Positions 1-64,000 of a DNA stretch of 64,000 nt are shown here, one piece after another (within the stretch, counting starts at the first letter, position 1; each line of letters opens with the position of its first letter). The position numbers and the translations under genes were made by a program. The notes beneath the pieces were generated by a model. The model had not been told where the DNA came from, made no database searches, and saw only the letters and a list, made by a program, of their open reading frames with translations. Origin of the DNA: Marinobacter sp. DY40_1A1 (lineage in GTDB: Bacteria; Pseudomonadota; Gammaproteobacteria; Pseudomonadales; Oleiphilaceae); the NCBI RefSeq assembly GCF_016597815.1, contig NZ_VCHA01000005.1, positions 1-64,000 on the forward strand, written 5' to 3'.

Positions 1-57
1 GGCCTGCGCCGATGGTAGTGTGGCATTTGCCCATGTGAGAGTAGGTCATCGTCAGAC
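1..57 (+). rRNA. rrf: 5S ribosomal RNA, 3' end (partial)
   Basis: The first 57 bases match the 3' part of a gammaproteobacterial 5S rRNA: a GCGCCGATGGTAGTGTGG stretch, then CCCATGTGAGAGTAGG and TCATCGTCA. The 5' half lies outside the window, so this is the downstream end of an rRNA operon transcribed rightward. The exact mature 3' end is estimated by comparison with the known Pseudomonas-type 5S and may be off by a few bases. A strong terminator follows directly. Confidence 0.92.
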
Positions 58-67
58 TCTTAAGTCC

Positions 68-101
68 AAACCCCAGCTTCTTGCGAAGCTGGGGTTTTTT
101 T
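68..101 (+). terminator. rRNA operon terminator
   Basis: A perfect 13-bp stem (68-80 with 85-97) closes a TTGC loop and runs into a tract of seven T residues (95-101). It ends the rRNA operon. The left side also carries As, so it could serve the converging minus-strand gene that stops at 155. Confidence 0.9.
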
Positions 102-154
102 ATGCCTGAAATAAATCAGATAGCTCGGACTTATTGAAATAGTTAAAAAAACAC

Positions 155-835
155 TTAAGGAAGCCATATCTCGAAAACACCACCACCCAATTCACCGCCA
201 TTGTGGAGCTTGATGTAGCCCTTTCGATCTCCTTCGCTATGAAGGTTGGCGACAGCAGATACGAAGAAGAGACCAAGGCTGGTACTTCCTGTATTAAAAT
301 CTAAAGACTTGAAGCTAAGGGGCCCTGTATGTTGCATACTTTCGGGGTATCCCTCTCCATCGTCTTCTACCCGGATTACAAGGTAACCTTCACGTTCGGC
401 TGCAGTTAGTTTGATCTCGCTCTTTGTATACCGTATAGCGTTGTTGATGGTGTTGTTCAGGACCCCTGTAAGTAGATCTGTATCAAAGAAACCGTTTATA
501 TCGTCGGACTCAATAGAGCACTCAATTCCCAACCCCTCCAGAAGCGGTGTATGCCTGGCAAGGTGTTCAGACAAAAACTCAGAAACGGAATGTTCTTCTA
601 TATGGGCTGACAGGTTATTTTCGCCTAGCCGGTATATTCCCAGAAGCTGTACCAGATCGTTGTGTATTCGCTCAGCTTCGTATTGGAGAGTATTAAACTT
701 TGAGGACTCGGTAAGCTTTGCTTCATTTTCTGCTCGAAGTTCGTCCAGTGAGTTGAGCAGCATCCCCAGCGAGTTTTTCATATCATGTACCGCCAGAGCG
801 AGAACCATAGAAAAGTCGATGTTTCGGTTTTTCAT
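155..835 (-). CDS. Small soluble sensor histidine kinase
   Basis: A 226-residue cytoplasmic histidine kinase with no membrane segment and no recognisable sensor domain. The likely phosphoacceptor is His17 in a LAVHDMKNSLG H-box. The ATPase part shows the N-box around Asn127-Asn132 (NNTINNAIRY), a DDGEGYP G1 box near 158-163 and a GSTSLGLFF G2-like box near 183-191. Its ATG overlaps the TGA of the upstream TPR response regulator (ATGA at 832-835), so the two are translationally coupled. It is the last gene of a three-gene signalling operon. Without its own sensor it probably takes its input from, or passes phosphate to, the other two proteins; that is inference. It could also act mainly as a phosphatase or phosphodonor for the regulator. 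Confidence 0.8.
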   Translation of the reverse strand: MKNRNIDFSMVLALAVHDMKNSLGMLLNSLDELRAENEAKLTESSKFNTLQYEAERIHNDLVQLLGIYRLGENNLSAHIEEHSVSEFLSEHLARHTPLLEGLGIECSIESDDINGFFDTDLLTGVLNNTINNAIRYTKSEIKLTAAEREGYLVIRVEDDGEGYPESMQHTGPLSFKSLDFNTGSTSLGLFFVSAVANLHSEGDRKGYIKLHNGGELGGGVFEIWLP

Positions 836-2463
836 AGGGTTAGTGCCTTCAGTTTTCGTTGTAGAGCCAGGTAGCGCCTGTATTGCCCATGCTGCTCAGG
901 AAGATCATCCAAACGACTAATATGTTGCTGGCAGCGATCAGTCAGCTTGTCGATCGAGCCGGTATCTTCATGTTGTTTGATTAAGACCTGTATCAGATTC
1001 AGGTTAAGGGCGGGGTGATCTGGAATTATCTCAAGTGCTTTAGAGAAGGTTTCCTCTGCCTCTTTAAGTGCTCCGGATTCGAAAGCTGCGATCCCCTCCC
1101 GGTTAAGGCCGCGGGCTTTGATCTTCATGCGAAAGCTGACGGGTTCGTCTAACAGGCTTTCGATCTTTCTGGCTGCTTCAGGATCTTCACCATAGCTTTC
1201 GTGTAGGCGTGCCAGCAGCGTTTTTGCCTCCCTTACGTTGTCCAGGCGATACAAGGTTTTTGCGTAGTCCAGCCCCATCTCCAACTCCAGTGGGTGAATC
1301 TCGCTTAGCCTCTCGCTGATGCTTTCCAGCATTGAATTAGCTTTCTCCACTTCCCCGCGTCCTGCCTGTATTCTGCATTGGATAACCAGGCTATGAAGTT
1401 CAAGGGTTTTACTTTCCGAAAACTGTCTTTCCATGCTGGCAAGAACTGATATGGCTTCATGTGCTAATGCTTGGCTCCCTTCATCCGTATCACCATCGCT
1501 CAGGTCGCAAAGCGCGTGAGCTAGTGCTATATGGTGGTCGGGACTGTGATGAATGGAGTGAGCACCAAGACGAACCGTTTGCCGCCATGCTTCTGTAGCT
1601 GTTTCCATGTCCTGATTGGCTTCTGCCAGCTCCGCCAAGTGCTTTTGACGAAGCAGGGCGTTTGGGGAGCGGGTTGTTGCCAGTTCCAGAACGTTCTGGG
1701 CTTGCCCTGAGCGGTTTTGACGTTCCAGTCCCTCTGCCAAAAGGTCGTAGGCCTCCATATAGTCCGGGTGGCTCTTAATCAATTTTCGCAAGCTTTCAAC
1801 TGCTTCGTCGTAGCGATGGTTCGCAAGGAGCACTTTATTGCGTCCGACTCGGGCCCATGAAAGTTCGCGCTGGGAAAGAACCTCGTCATACACCTTGATT
1901 GCGTAGGATAGATCCCCTAACAGGAAATAGAGTTCTCCCAAGGTTTTCATTAACCATGTTTTGTACCGCGGTAGTCGCGAGAGGGCTGCATTGCAAAGCG
2001 AAATGGCTTCCGGATAATTTTCCCGGTCTATTTCGCGGTTGATCGGGAGTAAAGCGTTGCGTTGACTTATCAGGCTGCTAAGACGCTTTTCCAGCATTGC
2101 GTGGTTGATTGGCTTCGTGAGGTAGGCATCTGGTTGGTATTCTCGGGCGCCCATTACCATTTCTCTGGATGACTCCGACGTGACCATGAGAAACAGGGAG
2201 GACCTTTTCAAAAGCTTTTTATGACGCAGCTCCTCTAAAATGTGTTGGCCGTTTTTGCCCTTGCCCAAGTTATAGTCACAGAGCACTACATCAACGTGGT
2301 TGTAGGTGCAATATTCAATGGCGGGTTTGGCATGGGCCACCAGCTCAACATTATCTGCACCGCAGCTGCGAAGCATATGACGCATAGAGATCCTGAAGTT
2401 CTCAAAGTCGTCAACGACCAGGTAAGACAGCTTTCCAAAAACATTTTCGTTGGGATCACTCAT
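832..2463 (-). CDS. Response regulator with C-terminal TPR repeats
   Basis: A 543-residue protein with an N-terminal receiver domain (about 10-135) carrying the acidic pair Asp18-Asp19, the phosphoacceptor Asp63 in VLCDYNLG and the conserved Lys117 in YLTKP. From about 150 to the end it is helical with tetratricopeptide-like units, e.g. AIKVYDEVLSQ and a clear terminal repeat GIAAFESGALKEAEETFSKA. No DNA-binding, GGDEF, EAL or HD domain is visible, so output is probably by protein binding. Its start overlaps the stop of the upstream hybrid kinase (ATGA, 2460-2463) and its stop overlaps the start of the downstream kinase, implying fixed stoichiometry. Known CrbS-type kinases usually act on a LuxR-type regulator; none is adjacent here. 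Confidence 0.85.
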   Translation of the reverse strand: MSDPNENVFGKLSYLVVDDFENFRISMRHMLRSCGADNVELVAHAKPAIEYCTYNHVDVVLCDYNLGKGKNGQHILEELRHKKLLKRSSLFLMVTSESSREMVMGAREYQPDAYLTKPINHAMLEKRLSSLISQRNALLPINREIDRENYPEAISLCNAALSRLPRYKTWLMKTLGELYFLLGDLSYAIKVYDEVLSQRELSWARVGRNKVLLANHRYDEAVESLRKLIKSHPDYMEAYDLLAEGLERQNRSGQAQNVLELATTRSPNALLRQKHLAELAEANQDMETATEAWRQTVRLGAHSIHHSPDHHIALAHALCDLSDGDTDEGSQALAHEAISVLASMERQFSESKTLELHSLVIQCRIQAGRGEVEKANSMLESISERLSEIHPLELEMGLDYAKTLYRLDNVREAKTLLARLHESYGEDPEAARKIESLLDEPVSFRMKIKARGLNREGIAAFESGALKEAEETFSKALEIIPDHPALNLNLIQVLIKQHEDTGSIDKLTDRCQQHISRLDDLPEQHGQYRRYLALQRKLKALTL

Positions 2464-5400
2464 GAGCGTTTCTGTTTCAGTAACTTATTCACCATAGCTC
2501 TCAAAGCTGCGGGTTTAACCGGTTTATAGAGGATCTGATAACCACGATCAATAGCATCCTCCCGCACTTCCGGAGCCATATACCCTGTTATGAGAATGCC
2601 TGGTACGTCGTGTTGAACCGATTCGCGTATGGAATCCATTGCGTCCAGCCCGTTTTTATCGTCATCAAGCTGGTAATCCGCAAGTATAATGTCGGGCGTC
2701 CTGCCTTCTAGCTTTTCCAAGGCATTTTCCAGGCTCTCAGCAGGTGTGATATCGCACCCCCAGTTTCCTAATAAGGCGACCATTCCCTGCAGTATTGCAG
2801 GGTCGTTATCGATGCAGAGAACGTTCAGGCCACCAAGACTGGAAACGCGGCGAGAGGTTTTTGCGGTAATCTTCTCTGTGGCTTGGTGAGCCTCGCCGGC
2901 CTGCGCAAGTGGAACGGTTACTGCAAAGACACTGCCTTTGCCCTGCACTGATTGCACACTTACAGGGTAGTCCAACATTCCGCTGATACGGTCGACGATT
3001 GCTAAACCCAGGCCTAAACCTTTTTTGTCCTTTCCATGCTGAAAGCGGCGGAATTCCTCGAAAATCAGGGTTAGCTGGTCTTCCGGTATACCCGGGCCTG
3101 TATCCCAAACCTCTATGCGCAGGTAACCTTTCAGGCGCCTGCATCCCATCAGGATTTTACCTTTCGTCGTATAGCGAATTGCGTTGGAAAGGAAGTTTTG
3201 TATCACCCGTCTGAGCAGTTTTGCGTCTGAGTATATCCAGGCGGTGCTAGGTACTACATGCAGCTTGAGGCCTTGGTCCTCTGCAATCGCTGTAAAGTCA
3301 GTTGCCAGGTGGCGCATAATATCGTTAACCGGAAAAGCACCAAGGTCTGGTTCCAGAGCGCCTGCGTCGAGTTTGGAAATATCAAGGAGGGTGCTGATGA
3401 TCTCTTCTGCTGCACCGAGTGAACTGTCGATGTGATCAACAAGTTCTCCTATCTCAGTGCTGGTGGCTTTGCCAGCAAGTGCTGAAGTAAAAAGGCGAGC
3501 GGCATTGAGGGGCTGCAGGAGGTCGTGACTGGCGGCGGCCAGAAAGCGGGTTTTACTTTGGTTCGCCTTCTCAGCAACCGACTTGGCTTTGAGCATCTGC
3601 TCGTTGATTACCTGCAGTTCCTGAGTTCGTTCTTTGACACGCTGTTCAAGATAGGTGTTGGTCTCTTTCAGGGCCTGCTCAGTACGGCGCATGGCTGTAA
3701 TATCCTGAAATGTCGTGACATAGCCGCCACCGGGGATTGGGCTGCCATCTATCTTGACGACGGTTCCGTCAGGCCTCTGACGCTCATAGGATATGCGTTT
3801 GCCTTCGCGCATGCTGGCGTAGTGGTCGGAGATGATTTCATCAATACGCCGTGCTGGCAGGTGGACGTTCGTCAGGTTATACCGCATCAGGTCTTCTGCA
3901 GGTCTACCGGCTTTCACAAACCCTTTCGGATAGCTGAAAAGCTCAAGGTAGCGTTGATTCCAGACCACTACTTGCTGCTGCTGGTTTACCACTGATACGC
4001 CAAGACTGATATTCTCAATAGCCGATTGCAGCAGTTCCCGGCTGAAAGTCATGGCTTGCGAGGCTTCATCAACGATGCTGACCACGTCTTCGATCTGCAT
4101 GTCGCGGCCCGTGAGGGTCGATTCCAGCACAACCCTGGCTGTAGATGCCCCAATCACCGACGCAAGCTGGCGTTCTACATATTTCATCAGGTGGGAGGAT
4201 GCAGGGCGATGCAGATGCAGCCTCACTGCATTGCGGCGCTCATAATTATGAAAAATGGTCTCAGAGCGTTCCTCACCCATAAACCTGTCGCTAAGTGCTT
4301 GCAGGTCTGATGTGAGTATTTCACCTTGCCAGCTTTGGTGATGGACCGTATCGCCTTTTGGATGCGGGTCCTGAAAGAATGAGGCAATCTGTATTTTCTC
4401 GCGCACTCTTTGCTGGGTTACCAGTGAAAGCAGCACGTAAACCAGAGTGTTTGTGCCCAAGCTCCAGATAATGCCGTGGCTGGTCTCGTCGAGGTCCAGT
4501 CCGAAAAGAGCGGTCGGTCTGGTCCAGCTTAGTCCCCATATACCTTCGTTAATGAGTGAATCACTAAACCAGCCTGTTGATGCCAAGGCGGGAAGCAAAA
4601 GAGTGTAGCACCATATAAGAAATCCCAGGCCCAGCCCCCAGGCTGCGCCGGTGGCATTTCCGCGCCGCCACAGAATACCGCCTACCAAAGCAGGCCCAAA
4701 TTGGGCGGCTGCAGCGAAAGATAAAAGTCCGAACGAGGTCAGGCTGTAATCTTCTCCCGCCATACGGTAAAAACCATAAGCCGTCAGCAGAACCACAAAA
4801 ATAGCCACTCTGCGAATACCCAATAGCAGAGAACTCAGGTCGGCTTGCCGGTTCATCCTGGGACGGAAGAACTTCAGCAGGGCAGGCATGATGATTTCAT
4901 TGCTTACCATGGTGGCGATGGCAACGGAGCAAACGATAACCATGGCAGCAGCAGCTGAGCCGCCGCCGAGGAACGCGAGAATCGCCAGCCACTCTTTGCC
5001 GGCCATAATTGGTAGCTGCAGAATGAGAATGTCCGGGTTACTTGCAATTGCTTCTGGCGCCAAAAGACCAGCGGCTGCAATGGGCAGAACAAAGGCGCTG
5101 GCCACAACGAGATAGACGGGCATTGCCCAGCGAGCGACTTCGAAGTCCCGGTGATCGGCGTTCTCGACTACCATTACGTGGAACTGTCTTGGCAGACAGA
5201 TAATGGCAAGCATGGCAACGAGTGTCTGGGTGATGAACGCAGGCGCTTCAAGGCCATCGGTTGTAAGAATGCCGGTCAGGTTGGCTTCCTTTATATTACC
5301 TACCAAGTCGCCAAAGCCATTATAAAGCCCATACCCAACGAATAGCCCAACAGCTACAAAGGCAATAAGTTTGATCAGTGATTCAAATGCCACGGCCTGA

Positions 5401-5981
5401 ATCATGCCGCGGTGGTGCTCTGTAGATTCCAAATGACGAGTGCCAAAAAGAACGGTAAATGCAGTTAGCGCGAGGGTAATGTACCAGGCCGCGTCGCTCC
5501 AGGCTGCTGTGCTTAACTCCTGGCTACCTGTGCCAGTGTTGGACAGCACACTAAAGCCCATTGCGATGGCTTTAAGCTGCAGTGCGATGTATGGCACGCT
5601 GCCAATCAGCGCAAAGGCCGCAATCATGGCGGCTAGCAGCTGGGACTTGCCATAGCGAGAAGCAATAAAGTCTGCGATAGAGGTGCTGTTGTTGCGCTTG
5701 CTAATATAAATGATACGTCTCAGCAGTGGCGCACCGAATACAAAGACCAGCAAGGGGCCCAGGTAGATAGGCAGAAAACCCAGGCCTTCTTGAGTGGCTC
5801 GGCCTACGGCTCCATAGAATGTCCAGGAAGTAAAATAGACGGCCAAAGACAGCGAATAAACATGCGTTCTGGCGAAGCGCCGGCTATAAAGTCCTGGATG
5901 CTTATCACCCGCCCAAGCGATGATAAACAGGATAGATATGTAGGTGATGGAAATTAAAACCAGCAGCCAGACACTAATCAT
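2460..5981 (-). CDS. Sodium:solute symporter-fused hybrid histidine kinase (CrbS/MxtR-like)
   Basis: A 1173-residue inner-membrane sensor. Residues 1 to about 520 form a sodium:solute symporter (SSS) domain with roughly 13 hydrophobic segments. A PAS domain begins near 650 (ENISLGVSVVNQQQQVVVWN) and is followed by a short coiled coil. The HisKA domain has phosphoacceptor His819 in FLAAASHDLLQPLNA. The HATPase domain shows NFLSNAIRYT and GLGLGLAIVDR. A C-terminal receiver has phosphoacceptor Asp1102 (ILADYQLDD) and conserved Lys in LYKPVKP. This architecture is that of CrbS/MxtR/CbrA-family kinases, which control acetate or carbon use in Vibrio and Pseudomonas. The adjacent symporter operon fits such a role. 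The actual ligand is not shown by the sequence. It starts a coupled three-gene signalling operon. Confidence 0.88.
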   Translation of the reverse strand: MISVWLLVLISITYISILFIIAWAGDKHPGLYSRRFARTHVYSLSLAVYFTSWTFYGAVGRATQEGLGFLPIYLGPLLVFVFGAPLLRRIIYISKRNNSTSIADFIASRYGKSQLLAAMIAAFALIGSVPYIALQLKAIAMGFSVLSNTGTGSQELSTAAWSDAAWYITLALTAFTVLFGTRHLESTEHHRGMIQAVAFESLIKLIAFVAVGLFVGYGLYNGFGDLVGNIKEANLTGILTTDGLEAPAFITQTLVAMLAIICLPRQFHVMVVENADHRDFEVARWAMPVYLVVASAFVLPIAAAGLLAPEAIASNPDILILQLPIMAGKEWLAILAFLGGGSAAAAMVIVCSVAIATMVSNEIIMPALLKFFRPRMNRQADLSSLLLGIRRVAIFVVLLTAYGFYRMAGEDYSLTSFGLLSFAAAAQFGPALVGGILWRRGNATGAAWGLGLGFLIWCYTLLLPALASTGWFSDSLINEGIWGLSWTRPTALFGLDLDETSHGIIWSLGTNTLVYVLLSLVTQQRVREKIQIASFFQDPHPKGDTVHHQSWQGEILTSDLQALSDRFMGEERSETIFHNYERRNAVRLHLHRPASSHLMKYVERQLASVIGASTARVVLESTLTGRDMQIEDVVSIVDEASQAMTFSRELLQSAIENISLGVSVVNQQQQVVVWNQRYLELFSYPKGFVKAGRPAEDLMRYNLTNVHLPARRIDEIISDHYASMREGKRISYERQRPDGTVVKIDGSPIPGGGYVTTFQDITAMRRTEQALKETNTYLEQRVKERTQELQVINEQMLKAKSVAEKANQSKTRFLAAASHDLLQPLNAARLFTSALAGKATSTEIGELVDHIDSSLGAAEEIISTLLDISKLDAGALEPDLGAFPVNDIMRHLATDFTAIAEDQGLKLHVVPSTAWIYSDAKLLRRVIQNFLSNAIRYTTKGKILMGCRRLKGYLRIEVWDTGPGIPEDQLTLIFEEFRRFQHGKDKKGLGLGLAIVDRISGMLDYPVSVQSVQGKGSVFAVTVPLAQAGEAHQATEKITAKTSRRVSSLGGLNVLCIDNDPAILQGMVALLGNWGCDITPAESLENALEKLEGRTPDIILADYQLDDDKNGLDAMDSIRESVQHDVPGILITGYMAPEVREDAIDRGYQILYKPVKPAALRAMVNKLLKQKRS

Positions 5982-6034
5982 ATTTCTTTGTTTCCGTCAG
6001 GTAGGGCGGGTTACCAGGTCTTAATACCAGAATG

Positions 6035-6544
6035 TCAGCTGGAACATACCGTTGAATAAAGTTCGTCACTCCTCTCCAGGACCTTGAGGTTGTCTATTCG
6101 CGGTGTTCCGTCTGAGCCGAGAGGAACGAGCTCGCGAGTCGCACAGTTAATGATATGTACCCTGTGAGAAACGGCATCCGTTATCTTCTGTTCGAAGCGA
6201 TACAGTGTAAATCTGACGATATTCGGATTGCTGGTATCTCCCCGGCCGATGCTGTTTGTGTCCACTGTAGAAAACGCAGTTACATAAGGATAGACCAGAG
6301 ACCATGGGCGCCAGAAGATGCCTTTCCGCTCAGTGCTAACGACTACGGCTTCATCAGGCAGGCGCGATTGCTTGTGGTCAAACCAGGTGTATTCTCCGTA
6401 AATCAAATAACCAAGCATACCGATGCCGGCAAATACCGGAATTATCCATTTAGGCGCCATATTGCGGGTTGCGACCCGGATGCCTAAAGCAATACCAGCG
6501 GCACCCAGCCCGCAAAAAACGGTGGCGACAAGAGTCCAGAACAT
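6035..6544 (-). CDS. Hypothetical membrane-anchored protein
   Basis: A 169-residue protein I do not recognise. The N-terminus has two hydrophobic segments (about 5-24 and 33-50), followed by a soluble domain of about 115 residues containing several aromatics (WRPWSLVYPY) and two cysteines (in INCATREL and at the C-terminus TVCSS). Topology suggests the soluble part is either periplasmic or cytoplasmic with both helices as a hairpin anchor; this cannot be decided here. It lies 53 bases upstream of the transporter-kinase gene on the same strand and 96 bases downstream of the symporter, separated from it by a strong terminator. It could therefore be the first gene of the signalling operon. No function is proposed. 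Confidence 0.7.
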   Translation of the reverse strand: MFWTLVATVFCGLGAAGIALGIRVATRNMAPKWIIPVFAGIGMLGYLIYGEYTWFDHKQSRLPDEAVVVSTERKGIFWRPWSLVYPYVTAFSTVDTNSIGRGDTSNPNIVRFTLYRFEQKITDAVSHRVHIINCATRELVPLGSDGTPRIDNLKVLERSDELYSTVCSS

Positions 6545-6558
6545 AAAATATTTTCCTT

Positions 6559-6593
6559 AAAAAAGAACGGGCTCCCTCATTGAGGAAGCCCGT
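6559..6593 (-). terminator. Rho-independent terminator of the symporter operon
   Basis: Read on the minus strand, a stem of ACGGGCT with AGCCCGT (6587-6593 with 6567-6573), extended by an inner CCTCA/TGAGG pairing, is followed by a T-rich tail (A run at 6559-6564 on the plus strand). It lies immediately past the symporter stop at 6641 and insulates the signalling operon from the transport operon. Confidence 0.87.
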
Positions 6594-6640
6594 CCAGAAC
6601 AACCTGAGAACTCGTTGAGTCAATCAGGCCAGAGTATTAC

Positions 6641-8422
6641 TTAGTGGTCTTGAGCTTGTCCGGCACCGCGTGGGTAACGAACGCTTTCAACCAGCTCCTG
6701 AATCTCAACGGGCGGCTCATCAGTTGCATTGGATACAACGAAGGCTACCGCAAAGTTAACCAGTGCACCAATAGCACCGATCGACAGGGGAGAGATTCCC
6801 AATACCCAGTTTGCAGGCGTGTCCGCAAGGTTAGCTGTGCCTGGAATGAAGAACCATCCTTTGTACACAAAGATATACGAAAGGGTGAACACCAAACCGC
6901 TCAACATGCCCGCAATAGCACCGGTATTGTTAATACGCTTGGAGAATATGCCCATCATCAGAGCGGGGAACAGTGAGGCTGCCGCGATACCGAAAGCCAG
7001 CGCTACAACCTGAGCTGCAAACCCGGGTGGATTGGCACCGAGGTAGGTTGCAACAACAATTGCTATAGCCATGGAGATACGGGCTGCCAGCAGTTCGCCT
7101 TTATCCGTGATGCCCGGATTGATTGAGCCCTTGATCAAGTCATGGCTGACTGCCGAAGATATGGCTAACAGGAGGCCCGCCGCTGTTGATAGTGCGGCAG
7201 CAAGGCCACCTGCAGCAATCAAGCCGATAACCCAGCCAGGGAGGTTAGCGATTTCGGGGTTGGCGAGTACGATGATGTCGCGGTTCACATCAAGCTCATT
7301 GCCTTTCCAGCCACGAGCTTCCGCCTTAGCCTGGAACGCTGTGCCGGGGGCGTCGGATGCATCATTGTACATCTGGATGCGGCCGTCTTCGTTTTTGTCT
7401 GTGAACTTGATCAGGCCAGTAACTTCCCATTCCTTAACCCACTGTGGGCGGTCTTCATATTTAATGGGTTCGGCTGCAGTGCCATCCGGGTATACGGTTG
7501 TCATCAAGTTCAGTCGAGCCATGGATGCAACCGCAGGTGCTGTCAGGTACAGCAAGGCGATGAACACCAAAGCCCAGCCAGCAGACCAGCGCGCATCAGC
7601 AACCTTCGGAACTGTGAAGAAGCGGATGATAACGTGGGGAAGGCCTGCTGTACCGATCATCAGGGTCAGGGTGAACAGAACCATGTTGAGGTGGCTGTCA
7701 ACATCAGCAGAATACTCGCTGAAACCAACATCAGTAATAACCTGGTTCAGCTTGTCGAGAATCGGCATGCCAGAATCAAGGTGTGTTGAGAACAGGCCCA
7801 GTGCCGGAATGGGGTTACCGGTCAACTGGAAGGAAATGAATACAGCTGGAATCGTATAGGCAACGATCAATACGCAGTACTGGGCAACCTGGGTGTAGGT
7901 GATACCTTTCATCCCGCCGAGTACGGAATAGATGAAGATAACGACAGCAGCAATCATCAAGCCTGTTGTGGAATCAACTTCCAGGAAGCGAGAGAAAGCC
8001 ACGCCGGCACCAGCCATCTGGCCGATTACGTACGTCAGGGAGGCAACAATCAGGCAGATTACAGCAACCAGACGAGCTTTTTTGCTGTAGAAACGATCGC
8101 CGATAAATTCCGGAACCGTAAACTTGCCGAATTTACGCAAGTAAGGTGCAAGTAGCATGGCTAGCAGAACGTATCCACCAGTCCAGCCCATCAGGTAGGC
8201 GGAGCTTGCGTAGCCACTGGCGGCAATAATACCTGCCATGGAAATAAAGGATGCCGCAGACATCCAGTCGGCACCAATAGCCATGCCGTTCGTAATAGGG
8301 TGAACGCCGCCGCCAGCAACGTAGAAGTCTTTTGTACTTCCGGCCTTGGCCCAGACAGCAATGAGTATGTAGATGAGGAAGGACCCACCTACAAACATGA
8401 TGTTGATTGCAAATTGGCTCAT
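6641..8422 (-). CDS. Sodium:solute symporter, large subunit (VC_2705-like)
   Basis: A 593-residue inner-membrane transporter of the SSS family, with about 13 hydrophobic segments and the family-typical stretches GGVHPITNGMAIGADWMSAA and GGMKGITYTQVAQY. The small DUF4212 partner immediately upstream places it in the two-subunit VC_2705-type subfamily, related to acetate/pyruvate carriers such as ActP. An extramembrane insert of about 90 residues (about 310-400) carries an EF-hand-like loop starting at Asp342 (DKNEDGRIQMYN), which could bind calcium. The gene starts 4 bases after the small-subunit stop. Substrate is inferred as a short-chain organic acid from the family and from the CrbS-like kinase nearby. 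Confidence 0.9.
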   Translation of the reverse strand: MSQFAINIMFVGGSFLIYILIAVWAKAGSTKDFYVAGGGVHPITNGMAIGADWMSAASFISMAGIIAASGYASSAYLMGWTGGYVLLAMLLAPYLRKFGKFTVPEFIGDRFYSKKARLVAVICLIVASLTYVIGQMAGAGVAFSRFLEVDSTTGLMIAAVVIFIYSVLGGMKGITYTQVAQYCVLIVAYTIPAVFISFQLTGNPIPALGLFSTHLDSGMPILDKLNQVITDVGFSEYSADVDSHLNMVLFTLTLMIGTAGLPHVIIRFFTVPKVADARWSAGWALVFIALLYLTAPAVASMARLNLMTTVYPDGTAAEPIKYEDRPQWVKEWEVTGLIKFTDKNEDGRIQMYNDASDAPGTAFQAKAEARGWKGNELDVNRDIIVLANPEIANLPGWVIGLIAAGGLAAALSTAAGLLLAISSAVSHDLIKGSINPGITDKGELLAARISMAIAIVVATYLGANPPGFAAQVVALAFGIAAASLFPALMMGIFSKRINNTGAIAGMLSGLVFTLSYIFVYKGWFFIPGTANLADTPANWVLGISPLSIGAIGALVNFAVAFVVSNATDEPPVEIQELVESVRYPRGAGQAQDH

Positions 8423-8426
8423 ACGC

Positions 8427-8690
8427 TTACTCCTCGTCCACGCCGAATTGTTTATCGAGTCTGTTCATGCGCCACGCGTAGTGGAAGATGAGTCCAATGA
8501 ACGTGAGAATAGAACCCTGTTGGGCAAACCAGAAACCCAAATCGGTTCCGCCGATTGGGATACCTGAAAGCATAGGGCGCAGAACGATTCCAAAACCGTA
8601 TGAGACCAGAGCCCAGACAATCAGGCTCCCAAATATAAGGCGAAGGTTCGCCTTCCAGTACTTTTCAGCATCGTAGCTATGACCTGACAT
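8427..8690 (-). CDS. DUF4212 family small subunit of sodium:solute symporter
   Basis: An 87-residue protein with two hydrophobic segments (about 17-36 and 47-68) and the typical YWKANLRLIFGSLIVWA and GFWFAQQGS stretches of the DUF4212 / Na-symporter small-subunit family. It is the first gene of the transport operon, with the large subunit starting only 4 bases downstream. A GTCCTA-poor but GGAG-like site (AGGAGTAATCC on the minus strand) precedes its ATG. Members are thought to be obligatory partners of the large subunit in the membrane. Confidence 0.9.
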   Translation of the reverse strand: MSGHSYDAEKYWKANLRLIFGSLIVWALVSYGFGIVLRPMLSGIPIGGTDLGFWFAQQGSILTFIGLIFHYAWRMNRLDKQFGVDEE

Positions 8691-8899
8691 AGGATTACTC
8701 CTGTCTTGTTGTTGTTTGTCTGCAGTGGGTATTTTGTGAGCTGAGAGAGCCAGAGAGTTTATTATTCATATTAGTACTTCCCCTACTTGTTCTCTTGACT
8801 GACTCTACCGGGAAGGTGACATATAGATATTGGCAAAAAGTCTAATTTTGGGTTGTTTGCGGTCGTAAGCGTCGGTTTCAGAAAGGGCGGCTGGCGCAA

Positions 8900-9607
8900 T
8901 CACACCCCGTGAATGCTTTGCAGTCGGCGATGGTAGCGTAGTTTATCGTGCAGCTCCTTCAGGGTTTTCAAGCCGCTTTTATGGGCCTTGTTCAGTGCGA
9001 TGAGGGTTAACTCGGCAGTCGCCAGGGCATCGGAAGCAGCATGGTGTCTGGCACTGACCTCAAGGCCAAAAAAGTCTGCCCAGTGATCAAGCCCCTTGCC
9101 TCCGGTGAGGGCGTCCGGAAAGAATGCAGGTAACAGATCTGCCACATCCATCCAAGTGTGGTTTCGGGTATAGCCGAGCTCAGCTTTCAGGGTTTTCTCC
9201 AAAAACTTTTGATCAAATGCAGAGTGATATGCGAGCACCGGATCACCGTTCATCCATTCCAGCAAAAACAGTAATGCGTCCTCGGTTTCGTGGCCTTGAG
9301 TGAGAGCTTCCGGCCCGATGCCGTGAATCAGTACTGTCTCGGTTAAGTCCAGTTCAGGGCGCCGCAAAATCAGATCGAATTGGTCGCTGAGATCTATAGC
9401 CCCTCCGTTGATGGCCACTGCACCAACGGCAATGACCTCATCCTTGCTTGCATTCAAGCCTGTGGTCTCTAGATCCAGTACTATCAGGCGGCACTCTGAG
9501 AGCAGTTGATCCCCGGGGACTTTGGGGTTGGGTGTCTTCTCTGGCGCAATGTTGCCAGTCTGGCCACCGCGGCGGCGTTCAATCCACTGCTTGATCTGTT
9601 CCAACAT
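8900..9607 (-). CDS. DnaQ-like DEDDh 3'-5' exonuclease
   Basis: A 235-residue protein with a complete DEDDh exonuclease set: Asp45 and Glu47 in LIVLDLETTG, Asp132 in YHSAFDQKF, His188 and Asp193 in HHAASDALATAEL. It resembles the epsilon-type proofreading family but lacks the dnaE-binding tail and is much shorter than PolC-type fusions. A basic N-terminal extension of about 38 residues (RRRGGQ) precedes the catalytic domain. It starts 17 bases after the stop of the cNMP/CBS/nucleotidyltransferase gene, so the two form an operon. Its substrate is unknown; degradation of a small nucleotide or short RNA/DNA is possible. Confidence 0.85.
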   Translation of the reverse strand: MLEQIKQWIERRRGGQTGNIAPEKTPNPKVPGDQLLSECRLIVLDLETTGLNASKDEVIAVGAVAINGGAIDLSDQFDLILRRPELDLTETVLIHGIGPEALTQGHETEDALLFLLEWMNGDPVLAYHSAFDQKFLEKTLKAELGYTRNHTWMDVADLLPAFFPDALTGGKGLDHWADFFGLEVSARHHAASDALATAELTLIALNKAHKSGLKTLKELHDKLRYHRRLQSIHGV

Positions 9608-9624
9608 GGGACGGCGGCCTGGGT

Positions 9625-11541
9625 TCAGAGTTGATAGGTAACTTCGAGTTTCTGTTGCAGGCGTTGGGCCTGCCGGAAAGACTCACGGAGAATTCGCCTG
9701 TCCAGCGGATTCAGATCGTCCGGATCTATGTAGTTGGTGAGTTCGTCTCCGCGCTCCAGCATTTCCTGATGGGAACGCATGCGGATAGCCTGTATGAGGC
9801 TGTAGGCATCTTTCCATGCGTTAGCATCTTTTGCATCGAAAACGCCTGCTTTCGTAAGGTCGTCCATTCTTTCAAGTGTGTTTGCGCTTTTTACTCCATT
9901 GGCCAAGGCAAACACGCGTACTGACTCCACAAAAGGCGCAAGGCCTTGGCGCTTCAAATCGAGACTGCGCTTTTTGCCGTCCGTGACATAACGAAAATTG
10001 CGGAACATGGTTAGCGGCGGCTTTCTCTGAAATGCGTTGCCTGCCAGCATTTTCTGGAACAGGGCATTTTTCTGGATTCTAGTGAGCACTTTATCGAGGA
10101 GTTCATCCAGCGAGTCTGTTGGGCCATAAATGGCTCTCATATCCAGGAAGATGGATGAATACACAAGGTTTTGTGGGGTGGAGGCGTCTATGAACCGGAC
10201 GAACCAGTCGTCCCATTCGCGGTCGCTCAGGCACAACTTTGGGTTGCTGGCCATGATGTTGCCTTTGCACAGAGTGAATCCGCACTCTGCAAGCTCATCG
10301 TTAACGACCCGGGCAAATGGCAGCAGCTTTTCCCGCACCTGATCTTCCGTCATGCCGTCAGGCGTTTGAAACAGGATGCCGTTGTCCTGGTCGGTCAGCA
10401 GAGTTTGCTCTTGCCGGCCCTCACTGCCGAATGTGAGCCAGGTAAAGGGTATGCCCGGGTCATTTTTCTTGATGTTAAGCTCAAGCACACGGCGCACAGT
10501 AACGTCGTTAAGCGTGGTTATGATCTTCACAACTTGCCCTGAATCAGCACCGTGGGCCAGCATGGCATCTACCAGTCGTGAAACGTCTGTGCGCAGGCTA
10601 ACCAGAGTTCTCAAGTGGGTTGCGGTGCCAATTGTTCTGGCCAGGCTAACCAGATCCACTCGCTGCAGGGAAAACAGGTCTCGCTCGGATACCATTCCAA
10701 TCAAGCAGTTATTCTCGTCCACCAGGCACAGGTGCGAAAAATGGTGTTCTGCCATTAGCATGGCTGCGGCAAAAGCATCTGCCGTTGCGGGCAGACAGCA
10801 AGGATCTTTTGTCATGATCTGGCGTACCGGGGCATCCAGAGAGCAGGTGTCTTCTGCAATCATGGTGCGCAGGTCCCGGAGGGTGAAAATCCCGGCGGGG
10901 TGCCGGTTATCATCAGTGATAACAATGCTGCCAACGTTATTCTCATGCATCCTGGCAACAGCTTTACGCACAGGCAAATCCGGCGTACATACAATCGGAT
11001 TGCGAAGCGCATAACGGTCTAGAGGGGTGCTCAGGGATATGCTGGAGCCCATTGATGCCATTGCGCCGGTTTGTATGCGCTGGTTCACTTGGTCGAGCAG
11101 ACTGCTTACGCCACGCAAACAAAAGTCACGGAAGGGCTCGCTTTCGGATATCAGGGTAATAAAGGCATCCTGTTCGATGCTCAGGCAGAAGGTGTCTCCG
11201 GCCGCGCGGTGCAGTGTCCGGGTGGGCCGTTCGCCTACAATGGCCGCCAGAGGAAAGCACTCGCCAATACTTATTTCGAAGGTGGTCTCGGTTTTGTCGG
11301 CTTTGTCATTATGGCGTTCGCCGCGAATCCGTCCCTGTTTAACAACGTAGAATCTGTTAACAACACCATCTTCTGCAGCGAGAACAACATCACCATCGGC
11401 ATAGAAACGCAGCGTGGCGTGTTCTGCAAAGTGCGCGAGGTGGTCATCGTCCATGTTGGAGAAGGGTGCATGTGCTTGCAGGAAGACCATAATGGAGCGG
11501 GTATTCTGCGGTCGTGTATTGTCCTGGTTGGAAGCTGCCAT
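9625..11541 (-). CDS. cNMP-binding / CBS / DUF294 putative nucleotidyltransferase
   Basis: A 638-residue soluble protein with four modules in order: a cyclic-nucleotide-binding-like domain (about 20-150), two CBS repeats (about 175-235 and 240-298), a DUF294 nucleotidyltransferase-like domain with GSEGR at 372-376 and DQD at 384-386, and a helical DUF294 C-terminal domain (about 480-625). The GSxxR and DxD motifs match GlnD-type nucleotidyltransferase active sites. CBS pairs commonly bind adenine nucleotides. It likely senses nucleotide status and modifies a protein or nucleotide; the target is unknown. Downstream lie the exonuclease and then the symporter operon, an arrangement I recall as frequent beside acetate-type symporters. 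Confidence 0.88.
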   Translation of the reverse strand: MAASNQDNTRPQNTRSIMVFLQAHAPFSNMDDDHLAHFAEHATLRFYADGDVVLAAEDGVVNRFYVVKQGRIRGERHNDKADKTETTFEISIGECFPLAAIVGERPTRTLHRAAGDTFCLSIEQDAFITLISESEPFRDFCLRGVSSLLDQVNQRIQTGAMASMGSSISLSTPLDRYALRNPIVCTPDLPVRKAVARMHENNVGSIVITDDNRHPAGIFTLRDLRTMIAEDTCSLDAPVRQIMTKDPCCLPATADAFAAAMLMAEHHFSHLCLVDENNCLIGMVSERDLFSLQRVDLVSLARTIGTATHLRTLVSLRTDVSRLVDAMLAHGADSGQVVKIITTLNDVTVRRVLELNIKKNDPGIPFTWLTFGSEGRQEQTLLTDQDNGILFQTPDGMTEDQVREKLLPFARVVNDELAECGFTLCKGNIMASNPKLCLSDREWDDWFVRFIDASTPQNLVYSSIFLDMRAIYGPTDSLDELLDKVLTRIQKNALFQKMLAGNAFQRKPPLTMFRNFRYVTDGKKRSLDLKRQGLAPFVESVRVFALANGVKSANTLERMDDLTKAGVFDAKDANAWKDAYSLIQAIRMRSHQEMLERGDELTNYIDPDDLNPLDRRILRESFRQAQRLQQKLEVTYQL

Positions 11542-11576
11542 GGCCGTTCCGCTCTTTCGTTATTATTGTGAGTTTA

Positions 11577-11591
11577 CAGTGTAGAACACTG
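11577..11591. promoter_or_regulatory. Perfect 15-bp palindrome between divergent genes
   Basis: CAGTGT-AGA-ACACTG is a perfect inverted repeat with a 3-base spacer, 36 bases upstream of the nucleotidyltransferase start and about 150 bases upstream of smrA. Its placement in the only divergent spacer of this region suits an operator for a dimeric regulator. No known regulator consensus was recognised and chance cannot be excluded. Confidence 0.3.
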
Positions 11592-11739
11592 GACCGCGTC
11601 TCCACCCTACGATTTTGGTCGAATCTGCGACCGCTCTTAAAATGCGTGGAACAACTACGAGTAATCCCCCAGCTTTCTTTATGGAAGGACTGGCGGGTGG
11701 TAAGGTCTATTCATTCAGCAGGTTATTGAAAGCACGGCC

Positions 11740-12321
11740 ATGATTACCAAAAATGATCGCCTCAGTTTTCTTGAGGAAATGAAGGATGTCAGACGCATCC
11801 GAAAGCCCAATCGGGCAGAGATAACTTCGCCCCGAGAGTTGACGCCTGGCCATTTGGAGCGCCAACGTTCTGCTGTGGAAAAGCCCCTCAAAGATGCCAA
11901 TCCTCTCACCGCCGACTTTGTTGAGCCCTTGACCGCGCACGATATCCTTAGTTGGCAGCGCCCAGGTATACAGAATGGTGTTTTTCGCAAGCTTCGGCTA
12001 GGGCAGTATCCCATCGAGGCGAGGCTCGATCTTCATCGTATGACAGTTGAGGAAGCCCGCAAAGAGGTATACCAGTTTATTGAAGATTGTGTCCGGTACG
12101 GCCTGCGATCCGTCATAATTCTTCATGGCAAGGGTGAACGCAATCCTGATGGCATAGCTCAGCTCAAAAGCTATCTCGCCAAATGGTTGCCAGAACTCTT
12201 GGCGGTAATGGCATTCCATTCGGCCCAAAAGCGCCATGGAGGAACCGGGGCGGTGTATGTCATGGTGCGTAAAAGCGATAAGGAAAAACAGCGTAACCGG
12301 GAATTATATGGATCAGGCTAG
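11740..12321 (+). CDS. smrA: Smr-domain endonuclease-like protein
   Basis: A 193-residue protein with a C-terminal Smr domain (about 92-180): the LDLHRMT motif at 96-102, the HGKG motif at 129-132 and the closing GTGAVYVMVRK strand. The N-terminal 90 residues are charged and match the extension seen in stand-alone SmrA/SmrB proteins of gammaproteobacteria (usual length 180-200). SmrB in E. coli cleaves mRNA at collided ribosomes, while SmrA-type proteins have been reported as nickases or nucleases with less clear roles. It is divergent from the nucleotidyltransferase gene. Confidence 0.88.
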   Translation: MITKNDRLSFLEEMKDVRRIRKPNRAEITSPRELTPGHLERQRSAVEKPLKDANPLTADFVEPLTAHDILSWQRPGIQNGVFRKLRLGQYPIEARLDLHRMTVEEARKEVYQFIEDCVRYGLRSVIILHGKGERNPDGIAQLKSYLAKWLPELLAVMAFHSAQKRHGGTGAVYVMVRKSDKEKQRNRELYGSG

Positions 12322-12391
12322 TACTGCGCTTTTTGTTTTGTGCACCGGGGCTGAAACCAAAGCTGTAACAAACTGAATTTAGGAGTTTTCT

Positions 12392-12583
12392 ATGAAAAAA
12401 ATCTCATTGATAATATTTGTTGTTCTCGCGCTGGCGGGCTGCAAAGACCGTGTAATCTGGGATGACAACGGTAAGCTCGAAGAAAAGACGCAGAATCGTG
12501 AAATTTGGGATTCTAAAGGAAAGATGAATAAAGGTGAGCGTGAAGTCTGGGTTAATAAAGACGGCGAAAAGGTTGTGAAGTAA
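12392..12583 (+). CDS. Small repeat-containing lipoprotein
   Basis: A 63-residue precursor with a clear lipoprotein signal: MKKIS, a hydrophobic stretch and lipobox LAGC with Cys17. The 46-residue mature part is highly charged and built of three imperfect repeats of the type (R)xIWDxxGK: VIWDDNGK, EIWDSKGK and EVWVNKDG. A good ribosome-binding site (TTTAGGAG) precedes the ATG. It is too short for a globular enzyme and may be a structural or stress lipoprotein; no family was recognised. It appears to be a single-gene unit between smrA and the molybdoenzyme operon. Confidence 0.75.
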   Translation: MKKISLIIFVVLALAGCKDRVIWDDNGKLEEKTQNREIWDSKGKMNKGEREVWVNKDGEKVVK

Positions 12584-12674
12584 AGCCTATATTCAAGCCA
12601 GTTAAACGGCCTCCGACTACATAAAACAAAGAACCTGGCGAGAAGCCGGGGAAAAAGAGCGGGAGAGAGCAGGC

Positions 12675-13169
12675 ATGGCACTGAGCCTTACAGTTAACGG
12701 CGAACAGTGGTCGCTGGATATTGAGGGTGATACCCCTCTTTTATGGGTATTGCGTGACGAACTTGGGCTCAAGGGTACAAAGTTTGGGTGTGGTGTGGGG
12801 CTTTGCGGTGCCTGCACGGTGCATCTGAATGGGCAGCCAGTGCGCTCCTGTTCGACACCAGTAGAGATGGCTGTTGGTGGTGAGGTGACGACCATAGAGG
12901 GTTTGGCGGAAGAGGGTCAGTTGCACGCCCTGCAAAAAGCATGGATTGCAGAGGGGGTGCCCCAGTGTGGCTATTGCCAGTCTGGCCAGATAATGAGTGC
13001 TGCACATCTTCTTGCAACCAATTCGGCACCTGCCCGGGACGATATTGTTGCTGCCATGACCGGTAATCTTTGCCGTTGTGGCACCTACTCTCGAATCATT
13101 GCCGCGGTTGAATCAGTTGCAGGAAATTCTCTGGCATACGATGCCTCTGGCACTGGAGAAGGAAACTGA
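12675..13169 (+). CDS. (2Fe-2S)-binding subunit of aldehyde/isoquinoline-type oxidoreductase
   Basis: A 164-residue subunit carrying two [2Fe-2S] clusters. The plant-ferredoxin-type cluster uses Cys39, Cys44, Cys47 and Cys59 ([10 protein letters not shown] then SC). The second uses Cys98, Cys101, Cys133 and Cys135 (CGYC and CRC). Length and motifs match IorA of isoquinoline 1-oxidoreductase and related xanthine dehydrogenase family small subunits. It passes electrons from the molybdenum centre of the next gene product. The molybdopterin subunit starts one base after its stop. Confidence 0.92.
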
Positions 13170-13170
13170 T

Positions 13171-15375
13171 ATGACGATGAACCGACGTGATTTTCTGAAG
13201 GTGGGTGCAGGTGCATCCGGGTCATTGATGCTGTCCCTCTCACTCCCGGGTTGTTCCGGAATGCCGACAGGCTACAAGGAAGAAACGGGTGAGTGGAAAC
13301 CGGATGCCTGGCTTGAGATAACGAATACGGACGACATTCATTTTACTCTGGCCCGAGTCGAAATGGGGCAGGGTACCTATACCGGCCTGACCACTCTGAT
13401 TGCAGAAGAGCTGGAAGTTGACCCGGAGGCGATCACCCCCAGATTCGCGCCAGTGGCGCCGGAGTATCGTAACCCCTTGTACAAGCTGCAGCTCACGGGT
13501 GGCAGTACCAGTATATCCACCAGCTGGGAGCCGCTCCGTACGGCCGGGGCTTCGGCGCGGCAAATGCTCATTATGGCGGCTGCCAGGGTCTGGAATGTGG
13601 ATGCGGATAAGTGCACCGCACGCCAGGGCCAGGTATTTCACCCCAATGGCCTGGATTCCTTGCGCTACGGACAGTTGGTAGAGCTAGCCTCCAAAGAGGT
13701 TATTCGCGGGGATGTTGCACTCAAGCCTGCCAGTGAGTGGAAGTACATTGGTAAGCAGCGAGGCAGGCTTGATGCCCAAGCCAAGTCCACAGGCACTGCG
13801 GTTTACGGAATAGATGTTGAGCTCCCAGGCATGGTTTACACCGTGGTAAGCCGGCCGCCCCAATACGGTGGTCGTGTAAAGGCCTTTAATGAAAGTGAAG
13901 TCCGCGCCATGCGGGGTGTTCTTGATGTGTTTGAGATTGAGCGCGGCGTGGCTATTGTTGCTGACAAGTACTGGAGTGCCCGAAAAGCCCAGAACGCGTT
14001 GAAAGTAGAATGGGACAACTCGGATGCCTTCTCGCTTTCCACTAGCGAGGTGTTCGCTTCCTACCGAAAGGCAGCCGACAAAGATCGCGGCAAGTCAGAG
14101 CGTAGCGAAGGCGACTATGAGGGGGCTGTAAAAAAGGCCGGTAAGGTATTTGAGGCAGAGTACAGCCAGCCCTACCTGGCCCACTCAACATTGGAACCGA
14201 TGAATGCCACGGCGTGGTACAAAGGTGACAGCATTGAAGTTTGGGCACCTACACAGGCTCCGGATCTTGGCCGAATTGCAGCGGCTCGGGTAACTGATCT
14301 TTCCCCAAGTGAAGTCACGATTCATACCACGTTTCTCGGTGGAGGATTCGGTCGCCGCTTGACTCAGGATTTTATCGAAGAGGCTGCAGCAGTTGCCTAT
14401 CGGGTAAAGAAGCCGGTGAAACTTATCTGGTCGCGGGAAGAGGATACGCAGCACGACCTGTATCGCCCCGCTATGTTGCACCGGATGCAGGCTAGCCTTG
14501 AAGCTGATCAGCTGACTGGCTGGCACCACCAGATCGTTGGTCCCCAGTTGCTGGACTGGTATGTGCGTAATGCCGCGCCGGCCCAATACCCTTGGGCGCC
14601 CAAGTTCATGTACGACACCCTGGGCAAGGTTGGTTTGCTAGCCGAAGGGATAGCGACCCCCAAGGACATGTCTGCGATTGAGGGGGCTATTGAGTACCCC
14701 TACAACGTAGAGAATCTTGATGTTCGACACACCCATACCGACCCCGGCGTCCCTGTCACTTTTTGGCGATCAGTGGGTTACTCCCATAACGGTTTTGCCG
14801 TTGAAACCTTTATGGATGAGCTGGCACACGAAACTGGAGAAGATCCCTATCAGTTCCGTCGCAAGCTATTGAAAGGCCAGCCCCGGCACTTGGACGTCCT
14901 CGACAGGGCTGTGCGAATGGCCGGCTGGGATACCCCGGTTCCGGAAGGTCGCGGGCGAGGCATAGCGTTGTTCAAAAGTTTTGGAACCTTCGTGGCGCAA
15001 GTGGTCGAAGCTGGTATAGAGAAGGGTGCCATCAAGGTTTACAAGGTGGCCTGTGCTGTGGACTGCGGCCAAGTGGTGAACCCACGCATTGTGGAAGACC
15101 AGATTGAAGGCGGGATTATCTTTGGACTGACGGCAGCCCTTTACGGCGAGATAAGCTTCGAGGGTGGCAAAGTGCAGCAGAGCAACTTCCACGATGTTCA
15201 GTTGATGCGGCAGTACGAGCGGCCAGAAGTAACGGTGGATATAGTGCCGAGTACCGAATCGCCAACCGGTGTTGGTGAGCCAGGAGTGCCGCCGGTTATC
15301 CCTGCACTGGGCAACGCGCTGTTCGCACTGACCGGCAAACGCCAACGCACCTTGCCTCTGAAAGCAGATGCCTGA
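13171..15375 (+). CDS. Molybdopterin-binding subunit of aldehyde/isoquinoline-type oxidoreductase
   Basis: A 734-residue catalytic subunit of the xanthine dehydrogenase family, IorB type. The start at 13171 is chosen because it gives a Tat signal (MNRRDFLKVGAG) right after the upstream stop; an in-frame upstream ATG at 13078 lies inside the small-subunit gene. The expected catalytic Glu703 sits in GVGEPGVPPV near the C-terminus, and GGGFGRR and ARVEMGQGTYTG match molybdopterin-binding stretches. The Tat signal predicts periplasmic location, with the cofactor inserted before export. The substrate (an aldehyde or N-heterocycle) cannot be read from the sequence. The xdhC-like gene overlaps its end. 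Confidence 0.9.
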   Translation: MTMNRRDFLKVGAGASGSLMLSLSLPGCSGMPTGYKEETGEWKPDAWLEITNTDDIHFTLARVEMGQGTYTGLTTLIAEELEVDPEAITPRFAPVAPEYRNPLYKLQLTGGSTSISTSWEPLRTAGASARQMLIMAAARVWNVDADKCTARQGQVFHPNGLDSLRYGQLVELASKEVIRGDVALKPASEWKYIGKQRGRLDAQAKSTGTAVYGIDVELPGMVYTVVSRPPQYGGRVKAFNESEVRAMRGVLDVFEIERGVAIVADKYWSARKAQNALKVEWDNSDAFSLSTSEVFASYRKAADKDRGKSERSEGDYEGAVKKAGKVFEAEYSQPYLAHSTLEPMNATAWYKGDSIEVWAPTQAPDLGRIAAARVTDLSPSEVTIHTTFLGGGFGRRLTQDFIEEAAAVAYRVKKPVKLIWSREEDTQHDLYRPAMLHRMQASLEADQLTGWHHQIVGPQLLDWYVRNAAPAQYPWAPKFMYDTLGKVGLLAEGIATPKDMSAIEGAIEYPYNVENLDVRHTHTDPGVPVTFWRSVGYSHNGFAVETFMDELAHETGEDPYQFRRKLLKGQPRHLDVLDRAVRMAGWDTPVPEGRGRGIALFKSFGTFVAQVVEAGIEKGAIKVYKVACAVDCGQVVNPRIVEDQIEGGIIFGLTAALYGEISFEGGKVQQSNFHDVQLMRQYERPEVTVDIVPSTESPTGVGEPGVPPVIPALGNALFALTGKRQRTLPLKADA

Positions 15376-16393
15376 CGCACCAGCATCACAGATGACCAGT
15401 GGCCACGAATCGGTAGTCAAAGATGTTTTGTCATGGCTTGAGCAAGGCAGGCGGGTGTGGCTGTGCACTATTGTGGAAACCTGGGGCTCATCGCCCCGGC
15501 CCGCCGGGTCCTGGCTTGCGGTTAGTGATTCAGGGCAGTGGAGTGGTTCGGTGTCTGGCGGCTGCCTGGAAGAGGATCTTCTACGCCGAACTGTGGCAGA
15601 GGGCGCGGATTACCCGGTGGTCGTGGACTATGGCATTACCGACGGTGATCGTGACCATTTCCGGCTGCCCTGTGGCGGTCGCATCCGGTTACTGGTGGAA
15701 CCCTTGGGCAGCACCGCATCGACCAGAAGCGGCGCGCTAGAGCATGTGCGGCAGTTGGCGGAGTCCTTGAGGAGCCGCCAGCCTGTAGCTCGGAGAGTCA
15801 GCCTGCAAGGCGTTGTTGAACTGGAGTTACCGGAGCCAGCTGCTCAGCCAGGTATTATGTTTGATGGTGAAGAGCTGCTCCAGATACTGCAGCCGGAGTG
15901 CAGGTTACTGCTGATAGGGGCAGGTGAGGTGGCGCGTTATGTGGCTGAATTTGCGACTGCTGCGGATTTCACCGTAACCCTTTGCGAGCCGCGGGAAGCT
16001 TTTTCCTCTGGTTGGGGGTACCCGCACCTGCCACTCGACCGGCGCTTGCCAGATGATCTGGTCGCCGAGTCTTTTAATGATAGCTGGTGCGGAGTCTTGG
16101 CCCTGGCCCATGATCCGAGAATAGACGATATGGGTCTGCTGGCGGCCTTGCAGTCGTCGGCATTTTACGTGGGTGCCATGGGCTCTAAACGAACCTCTGA
16201 CACCCGGCGGGAGCGGTTGTTGTCACTTGGGCTTGGTGAGGCAGATTTGCAGCGCCTGAGGGCACCGATTGGCATTAACATTCCCAGTAAAACCCCCGCA
16301 GAAATTGCCATTTCTGTTGTTGCTGATCTGATTGCAGCACGGCATCATTTGCGCATAACTCACGAGCCATGCGCTTCATATTCTGGAAAGTAA
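15368..16393 (+). CDS. XdhC/CoxI family molybdoenzyme maturation protein
   Basis: A 341-residue protein with an N-terminal XdhC_CoxI domain (about 18-90: WLEQGRRVWLCTIVETWGSS, GSVSGGCLEEDL) and a C-terminal Rossmann domain (LLIGAGEVARYVAEFATAAD, then YVGAMGSKRT). Such proteins bind the molybdenum cofactor, help add the sulfido ligand and hand it to a partner apoenzyme. Its start overlaps the end of the catalytic subunit by 8 bases, so it is very probably the dedicated chaperone of that enzyme. Confidence 0.9.
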   Translation: MPDAPASQMTSGHESVVKDVLSWLEQGRRVWLCTIVETWGSSPRPAGSWLAVSDSGQWSGSVSGGCLEEDLLRRTVAEGADYPVVVDYGITDGDRDHFRLPCGGRIRLLVEPLGSTASTRSGALEHVRQLAESLRSRQPVARRVSLQGVVELELPEPAAQPGIMFDGEELLQILQPECRLLLIGAGEVARYVAEFATAADFTVTLCEPREAFSSGWGYPHLPLDRRLPDDLVAESFNDSWCGVLALAHDPRIDDMGLLAALQSSAFYVGAMGSKRTSDTRRERLLSLGLGEADLQRLRAPIGINIPSKTPAEIAISVVADLIAARHHLRITHEPCASYSGK

Positions 16394-16397
16394 AACC

Positions 16398-17024
16398 GTG
16401 CTTGATGTAAACCAATACGCTGTTGTTGCCGAATCCATCGCCGATGCCGGGCGTTTTCTGTACGAGCGCGGCTGGTCCCCGGCCACAAGCAGCAACTACT
16501 CTGCCCGAGTAGATCAGGATCATATTGCTATTACAGTGTCTGGCCGCCACAAAGGTCAATTGGGTGCAGGGGATGTCATGGTGGTCGATCTTCAGGGCAG
16601 GCCGGTACAAAGTGACAGCCGCGCGTCTGCAGAAACCTTGCTGCACACGGCGTTGTATCAGGTATTTCCGGATGCTGGCGCGGTTCTTCACACGCACTCT
16701 GTTAATGCAACGGTGCTAAGCAGGTTGGTGCCAGCAGGGGAGCTTCTGACATTTGATGGCTACGAACTGCAAAAGGCGTTTGATGGCGTGGAAACCCACG
16801 AGACAGCGGTGACGGTTCCGGTTTTCGACAACACCCAGGATATTGAAGCTTTGGCCAAGGATACCCAGGAATGGTTCCTGAAACACCCAGAGCAACCCGG
16901 TTACCTGATTCGCGGGCACGGGCTGTATACCTGGGGTAAAACCATGGCGGATTGCCTTCGGCATGTGGAGGCCTTTGAGTTTCTTTTCGAGTGTGAGCTT
17001 GCAACCATGAGGGTTCGCCCATGA
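16398..17024 (+). CDS. mtnB: Methylthioribulose-1-phosphate dehydratase
   Basis: A 208-residue class II aldolase-fold enzyme of the methionine salvage pathway; it dehydrates 5-methylthioribulose-1-phosphate. Zinc ligands are His98 and His100 (LHTHS) and His174 (RGHGLYTWG). The GTG start lies 4 bases after the xdhC-like stop; no better ATG exists. The stop overlaps the mtnD start (ATGA). With mtnD and mtnC it forms a tightly coupled trio. mtnA and mtnK-type genes are not in the window, so the first salvage steps must be encoded elsewhere. Confidence 0.93.
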   Translation: MLDVNQYAVVAESIADAGRFLYERGWSPATSSNYSARVDQDHIAITVSGRHKGQLGAGDVMVVDLQGRPVQSDSRASAETLLHTALYQVFPDAGAVLHTHSVNATVLSRLVPAGELLTFDGYELQKAFDGVETHETAVTVPVFDNTQDIEALAKDTQEWFLKHPEQPGYLIRGHGLYTWGKTMADCLRHVEAFEFLFECELATMRVRP

Positions 17025-17581
17025 CGACATTGAGCATTTTTGACGCACATAACCCGGAAGCTGCGCCGGCAATCACCCATGATCCAGGTGAGATAGCCGC
17101 TCAGCTGAACAGCAAGGGTGTCCGTTTTGAACGCTGGCCCACCCAGAACCTGCCGGCGGATGCAGCACCGGAGGAGATTCTGGAAGCCTACAGCGCTGAG
17201 ATTGCGAAGCTGAAGGCCGAGAGCGGATTTCAGACTGCCGATGTGGTCAGTCTGAATCCGGATAACCCCCAGAAAGACGCTTTCCGGAAGAAGTTTCTGG
17301 ATGAGCATACCCACAGCGAGGATGAAGTGCGTTTTTTCGTTCGTGGTCAGGGCATATTCTATCTGCATCTTGGCGATCAGGTGTTTGCTGTTCAGTGCCA
17401 GAAGAACGATCTGATCAGCGTGCCTGAAGGTACTCGACACTGGTTTGATATGGGGCCGGAGCCGGAGTTTACCTGCATCCGCCTGTTTACCAATCCTGAA
17501 GGCTGGGTCGCGGAGTTCACCGGGGACGATATTGCCGGGCAATTGCCGCGCTATGAAGCTCTGGAAGGAGAAGCTGTATGA
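17021..17581 (+). CDS. mtnD: Acireductone dioxygenase
   Basis: A 186-residue cupin-fold metalloenzyme of methionine salvage. The metal site is complete: His96, His98 and Glu102 in HTHSEDEVR, and His140 in GTRHWFDMG. Depending on bound iron or nickel it converts acireductone to the methionine precursor 2-keto-4-methylthiobutyrate or to an off-pathway product. It overlaps mtnB by 4 bases and mtnC by 4 bases, so all three are co-translated. Confidence 0.95.
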   Translation: MTTLSIFDAHNPEAAPAITHDPGEIAAQLNSKGVRFERWPTQNLPADAAPEEILEAYSAEIAKLKAESGFQTADVVSLNPDNPQKDAFRKKFLDEHTHSEDEVRFFVRGQGIFYLHLGDQVFAVQCQKNDLISVPEGTRHWFDMGPEPEFTCIRLFTNPEGWVAEFTGDDIAGQLPRYEALEGEAV

Positions 17582-18270
17582 TTCGGGTGATTCTTACCGA
17601 CATTGAAGGCACAACCAGTTCCATTTCCTTTGTGCACGATGTGCTGTTTCCCTATGCCGCCGAGCATCTGCCGGAATTTATCCGCAAACATTGGGATAGC
17701 CCGGAAGTGTCGGAACAACTGGATGGAGTGGCAAAAGAGTCTGGTGCAGATCGCGAGGATGCCGGGGCATTGATCGAAGCACTGCAAGGGTGGATTCGTG
17801 AAGACCGCAAGGCTACATCGCTCAAGGCGCTTCAGGGCATGGTTTGGGAACAGGGCTACCAACAAGGTGAACTCAATGGCCATATCTACGAAGACGCCGC
17901 CCAATACCTGCAGCACTGGCACGACCGTGGTCTGCGTTTGTACGTTTACTCGTCTGGTTCGGTGAAAGCCCAAAAACTTATTTTTGGTTTTACCACGTCT
18001 GGCGATTTCACACCGTTTTTCTCTGGTTATTTCGACACCCGGATTGGTGGAAAGAGAGAGCCGGAAGCTTACCGGAACATTCTTGAGGAACTCGGTGTAG
18101 AGGGCGCGACTGTCCTGTTTCTCTCGGATGTTGAGGCTGAACTTGTGGCAGCAGAAGCCGCAGGTATGAAAACTGCCTGGCTGATCCGGGATGGTGATTT
18201 GCCCGAAACAGAGCGTTTTGTCGCCCGGGATTTCGCCGAGGTAGACGCTGCCTTGCTGCGGAAGCGGTAG
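17578..18270 (+). CDS. mtnC: Acireductone synthase (enolase-phosphatase E1)
   Basis: A 230-residue HAD-superfamily enzyme that enolises and dephosphorylates 2,3-diketo-5-methylthiopentyl-1-phosphate to acireductone, the substrate of MtnD. The HAD motif I is the MtnC-type TDIEGT with Asp8 and Glu10; motif II is YSSGSVKAQ; motif III/IV is FLSDVEAEL. The ATG overlaps the mtnD stop (ATGA). A small 7-bp hairpin without a T tail lies just after its stop (about 18276-18297). Confidence 0.95.
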   Translation: MIRVILTDIEGTTSSISFVHDVLFPYAAEHLPEFIRKHWDSPEVSEQLDGVAKESGADREDAGALIEALQGWIREDRKATSLKALQGMVWEQGYQQGELNGHIYEDAAQYLQHWHDRGLRLYVYSSGSVKAQKLIFGFTTSGDFTPFFSGYFDTRIGGKREPEAYRNILEELGVEGATVLFLSDVEAELVAAEAAGMKTAWLIRDGDLPETERFVARDFAEVDAALLRKR

Positions 18271-18310
18271 TCGTTCGCTCGCAAGCACAAGCGAGTGCCG
18301 GGAGGTAAAT

Positions 18311-19366
18311 ATGTCTGCAACCCGATCTGCCAGGCTGCTTGTCTCCAGTGCAATTATCTTGCTGCTTGCCGGGTGCAATCCTTTCTCCGATGCCCGCCCC
18401 ATGATGGATGAATACGTGGAGCGGGTTGGCCGGGTTCTGGACGCAGAGCCAGAGCTTTCAGAGATTCCTGCAGCAAGCCCCATTCCCAGACGTCGTAACC
18501 GTGTACTGCCAATGCCCGAGTTGGAGCTGGGCATGTTGGATTTTCTGTCTCTGTACGGCTGTGAACTGCAATATGTGGTGGGGGAGAAAAACTCCGTTAT
18601 GGGCAAGGTGATGCAGCCCCTGAACCGCCTACGCTATGAAGTTCGTTTCATCCGCGCCGCCGGCGAGTGTCTGAAAACGGTAGAAGATGAAGAACTTCAG
18701 GATGTTTTAAACCAGGCTATTGCCAGCAAGCGTGAGTCACTGCCAATAGCCATCTGGAACGCTAGCTTGGGTTTGGAGGAAGTAGAAACCCTGTTCACGC
18801 TCGCCAAGGGTGAGTATCCGGTTGGGGCCGAAGATCCTCTCTCGGACCTTGCCCGGGATACCCGTCAGTTAAACAAAACCGTGGCAGCACTTCTCGATCA
18901 GAACCTTGAGGTAGATCTGGTCTTCTGGGGAAGCGTGCATCAGCGCTGGCAAGCGGAATATAGGGCAGGGCAACTCATCAACAGCAGCAAGCTGGTCGCT
19001 ACGCGCCTCGACGATGCTACCCACCTGATTCAACAGCGGTTGGATAGTCGGCAGCTCTGCTTCAACGGCAAGCCCAACAGTCAATCGGATATCGTTCAGG
19101 GCATGTTTTTCAGTATCTACATAGGGAAGGTTCAGCCCTATCTGGCCGACTTGCGACGGGCTCGTAGGGATTTGATCGAACCTTTAACCGAGCTGGCGGA
19201 AATGCAGGCAGAGGTAATGCCAGCAGACTTTCGTGAGTGGCGACGCTCAGCGCTTGCCCTTGAGGGCGTGGAAAGTGTGTGGGCGAACCTGGATCGTGCC
19301 GTGGAGAGCCATACCAAAGCCTGGCAGTCTTTGCTTGAGCAGTGTGGGCTTAGACCCGGAGCATAG
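18311..19366 (+). CDS. DUF3080 family lipoprotein
   Basis: A 351-residue protein with a lipoprotein signal peptide (hydrophobic stretch then LLAGC near residue 22) and a helical mature domain matching DUF3080, a family of unknown function in gammaproteobacteria. It follows mtnC by 40 bases on the same strand with a GGGAGG ribosome-binding site (about 18299-18304), so it may be expressed with the salvage genes, though a functional link is not evident. It converges on the GspE-type gene. Confidence 0.8.
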   Translation: MSATRSARLLVSSAIILLLAGCNPFSDARPMMDEYVERVGRVLDAEPELSEIPAASPIPRRRNRVLPMPELELGMLDFLSLYGCELQYVVGEKNSVMGKVMQPLNRLRYEVRFIRAAGECLKTVEDEELQDVLNQAIASKRESLPIAIWNASLGLEEVETLFTLAKGEYPVGAEDPLSDLARDTRQLNKTVAALLDQNLEVDLVFWGSVHQRWQAEYRAGQLINSSKLVATRLDDATHLIQQRLDSRQLCFNGKPNSQSDIVQGMFFSIYIGKVQPYLADLRRARRDLIEPLTELAEMQAEVMPADFREWRRSALALEGVESVWANLDRAVESHTKAWQSLLEQCGLRPGA

Positions 19367-19406
19367 GGTAGAGCCTCCCTCACTTGACCGTGAGCTTACT
19401 GCAGCA

Positions 19407-21236
19407 TCAGCGCTGGCTTGCCGGTGTTACCCTGAGTATTTCTTCAACGGTGGTCAGGCCGCTGGCCACTTTCTGGGCGCCGCTCAAACGCAGCGACTTC
19501 ATGCCTTCGCGGTAGGCGTCCAGCCGCAACTGCTCCAGCTCGCAGTGGTCCGTAATCTGGCTTGTCAGTGCACCGGAAAGCGTCATGATCTCATACACCC
19601 CGGCACGGCCAAGGTAGCCGGTATTGCGGCACTCCAGACAACCCACGGGTTTGTGAAACTCCTTTGGTGGCGGAGCTTTCCAGGGCTTGGTTAGAGTCTG
19701 CCATGCCTGGAGGTCAACAGGCGCCGTTGCTTTGCAGTGCGAGCAAAGTGTTCGAACCAGCCGTTGGGCCATAACGCCTAACACGGTTGCGCGAATCAGG
19801 TAGGGCGGGATGCCCAGTTCCATCATTCGCGTCAGGGCACTCGGAGCATCGTTAGTGTGCAAGGTAGAAAGCACCAGGTGCCCGGTCAGTGCGGCCTGTA
19901 CCGCCATTTCGGCAGTTTCCAGATCGCGAATTTCACCAATCATAATGATGTCAGGATCCTGACGCAGCAGAGCTCGAACGCCGGATGCAAACGTCAGATC
20001 GATATTAGTTTGAACCTGCATCTGGTTGAACGCAGGCTCAACCATCTCGATTGGGTCTTCGATGGTGCAGACGTTCAGCTCGGCAGAGGCGATTTGTTTC
20101 AGTGTGGAATACAGAGTGGTGGTCTTGCCTGAGCCTGTGGGGCCTGTAACCAGAACAATCCCGTGGGGTTTCGAAGTGACTTCTTGCCAGCGCTCCCGGT
20201 CTTCGCGATTGAACCCGAGCTGTTCGTAGGATTTCAGCAGCACATCCGGGTCAAATATCCGCATCACCATTTTTTCCCCGAACGCTGTTGGCATGGTGGC
20301 CAGGCGCAGCTCCACTTCGCTGTTGTCGGGTTTGCGGGTTTTCAGGCGACCATCCTGTGGGCGGCGCTTTTCAGCAACGTTTAATCGCCCCAAAATCTTC
20401 AGCCGGCTGGTAATGGCCATGCCCACATGCTCGGGGAATTCGTAAACACTGTGCAGTACGCCATCAATACGGAAGCGGATGTGAGTCAGGGTGCGTCGTG
20501 GCTCAATGTGGATGTCTGATGCGCGTTGGTCGAACGCGTATTGCAGCAGCCAGTCCACGATGCGCACAACGTGTTGATCGTTGGCATCAGCGCTGTCGCT
20601 GGCGCCTAAATCCAGTAGCTGCTCAAGATTCTGCTGGCCAGCTTTAATTCCTCCAGCCTGGCTGCCACTTGCTTTATTAACGGAGTTTGCGAGCTGGTAA
20701 AACTCCACAGAGTAACGGCGGATATCTTCAGGGTTTGCCACCACCCGGCGGATATCCTTGCGTACTGCTTGCCGAAGATTGCCTTCCCAGTCAACTTTAA
20801 AGGGCTCGGCACTGGCCACCAATATTTCATCCTGGCCAATCTCAACCGCGAGAATATCGTGACGCTGGGCGAATGCGTAAGACATGACACGGGCAATTGC
20901 AGGCGTATCTATTTTCAATGGATCGATATGGTAATAGGGCTGGCCTGCCCAATCTGCCAGCCACTGTGTCAGTCGCTCAAGACCAAGAGTCTTGCCACTT
21001 TTCTCGCTGGTGAGCGCTGCAATAGCCACAAGTTCCAGCGGGTGTCGCTTTGATGTGTGGTTGCTGGCCGCGCCCAGGTTGGCGGAAAGCACACGTTCCG
21101 CGCTCTCCTGGCCGATTTCGCCGTCGGCGACCAATGCCGTACAGATATCCCGCAGGGTCAAAGTGCTGCGCGGAGGCGCTGCCGGCTTCGATAAGGGTGC
21201 TGGTGACGTTTGCTCTGTTTTAGTGGAATTGGGCAT
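19407..21236 (-). CDS. GspE/PulE-type secretion ATPase
   Basis: A 609-residue AAA-type ATPase of the type II secretion/type IV pilus family. It has an N-terminal MshEN-like region (about 25-180), Walker A GPTGSGKT at 365-372, an Asp box TIEDP at 391-395, Walker B DIIMIGEIRD near 429-438, the His box TGHLVLSTLH at 451-460 and a zinc-binding CxxC pair (Cys498/501 and Cys533/536). The motor is complete, but no secretin, pseudopilin or pilus gene is nearby, so its partner machine is encoded elsewhere. A Pro/Ser/Thr-rich N-terminus of about 25 residues precedes the folded part. Confidence 0.87.
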   Translation of the reverse strand: MPNSTKTEQTSPAPLSKPAAPPRSTLTLRDICTALVADGEIGQESAERVLSANLGAASNHTSKRHPLELVAIAALTSEKSGKTLGLERLTQWLADWAGQPYYHIDPLKIDTPAIARVMSYAFAQRHDILAVEIGQDEILVASAEPFKVDWEGNLRQAVRKDIRRVVANPEDIRRYSVEFYQLANSVNKASGSQAGGIKAGQQNLEQLLDLGASDSADANDQHVVRIVDWLLQYAFDQRASDIHIEPRRTLTHIRFRIDGVLHSVYEFPEHVGMAITSRLKILGRLNVAEKRRPQDGRLKTRKPDNSEVELRLATMPTAFGEKMVMRIFDPDVLLKSYEQLGFNREDRERWQEVTSKPHGIVLVTGPTGSGKTTTLYSTLKQIASAELNVCTIEDPIEMVEPAFNQMQVQTNIDLTFASGVRALLRQDPDIIMIGEIRDLETAEMAVQAALTGHLVLSTLHTNDAPSALTRMMELGIPPYLIRATVLGVMAQRLVRTLCSHCKATAPVDLQAWQTLTKPWKAPPPKEFHKPVGCLECRNTGYLGRAGVYEIMTLSGALTSQITDHCELEQLRLDAYREGMKSLRLSGAQKVASGLTTVEEILRVTPASQR

Positions 21237-21265
21237 AGGGTGTCACTTTCCGGTAATGGAGCATG

Positions 21266-21625
21266 TCAGACTGCAACCGGCCGGTTCACTTTCAGATGAA
21301 CCATCGCCATGATGAATAACAGGAGCGTGAGTATCATAAGAACAACATGGCCGAGTGCACCTTGGCTTAGCCATGATGAAACAACGGCCTGAGTGAAGTA
21401 AAAAATCACCACAAAGGCTAGCCAGATATAACCACGATTGTTGCCACGGAACACGGGAACGATCAGTGCCAGCAGGGGAATCAGCTTGACGGATAGAATC
21501 AGTGCAATGGAAACCCCCTCGATTGGCGCTGGGTAGAAGGTTGTAATCAAAAGCGTTGCCAACACGGCCAGATAGAGAAATTGGGTCGCTTTTGCAGTGT
21601 TCCGGGCTTTGGGGTTATGGAGCAT
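21266..21625 (-). CDS. DUF2069 family membrane protein
   Basis: A small membrane protein with four hydrophobic segments matching DUF2069, an uncharacterised family usually found next to wrbA in gammaproteobacteria. I chose the internal ATG (119 residues, MLHNPKARN); the longest frame begins at 21682 and would overlap wrbA and add a poorly conserved leader. It lies directly downstream of wrbA, consistent with co-transcription. Confidence 0.75.
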   Translation of the reverse strand: MLHNPKARNTAKATQFLYLAVLATLLITTFYPAPIEGVSIALILSVKLIPLLALIVPVFRGNNRGYIWLAFVVIFYFTQAVVSSWLSQGALGHVVLMILTLLLFIMAMVHLKVNRPVAV

Positions 21626-21678
21626 TGTCAGATTCCAGAAAAGTATAAATAGCTTTGCGTTGCATAGCCGTGTTCGTA

Positions 21679-22314
<636 letters not shown>

Positions 22315-22668
22315 TTATAGAATGGTGAGTATGTTTTCCGGTGGTCGTCCCACAGCGGCTTTGCCATTGGCAAGTACAATTGGCCGCTCAATCAGTTTCG
22401 GGTTTGTTACCATAGCAGCAATCAGTTGATCGCGGCTCAAATCCGGGTTGTCCAGACCAAGTTCCTTGAACTCACTTTCGCCGGTGCGCATAAGCTCGCG
22501 GGGCTGGCGGTCGAGCGCCTCAAGAATATCGGAAAGCTCCTGTGCTGTTGGTGGTGTTTCCAGGTAGCGTATAATCTCTGGCTCAACCCCCCGGCTAGTG
22601 AGAAGTTCAAGCGCTTGGCGAGATTTTGAGCAGCGAGGGTTGTGGAAAATCCGGATGGGTTCTGTCAT
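22315..22668 (-). CDS. arsC: Arsenate reductase, glutaredoxin-dependent type
   Basis: A 117-residue thioredoxin-fold protein of the ArsC/Spx family. The redox Cys13 lies in HNPRCSKSRQAL and the family block LIERPIVLANGKAAVGRPPE is complete. It matches the stand-alone ArsC/YfgD-like group found with wrbA rather than an arsenic-resistance operon, since no arsB or arsR is adjacent. Its true substrate may therefore not be arsenate. It is divergent from the thioredoxin-like lipoprotein gene. Confidence 0.88.
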   Translation of the reverse strand: MTEPIRIFHNPRCSKSRQALELLTSRGVEPEIIRYLETPPTAQELSDILEALDRQPRELMRTGESEFKELGLDNPDLSRDQLIAAMVTNPKLIERPIVLANGKAAVGRPPENILTIL

Positions 22669-22736
22669 GTTCGTGCCTGTTTGTTGAATTGGAGCTGCAA
22701 TTGTTTGTGGCGAGCAGTCTAACAGGAGGTTTTCCC

Positions 22737-23204
22737 TTGCAGAACCCTGTCATCTACCGGTTACCTCGTGGAGCGGTCGTTACAACTGTACTGTTTCTGA
22801 TGGCTTTACTGGCAGGTTGCCAAAAAGTTGAACTGGAAAGAGCAGAAGGCACAAAGCTGGCCTGGAGCGACCTGCGGGGGCAGTGGGTCTTGGTGAACTA
22901 CTGGGCCGAATGGTGCAAGCCCTGCCTGGAAGAAATACCGGAATTTAACGAGCTGGACAATGCTCCGGACATTACTGTTCTCGGGGTTAATTTTGACGAT
23001 GTGAAGGGTGAGCAACTGGTTGCTCTCGGCAAGCGTATGGGTATTGAGTACACCATGCTTGCAAACGACCCTGGCCCTGAATTTGACTGGCAACGCCCGG
23101 TTGCCTTGCCAGCAACCTTTGTTGTGACCCCCGACGGAGATCTTCTGGAGGCTCGTTTTGGCCCTCAAACAGAAGAAGATATACGTGCATTAATCAGCGA
23201 CTGA
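22737..23204 (+). CDS. TlpA-like thioredoxin lipoprotein
   Basis: A 155-residue periplasmic thioredoxin-fold protein. I chose the TTG at 22737 because a strong AGGAGG lies 7 bases upstream (22724-22729); the longer frame from 22626 overlaps arsC on the opposite strand. It begins with a lipoprotein signal (lipobox LLAGC, Cys28), followed by the redox centre WCKPC with Cys60 and Cys63, and the cis-Pro loop VALPATFVV. It probably acts as a membrane-anchored disulfide reductase in cytochrome or envelope protein maturation; its partner is not known. Confidence 0.87.
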   Translation: MQNPVIYRLPRGAVVTTVLFLMALLAGCQKVELERAEGTKLAWSDLRGQWVLVNYWAEWCKPCLEEIPEFNELDNAPDITVLGVNFDDVKGEQLVALGKRMGIEYTMLANDPGPEFDWQRPVALPATFVVTPDGDLLEARFGPQTEEDIRALISD

Positions 23205-23285
23205 TTGCTACAGGCAGTTTAAAGGTGCCTTTTTTCAGGCGCCGTTAATAGACTTTTAATACATAAGCAGGAACCAGCTGACGCT

Positions 23286-26200
23286 ATGTCGCAGACTTTT
23301 GTACACCTTCGCGTGCACTCAGAACATTCCATGGTGGACGGCCTCGTTCGCGTTAAGCCTCTGGTCAAACGAGTGGTGGAATTGGGCATGCCGGCCGTGG
23401 GCCTGACCGAGCAGTCGAACATGTGCTCTCTGGTCCGCTTTTACAAGGCAACAACCGGTGCAGGCGTTAAGCCTGTTATAGGTGCGGATCTCTGGCTGGA
23501 GAACCCGGATGAGCCGGAAAGCCCGTTCCGTTTGACGTTGCTGGCCCGAAATGACAAAGGCTACCTCCACCTTACAGAAATTATTTCCCTTGGATATACC
23601 GAGGGGCAGAGGTATGGCAAGCCGATTATCCAGCGCAAATGGCTGGAGGAAAGAACCGAAGGCCTTATTGCCATGTCTGGCGCCAAAATGGGCGATGTGT
23701 GCAAGGCTTTGCTGGCGGATAAACCTGAACTTGCAAAGGCCAGGGCAGAGTACTGGATGAAACTCTATCCCGGCTCTTACTATCTGGAGTTACAAAGAAC
23801 AGGCCGTCCCGGTGATGAGGACTGCCTGCATATGAGTGTTGAGTTGGCCCAGCAACTTGGGTTGCCGGTCGTTGCTACAAACGACGTGCATTTTCTTGAG
23901 GCTGAGGATTTTGAAGCCCACGAGGCTCGCGTCTGTATCGGTGAGAGCCGGGCACTGGATGATCCGCGCCGTGATCGTCGTTTTAGTGATCAGCAATACC
24001 TGCGCAGCGCCGAGGAAATGATTGAGCTATTCAGCGATATCCCCGAGGCGATTGAGAATACCCTTGAGATAGCCCGGCGCTGTTCGGTAACCGTGCGTAT
24101 GGGCGAGTATTTCCTGCCCAACTATCCAGTACCGGAAGGTATGACTATGGATGAGTACTTCCGCAAGGTGTCTGAGGACGGCCTGGAAGAACGCTTGGCA
24201 AAAACCCTTTCCAAAGACGATCCGGAATACGAAAGCAAGCGCGAAGCGTATTTTAAACGGCTTACATTCGAGCTGGATATCATCATCCAGATGGGATTTC
24301 CCGGCTACTTCCTGATCGTAATGGACTTCATCAAGTGGGCCAAGAACAACGGCGTTCCCGTTGGGCCGGGTCGTGGTTCCGGTGCTGGCTCGCTGGTTGC
24401 TTATGCCCAGTTGATTACGGATCTGGATCCGCTTGAGTACGACTTGCTGTTCGAGCGCTTCCTTAACCCTGAACGGGTATCCATGCCTGACTTCGATGTC
24501 GACTTCTGCATGGAAGGCCGCGACCGGGTCATCGCCTATGTAGCTGAAAAGTATGGTCGGGAAGCGGTTTCCCAGATTATCACTTTCGGTACTATGGCCG
24601 CCAAGGCGGTAGTGCGGGACGTTGCCCGGGTGCAGGGTAAGTCCTACGGGCTGGCAGATAAATTGTCCAAACTGATCCCCTTCGAAGTGGGGATGACTCT
24701 GGAAAAGGCAATAGAGCAGGAGCCTGCCCTCAAGGAATTTCTGGAGCAGGATGAAGAAGCCCAGGAAATCTGGGAAATGGCCCTGAAGCTTGAAGGTGTG
24801 TGCCGAAACGCCGGTAAGCACGCCGGTGGCGTGGTGATTGCCCCCACCAAGATAACTGATTTTTCGCCGCTGTATTGCGATGATGACGGCGGCAGTCTGG
24901 TGACCCAGTTCGACAAAAACGATGTGGAAGAAGCCGGGCTGGTGAAGTTCGACTTCCTGGGTCTGCGCACGCTCACCATCATCGACTGGGCGCTGAAAAT
25001 GATTAATCCGCGGCGGGAGAGCCGAGGCCTACCACCGCTGGATATCAGCGAAATTCCGCTGGATGACCCGGCTTCATTCGTGATGCTGAAAAAGGCGGAA
25101 ACCACCGCCGTATTCCAGCTTGAATCCCGCGGGATGAAAGATTTGATCCGACGCCTGCAGCCGGACTCCCTGGAAGACATGATCGCCCTGGTAGCGCTGT
25201 TCCGCCCTGGGCCCCTGCAGTCGGGCATGGTTGACGACTTTATCGACCGTAAGCACGGCAAGCAGCCGATGTCCTTCCCGCACCCGGACTACCAATACGA
25301 AGGCCTGAAGCCGGTTCTTGAGCCCACCTACGGGGTTATCCTTTACCAGGAGCAGGTTATGCAGATTGCTCAGGTGATGGGTGGATATAGCCTGGGTAAT
25401 GCGGACATGTTGCGCCGTGCCATGGGTAAGAAGAAGCCCGAGGAAATGGCCAAGCAGAAGCAGTTTTTCCTCGATGGTTGCGAAGGCAATGGCATCAACA
25501 AAACCCTCGCTGAAAACATCTTTGATCTGGTTGAAAAGTTTGCCGGCTACGGCTTCAACAAATCCCACTCTGCCGCCTACGCGCTGGTGTCTTATCAGAC
25601 TCTGTGGCTGAAGGCCCATTACACGGCCGAGTTTATGGCTGCTGTTCTGACCGCCGATATGCAGAACACAGACAAAGTCGTCACGCTGGTCGAGGAGTGC
25701 CGCAACCTCAAACTGGATTTGGTACTGCCTGATGTAAGTCGTTCGGAATATACCTTCACGGTAAACGATGAAGGTCAGGTTGTGTATGGGCTGGGTGCTA
25801 TCAAGGGGCTGGGTGAAGGCCCCATCCAGGCCATTGTGGAGGGTCGCGTCAGTGGTGAGCCTTATCAGGATCTTTTCGATTTTTGCCGTAGGGTTGATCT
25901 CAAAAAGATTAACAAACGCGCTATGGAAGCCCTGATTCGTTCAGGTGCCATGGACAAGCTCGGGGCCAGTCGGGCCCAACTGATGGCAAGCATCCCCAAG
26001 GCTGTCCAGCAGGCGGACCAGCAGTCGCGTAATGAATCCGTAGGCATGATGGATATGTTCGGCGATATGCTGGAAGCCGAGGAAGGTGGCGATCCTTATG
26101 CCGATGTGGCGGATGTGCGTGAGTGGCCGGAGAAGCAGCGGCTGAAAGGAGAGAAAGACACGCTGGGCCTTTACCTTACAGGGCATCCGTTTGATGAATA

Positions 26201-26768
26201 TGAGCGGGAAGTTCGCCGTTTTGTTCGCTCTTCTATCTCGGATCTGAAGCCCAACAAATCACCGCAAAGGGTTGCGGGGCTTGTTGTAGCGCAAAGAACC
26301 ATGAAAACCCGCACGGGTTCCACCATGTGCTTTATCACGCTGGATGATCGGAGCGCGCGGATTGAAGCCACACTGTTTTCTGAAGCCTTTTTTGAGAACC
26401 GGGAATTACTGCAGTCGGATCAGGTGATTGTGGTTGAGGGTCAGGTGAGCCACGATGATTACTCTGGCCAGATGAAAATGCGTGTCAGTTCGGTAATGGA
26501 TGTGCCCAGTGCCCGGAAGCAGTTCAGTAAAGGCCTGAAGCTGAACCTTCACGCTGACCAACTTCAAAATGGTTTTCTGGACAAGATTGATAGCACTTTA
26601 AGGCCGTTTCGCTGCGAGGGCAGCCCGGTGTGGATTGAGTACAGCAGCCCCGAAGCCAGCACTCGAATTGAGCTGGGTGAAACCTGGCGTGTGCAGCCAG
26701 ACGACAACTTGTTGCTGGAGTTGAAGTATCTGGTGGGCGACCAGTGCGTGGAACTGGTCTATGATTGA
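23286..26768 (+). CDS. dnaE: DNA polymerase III alpha subunit
   Basis: A 1160-residue replicative polymerase of standard DnaE1 length. It shows the N-terminal PHP domain ([13 protein letters not shown]), the polymerase palm with catalytic Asp402 and Asp404 (MPDFDVDF) and Asp556 (KFDFLGLRT), one position off the known E. coli residues, the fingers, the helix-hairpin-helix region and a C-terminal OB fold ([17 protein letters not shown]). It starts a long plus-strand housekeeping run and is followed 158 bases later by accA, as in Pseudomonas. Confidence 0.98.
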
Positions 26769-26883
26769 GTGAGAAAGACAAAGAGCTGCGCGGAAAGTTA
26801 AATATCTGTCAGGTTGCGGACTCATACCAATGTCCGCTTTAGCCATGAGCCGGGCACTGCTATCTTTGTACCAAATTCTGAAT

Positions 26884-26904
26884 AGGCGGCGTGCTATCCC
26901 GCCT
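26884..26904 (+). promoter_or_regulatory. Small hairpin in the accA leader
   Basis: AGGCGG (26884-26889) and CCGCCT (26899-26904) form a perfect 6-bp stem with a 9-base loop, ending 22 bases before the accA ATG. No T tail follows, so it is not a terminator of dnaE. A role in accA translation is possible but speculative; the rest of the 158-base spacer shows nothing clear. Confidence 0.25.
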
Positions 26905-26926
26905 GGTAATAAAATGATGGAACATC

Positions 26927-27880
26927 ATGAACCCTAATTATCTGGATTTCGAACAGCCGATTGCCGACCTGGAAGCCAAGATTGAAGAGCTTCGCATGGT
27001 GGGTAACGATACCGACATCAATATTTCTGACGAAATTACACGGCTGAAAAAGAAAAGTTTCAGCCTGACTGAGAACATATTTTCTGATTTGCATCCGTGG
27101 GATGTTGCCCGTCTTGCGAGGCACCCACGCCGGCCTTATACGCTGGATTACATCGAGATGGTCTTTGAAGATTTCGATGAACTCCACGGCGACCGCCGTT
27201 ACGCAGATGACCAGGCCATTGTGGGCGGTACTGCACGCTTGAACGATAAACCTGTGATGGTTATCGGCCATCAGAAGGGGCGTGAAGTGCGGGATAAGGT
27301 GAAGCGCAACTTCGGAATGCCGCGCCCGGAAGGCTATCGCAAGGCCTTGCGTTTAATGGAAATGGCAGAGCGATTCAGAATGCCGATTCTCACGTTTATC
27401 GATACTCCGGGTGCCTATCCCGGTATCGGTGCCGAGGAGCGTGGTCAGAGTGAAGCCATTGCGTTTAACCTGGCGGTGATGTCCCGCCTCAAAACGCCTA
27501 TCATTTCGACAGTCATCGGCGAAGGTGGTTCTGGCGGAGCGCTGGCCATCGGCGTATGCGATCAGTTGAATATGCTGCAATACTCAACCTATGCGGTGAT
27601 CTCGCCGGAAGGCTGTGCCTCTATTTTGTGGAAGAGTGCGGAATTTGCCTCTCTCGCAGCAGAAGCCATGGGTGTGACTGCGGATCGCCTGAAAGATCTC
27701 GGGCTTGCGGACAATGTAATCACTGAGCCTCTGGGCGGTGCGCATCGTAACCCGGAAAAAATGGCTGAGGCCCTGCGTGAGACCCTGGCAAACGGGATGG
27801 CAGAGCTAAGTCGCTTGCCTTTGGATGAATTGGTCTCCCGGCGGTACGAGCGGTTAACCCGCTATGACACTGGGCGCTAA
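26927..27880 (+). CDS. accA: Acetyl-CoA carboxylase carboxyltransferase alpha subunit
   Basis: A 317-residue subunit that, with AccD, transfers carboxyl from biotin to acetyl-CoA to make malonyl-CoA for fatty acid synthesis. The N-terminus [20 protein letters not shown], the [20 protein letters not shown] block and the oxyanion-type [12 protein letters not shown] block are all typical. tilS starts inside its 3' end (17-base overlap). Confidence 0.97.
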
Positions 27881-29204
27881 GCCCGCAATCGGGTACGCCT
27901 TTCCCGAGGCGTTGCTTGCGCCGGTTAAAGCCATTTCTGGCTACCGGCGTCTTTGGGTTGCCCTCAGTGGCGGCCTGGATTCCACCCTTCTTTTGCATCT
28001 TGCCGCACTCTGCCATTCCGGAGTGCGAGCGGTGCATATTAATCATCAGCTTCAGGCCAATGCTGGCGATATGGAAGTCTTTTGCCAGGAGCTCTGCGCC
28101 GGGTTGGGCATTCCTCTCACTGTTCAGCCTGTGTCGGTCAAACTCGGTGCCGGCCCTGGTGAGGGCCTTGAAGAGGCAGCACGTAAGGCCCGCTACAGTG
28201 TTTTTGAAACACTTCTTGAGCCTGATGATGTGTTGCTGATGGCCCATCATGGTGATGATCAGGCTGAAACAGTGCTGTTTCGAATGTTCCGTGGCAGTGG
28301 TGTTGCCGGTCTTGCAGGCATGCCTGAAGCCCGCCCCTTAGGCCAGGGCCGCCTTGCCAGGCCATTGCTGGGGGTCGAACGGTCGGAACTTGAGCTTCAC
28401 GCTCGCCAGGCCGGACTTTCCTGGGTTGACGATCCCAGCAATACAGATCAGAAATTCGATCGAAACTTCATCCGTATCAGCATTCTTCCGGCATTAAAAA
28501 AGCGCTGGCCCGGGCTGAATCAGCGACTGCGGCACAGTGCGGGCGCTTGCTCGGAAAGTGATTTTTTGAACAAGCGGCTGGCGGAGTTGCAGTGGCAGTC
28601 ACTGGGAGGACATAAGCGTCGCCTTCCGGTCGCGGGGTTAGGTGCGCTTACTCTGGCGGAACAGAAAAATCTTCTGCGTTGGTGGGTCCGGCGAGCCGGG
28701 TATGATGCCCCTTCAATAAGTGACTGGTCACAGGTGCTGGGCGATCTATTGCAGGCTGCAGAGGATCGGTCCCCGGAATTGCGGGCTGACAATTACAGCC
28801 TTAGACGTTTTCAGGGAGAGTTGTATTTGGTGCCTGAGGCCGCTGATTTGCCCCAGGAATCTGTAACGCTTCAACCTGGGCAGTCGGCGCAGTGGGGCGA
28901 GTGGACGATTCGTCTGATTCCCTCTTCTACAGCGAAAGCCGATGCGCCGCCAATACGAATATGTACGAGGCAGGGTGGAGAACGCATGCGTTTTTACGCT
29001 GGAGGCCAGTCAAAATCACTGAAAAAATGGCTGCAGGAACAGGCTGTTCCACCTTGGGAAAGGCTGCGCCTGCCCTTGATTTTCAGGGGTGTGGAGCCGG
29101 AAGAAGAACTCATCGCCATTGGCGATTTATGGTGTTCTGAACAATACTGCGGGAAGGCGCCGGCTGCAGGCTTGCAGCTGATTGTAGAGCGGGATTGTGA
29201 TTGA
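27864..29204 (+). CDS. tilS: tRNA(Ile)-lysidine synthase
   Basis: A 446-residue N-type ATP pyrophosphatase that converts C34 of the minor isoleucine tRNA to lysidine. The PP-loop SGGLDS is at residues 35-40, later [20 protein letters not shown] binds tRNA and ATP, and the C-terminal domain ends with the TilS C-terminal fold ([11 protein letters not shown]-like, [19 protein letters not shown]). Its ATG lies 17 bases inside accA, giving translational coupling, as in Pseudomonas. Confidence 0.95.
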
Positions 29205-29249
29205 GTCGCTGGGGGCTTTCTGGTAGTCTGGCGTCCCATCTTGAGATGA

Positions 29250-31788
<2,539 letters not shown>

Positions 31789-31802
31789 GCCTTGGTGGCA
31801 CG

Positions 31803-31907
31803 AGCAAGCTGGTAGGGCCTTACGAAACACGCTGAGAATACGTCCATGTACGCTTGGCTACGCCATCCATGGCTTCGCACAGTTTCGTAAGGCCCTACCA
31901 GCTCGCT
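31803..31907 (+). repeat. Long-arm hairpin element, copy A
   Basis: The arms 31807-31828 and 31882-31903 are perfect inverted complements over 22 bases, and extend with one mismatch to 31803-31907. They enclose a core of about 53 bases (31829-31881) containing ACGTCCATGTACGCTTG and GCCATCCATGGC. The core is shared with copies B (33765-33860) and C (51356-51457), but the arm sequences are not. It fills the kdsA-eno spacer. Confidence 0.85.
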
Positions 31908-31945
31908 CTTGATCAAACCTTTATAAATGACCTTTGAAATTGTAA

Positions 31946-33259
<1,314 letters not shown>

Positions 33260-33316
33260 GCTATAGCCGCTTTTGGTTGTGTATAGCATCCTCGTAGTTT
33301 GAGGTGGCGAAAAGTT

Positions 33317-33362
33317 AAGGCCGTCGTGTTTTGAATGAAAATTCAGTCACGATGGCCTTTTT
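33317..33362 (+). terminator. eno terminator
   Basis: An outer 12-bp stem with one mismatch (33317-33328 with 33348-33359) encloses an inner TGAAT/ATTCA stem capped by a GAAA tetraloop, and runs into five T residues. The nested form is unusually elaborate for a terminator. Confidence 0.82.
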
Positions 33363-33466
33363 GCCCAATCGGTTAGAAGAACTTGTTGTGAATTTGCTCT
33401 AAGGTCTATACTTACCAACCGGTGTTGGTTTTTTGATCGTTTAACTCCTGAACGGAATCGGTATTA

Positions 33467-33739
33467 ATGAAGTTGCTTTGGGCCCTCATGGTTGTTCTCA
33501 TTCTCCTGCTGCAGGTGCGCCTGTGGATTGGGGAGGGCAGTTTTGCGCAGGTCTGGACGCTGGAAAAGTCGATTGCCGAGCAGCGGGAGGAGAATGCGGA
33601 GTTGTCCACTCGCAATGAGCGTCTGTATGCGGAGGTGCGTAACCTTCGTAATGAGCAGGGTGCTGTTGAAGAGCGGGCCCGGATGAATCTTGGGTTGATT
33701 CGTGATGATGAGACCTTTTTTCTTGTTGTTGAGCAGTAA
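33467..33739 (+). CDS. ftsB: Cell division protein FtsB
   Basis: A 90-residue bitopic membrane protein with one N-terminal transmembrane segment (about 3-20: LLWALMVVLILLLQV) and a periplasmic coiled coil (about 30-66) ending in the conserved RARMNLGLIRDDETFF. With FtsL and FtsQ it forms the divisome complex that triggers septal peptidoglycan synthesis. The position between eno and ispD is the standard one. Confidence 0.95.
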   Translation: MKLLWALMVVLILLLQVRLWIGEGSFAQVWTLEKSIAEQREENAELSTRNERLYAEVRNLRNEQGAVEERARMNLGLIRDDETFFLVVEQ

Positions 33740-33764
33740 TTTTCGGGTTTGGAGTTCAGAGCGT

Positions 33765-33860
33765 CGGATAGGCCTTTTCCGGGAAACGCTACGAGCACAT
33801 CCATGTGCGCTTGACGGTGGCCATCCTTGGCCACCGACATTCCCGGAAAAGGCCTATCCG
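33765..33860 (+). repeat. Long-arm hairpin element, copy B
   Basis: The arms 33765-33785 and 33840-33860 are perfect inverted complements over 21 bases. The core (33786-33839) has two nested inverted repeats, CACAT-CC-ATGTG and GGTGGCCA-TCCT-TGGCCACC, making the whole a potential three-way junction. It is in the same orientation as copy A and occupies the ftsB-ispD spacer, which is usually minimal in related genomes. Confidence 0.88.
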
Positions 33861-33889
33861 CCACTCTCCAGGCATTGTGCGAAATTTCT

Positions 33890-34591
33890 ATGACTTCTCC
33901 AAAACTCTGGTTGATTGTCCCAGCCGCAGGTATCGGTCAGCGGATGCGGGCCGAGTGTCCCAAGCAGTACCTCCGTATTAACAATCGCTTTATTCTCGAC
34001 ATCACCTTGTCACGCATTGTGGATTCCGGTTTTTTTGCCGGGTGCATGGTTCCGTTGAATGCAACGGATAGTTGGTGGCCTGAGTCTGATGCCAGTAAAG
34101 ATGACCGTATTCAAACCTGTAGCGGCGGCGCGGAGCGGGCGGATTCTGTTCTTTCGGCACTGCACGCACTCAAGGAGCAGGTGGCTGCGGATGACTGGGT
34201 TCTGGTTCACGATGCAGCGCGTCCTTGTGTTCATCCGGCCGATCTTGCGAAGCTGGTTTCAACACTGGCGGATCATCCGGTGGGTGGTCTGCTGGCTGCG
34301 CCGGTTGCGGATACGCTTAAAAAGGCGGCGGCAGGCGATGTTCCTGAGGTTGTCGAGACCGTGGACCGCAGCCAACTTTGGCGAGCGTTAACGCCTCAGA
34401 TGTTCCGTTATTCCATGCTGGTTTCGGCATTGGAGAGGGCACTGAAGGATAAACAGCCGGTTACGGATGAGTCCTCGGCTATGGAGTTTTCCGGTAATAT
34501 GCCGGTTCTTGTGGAAGGTCGGCCGGATAATATCAAGATTACCGTGCCTGCTGACCTGGATCTTGCTGGCTTTATTCTCAGCCGGTTCTGA
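33890..34591 (+). CDS. ispD: 2-C-methyl-D-erythritol 4-phosphate cytidylyltransferase
   Basis: A 233-residue enzyme of the MEP isoprenoid pathway. The start at 33890 ([19 protein letters not shown]) places the CTP-binding PAAGIGQRM block at the N-terminus as in the family; the longer frame from 33827 would begin inside hairpin element [11 protein letters not shown] and TDESSAMEF are also typical. The next gene, ispF, follows after 26 bases and acts two steps later in the pathway. Confidence 0.95.
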
Positions 34592-34617
34592 GTTTCTGGA
34601 TTTTCCCGGAGTTGATT

Positions 34618-35097
34618 ATGCGAATTGGTCAGGGCTTTGATGTTCATGCCTTCGGCGAGGGCGATGCCGTTATTATTGGTGGTGTTTCCATTCCTTACAG
34701 TCAGGGCCTGAAAGCCCATTCGGATGGGGATGTGTTGCTGCATGCTTTGGCAGATGCCCTGTTAGGAGCGGTTGCTCTGGGCGATATCGGGCATTTGTTT
34801 CCGGACACCAGTGCTGAGTGGGCGGGCGCAGATAGCCGCGATCTTTTGCGTCAGGTTATGGCTCGTGTCGCGGAGGAGGGGTTTAGTGTGCTGAACGTAG
34901 ATACCACGATTATTGCGCAGGCACCCAAAATGGCGCCGCACATTGAGGCAATGCGTCTGAATATTGCGGATGACCTGGGCATCCCGGCCAGTCGTGTAAG
35001 CGTAAAGGCAACCACCAGTGAGAAGTTGGGATTTACCGGTCGGGGCGAAGGGATTGCTTGTCAGGCAGTGTGTCTGCTCGAGCCGGTGACGGTGTGA
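34618..35097 (+). CDS. ispF: 2-C-methyl-D-erythritol 2,4-cyclodiphosphate synthase
   Basis: A 159-residue trimeric zinc enzyme of the MEP pathway, with metal ligands Asp8 and His10 in [10 protein letters not shown] and the [20 protein letters not shown] block. The ATG at 34618 is preferred over a TTG at 34612 because GGAG lies 6 bases upstream. Its stop overlaps the GTG start of truD (GTGA). Confidence 0.96.
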
Positions 35098-36200
35098 GTA
35101 AACCTGAAGCTAATGTAAAAAACTGGCGGCTGGACTGGCCAGTATCCGGTGGCGTGCGGGTAGCCCGTGCGCAGTTGAAAACCGTGCCGGAAGATTTTCG
35201 GGTTAGTGAGGTTTTGGAGGAGTTCCCGGAACAGGCGGAATCATCCGGTGTTTTAAGCGTTACTGGCGAAGGCGAGCACCTGTGTTTGCGTATCGAAAAA
35301 GTCGGTGACAACACGGAGTTTGTAGCAGGGGAGCTGGCCGCTCTCGCGGGCTGCCGTTCCTTCGATGTGGGGTTTTGCGGGCTTAAAGATCGCCACGCGG
35401 TAACCAGTCAATGGTTCAGCCTTTATCGTCCCGGTATGATGAGTGATGACATGGCTCTGATCGAACAGGTTTCAGAGCGCTGGTTGGTGAAATCGGCTCA
35501 TCGCAGTGTGCGCAAGCTGCGCCGTGGTGATCATCAAGGTAACCACTTTGTGATTACACTCCGGCAGGTTAATGCTGATCGCGAGTGTGTTGAAGATGCG
35601 CTTGGCCGCCTGAAAGTTCAGGGCGCGCCAAACTACTTTGGGCCCCAGCGGTTTGGCTTTGCCGGCGGTAATCTGGATCGGGCGGTTCATATTGACCCTG
35701 CAGCATTGAATCGTGGTGGCGGGCAGGGGAAGCGCAGAGGTCGGGGGCGCGGCGCGGGCAAGTCAGGCGGTGGCAGAGACGACCGGAAAAACGTATTGTA
35801 CTTTTCGGCCGCCCGATCCTGGTTGTTCAATGAAGTGCTCGCGGACCGGGTAGCAGAGGGAAGCTGGACAGTGCCTTTGCCAGGCGAGCCTTCGGAACAC
35901 CCAACGGGCCCGTTGTGGGGCGATGGCGGAACTGGCGCCGGTGGTGAGGCAGAGCAGCGCGAGCGGGAAACCGTGGCCCAAACTCCTGAGTTGGCGTCTT
36001 TGTTTCTGGCCACTCGTATGAAGCCCGAGCGTCGACCGCTGGTCGCCATGGCAAAAGATTTGAGTTGGAACTGGCTCGATGATGGTGATTTGGAGCTGGA
36101 TTTCTTTCTTGAACCAGGCCAGTACGCCACCACGGTTTTAGGTGATATTTTTGAGCTTGAGGACATGAGCCTCGGCCAACATAACAAACAACACGGCTAA
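35094..36200 (+). CDS. truD: tRNA pseudouridine(13) synthase, with Gly/Arg-rich insertion
   Basis: A 368-residue TruD that isomerises U13 of tRNA(Glu). I chose the GTG at 35094 because it overlaps the ispF stop. The catalytic Asp99 lies in [16 protein letters not shown]; the NYFGPQRFG block and SAARSWLFN are intact. Between the conserved PQRFG region and SAARS there is an unusual insertion (about 207-231) rich in Gly, Arg and Lys ([17 protein letters not shown]), absent from the E. coli protein as I know it. It could add RNA-binding affinity. A second Gly/Glu-rich loop follows near residues 270-290. Confidence 0.93.
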
Positions 36201-36248
36201 CCGTTGACGGTTGGTTAGTGTGCAGCTGGCAAATATCTGGAGTGTACT

Positions 36249-37019
36249 TTGCGTATTCTGTTGTCTAACGATGATGGTGTTCATTCACCGGGGCTTATTG
36301 CCCTGTATGAAGGCCTCAAAGGCTTGGGTGATCTTGCGGTAGTTGCACCGGACAGGGACCACAGTGGGGCGAGTAACGCTTTGACACTCAATCGCCCCCT
36401 TACGGTTGAGCGCCACCCCAATGGTTTTCGGTCAATCGATGGGACGCCCACAGATTGTGTGCATCTGGCGGTAAACGGGTTGTTCGATGAGCCTTTCGAC
36501 CGGGTGGTTTCAGGTATAAACACCCACGCCAACCTGGGTGACGATATTATCTATTCAGGTACCGTGGCTGCCGCTACTGAAGGCCGTCATCTCGGTTTGC
36601 CTGCTATTGCGGTCTCTCTGGTTAGTGAGGGGCGTAATCATTACGACACAGCCGCCAGAGTTGTGCGCATGCTCCTTGAAAGCGAACGTCCTTTTGTTTT
36701 GGGGCCGCGCTCCATTCTGAATGTGAACGTGCCGGATCTGCCATGGGAAGAACTCTCGGGTTTCCGAGTCACCCGCCTGGGCGACCGGGAGCGAGCTGAG
36801 GGCGCTGTACCTATGACTTGCCCAAGGGGCAAGGAGCGTTACTGGATTGGTGCTGCGGGGAAGGGGGGTGATGCCGGCCCGGGAACCGATTTTTATGCCG
36901 TTGCGCAAGGTTACGTTTCTCTTACGCCAGTCCATATTGATATGACTCGCCATGAAACACTTGTGTCGCTCCGAACCTGGGTAGATTCGCTCCAGGCATC
37001 CATGGGGGATGATGTGTGA
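36249..37019 (+). CDS. surE: 5'/3'-nucleotidase SurE
   Basis: A 256-residue metal-dependent nucleotide phosphatase linked to stationary-phase survival. Asp8 and Asp9 in [12 protein letters not shown] are metal ligands, and [20 protein letters not shown] is the active-site block. The start codon is TTG (36249) with a GGAG site upstream (TCTGGAGTG). Its stop overlaps the pcm start. Confidence 0.95.
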
Positions 37020-37672
37020 GTGGTGAGCTTCAGGGTATAGGGATGACGTCCCGGCGCACACGCATGCGTCTGGTTCAGCGCCTCAAGGAATCCGGTATCA
37101 GTTCTGATCGTGTGCTGGAAATAATGGGGCAGGTACCCCGTCATATCTTTCTCGATGAGGCATTGTCCCATCGTGCGTATGAAGACACAGCCCTGCCTAT
37201 CGGCTATGGGCAAACGCTGTCGCAGCCCTACATCGTTGCTCGAATGACCGAGCTGCTTCTACGGCATGAGCCAGCCAGAGTGTTGGAACTGGGTACAGGG
37301 TCGGGCTATCAAACGGCGGTCTTGTCGCAATTGTTTGACCAGATTTACAGCGTTGAGCGGATCAAGCCGCTCCAGGATCGTGCCCGCGATCGGTTGCGGC
37401 AACTCAATATCCGGAATGTCATGCTCAAGCATGCAGACGGAGGTATGGGATGGCCAGATAGGGGGCCATTTGACGGCATTATTGTAACCGCTGCCCCTGT
37501 TGAGATCCCCCCAGAGCTTTTGGACCAGCTTGCTGACGGGGGAGTGCTGATAGCACCTGTCGGTGAAGAGCACCAGGTACTGGTTGAGGTGATACGCAAG
37601 GGGGATCAGTTTGAGCGGCGAGAGTTAGAACCTGTTCGCTTCGTGCCCTTGTTGGGTGGGGTTGTCCGTTGA
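37016..37672 (+). CDS. pcm: Protein-L-isoaspartate O-methyltransferase
   Basis: A 218-residue SAM-dependent methyltransferase that repairs isoaspartyl residues in damaged proteins. The SAM-binding [18 protein letters not shown] block and the substrate-loop [13 protein letters not shown] are intact. It starts with a GTG overlapping the surE stop (GTGTGA). surE-pcm-nlpD-rpoS is a conserved stationary-phase gene cluster in gammaproteobacteria; here DUF368 is inserted after pcm. Confidence 0.96.
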
Positions 37673-38667
37673 TCGATCAGCAACAGGAAGGCCAAGCAAA
37701 ATGTTCGGCCCACACGCAACACCCCGCCTCAGTGTTTCTCAGAGGTATGGCGATGGGAGCGGCGGATATTGTTCCTGGTGTATCCGGGGGCACCGTGGCC
37801 TTCATAACCGGCATTTACTTCCGGCTTTTGGAGGCGATCAATGCTGTTCCGGGAGCTGTGTTCAGGGATCTGCTCCGGGGCAATGCAAGGTCCTTCTGGC
37901 AGGCTTGTGATGGCACTTTTCTCGCTACGCTGCTGCTGGGCATTCTTGTCAGCATTGTGACTATGGCCTCCGGGATCAGCTACATGCTGGCCGAGTATCC
38001 AATCCTGATCTGGAGCTTTTTCTTTGGGCTGATCGTTGCGTCTGTCTGGCACGTTGGGCGTCAGGCGAGGCATTATCGGGCATCGCTGGTCTGGCCCCTT
38101 GTGTTTGGTATTGCCGCCGCATGGTGGATCACAACCTTGTCTGCAGGACAGGTTAATCCATCGGCGCTGACGTTTTTCGCTGCTGGCGCTGTCGCGATAT
38201 GCGCGATGATTCTGCCCGGCATTTCTGGCAGTTTCATTCTGGTTATTATCGGTATGTACGCTCCGGTTCTTGCGGCCATTAAATCCCTTGAGATCACCGT
38301 GTTGCTCTTGTTTATGGCAGGTTGTCTGGTGGGGCTCCTGTCTGTTGCAAGGCTCATCACATGGGCTTTCCACAATTACCACGACCATGTTTTGGCCTTG
38401 CTTACCGGTTTTATGATCGGCGCATTGAACAAAGTCTGGCCCTGGAAAGAAACGCTTAGCTGGCGAACCAACAGCTCGGGTGAGCAGGTGCCCTTGACTG
38501 AGGTCAGTATCAGCCCTTGGGAATTCCTTGATCTGACTGGCACAGACCCGCAGATTTTCATGGCTTTGGCAGCAGCCGCAACAGGCCTGGCGCTTGTTCT
38601 TCTGATTGAGTGGCTTGGAGGGCGTAAGCCGAAAACTGAACAAGTGTCAGGCGATCGCAGTTGTTAA
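37669..38667 (+). CDS. DUF368 family polytopic membrane protein
   Basis: A 332-residue inner-membrane protein of about eight to nine hydrophobic segments. The motif [20 protein letters not shown] and a second related stretch [19 protein letters not shown] form the inverted internal repeat typical of DUF368. Some family members were recently linked to undecaprenyl phosphate recycling (PopT), so envelope lipid transport is plausible; that comes from the family, not from this sequence. The start (TTG 37669) overlaps the pcm stop; a start at the internal ATG 37747 is also possible. Confidence 0.88.
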
Positions 38668-38749
38668 GTCGTGTTACCTTTTCAGGCATGCTGTTGTTCC
38701 CGGCCGTAACAAAGGGCGGAGCAGGTAACAGAGATAGCCGGTAAGTAAC

Positions 38750-38777
38750 TTGGAATTGATTTTAAAATGTGTAATAA
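38750..38777 (+). promoter_or_regulatory. Possible sigma-70 promoter upstream of nlpD-rpoS
   Basis: TTGGAA (38750-38755) and TAATAA (38772-38777) are separated by 16 bases in the only AT-rich stretch of the 200-base spacer before nlpD. They are near-consensus only, so this is a weak call. Confidence 0.3.
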
Positions 38778-38867
38778 ATTAGCGAGTTACTTTTGAAACT
38801 TCAGGATCTTCTTTGATCAGATTCAGAGCCTGTAAAGATTATTCCTAACCGAGCTGGTGCTATTCCT

Positions 38868-39773
38868 GTGAGATCATTTCGTGGGTCAGCTAAAGCCGCA
38901 CAGTCGGCTTCCCCGCGGTTCCTCGTTGGTGCCCAGTTTACCTTGTGGGTTTCTCAAAACAGTCGAACTTGCCTGTTCCTGTTAGGGCTCTTGTTGCTCT
39001 CGGGTGCCTTGTCTGGTTGTAATACCCAAGCCATTCATCAGGATGATATCTATAATCCTCCGGTGTATTGGGGGCGCCATGTTGTGCGCCCGGGCGAGAC
39101 CTTGTACGGGATTGCCTGGACTTATGGTCGCGATTACCGCGAACTGGGAAGCGCCAATGGCATCAGTTCGCCCTGGACTATCCGTGCTGGGCAGGTGCTT
39201 CGCCTGGACCTTCGCGGTACAGCCCAACCCAGCAGCAATTCACGGGTAGCAACACAGCCAGCCAGACCAACTGCGACTACCTCGGCGGGGGCTTCTCGGG
39301 CAAAGCCCCCTGTGCCAACTCCTGCAAATACCCGGAAGCCTGCAGTTACTCGAAAGCCTGATACCTCTGCACCATTAGCGACACGAACCCAAACTGTGGC
39401 AGGTGTTTCATGGCGCTGGCCACACTCTGGCACCGTAATTGCAAGCTATTCAGCATCCGGAAAAGTCAACAAAGGCGTTGATATTGCAGGGAAAGCCGGG
39501 GATGCTGTTAGAGCTGCCGCAGATGGAAGTGTGGTCTATGCCGGCAATGGTTTGCTCGGATACGGCAATTTGATTATTGTGAATCATAACGAGCGTTATC
39601 TGAGTGCTTATGCTCACAACCGGAAGATACTGGTCAGCGAAGGAGAGGGTGTAAAAGCCGGGCAAGTCATAGCAGAGCTTGGTAGTAGTGGTGTAGATAG
39701 GCCCAAGTTACATTTTGAAATTCGTAAAAATGGAAACCCGGTTGATCCAGCACACTACCTTCCGCCGCGCTAG
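38868..39773 (+). CDS. nlpD: NlpD-type LysM/M23 envelope lipoprotein
   Basis: A 301-residue protein with a lipoprotein-type signal (GALSGC near residue 50), a LysM peptidoglycan-binding domain (about 68-112: HVVRPGETLYGIAWTYG), a Pro/Thr/Ala-rich linker (about 120-165) and a C-terminal M23 domain. The M23 metal-site His of HxxxD is missing (KGVDIAGKAG) although LHFEIRKNG remains, so it is likely non-enzymatic, as is known for E. coli NlpD, which activates the amidase AmiC. The start is a GTG; the unusually long N-terminal region before the hydrophobic stretch suggests a later start may be used. Confidence 0.87.
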   Translation: MRSFRGSAKAAQSASPRFLVGAQFTLWVSQNSRTCLFLLGLLLLSGALSGCNTQAIHQDDIYNPPVYWGRHVVRPGETLYGIAWTYGRDYRELGSANGISSPWTIRAGQVLRLDLRGTAQPSSNSRVATQPARPTATTSAGASRAKPPVPTPANTRKPAVTRKPDTSAPLATRTQTVAGVSWRWPHSGTVIASYSASGKVNKGVDIAGKAGDAVRAAADGSVVYAGNGLLGYGNLIIVNHNERYLSAYAHNRKILVSEGEGVKAGQVIAELGSSGVDRPKLHFEIRKNGNPVDPAHYLPPR

Positions 39774-39925
39774 TGACAAATTCGGTGCGACAAATAACAA
39801 GAAAAGGTGGCTGTAGCTCATACAGGCCATTGAAGAAGTCCTGAAGAAATGCGAAGTATCCAATGCCCGCAATAAAAAGAAGTATCGGGCGAAAACCAGG
39901 ATTGTTGAAAGGCGGGGTAAGAGAT

Positions 39926-40939
39926 ATGTCAGCAGAACAAGAAGATATCATTATTGATCGCATAACAGATGTTGATGGCTCTACAGACGTTGAAGACTCT
40001 GAGGAACAGCTTCTCGCAGAAGAAGAAAACGATAAGGTAGCTCCAGAAGCTACTGAAGTTGAAGGGAAGTTCTCTACCAAAGGTAGTTACTACAGTAATG
40101 CCTCCAAGCAGCTGGATCCTACACAGCTCTATCTTAACGAAATTGGTTTTTCACCACTCCTGACCCCGGAAGAAGAGGTCTACTTTGCACGCCTTGCGCG
40201 CAAAGGGGAGGAGTCCGGCCGTAAGCGAATGATTGAAAGTAACCTTCGGCTGGTTGTGAAAATAGCACGGCGCTATGTGAATCGCGGCCTGACCCTGCTT
40301 GACCTGATTGAGGAGGGTAACCTCGGCCTGATTCGTGCGGTTGAGAAGTTTGACCCGGAGCGAGGCTTCCGTTTCTCTACCTATGCAACATGGTGGATCC
40401 GTCAGACCATTGAGCGGGCCATTATGAATCAGACCCGCACCATCCGGTTGCCTATTCACGTGGTTAAAGAGCTAAACCTTTACCTGCGGGCGGCTCGAGA
40501 ACTGACACAGAAGCTTGATCATGAGCCTACGGCTGAAGAAATTGCCCAGTTGGTCGGCAAACCAGTCAATGATGTAAAACGAATGCTTGGCCTGAATGAA
40601 CGTGTTGCCTCCATGGATACACCCATTGGCCCTGGTGGCGAGAAATCCCTACTTGATACGGTTGCAGACGAAGGCGCGACTGACCCTGCTGATGTGTTGC
40701 AGGAAAATAACATGACCGCCTGCATTGGAAAGTGGATAGACCAGCTAAGCGAAAAGCAGCAGGAAGTGCTGTCCCGGCGATTTGGTCTTCGGGGTTACCC
40801 GGTTAGCACGTTGGAAGAGGTTGGTCAGGAAATTGGTCTGACCCGGGAGCGGGTTCGCCAGATTCAGGTAGAAGCATTGAGGCGTCTACGTGAAATCCTG
40901 GAAAAAGAAGGGCTCACAGGAAATCTGCTATTTAAATAG
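39926..40939 (+). CDS. rpoS: RNA polymerase sigma factor RpoS
   Basis: A 337-residue stationary-phase and general-stress sigma factor. It has an acidic N-terminus, region 1.2 ([20 protein letters not shown]), region 2 ([19 protein letters not shown] and [20 protein letters not shown]), region 3 and region 4.2 ([20 protein letters not shown]). The ATG at 39926 is chosen because the family starts just before the acidic region; an upstream ATG at 39863 would add 21 basic residues. It follows nlpD by 152 bases and has its own terminator. Confidence 0.96.
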
Positions 40940-40960
40940 CCTTTCTGACGCAGCACCCTG

Positions 40961-40998
40961 AACGCCGGCCATGCATCATGGTCGGCGTTTTGTGTTTT
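40961..40998 (+). terminator. rpoS terminator
   Basis: A 13-bp stem with one mismatch (40961-40973 with 40977-40989) and a CAT loop is followed by TTTTGTGTTTT. Confidence 0.87.
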
Positions 40999-41171
40999 AC
41001 TGGCGCTGAAAAGTAGTTCTGCAAAAATAGCTCGCAAAAAGTAACCCTGCAAATGAGAACCAGGTGGCGCTTCACCTCGCGCGGTCGTTGGTAGAATAGC
41101 TGCGCCGGGGCTAAGGATTTGTACTTGGTGACGAATGAATTCTCATAATAATGACTGAAAAGGAAAGGACT

Positions 41172-41744
41172 ATGAAAAAAGCGTTTTTGACAGGCTTTGC
41201 ATCTCTTATGTTGGCGGCCACACTCTCAACACCTGTTGCAGCACTGACGGTTGGCGGTGTTGATGTTCCGGATACTTATACCGCTGGCAGTACTGAGCTG
41301 CAGTTGAACGGCGCGGGTACCCGGTCCAAGTTTTTCATGGATCTGTATGTAGGCAGCCTTTATGTGCCCCAGGCGCAGAATGATGGTACTGCCGTTGTTG
41401 AAGCGGATGAACCCCAGGCTATCACGCTGCACATTATCTCTGGCATGATCACCAGCGACCGCATGACTGAAGCAACCATGGAAGGCTTTGAGGCCTCAAC
41501 AGATGGTGATATGTCATCGGTTAAAGCCGATATTGATCAGTTCATGTCTGTGTTCAAAGAAGAGATCAAAGAAGGTGATGTGTTTGATCTTGTCTATGTG
41601 CCTGGGGAAGGCGTTAAGGTACTGAAAAACGGCGAGCAAAAAGATACTGTGGGTGATCTGGCGTTCAAAAAGGCGTTGTTCGGTATCTGGTTATCGGATG
41701 CTCCCGCACAGAAGAGTCTGAAAAAAGAGATGCTCGGCAAGTAA
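41172..41744 (+). CDS. Periplasmic chalcone isomerase-like protein
   Basis: A 190-residue protein with a cleavable signal peptide (MKKAFLTGFASLMLAATLSTPVAA-type; cleavage near residue 24) and a chalcone isomerase-like (CHI) fold: ELQLNGAGTRSKFFMDLYVG and TLHIISGMITSDRM. Bacterial members are not thought to act on flavonoids and their role is unknown; lipid or fatty-acid binding has been suggested for the fold. The ATG at 41172 follows an AGGAAAGG ribosome-binding site; an upstream ATG at 41151 lacks a signal-compatible start. It is a single-gene unit. Confidence 0.82.
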   Translation: MKKAFLTGFASLMLAATLSTPVAALTVGGVDVPDTYTAGSTELQLNGAGTRSKFFMDLYVGSLYVPQAQNDGTAVVEADEPQAITLHIISGMITSDRMTEATMEGFEASTDGDMSSVKADIDQFMSVFKEEIKEGDVFDLVYVPGEGVKVLKNGEQKDTVGDLAFKKALFGIWLSDAPAQKSLKKEMLGK

Positions 41745-41766
41745 GAGCAGAGCTACTTCAGCATCC

Positions 41767-41800
41767 CACTAAAAAGCCGGCAACTGCCGGCTTTTTAGTG
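41767..41800. terminator. Bidirectional terminator between CHI-like gene and nth
   Basis: A perfect 15-bp stem (41767-41781 with 41786-41800) has a 4-base AACT loop, a GCCGGC core and A/T runs on both flanks. It therefore works on either strand, as expected between converging genes. Confidence 0.92.
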
Positions 41801-41814
41801 TGCAAAATGACTGT

Positions 41815-42453
41815 TTACTGGTAGTCGTTTTTATCCTTGAACTCGCATAGATCCTCAATAATGCATGCGCCACATCTGGGCTTTCGCGCTACGCACGTGT
41901 AACGTCCATGCAGAATCAGCCAATGGTGGGCATCTAACAGGAACTCCTTGGGTACAAGCCGCATTAAACGCTTTTCCACTTCTAGTACGTTTTTACCCGG
42001 AGCGATACCCGTGCGATTGGATACCCGGAATATATGGGTATCGACAGCCATAGCCGGCTGCCCAAAAGCCGTGTTCAAAACTACGTTTGCCGTTTTTCGG
42101 CCAACACCGGGGAGGGCTTCAAGGTCCTCCCGGTTATCAGGGACAACGCTGTTGTGCTTCTCAACCAGTATGCGGCATGTCTTGATTACGTTTTCAGCTT
42201 TGGTGTTGAAGAGCCCGATGGTCTTGATGTATTCCTTCAAGCCATCCACGCCAAGCGCAAGTATCGCTTCGGGTGTATTGGCAACAGGGTAGAGTTTGTC
42301 TGTGGCCTTGTTTACGCCGACATCCGTTGCCTGGGCCGACAGAATGACGGCAATGAGCAGCTCAAACGGGTTGCTGTAGTTCAGCTCGGTTTCTGGTTTG
42401 GGGTTGGCATCCCGAAAGCGAGAGAATATTTCAATACGTTTTTCTTTATTCAT
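41815..42453 (-). CDS. nth: Endonuclease III
   Basis: A 212-residue DNA glycosylase/AP lyase for oxidised pyrimidines. It has the helix-hairpin-helix LPGVGRKTANVV with catalytic Lys120, catalytic Asp138 (AVDTHIFRV), and the [4Fe-4S] ligands Cys187, Cys194, Cys197 and Cys203, all at the positions known for E. coli Nth. It ends the rsxABCDGE-nth operon, 28 bases after rsxE. Confidence 0.97.
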   Translation of the reverse strand: MNKEKRIEIFSRFRDANPKPETELNYSNPFELLIAVILSAQATDVGVNKATDKLYPVANTPEAILALGVDGLKEYIKTIGLFNTKAENVIKTCRILVEKHNSVVPDNREDLEALPGVGRKTANVVLNTAFGQPAMAVDTHIFRVSNRTGIAPGKNVLEVEKRLMRLVPKEFLLDAHHWLILHGRYTCVARKPRCGACIIEDLCEFKDKNDYQ

Positions 42454-42481
42454 GGTGTTTCGTTACGACTCCGATGATAAA

Positions 42482-43195
42482 TCATGAGACGTTTCCGGTT
42501 ACGCGCACGCGTTTGCTGCCGGGTGTTGCTGCAGGCTGGAGCGTCTTTTGACGTTCCTTGAGATGGCGGTCAATGCCATTTTTCATGGCGATCAACAGAC
42601 CGAGACCGACGAATGCGCCGGGCGGCAGTACCATGAATAGCATGTCCGGATAGTTTGCAAAGGGCTTTATAACCCAGTCTGACGCCATGGGGCCCAGTAG
42701 CAGGTGCATATCAACAAACAGTGTGCCTTGGCCGATCAGTTCGCGTATACCGCCGAGAATGATCAGCACGACAAGAAAGCCTGCGCCCATCATTGCACCG
42801 TCAAGCAGTGCAGGGCCTGGCGCATTGCGTGAGGCAAAAGCATCGGCCCGGCCAAGGATGGCGCAGTTGGTGACTATGAGAGGGATAAAAATACCCAGAA
42901 TCTGGTACAGCTCGTAGGTGTAGGCCTGCATCAGCAATTCCGCACAGGTTACGAACGACGCAATAATCATCACGAATGCAGGTAGCCGCACGGACTCACC
43001 AACGAAGTTCCGGATCAGCGATACTGCGAGGTTCGAACCCATCAGCACCATCAGAGTGGCAAGCCCCAGGCCAATCGCATTAACGACAGTGCTGGTAACT
43101 GCAAGAAGCGGGCACAGCCCCAGTACCTGAACCAGGGCAGGGTTGTTGTCCCAAAGCCCATCGCGAATGATCTCGCTGGAGGTTTTAGTTGCCAT
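42482..43195 (-). CDS. rsxE: Electron transport complex subunit RsxE
   Basis: A 237-residue inner-membrane subunit of the Rsx/Rnf complex, with six hydrophobic segments and the paralogous pattern shared with RsxA ([36 protein letters not shown]). The C-terminal tail (about 205-237) is basic and soluble. It lies 2 bases after rsxG. In E. coli the complex keeps SoxR reduced; in other bacteria Rnf couples ferredoxin-NAD redox to ion translocation. Confidence 0.95.
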
Positions 43196-43197
43196 GA

Positions 43198-43899
43198 TCA
43201 GAACTGCTCCACATTCAGGGATTCATCTGCCAGATCTCCGGGCGTAACCACCGGGCCTTGTCCGGAGGGGGCACTGTTCAGTTGCGCCTGGATTGCCTGC
43301 TTGTTCTGCCGGAAATAAATCAGGGATTTCTGTACGGCTTTCACCACGGCTCTTGGCGTGATGGTGGCTCCGGTAAATTGGTCAAAGACGCCGCCGTTCT
43401 TTTTCACGTTCCATTGCTTTGGTACGGGGTTTCCAATGGAGCGCCCTTCAAAATCTTTAACCCAATCGGATTTCCGGGTTTCTATCCGGTCGCCCAGCCC
43501 CGGGGTTTCCTTGTGTGCTATAACCCGAACACCCAGAACCTTTCCTTCAAGATCGATACCGACCAGCAGCTTGATAGTGCCTGAATAGCCGTCTGGTGCA
43601 ACCGCTGGCATGATCATACCGACTGGCTCTCCGTCCTGGCGAGCTACCCATACTGTGACCGGCCCTTCGGTGGCCAAGCGATCACTGGCAGGCAGGACCA
43701 GAGTATCCCGGAGCAGATCGTTGTTGTGGTCACTCTCCGGGATAATCTCAAACAGTGCTTTGGCTTCTGCTCTGGCAGCCTGCTCCTTGATACGTTCACT
43801 GGTCAACGCCTGAGTAAACGCAATAGTACCGCCAGTAATGACTGCAAATATGCCAAGGCCAATGGCGCTGCGACGAATTGATTGAATCATGGTCGCCAT
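43198..43899 (-). CDS. rsxG: Electron transport complex subunit RsxG
   Basis: A 233-residue subunit with one N-terminal membrane helix (about 11-30) and a periplasmic FMN-binding domain. The covalent FMN site is the flavinylation motif TGATIT with Thr179 in [12 protein letters not shown]. It starts 2 bases after the rsxD stop. Modification depends on an ApbE flavin transferase encoded elsewhere. Confidence 0.95.
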
Positions 43900-43901
43900 G
43901 G

Positions 43902-44954
43902 TCAGCTCCTGCCTCCGCCAGAAAAGCCTCTGCGGGCCTTGTGATGGCCGTAGGTCCGTGGCGGCGTGTAATGATCGATAAAGGGCACGGCAAAGTTCAT
44001 AAGCAACACGCTGAATGCAACGGCATCCGGATAGTTACCCCAGCTACGGATCAGATAGATAAGTATTCCAATACCCGCGCCATAAATCAGTTTTCCCTGG
44101 TGGCTGGTTGCTGCAGAAACCGGGTCGGTGGCGATGAAAAATGCGCCAAGCATGGTGCCGCCGGCCAACAGGTGCAGTGGAAGTGGCGCAAACTCATCAG
44201 CATTGCTCCCAAAGGCCAGGCTCATAACAATCAGTGAACCCAAAAACGCAACTGGAATGTGCCAGCTGATTATTCTGAGGCCGATCAGCACAAGCCCACC
44301 CGCCAGGAAGGCGGCATTAACCCACTCCCAGCCCCTGGCAAAACCATTGCCGAACGTGGGGTGGGCAAGAACTTCCTCCGCAGTGTGGGTCGCAATTTTA
44401 TGTTTGTATTCGTCAAGTGGGGTGGCCATGGTCCAGCCGTCAACCGCGGTTTGCTGTCCTGAGGCAATGGTTGCCAGCGTATCTCCGAAGCCAGGAGCCT
44501 TGTCCCAGAGCAGCGCCGGTTCAGCCCAGTTGGTGGTCATGGCCACCGGGAACGAGATCAGCACCAGCGCGTAACCCACCATGGCGGGATTGAAAGGGTT
44601 AGAACCCAGCCCACCATAAAGCTGTTTGGCAATCACGATTGCGGAAATGACCGCCACAGCAGATACCCACCAGGGTGCAAACTGTGGCAGGGAAAGCCCC
44701 AGCAGCAGCCCGGTTACGGCGGCTGTGTTGTCCTTGAGAACAAACGTAATCGGTTTGCTGCGCAATTTGAGAACAGCTGCTTCCGAAGCCAGAGCGATGG
44801 CGATGCACCAGACAACGTTGATGAGGTTGCCCCAGCCGAAAAACAGGGTTTGTGCCAGCAACCCGGGCAAGGCCGCGAGTATGACCCACAGCATCACCTT
44901 AGAGGTTGGGCGAGCCTTGTGAGCATGGGGTGAAGACTGTTGAACAAACGCCAT
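43902..44954 (-). CDS. rsxD: Electron transport complex subunit RsxD
   Basis: A 350-residue polytopic membrane subunit with about nine to ten hydrophobic segments. The second covalent FMN site is likely Thr178 in [12 protein letters not shown], close to the known SxAT-type motif. [20 protein letters not shown] is the family signature. Located between rsxC and rsxG in the operon. Confidence 0.95.
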
Positions 44955-44975
44955 GAAAATCGGGCCTGATTCAGA

Positions 44976-46814
44976 TTATTTGATGGATTGTGGTTCAGTT
45001 TGGGCTGCCAGCGTTTTGCGTGCATCCGCAAGGGCTTCTTCTGCCCGCTTGACCCGGTCGTGGTTCTTGGCAACAGCTCGTTCAAGCTTGTCCACGTTGT
45101 CTGCTTGTTGTGCTTTTGCATCTTCAAGCATGGCCTGCATGGTTTCCAATTTGGACTGCGCCTGAGAGAACTGTTTTTCCAGTGCATCCAAATCGGGCGC
45201 TTCCTGCTCTGCCTCTGAGGGAGGAGCTGCCTTTGCATTGCTGGCTTCAGCGCTGGCTTTTTTGCGTGCCAGGGCCTGCTCCACCAAAGCAGATTTCGCT
45301 GCTCGCTCGTCGACAGCCTCTCCGCTCGCTGCAGACTGCTCCGCTTCTGCTTTCTTTAAGGCCTGAGCTTCCGCAGCGGCTTTGGCGCGCTCTTTGCGGC
45401 GCAGTTCTTTCTCCTGCTGTTCGCGCTCAAGCCTTTGCTGGCGGGCTTCGAAACGCTCCCGAGCTCTATCTGCTTTCAGCTGTTCTGCCCGCTGTACGCG
45501 GATCTCGCCCTTGGCGTAGCGATAGTACTGCACCAGCGGGATGGAGCTGGGGCAAACGTAAGAGCAGGCACCGCACTCTATGCAGTCGAACAGATTCAAA
45601 TGCTCTGCTTTTTCGAACTCTGCAGCTTTGGAATGCCAGAACAATTGCTGCGGTAGCAGTTCCATTGGGCAAACCTCTGCGCATTGACCGCAGCGTATGC
45701 ACGCTTGCTCCGGTGGCGGTGCAGGAAGCTCACTGGCGGTCGCAGCAATGATGCAGTTACTGGTCTTGATAACCGGCACCGCTGTGGTGTTCAGGGTGTA
45801 GCCCATCATGGGGCCACCAAGTACCAGGCGACTGACCCGGTCTTGCTGCAAGCCTGCCTGTTCCAGTAGGTAAGCAATGGGTGTGCCCAGCAATACCTCA
45901 AAATTGCCCGGGCTTTCAGCGGCTTCACCGCTCACAGTGACCACCCGGCTAATAAGCGGCGAACCCTCGAAGACAGCATCAGACACGGCTACGGCGGTAC
46001 CAACGTTCTGGCACATGACACCTATATCTGCCGGAATGCCGCCACTGGGCACTTCCATGCCGGTGAGGACCTGGATTAGCTGCTTTTCGCCTCCAGAGGG
46101 GTATTTGGTCGGGATAACCGCAATTTCAATTTGCGTGCCTTGAATGGCTTCGCGCAGCGCTGCGATAGCTTCCGGTTTGTTGTCCTCTATGCCGATCACG
46201 CAACGCTCGGGTCGCAGTATCCAGGCCATTATCTTTAACCCGGCAACGACCTTGTCGGCTCGCTCGCGCATGGTCATGTCGTCGGCAGTAATGTAGGGCT
46301 CGCATTCCGCGCCGTTGAGAATCAGCGTGTCAACCTTGCGGTCCCTGGGTGGTTTCAGTTTGATATCTGTAGGGAATCCCGCGCCGCCCATGCCGGCGAC
46401 ACCGGCTGAGTGAATCACGCCAAGCACCTGATTCCGCTCAAGAGTGCGGTAGTCGCTGATCGGGAAGCGCTCGCACCACTCGTCCTTGCCGTCTGGCTTC
46501 AAAACGATGCATTGGTCTGTCATGCCGGAAGGGTGAGGTACCGGGTAGTCACCAATGCTCTCGATCACGCCAGATGTAGGTGCGTGCACTGGAACGACCA
46601 TGCCATGGCTTACGTCGGCTATTTTCTGGCCTTTCAGGACAACATCGCCAACCGCCACTACAGGCTCCGCGGGCTCACCGATATGCTGCTGCAGTGGCAA
46701 CACCAGTTGCCCGGGAATACCTGCGGTTTGAATGGGTCGGCGGGTTGAAACCTGCTTGTTCTCTGCGGGGTGAATGCCGCCGCTAAAGTCCCAAAGCTTG
46801 ATAGTTGAGGGCAT
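44976..46814 (-). CDS. rsxC: Electron transport complex subunit RsxC
   Basis: A 612-residue peripheral subunit that binds NADH, FMN and two [4Fe-4S] clusters. The start at 46814 ([16 protein letters not shown]) overlaps the rsxB stop (ATGA). The flavin/NADH-binding region contains GAGFPTDIKLKPP; the clusters are CIRCGQCAEVCP and CIECGACSYVCP (about 365-425). After about 440 the protein turns into a long Ala/Glu/Lys/Arg-rich coiled-coil tail of about 170 residues, typical of proteobacterial RsxC and highly variable between species. Confidence 0.94.
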   Translation of the reverse strand: MPSTIKLWDFSGGIHPAENKQVSTRRPIQTAGIPGQLVLPLQQHIGEPAEPVVAVGDVVLKGQKIADVSHGMVVPVHAPTSGVIESIGDYPVPHPSGMTDQCIVLKPDGKDEWCERFPISDYRTLERNQVLGVIHSAGVAGMGGAGFPTDIKLKPPRDRKVDTLILNGAECEPYITADDMTMRERADKVVAGLKIMAWILRPERCVIGIEDNKPEAIAALREAIQGTQIEIAVIPTKYPSGGEKQLIQVLTGMEVPSGGIPADIGVMCQNVGTAVAVSDAVFEGSPLISRVVTVSGEAAESPGNFEVLLGTPIAYLLEQAGLQQDRVSRLVLGGPMMGYTLNTTAVPVIKTSNCIIAATASELPAPPPEQACIRCGQCAEVCPMELLPQQLFWHSKAAEFEKAEHLNLFDCIECGACSYVCPSSIPLVQYYRYAKGEIRVQRAEQLKADRARERFEARQQRLEREQQEKELRRKERAKAAAEAQALKKAEAEQSAASGEAVDERAAKSALVEQALARKKASAEASNAKAAPPSEAEQEAPDLDALEKQFSQAQSKLETMQAMLEDAKAQQADNVDKLERAVAKNHDRVKRAEEALADARKTLAAQTEPQSIK

Positions 46815-47386
46815 CAGGAGTTGGCCTCCTGTTTGTCTGTAGTGATAATCCGGGGCTGCGACCAGGTCCATCCACGAATATCAGGCTCGATAGTGATCAT
46901 GTCGATGCAATCAACCGGGCAGGGCTCCACGCATAGATCACAGCCTGTGCATTCACTTTCGATAACCGTGTGCATGTGTTTTGCAGCACCCAGAATCGCA
47001 TCCACCGGGCAGGCCTGAATGCACTTGGTGCAACCTATACATTCATCCTCCCGTATCACAGCAACCCTGCGCGCCTGTTCCACTCCGTGTTCTGCATCCA
47101 GCGGTTGGGGGTCAACATCGAGCAGGTCGGCCAGCGCTTTGATAGTGGATTCGCCGCCGGGAGGGCATTTATTGATGGCACCACCCTCTGCAATGGATTC
47201 GGCATAGGGGCGGCAGCCGGGGAATCCGCACTGGCCACACTGGGTTTGCGGCAGCATTGCGTCGATCTGTTCCACCAGTGGATTGCCTTCTACCCGAAAG
47301 CGCTCCGAGGCAAAACCCAGCAAAGCGCCAAACGCCAGGGCAAGGCTCAGCAGAACCAGAACGGCGATAAGAATGCCTGTCCACAT
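46814..47386 (-). CDS. rsxB: Electron transport complex subunit RsxB
   Basis: A 190-residue ferredoxin-like subunit with an N-terminal membrane helix, an N-terminal cluster motif [14 protein letters not shown], and two 4Fe-4S ferredoxin motifs ([15 protein letters not shown] and [15 protein letters not shown]). It lies 15 bases after rsxA and its stop overlaps the rsxC start. Confidence 0.96.
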
Positions 47387-47401
47387 AATACTGCGTCTCC
47401 G

Positions 47402-47983
47402 TTAAACGCTGACCAGGCCGGTAAAGCCCAAGAACGCCAGTGACATCAACCCTGCGGTAACCATGCCAATCGCGGCGCCCTGAAAGGACACAGGGACATC
47501 AGACACGGCAATGCGCTCGCGCATTGCGGCAAAGAGCACCAGCACCAGCGAGAAACCGGCGGCAGCGCCAAAACCGTAGAGCACTGATTCAACGAAGTTG
47601 TTGTTTTTGTTCAGGTTAAGAAGTGCCACGCCGAGTACGGCGCAGTTAGTGGTAATCAGCGGCAGGAAAATACCCAGCACGCGGTAGAGCAGAGGGCTGG
47701 TTTTACGTACAACCATTTCGGTGAACTGAACCACCACGGCAATCACCAGAATGAAGGTGATGGTTTTCAGAAACACCAGATCCAGAGGCGCCAGCAGGTA
47801 GGTATAGGCAAGATAGCTGCATACCGATGACAGAGTCAGCACAAACGTGGTGGCCAAAGACATGCCCATGGCTGTTTCCAGTTTGCCTGAAACCCCCATG
47901 AAGGGGCACAGGCCAAGAAACTGCACCAGCACGAAGTTGTTCACCAGAATGGTGCTGACCAAGATCAGTAAGTATTCTGTCAT
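47402..47983 (-). CDS. rsxA: Electron transport complex subunit RsxA
   Basis: A 193-residue membrane subunit with six hydrophobic segments and the family signature [37 protein letters not shown] mirrors RsxE. It is the first gene of rsxABCDGE-nth. Only 36 bases separate it from the metG stop upstream, so readthrough from metG is possible. Confidence 0.96.
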
Positions 47984-48019
47984 TGTTGCATCACCGGATC
48001 GCTCTGCCTCGACCTTTGT

Positions 48020-50062
48020 TTACATCACACGCATGCCGGGCGTGGCACCCGAATCAGGAGACAGGATAAAAATATCCTTGCCGCCCGGGCCAGCCGCCAG
48101 AACCATGCCTTCGGACATGCCGAACTTCATTTTACGGGGTTTGAGGTTGGCTACCATGACCGTAAGACGGCCCTCCAGATCCTCAGGCTTGTAAGCAGAC
48201 TTGATACCAGCAAACACGTTGCGCTCGCCTTGCCCCAGGTCAAGCGTCAGGCGAAGTAGCTTGTCTGCGCCTTCCACATGCTCGGCTTTGACTATTTTAA
48301 CGACCCGCAGATCCACCTTGGCGAAATCATCAAACTCGATTTCATCAGCAATAGCTTCGCTGGTGTCCTGCTTGTCTGCCTGAGCTGGTTTGCTGATGGC
48401 AGCAGGCATCTCTCCTTTTGACGCATCCAGCATTTTTTCGATCTGTGCCATGTCTACCCGGCTCATCAGAGGGCTGAACTTGTTGATGCTGTGGTTTTCC
48501 AGCCGCTCGCTGCGATTGTTCCAGTCCAGCTTCGCGTTGAGGAAGTCCTCCGAAGCCTTGGCCGTCTCTGGCAGCACCGGAGCGAGGTAGGTCATCAACA
48601 GGTGGAACATATTCAGGGCGTTGGTGCAGATGGCCTGCAGTTTTTCGTCCTGACCTTCCTGCTTGGCTACGACCCAAGGCTGCTCATCGTTAACATACTG
48701 GTTGGCAATGTCTGCCAGCTCCATGATGCGGCGCATGGCACGGCCAAACTCACGAGCCTCATAAAAGGCTTCCAGCTCTTCGCCCGCTTCAATAAATTTC
48801 TTCAGCTTGTCGTGCTCAGTTACCTGGCCAAGCTTGCCGTCAAAACGCTTGGTAATAAAACCGGCACTGCGGCTGGCAATGTTGACTACCTTGCCAACCA
48901 GATCTGAATTCACTCGTGCGGCAAAGTCCTCGAGATTCAGATCCATATCGTCCACGCCGCCAGTCAGCTTGGCTGCAAAGTAGTAGCGCAGATATTCCGG
49001 GTTCAGGTGGTCCAGATAGGTGCGGGCCATAATGAACGTGCCCCGGGATTTGGACATCTTCTTGCCGTTAACCGTTACAAAACCGTGGGCCCAGACCGCT
49101 GTTGGCGTGCGGAAGCCTGCATCGTGCAGCATGGCCGGCCAGAACAGGGCGTGGAAGTTGATAATGTCCTTGCCGATAAAGTGATAGACCTCGGCAGTGG
49201 AATCTACCGTCCAGAAGTGTTCGAAATCCACGTCTTCCCGGTTGCAGAAGTTTTTGAAGCTTGCGAGGTAGCCGATAGGCGCATCCAGCCATACATAGAA
49301 AAACTTGCCAGGGGCATCGGGAATCTCAAAACCAAAATAGGGCGCATCGCGACTGATGTCCCATTCCTGGAGACCTGCATCCAGCCATTCAGCCAGCTTG
49401 TTGGCGACTTGAGGTTGCAAGGCGCCACTGCGAGTCCACTGAGTCAGGAATTCGGTGAATTCCGGCAGTTTGAAGAAGTAGTGCTCCGAGTCTTTCTCTA
49501 CCGGCGTGGCACCGGACACTGCAGAGCGCGGGTTGATCAGCTCGGCCGGGGTGTAGGTTGCGCCGCAAGCTTCACAATTATCGCCATACTGATCGTCGGT
49601 TTTACACTTGGGGCAAGTGCCCTTGATGAAGCGATCCGCAAGAAACATGTTCTTCTCAGGATCGAAGAACTGGGTGATGTTACGAGTCGCGATATTGCCG
49701 TTTTTCTGTAACTGGCGGTAGATGTACTCAGAGAAGTACCGGTTTTCTTCCGAATGGGTGGTGTAGTAGTTATCAAAGCGGATGTGGAACCCGGAGAAAT
49801 CCTGCTGATGTTCTTCACGGATCCGGTCAATCAGCTGCTCGGGCGTGATGCCTTCCCGCTCGGCACGGAGCATAATGGCGGTGCCGTGGGCATCATCGGC
49901 GCAAACGTAGTAGCAAGTGTGGCCTCGCATATTCTGATAGCGCACCCAGATATCGGTCTGAATGTATTCCAGCAGATGGCCCAGGTGAATGGGGCCGTTG
50001 GCGTAGGGCAGTGCGCTGGTAACCAGAATATCGCGCTGTTGCTTTGAACTCGCTTGCGTCAT
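48020..50062 (-). CDS. metG: Methionyl-tRNA synthetase
   Basis: A 680-residue class I synthetase of the long bacterial type. It has the HIGH-like [12 protein letters not shown], a zinc-finger insert with CPKC and CEACG pairs, the KMSKS loop ([11 protein letters not shown]), an anticodon-binding domain and a C-terminal tRNA-binding EMAP/OB domain (about 575-680: [20 protein letters not shown]) that mediates dimerisation. It is divergent from apbC, as in Pseudomonas. Confidence 0.98.
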
Positions 50063-50202
50063 GGTGTATCCGAACCTTTCATCAGAGTAAGGGTTGTATG
50101 GTCAGAAACGGGCACAGATGATACCTTTTGAACAGATAATTTTCACCCGAAACACCTGTTTTCATGCTGAAAACCCGCATGAGCTTATTTCCGGAGAGCC
50201 AG

Positions 50203-51303
50203 ATGACACAAATTTCAGAGCAGGCCCTGCAAGCGGCCGTGCGTGAATACCGAGATCCGTACCTGGAAAAGGATCTTTATGACCTGGGTGCCGTAAAGTC
50301 ACTGGTAGCTGATGAAGCAGGCAAGGTTACGGTAATGATAGAGCTGCCATACCCGTCAAAAGGGATCGCAGGTGGCTTGAAGCAGTTAGTTGCCAATGCG
50401 CTGGAAAATGTTGACGGGGTTGAATCTGCTGAGGTTCATGTGGCTCAGAAAATTCACTCCTACAAGGTGCAAAAAGATCTGCCATCTGTTCCCGGTGTCA
50501 AAAACATCGTAGCTGTCGCATCGGGCAAAGGCGGCGTGGGTAAATCCACAACAGCCGTCAATCTGGCCCTCGCACTCCATGCCGAGGGTGCTCGTGTAGG
50601 CGTTCTTGATGCCGATATATACGGCCCCAGCATTGGCATGATGCTTGGGGTCCCCGAAGGCAAGCGCCCGGACGTGCGAGAAGAAAAGTATTTCGTACCC
50701 ATGGATGCCCATGGCCTCCAATGCATGTCCATGGCCTTCGTGACCACCGACAAAACCCCTATGGTATGGCGCGGCCCGATGGTCAGTGGCGCTGTTATGC
50801 AACTCTTGCAGCAAACCCTGTGGGATGAACTTGACTACCTGATCGTCGACATGCCCCCAGGTACCGGCGACATTCAGCTCACCCTGGCACAGAAAGTCCC
50901 GGTTACCGGTGCGGTGATCGTCACCACTCCTCAGGACATAGCACTTCTCGACGGCAAGCGCGGTATAGAAATGTTCCGAAAAGTTGAAATCCCTGTGCTG
51001 GGTGTTGTGGAAAACATGAGCGTGCACATCTGCAGCAACTGTGGCCATGCAGAGCACCTCTTCGGAGCTGGCGGTGGTGAACGCATTGCTGATGAATACG
51101 AAACAACCCTGCTGGGCCAATTGCCCTTGCACATGACCATTCGCGAACAAACCGACGGCGGTATGCCCACTGTGGTTGCCGTACCTGAGTCCGAAGTGGC
51201 ACTCCGTTATCGCGACATCGCCCGCCGGGTTGGGGCAGAGCTTTCCACAAGGGAGCGAAACCTGAGCGGGGCTATTTCAAGTGTGTCTGTGAAGTCACAC
51301 TAG
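50203..51303 (+). CDS. apbC: Iron-sulfur cluster carrier ATPase Mrp/ApbC
   Basis: A 366-residue P-loop protein that carries [4Fe-4S] clusters to target proteins. It has an N-terminal DUF59/MIP18-like domain (about 8-85), deviant Walker A GKGGVGKST at 108-116, and the cluster-bridging Cys277 and Cys280 in CSNCGH. The ATG at 50203 is preferred because a GGAGAG site precedes it and the family starts there; the longer frame from 50164 adds an unconserved leader. Confidence 0.95.
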   Translation: MTQISEQALQAAVREYRDPYLEKDLYDLGAVKSLVADEAGKVTVMIELPYPSKGIAGGLKQLVANALENVDGVESAEVHVAQKIHSYKVQKDLPSVPGVKNIVAVASGKGGVGKSTTAVNLALALHAEGARVGVLDADIYGPSIGMMLGVPEGKRPDVREEKYFVPMDAHGLQCMSMAFVTTDKTPMVWRGPMVSGAVMQLLQQTLWDELDYLIVDMPPGTGDIQLTLAQKVPVTGAVIVTTPQDIALLDGKRGIEMFRKVEIPVLGVVENMSVHICSNCGHAEHLFGAGGGERIADEYETTLLGQLPLHMTIREQTDGGMPTVVAVPESEVALRYRDIARRVGAELSTRERNLSGAISSVSVKSH

Positions 51304-51355
51304 ATAAGAGCTGGGAGCTGGTTTGCGCAGCGGACTGCTTGGTGGTCTGATCGCA

Positions 51356-51457
51356 GGCGCGGGAAAGGCGGTTCAAAAATGTCGTAGGCCAGGGATGGCC
51401 GGAGACAAGCCCACATGGATGTGCTTGAAGCGGTTTTTGAACCGCCTTTCCCGTGAC
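51356..51457 (-). repeat. Long-arm hairpin element, copy C (inverted orientation)
   Basis: The arms 51360-51379 and 51434-51453 are perfect inverted complements over 20 bases, with weaker extension outward (GCAG...CGGG on both sides). Read on the minus strand the core contains GCACATCCATGTGGGCTTG and GGCCATCCCTGGCC, matching copies A and B. It sits in the 264-base apbC-dcd spacer; nothing else was seen there. Confidence 0.87.
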
Positions 51458-51567
51458 TGCAGCCCCCAAAACCAGAACCCTCTGGGCGGCACAGCGAGGC
51501 TTCGACAGAACCCAGCCGAACAGGTAAACTACGCCCCAATTTTCCCAAGTAGAAACGAGATTTCGCC

Positions 51568-52134
51568 ATGAGCATCAAAGCTGACAAGTGGATTCGCCGA
51601 ATGGCTGAACAGCACCGCATGATCGAGCCCTTCGAAAGCGGCCAGGTTCGTGACGGTGAGCAAGGCCGAGTTATCTCCTACGGCACCTCAAGCTACGGCT
51701 ACGACGTACGTTGCAGCAACGAATTTAAAATCTTCACCAACGTGCACTCAGTCACCGTCGACCCCAAAAATTTCGACGAAAAAAGCTTCGTAGACTTCAC
51801 CGGCGACGTTTGCATCATCCCACCGAACTCCTTTGCCCTTGCGCGCACCGTCGAATACTTTCGAATTCCGCGCAGCGTACTCACCATCTGCCTCGGTAAA
51901 TCTACCTACGCACGCTGCGGTATCATCGTAAACGTCACGCCGCTGGAACCAGAGTGGGAAGGGCACGTAACCCTGGAGTTTTCCAACACCACCAACCTAC
52001 CGGCGAAAATTTACGCCAACGAAGGCGTCGCTCAGATGCTCTTCTTTGAGTCTGACGAAGTTTGTGAGACCAGCTACAAAGACCGAGGCGGAAAGTACTT
52101 TGGCCAGACCGGCGTAACGCTGCCAAAAACATGA
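51568..52134 (+). CDS. dcd: dCTP deaminase
   Basis: A 188-residue trimeric enzyme converting dCTP to dUTP, the main source of dUMP for thymidylate synthesis. Typical blocks are [20 protein letters not shown], the active-site stretch [20 protein letters not shown] and [10 protein letters not shown] at the end. Its stop overlaps the start of the yjaG-like gene (ATGA). Confidence 0.97.
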
Positions 52135-52730
52135 ACGCCAACCAGTTTCTTAAAGCTGTAGCCCAGTTGCAGGGATGGCGTGAATGCGCCTTCCTGCTGG
52201 CACTTGCCGAGCGATCATTTCCTAATTACGCGCTCTTTGCCGAAGCGGTTGACCTGAAAACCGGCGGCAAAATGCACCAGATACTCGATCTTGCGTGGGG
52301 CACACTCCAGCAGGCTGCAACCGAATCTGCCATACCGCAACTGCTGGTGAAACTCGAAGCCTTGTCTCCGGATGTTGAGGCCTACGACGCCTACGGCGTC
52401 TACCCGGCGTTTGATTTCTGCCAGTTGCTGGAGCAGGCACTGCTGAATCGACTGAATCCCTCAAAACATCGGGCCACAGAAGCCTCACAACTGGCAACAA
52501 GCACGGTGATGAGTTTTATTGAGTTGTCTGAAGGTGAAGGGCTGGAAGAATATGAGCTGGTTCGCTTGCTCGACTCACACCCCCTGATGAAAGAAGATAA
52601 AGCCTTCCAGCGCAACCTGGTGCTTGAGCTGAAACGCCAGCGTACGCCAGTAGAGCAGTTCATCTCCGAAATCAGGGAAATGGCTGCCAATGAGGGCGTC
52701 AGCAATCTTGGTATCTCGCCAGGAGACTGA
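52131..52730 (+). CDS. DUF416 (YjaG) family protein
   Basis: A 199-residue cytoplasmic, mostly helical protein matching the YjaG/DUF416 family of unknown function: [21 protein letters not shown] at the N-terminus and [20 protein letters not shown] in the middle. It overlaps dcd by 4 bases, so it is co-translated with dCTP deaminase here. Confidence 0.87.
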
Positions 52731-52803
52731 ATCCCTCCCGTTTTCAGAACAGGCTTACATTAATCCCGCTAAATGTTCAGTTCCGACCTATGGAAGCAAC
52801 CCC

Positions 52804-54081
52804 ATGAAACTCTCCACTTTTGGCCGTAAGTTCACTGCCGACGCAGGCATCACCTCATTGATGGATGACCTGGGTAATGCGATGGCGTCGGGCGACGATA
52901 TGATCATGATGGGAGGCGGAAATCCGGGGCACATCCCTGAAATTCAGGCGCGGGTGCAGGAAATTCTGGCGGATATGAGTAAGAGTGAAAACGATGTTCG
53001 CCGACTGGTGGGAATATACGATCCCCCTCAGGGAGAAAAGCAGTTCATTGCGTCACTGGCAGACCTGCTAAGCCGAGAGTATGGCTGGGATCTTAAACCG
53101 GAAAATATCGCCCTGACCAACGGCAGCCAGGCTGCCTTCTTCATGTTGTTTAACATGTTTGGTGGCGATTATGGCGAAGGTCACCGCAAGCATATACTGC
53201 TGCCGCTGGCGCCAGAGTATATAGGTTACGCAGACGCCGGTATTGAGCCGGGATTGTTTCATGCTGTGCAGCCTGACATTTCGTTCACCGATGCTCACGA
53301 ATTCAAATACCGTGTGGACTTTGACGCGGTAGAAGTCACGGGAGAAACAGGTGCCATCTGTGTCTCCCGGCCAACCAACCCGACCGGCAACGTGGTGACT
53401 GACGAAGAGTTGGCCAGGTTGGAGGAGATGGCGCGCCAGCACAACATACCTCTGATTGTGGATGGAGCTTACGGTACACCTTTCCCAAGCCTGTTGTTTG
53501 TAGATGCCAAGCCCACCTGGAACGAACAGATTATCCTGTGCCTGAGTTTGTCCAAGCTTGGCTTGCCGGCAGCTCGTACCGGGATTGTGATTGCTGCAGC
53601 GCCCGTCATAAAAGCCTTGTCTGGAATTAACGCGATCATGAACCTGGCCACAGGGAGCTTTGGTGCCATGCTGGCCGAGCCGCTGGTTCGTTCCGGAGAA
53701 ATTCTGTCATTGAGCCGGGATGTGGTTTGCCCATTCTATAAGCGGAAGATGGAGCGGGCAGTAGCAGCGTTTCGTGAGGCTATGGGTGAAGACAGTTGCC
53801 GCTGGTACGTACACAAGCCTGAGGGTGCCATGTTCCTGTGGTTGTGGTTCCCGGAGTTGCCCATTACCAGCCTGGAGTTATACCAGAGGCTAAAGGCCCG
53901 TGGGGTACTGGTGGTTTCGGGGCATTACTTCTTCCCCGGTTTGCCTGAGGATGGCTGGAAGCATCGCGATGAATGCTTACGCGTGACCTATTCCCAGGAC
54001 GACGAGCGGGTGGCGCAAGGGCTGCGAATTATTGCGGACGAAGTTAAGGCTGTGTGGGCCGAAGTGGATCGGGAGGTTTAA
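52804..54081 (+). CDS. avtA: Valine-pyruvate aminotransferase
   Basis: A 425-residue PLP-dependent fold-type I aminotransferase of the AvtA (alanine-valine transaminase) type. The internal aldimine Lys is Lys251 in LSLSKLGLPAARTG; GGGNPGHIPEIQ and SRPTNPTGNVV are typical. The ATG at 52804 matches the family N-terminus (MKLSTFGRKFTADAG); an upstream in-frame start at 52690 lies inside the yjaG-like gene. Its stop TAA overlaps that of the converging DUF3108 gene. Confidence 0.93.
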   Translation: MKLSTFGRKFTADAGITSLMDDLGNAMASGDDMIMMGGGNPGHIPEIQARVQEILADMSKSENDVRRLVGIYDPPQGEKQFIASLADLLSREYGWDLKPENIALTNGSQAAFFMLFNMFGGDYGEGHRKHILLPLAPEYIGYADAGIEPGLFHAVQPDISFTDAHEFKYRVDFDAVEVTGETGAICVSRPTNPTGNVVTDEELARLEEMARQHNIPLIVDGAYGTPFPSLLFVDAKPTWNEQIILCLSLSKLGLPAARTGIVIAAAPVIKALSGINAIMNLATGSFGAMLAEPLVRSGEILSLSRDVVCPFYKRKMERAVAAFREAMGEDSCRWYVHKPEGAMFLWLWFPELPITSLELYQRLKARGVLVVSGHYFFPGLPEDGWKHRDECLRVTYSQDDERVAQGLRIIADEVKAVWAEVDREV

Positions 54082-54830
54082 CCTCCCAGGTCCACACTCT
54101 TGAGCTTGAGTTCGTACTTGCTGCCGTCTGGTTCCACCTGGAGCAGACGCACCAGTACGAATTCGCTGTCCGGATCAAACCACATCAACGTCTCTCGTTT
54201 GGAGTTTTCACGAATCTTCTCGGCTTTGAGGAGTGAAGAGCGGGAGCCATCGGTGCCACTGGCATCATCATTCACAACGGCAAACCGCTCGCTGTCGATT
54301 TTGCCGCGATCCAGAACCTGATACTCCATCTCACGCTTACCGTTCAGAACATCCTGGTGCAGTTGTACCTGAAATCCAAGAGGGTCGAGAATACCTTCCT
54401 GCAGCTCCACCTTGAATGATTTGCCTCTGTAATCTCCCGCAGCTACTCCGGCCTTCCAGTCGAAATCGATAGACTGCTTTCTGTCCTTGATAAGGAGGCC
54501 GGACAGGCGATACCGGTACCTGAGGGGAACAACCTTGCCATCTTCCCATTTCAGTACCAGGGATTCGTCCAGGTCTGCTATAAAAGACTTCACCTCTGTT
54601 CGGTAGAGCCATACATCATTGCCTTGGGAGGTGAGGATGCGTTTCGCGCTGCCATTAAGGGAGACGCCCTTTTCCATGGAGGCGCCATAACTGACCTCAA
54701 AAGGAAATAGATCCGGGGCCGACTCCGCCTGCGCAGCGCTCGTCAGCAACAAAGCCAGCGTGCACAGAAGGCTGGCTGCGATGTTTCGGCTTGTTTTCAG
54801 GGCGTGCACAGTACTTCGAGTTGGGAGCAT
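54078..54830 (-). CDS. DUF3108 family periplasmic protein
   Basis: A 250-residue protein with a signal peptide (hydrophobic stretch about 18-34, cleavage after AQA) and a beta-rich mature domain of the DUF3108 family, possibly a lipid-binding or outer-membrane-associated barrel-like fold; function unknown. It lies downstream of purN on the same strand, as in Pseudomonas. Its stop overlaps that of avtA, leaving no room for a terminator. Confidence 0.85.
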   Translation of the reverse strand: MLPTRSTVHALKTSRNIAASLLCTLALLLTSAAQAESAPDLFPFEVSYGASMEKGVSLNGSAKRILTSQGNDVWLYRTEVKSFIADLDESLVLKWEDGKVVPLRYRYRLSGLLIKDRKQSIDFDWKAGVAAGDYRGKSFKVELQEGILDPLGFQVQLHQDVLNGKREMEYQVLDRGKIDSERFAVVNDDASGTDGSRSSLLKAEKIRENSKRETLMWFDPDSEFVLVRLLQVEPDGSKYELKLKSVDLGG

Positions 54831-54914
54831 TTCGTTGACCTCGAATCCTTCAAGTATGATGAAAGTCTAGCGGGTCGGTGGGCACTGTGTGGTGACAGTC
54901 TGGTAAGGTGCGCC

Positions 54915-55577
54915 TTAATTATCGGGGAGGCGCATGGGCGTTTTCATTACCTGGCCGTCGAACAGCACAAAATCGCTGCCCAGCTGAATCCGGCCTTCGC
55001 AAAACCAACGCACAACTATCGGGTACAACAGGTGTTCTTTGCGTTGTACCTTTTCGGCAAGGGTTTCACTTGTGTCGTCAGGCGCCACAGTTACTTCCGC
55101 TTGAGCGATTACGGGGCCACCATCCAGCTCTTCTGTCACGAAGTGAATGGAGACGCCGTGTGTATCATCGCCGGCATCCAGTGCTCTTTGGTGAGTATTC
55201 AGGCCGGTGTACTTTGGTAAAAGTGACGGGTGAATATTCAGCAGCTTGCCGCGGAAGGCCTGCACAAAGCTCGGGGTGAGGATGCGCATGAAGCCTGCAA
55301 GCACTATGACATCCGGGTTGTAGCGCAGAATGTGGGCGATTAAGGCTGCGTCGAACTCGTCTCTAGAGCCAAATCCCTTATGGTCAACGACAAAGGTCTC
55401 AATGTTGGCCTGGGCTGCGCGTTCAAGGGCAAATGCTTTTGGCTGGTTGCAGCCCAAAGCGATGACCTGGCCGGGGAAATCCCGTTCCCGGCTAGCGTCT
55501 ACCAAGGCCTGGAAATTGGTTCCGCTGCCGGAGGCCAAAACCAGAATTTTGGGTAGAGTTGGTTGGTCTGCCTTCAT
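54915..55577 (-). CDS. purN: Phosphoribosylglycinamide formyltransferase
   Basis: A 220-residue folate-dependent enzyme of purine synthesis (GAR to formyl-GAR). It has the N-terminal [11 protein letters not shown] loop, and the catalytic Asn-His pair in [12 protein letters not shown], with a later acidic loop [16 protein letters not shown]. The ATG overlaps the purM stop (ATGA). The C-terminus is somewhat short past the active site but consistent with the family. Confidence 0.96.
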
Positions 55578-56638
55578 TCTGAAAGCAACCCCGGCGCGTA
55601 GCGCACTACCGCCTCTTCTTCTGCGTTTTCAGCGCGCTCAATAACGCCTACCTGCCAGGCAGTCTCTCCGAGCACCTTCAGTGTATCCAGGGCCAGGTCT
55701 TTCTGACTATGCGGGACGCAAACGATCATGCCAATGCCGCAGTTAAAGGTGCGGTACATTTCTTCAATGGCAACACCGCCGGCTTCTTTAAGCCATTGGA
55801 ATACCGGGGGCAGCTCCCAGCTTGCGGTATCGATAGCGGCAATCATACCCTTGGGCAGAACCCTGGGAATGTTCTCTGGTAAACCGCCGCCCGTAATGTG
55901 GGAGAGGGCGTTTACATCCACCTGTCGGATAAGCTTCAGCACGTTCTTGACGTAGATCCGAGTGGGCTCCATCAGGGCGTTTTCCAGAGTGGTGTCGCCA
56001 ACAGCTTGTTTGAGGTCGGCGTTACTAACTTCAAGGATTTTGCGAATCAACGAGTAACCATTGGAGTGAGGGCCTGAAGAAGCCATCGCCAGCAAAACAT
56101 CGCCTTCGCGCACATTACTGCCGTCTATTATTTCGCTGCGCTCTGCTACGCCAACGCAGAAGCCGGCCAGGTCGTAATCGTCGCCTTCATACATGCCCGG
56201 CATCTCGGCTGTTTCGCCACCTACCAGTGCACAGCCAGCTTGTTCGCAGCCTTCGCCGATGCCCGCCACTACCTTTGCGGCGATGTCTATATTCAGCTTG
56301 CCCGTGGCGTAGTAGTCGAGGAAGAACAGAGGCTCTGCGCCACCCACAATGAGATCGTTTACGCACATGGCGACCAGGTCGATACCAATGCTGTCGTGCT
56401 TTTCAAGTTGCATGGCCAGTCGGAGTTTGGTGCCCACGCCGTCGGTGCCGGACACCATGATTGGCTCTTTGTACCCTGGGGGAATCGCGACCATGGCACC
56501 AAACCCGCCAAGCCCTCCCAGAACCTCAGGGCGCCGGGTACGTGCGGCGGTTTCCTTGATGCGGCTGACAAGTTCATTACCGGCGTCAATATCAACGCCG
56601 GCATCGCGGTAGGTCAGGGAAGGCTTCTGTTCGCTCAT
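55574..56638 (-). CDS. purM: Phosphoribosylformylglycinamidine cyclo-ligase
   Basis: A 354-residue AIR synthetase of purine synthesis. Typical blocks are [37 protein letters not shown] and [13 protein letters not shown]. The start at 56638 (MSEQKPS) is preferred; a start at 56653 would add five residues. purM-purN form a coupled pair, divergent from the DUF2066 gene. Confidence 0.96.
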
Positions 56639-56850
56639 GGGGATCTTAACCATTAGGCCAGTGGGTCAGGCGGCGGATTTTAGCAGGTGCGGTGTGGGGG
56701 TCCAAGTGCAATTGCTGCGAGCGGGTGCAGATTCGAGCAACTGGGCGGTCCGGCGCGGGCAAGATTGCATTTCAGCAACCCGGGTCGGCTACTCAGGCTC
56801 CGGGCCATGGTGTATCCTATGCGCCATTCATGCGAACAGCAGGGTGTTTC

Positions 56851-58158
56851 ATGCCAGTACCAGACCAGAACCGGGCTCTAAAGTCCTTGTCAGCCCTTTG
56901 GCTTGCCATTATTTGTGCGCTTATGGTGGCAGTATCCACACCCGCGACAGCCGTTACGGTGTCAGGGCTTTATACTGTTGAGGTTCCTGTGACCGGCTCC
57001 GGCCCGGATGCTCTGGCGCAGGGCTATGCAGACGGGTTAGCCCGGGTTTTTGTGCGAATTTCTGGCACCCGTGAGGTGCTTGCACTGGACGGCGCCAAGG
57101 CTTTGATGGCAGATGCCGAATCCCTGCTTCTTTCCTATCAGGTGCTCCGTGGTGAAAATGGCGATAGCCGTTTGAGTATGGCATTTGGTGCAGTGGGTGT
57201 TAACCGTGCACTGGCGTCGATTGGTGCCCCTGTTTGGGGTGCAAACCGTCCTCTGACCTTGGCGTGGGTCGCCGTAGAAGATCGCGGTGTTCGCAAGCTC
57301 GTGACTGGGACGGGTGAAGGACTTGCCGACACCGGAGACTCCGGAATCTGGACTTCCGCATTTGCCCGCGCGGCTCAGGAGCGGGGGCTTCCGGTGACGC
57401 TGCCGCCAGCCGGGTTCAGCGATAATAGAGAGTTGTTATCGGACATCTGGGGGCAATTCACCGGTCGTGTCCGCACTGCCTCAGAGGGCGTTGAGCACGA
57501 TGTGCTTGCTCTGGTTCGTGTCAGCCGCTCTGGTAGTCAGTGGCGTGCAGGCTGGGTGTTTGAAGGTGCAAAGCTTAATAGTAGTGAAGAGGCGGTCAGT
57601 GCCGATACGCGGGAAGCTTTGGCGGAAGCGTTGGTTAATCGTTGGGCAGAGTTGTACGCCAGCCGTTACGCAGTTGCAGCCGGCGAGGTTGGAGACTTGC
57701 CGCAGGTTGATATTGTTCTTCGCGGCGTTACCTCAGTTACGGACTATGGCAAGGCTACCCAGGTTCTTGAGGGGCTGACTCCGGTTGTAAGTGCAGGTGC
57801 GTCCCGGGTCAAGGGTGAGCAACTAACGCTCAGAGTGGCGTTTTCCGGTGAGTTGGATCAGCTCAGAGAATATATTGCCCTGGATTCCAGGTTTGTGCCG
57901 GTTGACGGTGAAGCTCCGGATATGCCGCAGCCTCGTTTGACGTCACCAGAAGCTCCTGCTAAGCCAGCTCAGACGCAACCCGGGCAGAACAGTCCGGAAG
58001 TAGCTCCAGAAACAGCTCCTGCTGAGCCGTCTATGTTTACCTACCAGCCATCTCCTGCAGATGAAGAAGAGGCTGAGCAGGCATTTGAGTCGCTCTATCA
58101 GGTCCTCTATTACCGCTGGCAACCTGTGCCGGTCATTGTGAATGATGGCGGGCAGTAA
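56851..58158 (+). CDS. DUF2066 family protein
   Basis: A 435-residue exported protein with an N-terminal hydrophobic segment (about 15-35, LSALWLAIICALMVAVSTP) and a DUF2066 domain over most of its length (LYTVEVPVTGSGPDALAQGY). A Pro/Ala-rich stretch (about 365-400) precedes a conserved C-terminal tail. The family is uncharacterised but typically lies between purM and hda in Pseudomonas-like genomes. The ATG at 56851 has an AGGG site upstream; earlier in-frame ATGs (56692, 56830) are less likely. Confidence 0.82.
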   Translation: MPVPDQNRALKSLSALWLAIICALMVAVSTPATAVTVSGLYTVEVPVTGSGPDALAQGYADGLARVFVRISGTREVLALDGAKALMADAESLLLSYQVLRGENGDSRLSMAFGAVGVNRALASIGAPVWGANRPLTLAWVAVEDRGVRKLVTGTGEGLADTGDSGIWTSAFARAAQERGLPVTLPPAGFSDNRELLSDIWGQFTGRVRTASEGVEHDVLALVRVSRSGSQWRAGWVFEGAKLNSSEEAVSADTREALAEALVNRWAELYASRYAVAAGEVGDLPQVDIVLRGVTSVTDYGKATQVLEGLTPVVSAGASRVKGEQLTLRVAFSGELDQLREYIALDSRFVPVDGEAPDMPQPRLTSPEAPAKPAQTQPGQNSPEVAPETAPAEPSMFTYQPSPADEEEAEQAFESLYQVLYYRWQPVPVIVNDGGQ

Positions 58159-58179
58159 GCCGCAACCGGAGGCAGCACA

Positions 58180-58740
58180 TTGAACACTTACGCCTGGCGC
58201 TGGATTCCCAATGCTTTGACGTTTGTGCGCATATTGCTGATTGCTCCTTTTGCCAGGGCGTTACTGGTACAAGAGTACCGCCTTGCGTTGTTTATATTTG
58301 CTGTCGCCTCGCTGACTGACGGTCTTGATGGTTTCCTCGCTCGGCACTTCAATTGGCGTTCACGCTTTGGTGCTGTGGCCGACCCTCTGGCAGATAAAGC
58401 GCTATTAATTACAGCCTATCTGGTACTGACCTACACTTCTGTCCTTCCGTTGTGGCTGTTCGCGCTCATACTCGGGCGGGATCTTCTGATTGTTGGTGGT
58501 GCACTGGTTTATCATTACGGTATCGGTCGCTTTGAAATGGAACCCAGCATGCCCGGAAAATTGAATACGTTGGTTCAGATTCTGGTGATTCTGGGCATTA
58601 TTGTGATCATGGCCGGCTTGCCGGTACCGCCGGGGTGGCTGGATGCAGGAATCTGGCTGGTTGCGGCTTCAGCTGTGTTTAGCGGGGGCCATTACATGGT
58701 CGTCTGGGGTGCACGGGCAAGGAGGGCCAGGCAGTCGTGA
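58180..58740 (+). CDS. CDP-alcohol phosphatidyltransferase family protein (PgsA-like)
   Basis: A 186-residue membrane enzyme with about five hydrophobic segments and the full CDP-alcohol phosphotransferase motif: TDGLDGFLARHF then SRFGAVADPLADK, with the spaced Asp residues that bind metal and CDP. By length and motif it is nearest to phosphatidylglycerophosphate synthase, but the alcohol substrate is not certain. Its stop overlaps the hda start. Confidence 0.87.
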   Translation: MNTYAWRWIPNALTFVRILLIAPFARALLVQEYRLALFIFAVASLTDGLDGFLARHFNWRSRFGAVADPLADKALLITAYLVLTYTSVLPLWLFALILGRDLLIVGGALVYHYGIGRFEMEPSMPGKLNTLVQILVILGIIVIMAGLPVPPGWLDAGIWLVAASAVFSGGHYMVVWGARARRARQS

Positions 58741-59435
58741 GCGCATCGCAATTGGTTCTTGGTGTCCGCCTTCGGGATGATGCACGTTTTGATAATTTTC
58801 ACGGGGATCGCAACCGGGAAGCTGCGCTGCGGCTTTTATCAGTGTTCAGTCAGCCTGAAGGGCTGCCGGTGGTAGTGGTGTGCGGCGATTCTGATACGGG
58901 CAAAAGCCACCTGTTGCAGGCAGCGTGTCACCATGGAGAGGCCGAAGGGAAAACAGCCGTGTGTATCAGTATTGCAGAACTGGAACCTTTCGGGCCAGAA
59001 GCGCTTGCCGGACTGGATACCATGGATGTTGTTGCCCTTGATGATCTTGACCGGATAGCCGGTAAGGCAGACTGGGAAGAGGCGGTTTTTCACCTTTATA
59101 ACCGCCTGCACGACGGTGGGCGTATGCTCGTTGTCAGTCTCTCGGAGGTTCCTGGCTCCTTGCCCTTTGTGTTGCCAGATCTGGTCTCACGGTTGCATCA
59201 CGGTGTTACGGTGCAGCTTGGAATTTACCGTGACGATGACCGGTTAAAAATTCTCATGGCCCGTGCCGAGCAACGGGGACTAACAATGACGGACGACGTT
59301 GCCGGCTTTATCATGCGCCGTGCACCAAGGCGTCTCGGAGAATTGTTGAGTATTCTCGATACCCTCGATGAAAATTCCCTGCAAGCACAGCGACGTCTCA
59401 CTATTCCGTTCGTGAAAACGGTCATGCAATGGTGA
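58737..59435 (+). CDS. hda: DnaA regulatory inactivator Hda
   Basis: A 232-residue DnaA-paralogous AAA+ protein that promotes hydrolysis of DnaA-ATP after replication starts. The P-loop is GDSDTGKSH at 50-58 and the Walker B is VVALDDLDRI. It lacks the DNA-binding domain of DnaA. A GTG start overlaps the PgsA-like stop. Confidence 0.93.
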   Translation: MSASQLVLGVRLRDDARFDNFHGDRNREAALRLLSVFSQPEGLPVVVVCGDSDTGKSHLLQAACHHGEAEGKTAVCISIAELEPFGPEALAGLDTMDVVALDDLDRIAGKADWEEAVFHLYNRLHDGGRMLVVSLSEVPGSLPFVLPDLVSRLHHGVTVQLGIYRDDDRLKILMARAEQRGLTMTDDVAGFIMRRAPRRLGELLSILDTLDENSLQAQRRLTIPFVKTVMQW

Positions 59436-59517
59436 GTCAAAGGCACAGACATAACCAAACACAAAGACAGCAATCAAACGATAAGACGCTGAATAAAGCG
59501 CCAGATGGAGAAATGAC

Positions 59518-60315
59518 ATGAGACGGGTAGTATTCAACCAGAAGGGCGGAGTTGGAAAATCCAGTATTACCTGCAACCTGGCAGCGATCAGCGCGGCAAG
59601 AGGCAAGCGCACGCTGGTTGTTGATCTGGACCCCCAGGGAAACTCAACACATTATCTCTTGGACAAACCGGCCAGCGAGCTCAAAGATACGGTTGCAGAC
59701 ATGCTAGAGCAAACGGTGGCCTTCAAGGTGTTCAACCGGCGCCCGGAGGAATTTGTTCACGCGTCGCCGTTCAGAAACCTCTATGTGTTGCCCTCCAGTC
59801 CAGAGTTGGATTTTCTGGAGCGCAAACTGGAAGCAAAGCACAAGATTTACAAGTTGCGGGAAGCCCTCAAAAAGCTGGGTGAGTCCTTCGACGAAATCTA
59901 CATCGATACAGCGCCCGCCTTGAACTTCTACACCCGCTCGGCACTTATCGCGGCTCAGCGTTGCCTGATCCCATTTGATTGTGATGATTTTTCCCGTCAG
60001 GCGCTTTATAACATTCTCAATGAAATTGAAGACCTGCAGGAAGATCACAATGAAGAACTTGTGGTGGAGGGTATTGTCGCCAACCAGTTTCAGCCCCGTG
60101 CCAGCCTCCCCAAAAAACTGGTAAGAGAACTGATCGAAGAAGGGCTTCCAGTGCTGCCAGTACGCTTGTCAGCTTCTGTAAAAATGAAAGAATCTCACCA
60201 GTGTCGGCAGCCGCTCATTCACATGGCGCCAAAGCACGCGCTTACAAAGCAGTTTGAGGATTTGTATCGCGTGTTGAACGGTGAGACGGTAGAGCTTGAG
60301 CCCTTGGCAGATTGA
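59518..60315 (+). CDS. Orphan ParA/MinD-type ATPase
   Basis: A 265-residue P-loop ATPase of the ParA/Soj family. The deviant Walker A KGGVGKSS (9-16) is right at the N-terminus, then DLDPQGNSTHYLL and YIDTAPALNFYTRSALIAA. There is no DNA-binding N-terminal extension and no ParB gene next to it, so it may position a protein or chromosome element other than the origin. A GGAG site precedes the ATG. A small YqcC-like gene follows 12 bases downstream and may be cotranscribed. Confidence 0.87.
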   Translation: MRRVVFNQKGGVGKSSITCNLAAISAARGKRTLVVDLDPQGNSTHYLLDKPASELKDTVADMLEQTVAFKVFNRRPEEFVHASPFRNLYVLPSSPELDFLERKLEAKHKIYKLREALKKLGESFDEIYIDTAPALNFYTRSALIAAQRCLIPFDCDDFSRQALYNILNEIEDLQEDHNEELVVEGIVANQFQPRASLPKKLVRELIEEGLPVLPVRLSASVKMKESHQCRQPLIHMAPKHALTKQFEDLYRVLNGETVELEPLAD

Positions 60316-60327
60316 GGGGGGATATTT

Positions 60328-60663
60328 ATGTCAGGCACAGGTGACGTTACAGGGCAGGTGGCAGATTGCCTTCTTGGTATTGAGATGGAACTGCGCAAAC
60401 TCGATATGTGGGCGGTTGAGCGCCCGCCGATTGAAGCATTCGACAGCACCGAGCCCTTTTGCATCGACACTCTGGCGTTTACCCAGTGGATTCAGTTTGT
60501 GTTTCTTGAGCGCATGAAACTCATTGTTGAAAATGGCCACCCTTTGCCCAGGGTTTCAGGCATTGCGCCTATGGCAGAGGAGTACTTTCGTGGTCGTCAG
60601 GAATCAGGGCGGGGGTTGGTACAGGAGCTAGAGGCTGTTGATCAGCTACTCTCTGGTAGCTGA
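60328..60663 (+). CDS. YqcC family protein
   Basis: A 111-residue helical cytoplasmic protein matching the YqcC family of unknown function (LLGIEMELRKLDMW, CIDTLAFTQWIQFVFLERMK, HPLPRVSGIAPMAEEYF). A GGGGG site precedes the ATG. It lies 12 bases after the ParA-like gene. Confidence 0.87.
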   Translation: MSGTGDVTGQVADCLLGIEMELRKLDMWAVERPPIEAFDSTEPFCIDTLAFTQWIQFVFLERMKLIVENGHPLPRVSGIAPMAEEYFRGRQESGRGLVQELEAVDQLLSGS

Positions 60664-60678
60664 TCACTGTTCTTTCAA

Positions 60679-60698
60679 ACTGAGCCGCCCGGCTCAGT
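60679..60698. terminator. Hairpin at the nadC stop codon
   Basis: A perfect 8-bp stem ACTGAGCC/GGCTCAGT with a GCCC loop lies between the converging YqcC-like gene and nadC and overlaps the nadC stop. On the minus strand it is followed by TTTGAAAG only, so termination is probably weak. Confidence 0.45.
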
Positions 60699-61539
60699 CC
60701 AGGCGCATGGAGAGGTCAATGGCTTTGACATCTTTGGTCAGCGCGCCGATGGAAATGTAATCGACACCGGTTTCTGCAATGGGAACCAGTGTGTCTGTAT
60801 TGATGCCACCGGAAGCTTCCAGCTTAGCTCGCCCCTCGTTCATGGCAACGGCTGTGCGCAGATCTTCCATGGAAAACTCATCAAGCATGATGATATCAGC
60901 TCCGGCGCTAAGGGCCTGCTCCAGCTCCGCGAGGTTTTCAGTTTCTACCTCTACAGGCTTGCCGGGGGCAATTCTGTGGGCAGCAGCAATAGCGTTGGCG
61001 ATGGAGCCGCAAGCGGAAATGTGGTTTTCCTTGATCAGAAATGCATCCCAAAGCCCGAGACGATGATTGTGGCAGCCGCCGCAGGTTACTGCGTATTTCT
61101 GGGCAAGCCGCAACCCCGGCAGCGTTTTGCGGGTATCCAGAAGGCGTACGCTGGTGTGAGCAACTCGCTCAGCATAGCCTGCGCAGCTTGTCGCAACGCC
61201 TGAAAGGGTTTGCAGCCAGTTCAGAGCGGCTCTCTCTGCGGTCAAAAGGCTTCTGGCTGTGCCTTTCATGCGGAACAGGACCTGATTGGGGGAAGCGGAT
61301 TCACCATCCTTGATCAGCCACTCCAGAGTAACTGAGCTGTCTACCTGGCGGAATACTTCATTCACCCATTCGCGCCCGGCGATGTGGGCTCTTTCCCGGG
61401 TAATAACATGACCGGTCGCCTGCTTCTCCAATGGAATAAGTTGAGCCGTGATATCGCCATCGCCGATATCTTCTCGCAGGCTTGCTGCGACGGATTCAAT
61501 TCGTGACTGGCGTAGGCGTTCAGTGAATTTCATGGTCAT
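60694..61539 (-). CDS. nadC: Nicotinate-nucleotide pyrophosphorylase (carboxylating)
   Basis: A protein of about 281 residues making nicotinate mononucleotide from quinolinate in NAD synthesis. Typical blocks are [55 protein letters not shown] and the C-terminal [10 protein letters not shown]. The start is uncertain: ATGs at 61539 and 61533 and a TTG at 61563 are in frame; I prefer one of the ATGs. Confidence 0.95.
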
Positions 61540-61652
61540 GCATCCGCTTGTGTCTGGGGCCAAAGAGTTCTGAATCAGTTAAGGGGCACGATTCTATAGC
61601 CCGCTAGCGGTTTCGCCAAATTCTGCCAAAATTGTGATCTGGGTCTGCTCTA

Positions 61653-61685
61653 CACAAAAGGTGACAATTTCTGACACAAGGTGAC
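61653..61685. promoter_or_regulatory. Tandem GGTGAC-type direct repeat
   Basis: Two similar blocks, CACAAAAGGTGAC (61653-61665) and GACACAAGGTGAC (61673-61685), lie 20 bases apart in the 229-base divergent spacer between nadC and the DUF1631 gene. They could be a pair of regulator half-sites; no known consensus was recognised. Confidence 0.25.
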
Positions 61686-61768
61686 GCTACTAACTCGTAT
61701 GATATGTAATCAGAGTAGTTTCAAAACGATGGTCAGGCGTTTCACATACCTTGGCTGAGGGGTGGTCA

Positions 61769-64000
61769 ATGAAGCAGGAAAACAAGGTTGTCAGTTTTTC
61801 CGGGCAGAAATCGTTTTCACGGTTTGATCTGCCGCCGGCCCTTGTTCGCCTGCGAGACTCATCCGGTCAGTCCTTGAAGGGTGTGCTCGAACGTTTTTTC
61901 GAGCGTGCTGACGATGCCTTGTTTGAACTTGCGGATCGTGCCGGCTCCAACATGGATCAGACGGTCTATTTTGATGCCATGCGCGAATTGCGGCTGCGCC
62001 GCAAAGCCATGGTCGTTTCAATGCTGCAGTACGTCAGTCAGGCTTTTAATGATATTGGCAAATTCCGGCCCCGACAGACCGCAAATGCGCTGGACGAAGT
62101 TGACCGGGATTCCCTGAGCCTTCTGGAACACTCAGATCTGGAGCAACAGGTAGCGATTGATAACCTGATCAATAAGCTACGAAATCAATATCAGGCTCCC
62201 ATCCAGCTTTTGTCTCTGCGGGTGAACCATCTGGTGACGGGAGTAGATCTCTCCGGCAGTCAGATGCCTCTCAGTCCCGAAGTGCTCTGTGGCGGTATTG
62301 CGGAGGCTTGTGCTGATCTCGATATCGACATCCGTGCAAAGCTTATTGTTCTCAAGCTGTTTGATCGCCTGCTGGCAGATACGCTTGGCGATTTTTATCA
62401 GGAAGCGAACCGCACGCTGGTTTCAGAAGGTGTTCTTCCAGACGTTAAACGTCCACCAGCCCGTTCAGCTGGAGCCAGGTCTGCGACCTCTGCCCCGGTG
62501 CCGCCAAGCTCAGTGCAGCAAGGCGCGGGCGCAGGATCGGGTGAAGTCAGCGGCGGCCAGTATTACAGTCATGACCAGATCCAGGGCGGTTCTTCCTATG
62601 CAACGTTTTCCGAATTGAGCGCGCTCCTGCATCAGCGAGGTGCATCCCAGACTATGTTTGAGCCGGACAGGGCTGATGAGGCCTACCTGGATACTGATGG
62701 CTTGTTGGCTCGCCTCAGCGAGGCGCAGACATCTTTCAGCCAGTGGGAAGGTGGTGAAGTTGCCTCTCTTGATCAGCGGCTTCAGCCGGTGCTCCGGGCG
62801 GCTAATGGTCAAAAAGCAAGCATCGGGCAGGTAGACAATGATGTCATCAACCTGGTCTCCATGCTGTTTGATTTCATCCTGGAAGACAGGCAATTGCACC
62901 CGGTTATGAAAACGCTTATCGGGCGTTTGCAGATTCCCGTTCTGAAAGTTGCCCTCAGCGACAAGAACTTTTTTAACCGTGGCGGCCACCCGGTAAGGAA
63001 GTTGTTGAACGAACTGGCACTATCCGCCATTGGCTGGACTGAAAAGCGGGCCGGTCAACGCGACCCCCTGCACGAAAAGATCGAGGCAGTTGTGGATCGG
63101 GTGTTGAGTGAGTTCACTAACAATGTGTCACTCTTTGAAGAGCTATTAAAGGATTTTTGCCACTTTACGGACCTTGATCGCCGCCGCCGGGAATTGGTAG
63201 AACAACGTTTGCGCGATGCCGAGGAGGGCAGGGCGCGGCAGGAGCAGGCGTCCCAGGTTGCTGATGCGCTGATTGCAGGGCATACAGCAGGCAGGGATAT
63301 TCCTGAGCCTGTGCTCGAAATGCTCACGGAAGCATGGACAAAATACCTGCAGTGGGTGGTATTGCGGGAAGGAGAAGAAAGCGAGCGCTGGGCAGATGCA
63401 AAAGAGCTGACTGGTCACCTTGTTTGGAGTGTGGATCCTCAACCGGTTGAAAGCTCTACCCGAAGCGACCTGCTTCGCGCAATCCCGGCTATTGTGGATG
63501 ACTTCCGCATGGCGCTTCAGGAAATTTCCTGGGATCCATTTGCAACAGATACCGCAGTTAGGGATCTCGAACTGGCTCACGTGGATGTGTTTCAGCGACT
63601 GGCAACGGCCCCCTTGCGGGCCGCACCTGTGGTGGAAGACGAAGAGCCGTTTGTTGAAGCTTTTGTGGCACCCGAAGCCGGGACTGGACTGTCTGACACC
63701 GGAGCACAGGCTGAAACGAACGAGCAGCAACAACATGTGCTGTCAGAACTCGTGATTGAAGCGCCTGCACAGCAGGCAGTGGAAGAGGTTGCGGCTGAGT
63801 GGTTGAACCGGGCTGACAGTCTTCGTGTTGGCGCCTGGGTTGAGCTGAGCCGCGACGAGACCAAGCTTCGCTGTAAGTTGGCGGCTGTTATCAGGGCCAC
63901 GGGTAAGTATATATTTGTTAATCGCAGCGGTGCCAAGGTGGCGGAGTATCATCGCCAGGAACTGGCCTCTGCAATGGCGGCAGGTGCTGTGTGTATGCTT
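61769..64000 (+). CDS. DUF1631 family protein (partial, runs off the right edge)
   Basis: An open frame of 744 codons from ATG 61769 to the window end without a stop. It starts MKQENKVVSFSG and continues with a helical DUF1631 region (FERADDALFELADRAG, LRRKAMVVSMLQYVSQAFND). A low-complexity linker of Pro/Ala/Ser/Gly lies near 230-260, and the visible C-terminal part (about 680-744, SLRVGAWVELSRDETKLRCK) resembles a PilZ-like beta domain. A GAGGGGTGG site precedes the ATG. Proteins of this family are often misnamed thymidine phosphorylase; the true function is unknown, and the PilZ-like end could bind cyclic di-GMP. Confidence 0.85.
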   Translation, partial: MKQENKVVSFSGQKSFSRFDLPPALVRLRDSSGQSLKGVLERFFERADDALFELADRAGSNMDQTVYFDAMRELRLRRKAMVVSMLQYVSQAFNDIGKFRPRQTANALDEVDRDSLSLLEHSDLEQQVAIDNLINKLRNQYQAPIQLLSLRVNHLVTGVDLSGSQMPLSPEVLCGGIAEACADLDIDIRAKLIVLKLFDRLLADTLGDFYQEANRTLVSEGVLPDVKRPPARSAGARSATSAPVPPSSVQQGAGAGSGEVSGGQYYSHDQIQGGSSYATFSELSALLHQRGASQTMFEPDRADEAYLDTDGLLARLSEAQTSFSQWEGGEVASLDQRLQPVLRAANGQKASIGQVDNDVINLVSMLFDFILEDRQLHPVMKTLIGRLQIPVLKVALSDKNFFNRGGHPVRKLLNELALSAIGWTEKRAGQRDPLHEKIEAVVDRVLSEFTNNVSLFEELLKDFCHFTDLDRRRRELVEQRLRDAEEGRARQEQASQVADALIAGHTAGRDIPEPVLEMLTEAWTKYLQWVVLREGEESERWADAKELTGHLVWSVDPQPVESSTRSDLLRAIPAIVDDFRMALQEISWDPFATDTAVRDLELAHVDVFQRLATAPLRAAPVVEDEEPFVEAFVAPEAGTGLSDTGAQAETNEQQQHVLSELVIEAPAQQAVEEVAAEWLNRADSLRVGAWVELSRDETKLRCKLAAVIRATGKYIFVNRSGAKVAEYHRQELASAMAAGAVCML

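Follow-up and report, generated by a model that had tools for sequence, protein, structure and literature searches.

The window analysed here, a 64,000-nucleotide stretch of contig NZ_VCHA01000005.1 from Marinobacter sp. DY40_1A1, carries at its left end three signalling genes on the minus strand, transcribed in the order crbS, a response regulator gene with TPR repeats (RR-TPR) and a small kinase gene. Both junctions are 4-nt ATGA overlaps. The features of the locus are as follows.

1..57, plus strand: 5S rRNA gene, 3′ end, at the contig edge (compared with 5S genes behind crbS in relatives)
68..97, plus strand: terminator hairpin of the rRNA operon, from terminator prediction
155..835, minus strand: small cytoplasmic histidine kinase (SK), 226 aa; H-box HDMKN (His17, Asp18, Asn21)
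832..2463, minus strand: RR-TPR response regulator, 543 aa; CheY-like receiver, long helix and TPR superhelix
2460..5981, minus strand: CrbS/MxtR-type hybrid kinase, 1173 aa; SLC5-like multi-transmembrane part, PAS, HisKA, HATPase and receiver
6035..6544, minus strand: small conserved membrane protein, 169 aa; by position, first gene of the crbS transcription unit
6565..6595, minus strand: strong intrinsic terminator 3′ of the symporter gene, between the actP-type operon and the crbS unit
6641..8422, minus strand: VC_2705-family sodium/solute (ActP-type) symporter; TIGR03648, 836 bits versus a cut-off of 321
8427..8690, minus strand: DUF4212 partner of the symporter, by domain match
8900..9607, minus strand: 3′–5′ exonuclease-domain protein, a conserved neighbour, by domain match
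9625..11541, minus strand: putative signalling nucleotidyltransferase (cNMP/CBS/DUF294), often neighbouring crbS/actP loci
11608..11624, plus strand: ACTU-like inverted repeat (resembling a CrbR site), 66 bp upstream of the start codon at 11541; the best match in the window

An rRNA operon lies behind the small kinase gene and is convergent with the triad, the contig starting inside its 5S gene. The gene for the 169-aa membrane protein adjoins the symporter gene outside the genus also (locus L196). The first-pass annotation had described three signalling genes with ATGA at both junctions, and the coordinates and overlaps bear this out; the residues that it named (His819 and Asp1102 of CrbS, Asp63 of RR-TPR and His17 of the small kinase) and its domains were likewise found in the translations and by Pfam.

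The product of the 2460–5981 gene is a CrbS/MxtR-type transporter-fused hybrid kinase encoded beside an ActP-type symporter, an assignment made from the sequence at the outset and upheld here by its domains, its orthologues and its neighbour. Pfam matches to PAS_7, HisKA, HATPase_c and Response_reg accompany a PAS domain at residues 655–769, a HisKA domain at 810–874 with His819, a HATPase domain at 919–1026 and a receiver at 1054–1164 with Asp1102. The N-terminus contains 16 partly overlapping hydrophobic segments and missed the Pfam SSF threshold; the stretch between this putative transporter part and the PAS domain, where kinases of this type would have a STAC domain, had no family-model match in the libraries used. 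Full-length orthologues outside the genus are 37–49% identical. The kinase–receiver part passes the cut-off of the NahK/ErcS model NF041832 (465 versus 400 bits), whereas the full-length NahK model falls below its cut-off (424 versus 1500 bits), the predicted transporter domain standing in place of the NahK N-terminus. With the CrbS/CrbR (MxtR/ErdR) systems of Vibrio and Pseudomonas, the locus shares a putative SLC5-type transporter part fused to PAS–HisKA–HATPase–receiver, the adjoining actP-type symporter operon, a LuxR-type regulator encoded with acs, and candidate ACTU-like sites close to acs and to the DUF294 gene (PMC5715377, PMC5436829). It differs in having two translationally coupled signalling genes behind crbS, an arrangement not described for the known systems in the literature searched.

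The partner of CrbS had been taken to be RR-TPR instead of a LuxR-type regulator, and this was not supported. In this genome we found a LuxR-type regulator with Response_reg and GerE domains, its gene lying 40 nt downstream of acs; a CrbR-type regulator occurs in all 110 good Marinobacter genomes, at 86–100% identity, and RR-TPR in 92 of them. Since CrbR is present here and universal in the genus, we rejected the idea that RR-TPR replaces it. A CrbR orthologue (45–65% identical) lies within 5 kb of the CrbS orthologue in seven of eight genomes of other genera, and these loci often also carry acs or the actP/symporter operon. Here as elsewhere in this analysis, CrbR was identified through its position and its conserved linkage to CrbS rather than by aligning it with the proteins characterised in V. 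cholerae and Pseudomonas. CrbS of V. cholerae has also been termed an orphan kinase (PMC5436829). Because CrbS is commonly encoded apart from its LuxR regulator, the separation seen here does not imply a changed partner.

ACTU, the CrbR operator, was defined in Pseudomonas fluorescens (PMC5715377). We detected ACTU-like sites with moderate scores, 13.8 for the one upstream of acs and 15.0 for the one upstream of the DUF294 gene, values that chance would reach about 0.6 and 0.3 times in 64 kb; the published sites that we used range from 15.3 to 20.7. A candidate site at the symporter/DUF4212 promoter in the window was dropped, its best score being only 6.2.

The third gene encodes, as the first-pass annotation had it, a cytoplasmic kinase without a sensor: the protein has no transmembrane segment and HATPase_c is its only Pfam match. 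Its model shows a DHp–CA fold, nearest to CpxA and HK853, with predicted DHp helices at residues 8–36 and 45–71 and the CA domain extending to residue 226. Twelve residues are invariant in 18 small-kinase sequences (H17, D18, N21, N128, N132, D158, G160, G162, G183, T185, L187 and G188), and the protein has an H-box with an acidic residue at +1 and Asn/Thr at +4, together with the N and G boxes. In HisKA kinases the acidic residue of the HDxxN motif is needed for kinase activity and the Asn for phosphatase activity (PMC3510030); the HDxxN of the small kinase fits a capacity for both.

RR-TPR also lacks transmembrane segments and matches Response_reg and TPR families in Pfam. Its receiver is complete at the active site, with D18, D19, D63 and K117 invariant and Thr or Ser at the switch position. 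The model (mean pLDDT 90.7) comprises the receiver, a linker helix at 121–146 and an all-helical TPR superhelix at 150–542, which in predicted structure resembles that of O-GlcNAc transferase. Across 73 pairs from a diverse set, conservation is lower in the TPR part than in the receiver. An output by protein–protein contact, as suggested in the first-pass annotation, is probable.

We conclude from gene order that RR-TPR and the small kinase belong together, as the first-pass annotation had implied. In all 80 named loci the RR-TPR gene immediately precedes the small kinase gene on the same strand; the nearest of these loci are from Marinobacter, and the kinase of the window groups among them. 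Of the 370 class genomes sampled, 42 (about one in nine) have the small kinase. The gene directly 5′ of it encodes RR-TPR in 38 of the 41 kinase-positive class genomes other than the present one, and in the order this holds for 36 of 41 kinase matches; several of the non-adjacent cases are short contigs, broken genes or weak matches. Across 68 Marinobacteraceae loci, CrbS has a median identity to the window of 84%, the small kinase one of 79% and RR-TPR one of 64%. Kinase and receiver diverge in a correlated way (r = 0.72), which is compatible with a pair; we gave this value little weight because it is confounded by phylogeny. On these genomic grounds, the two genes constitute a separate, older and widespread pair.

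Clustering of 40 neighbourhoods gave no third conserved neighbour: besides the pair, no family occurred in more than six loci. A search of a plasmid collection for a named, annotated homologue returned only one unannotated Aeromonas record, at 27% identity, and the literature searched yielded no experimental study of the kinase/RR-TPR pair or of TPR response regulators. Papers on Marinomonas PpoS/R and on V. cholerae HubP proved unrelated to the pair. A role in a defence system was dropped after neither the pair nor the membrane receiver described below gave a PADLOC match.

CrbS and the pair also occur without one another. CrbS lies upstream of the pair only in the 70 Marinobacteraceae loci, and no strong CrbS-like neighbour was seen in 40 non-Marinobacter contexts. 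Outside the genus, 14 of 22 pair-bearing genomes had no CrbS match at E ≤ 1e-150, a threshold that a diverged CrbS could escape. Conversely, RR-TPR is absent from 18 of the 110 good Marinobacter genomes, and in one further genome (G534) a deletion has left no more than a fragment of the receiver and fused it, in a different reading frame, to the end of the kinase gene. All 19 of these Marinobacter genomes without a full-length RR-TPR encode a complete CrbS, uninterrupted by stop codons; among the pair-less genomes, the genome-wide search for the small kinase covered G107 alone. On the CrbS tree, pair presence and absence requires eight changes, and since the basal branches carry the pair these are mostly losses, amounting to about eight independent ones. 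Several pair-less genomes have a 5S rRNA gene within a few hundred bases after crbS. The most frequent CrbS forms of pair-bearing species have the same histidine-box helix, SHDLLQPLNAARLFTSAL, as those of pair-less species, and at none of the six specificity positions compared does CrbS match the small kinase. Obligate co-occurrence of the three genes, expected for a branched phosphorelay with CrbS, was not borne out: the pair without CrbS and CrbS without the pair are both common.

Within the genus, the crbS/RR-TPR junction itself is conserved. Of the 70 Marinobacteraceae loci, 57 have a gap of precisely −4; most of the others fall in the range −1 to +8, and four that sit on early or long branches have spacings of 73–187 nt. 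The ATGA overlap is therefore conserved rather than a product of chance, and joint expression, or a fixed stoichiometry, looks to have been under selection in the genus. There may be a lineage-specific functional link, for example cross-talk or a shared complex.

A fourth component occurs in some relatives. It is a receiver–coiled-coil–transmembrane protein of about 250 aa, seen initially in four of the 40 clustered neighbourhoods and afterwards in Marinobacter, where it is encoded in 27 of 110 good genomes, the present genome not among them. In many Marinobacter loci its gene lies slightly behind the small kinase gene, in four Oleiphilaceae/Hahellaceae loci it lies 3–55 nt in front of RR-TPR, and it is retained behind crbS in three pair-less genomes. 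That different families carry it on opposite sides of the pair points to membership of the pair's module in some relatives, likely as a second receiver.

We consider it probable that the operon holds two signalling modules, CrbS acting on CrbR and the small kinase acting on RR-TPR, whose output would be binding. In the mechanism that we infer, CrbS, an acetate-type sensor kinase, would pass phosphate to the CrbR-type LuxR regulator encoded downstream of acs. The small kinase would autophosphorylate at His17 and hand the phosphate to Asp63 of RR-TPR, from which Asn21 would allow its removal. Phosphorylation would reorient the receiver against the TPR superhelix and thereby alter what the superhelix binds. 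Lacking a built-in sensor, the small kinase most likely receives its input from a bound partner, for which the TPR domain is the best candidate. In Marinobacteraceae the second module became translationally coupled to crbS, by which the two modules would be co-expressed. Phosphotransfer from CrbS to RR-TPR might still occur but is not needed in this explanation.

Such a transfer is central to a branched phosphorelay, in which CrbS of Marinobacter would feed both CrbR and RR-TPR and phosphorylated RR-TPR would control the small kinase. Hybrid kinases can have more than one target, and the ATGA coupling retained in 57 of 70 loci would suit this arrangement; it is nonetheless decidedly unlikely, since the pair stands without CrbS in most lineages examined, CrbS persists with an unchanged H-box helix after about eight losses of the pair, CrbS and the small kinase are unlike at every specificity position compared, and CrbR is universal in the genus. 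Weakened by the natural deletions and by the presence of CrbR, a branched relay through CrbS is no longer the simplest account. The deletions also bear on the view that the pair sits behind crbS by history, with no functional link to CrbS or acetate. About eight losses without loss of CrbS would be expected if the genes were merely neighbours, as would the lack of a conserved third neighbour across the order except the membrane receiver. Drift alone, however, would not readily maintain an exact overlap over most of the genus, and we regard historical adjacency as somewhat unlikely. It is compatible with the internal mechanism proposed for each of the two modules.

Other accounts concern the working of the pair itself. 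RR-TPR might be mainly a regulatory subunit, its superhelix serving as the sensor, of a small kinase that acts mostly as a phosphatase, the output being dephosphorylation of another receiver such as the membrane-anchored one. The missing sensor, the intact Asn21, the lower conservation of the TPR part and the gene for the membrane receiver adjoining the pair on either side in different families are in keeping with this idea. We judge it improbable, because the membrane receiver is absent from most pair-bearing genomes, including the present one, and because the conserved acidic residue and ATP-binding boxes point to a working kinase. There is a slim to modest chance that the small kinase, RR-TPR and, in relatives, the membrane receiver form a widespread two-component module in which the superhelix is both sensor and output and the signal passes to the membrane-anchored second receiver. 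It is just as tentatively that we picture the superhelix of that module binding a cell component and thereby setting the sensorless kinase to phosphorylate or to dephosphorylate.

Returning to the two modules that we favour, the natural deletions, about eight in number, correct the reading of adjacency as proof that RR-TPR partners the acetate kinase. Interest lies in the kinase/TPR-regulator pair, now defined and carried by about one in nine of the class genomes sampled, more than in the triad; a sensorless kinase beside a regulator without a DNA-binding domain poses the question of what is sensed and what is bound. The pair resembles HK853/RR468, the CpxA core and CrdS/CrdA in its predicted DHp–CA fold, HDxxN box, CheY-like receiver and kinase gene beside the regulator gene, and differs from them in that the kinase has no sensor or membrane part. 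Unlike the regulators of classical HisKA pairs, RR-TPR carries a TPR superhelix in place of a DNA-binding or enzyme domain. This predicted output domain is a superhelix of the same kind as in TPR scaffolds, such as the TPR domain of O-GlcNAc transferase and consensus TPR proteins, and RR-TPR differs from these in being fused to a receiver and in having no catalytic domain.

A deletion has naturally inactivated the pair formed by the receiver-TPR response regulator (RR-TPR) and the sensorless small kinase in one Marinobacter genome, G534, fusing residues 9-129 of the receiver in RR-TPR to the small kinase's terminal part (88-226), which lies in a different frame. The adjacent crbS is undamaged. 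At the corresponding locus of Marinobacter similis, the crbS frame looks disrupted, a single-frame match covering its first third only, and RR-TPR and the small kinase remain recognisable; this break could be a sequencing error.

L214:5052-5829, RR-TPR/small-kinase deletion remnant in G534
L114:4800-8313, apparently broken crbS, Marinobacter similis, complete genome
L216:5169-5918, receiver-coiled-coil-single-TM protein (also in L082, L066, L116, L117, L120 and L122)

The receiver-coiled-coil-single-TM gene lies next to the pair, on its downstream side in Marinobacter and on its upstream side in Oleiphilaceae/Hahellaceae. It is still present behind crbS in some genomes that have lost the pair.

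Window 6035-6544, 169-aa membrane protein, between symporter and crbS
Window 11608-11624, ACTU-like site, 66 bp in front of the CBS/DUF294 gene
G000:C14:222349-223731 (L037), second transporter-fused protein in the window's own genome

Searches of Pfam and NCBIfam returned no matches for the 169-aa protein. Its gene is flanked by those for the symporter and crbS throughout Marinobacter; in a different family, at locus L196, it follows the symporter gene. The ACTU-like site is the top-scoring one of the 64-kb window, and the CBS/DUF294 gene often neighbours crbS/actP loci. The second transporter-fused protein (open frame of 1000 aa, SLC5 part 30% identical) is probably CbrA.
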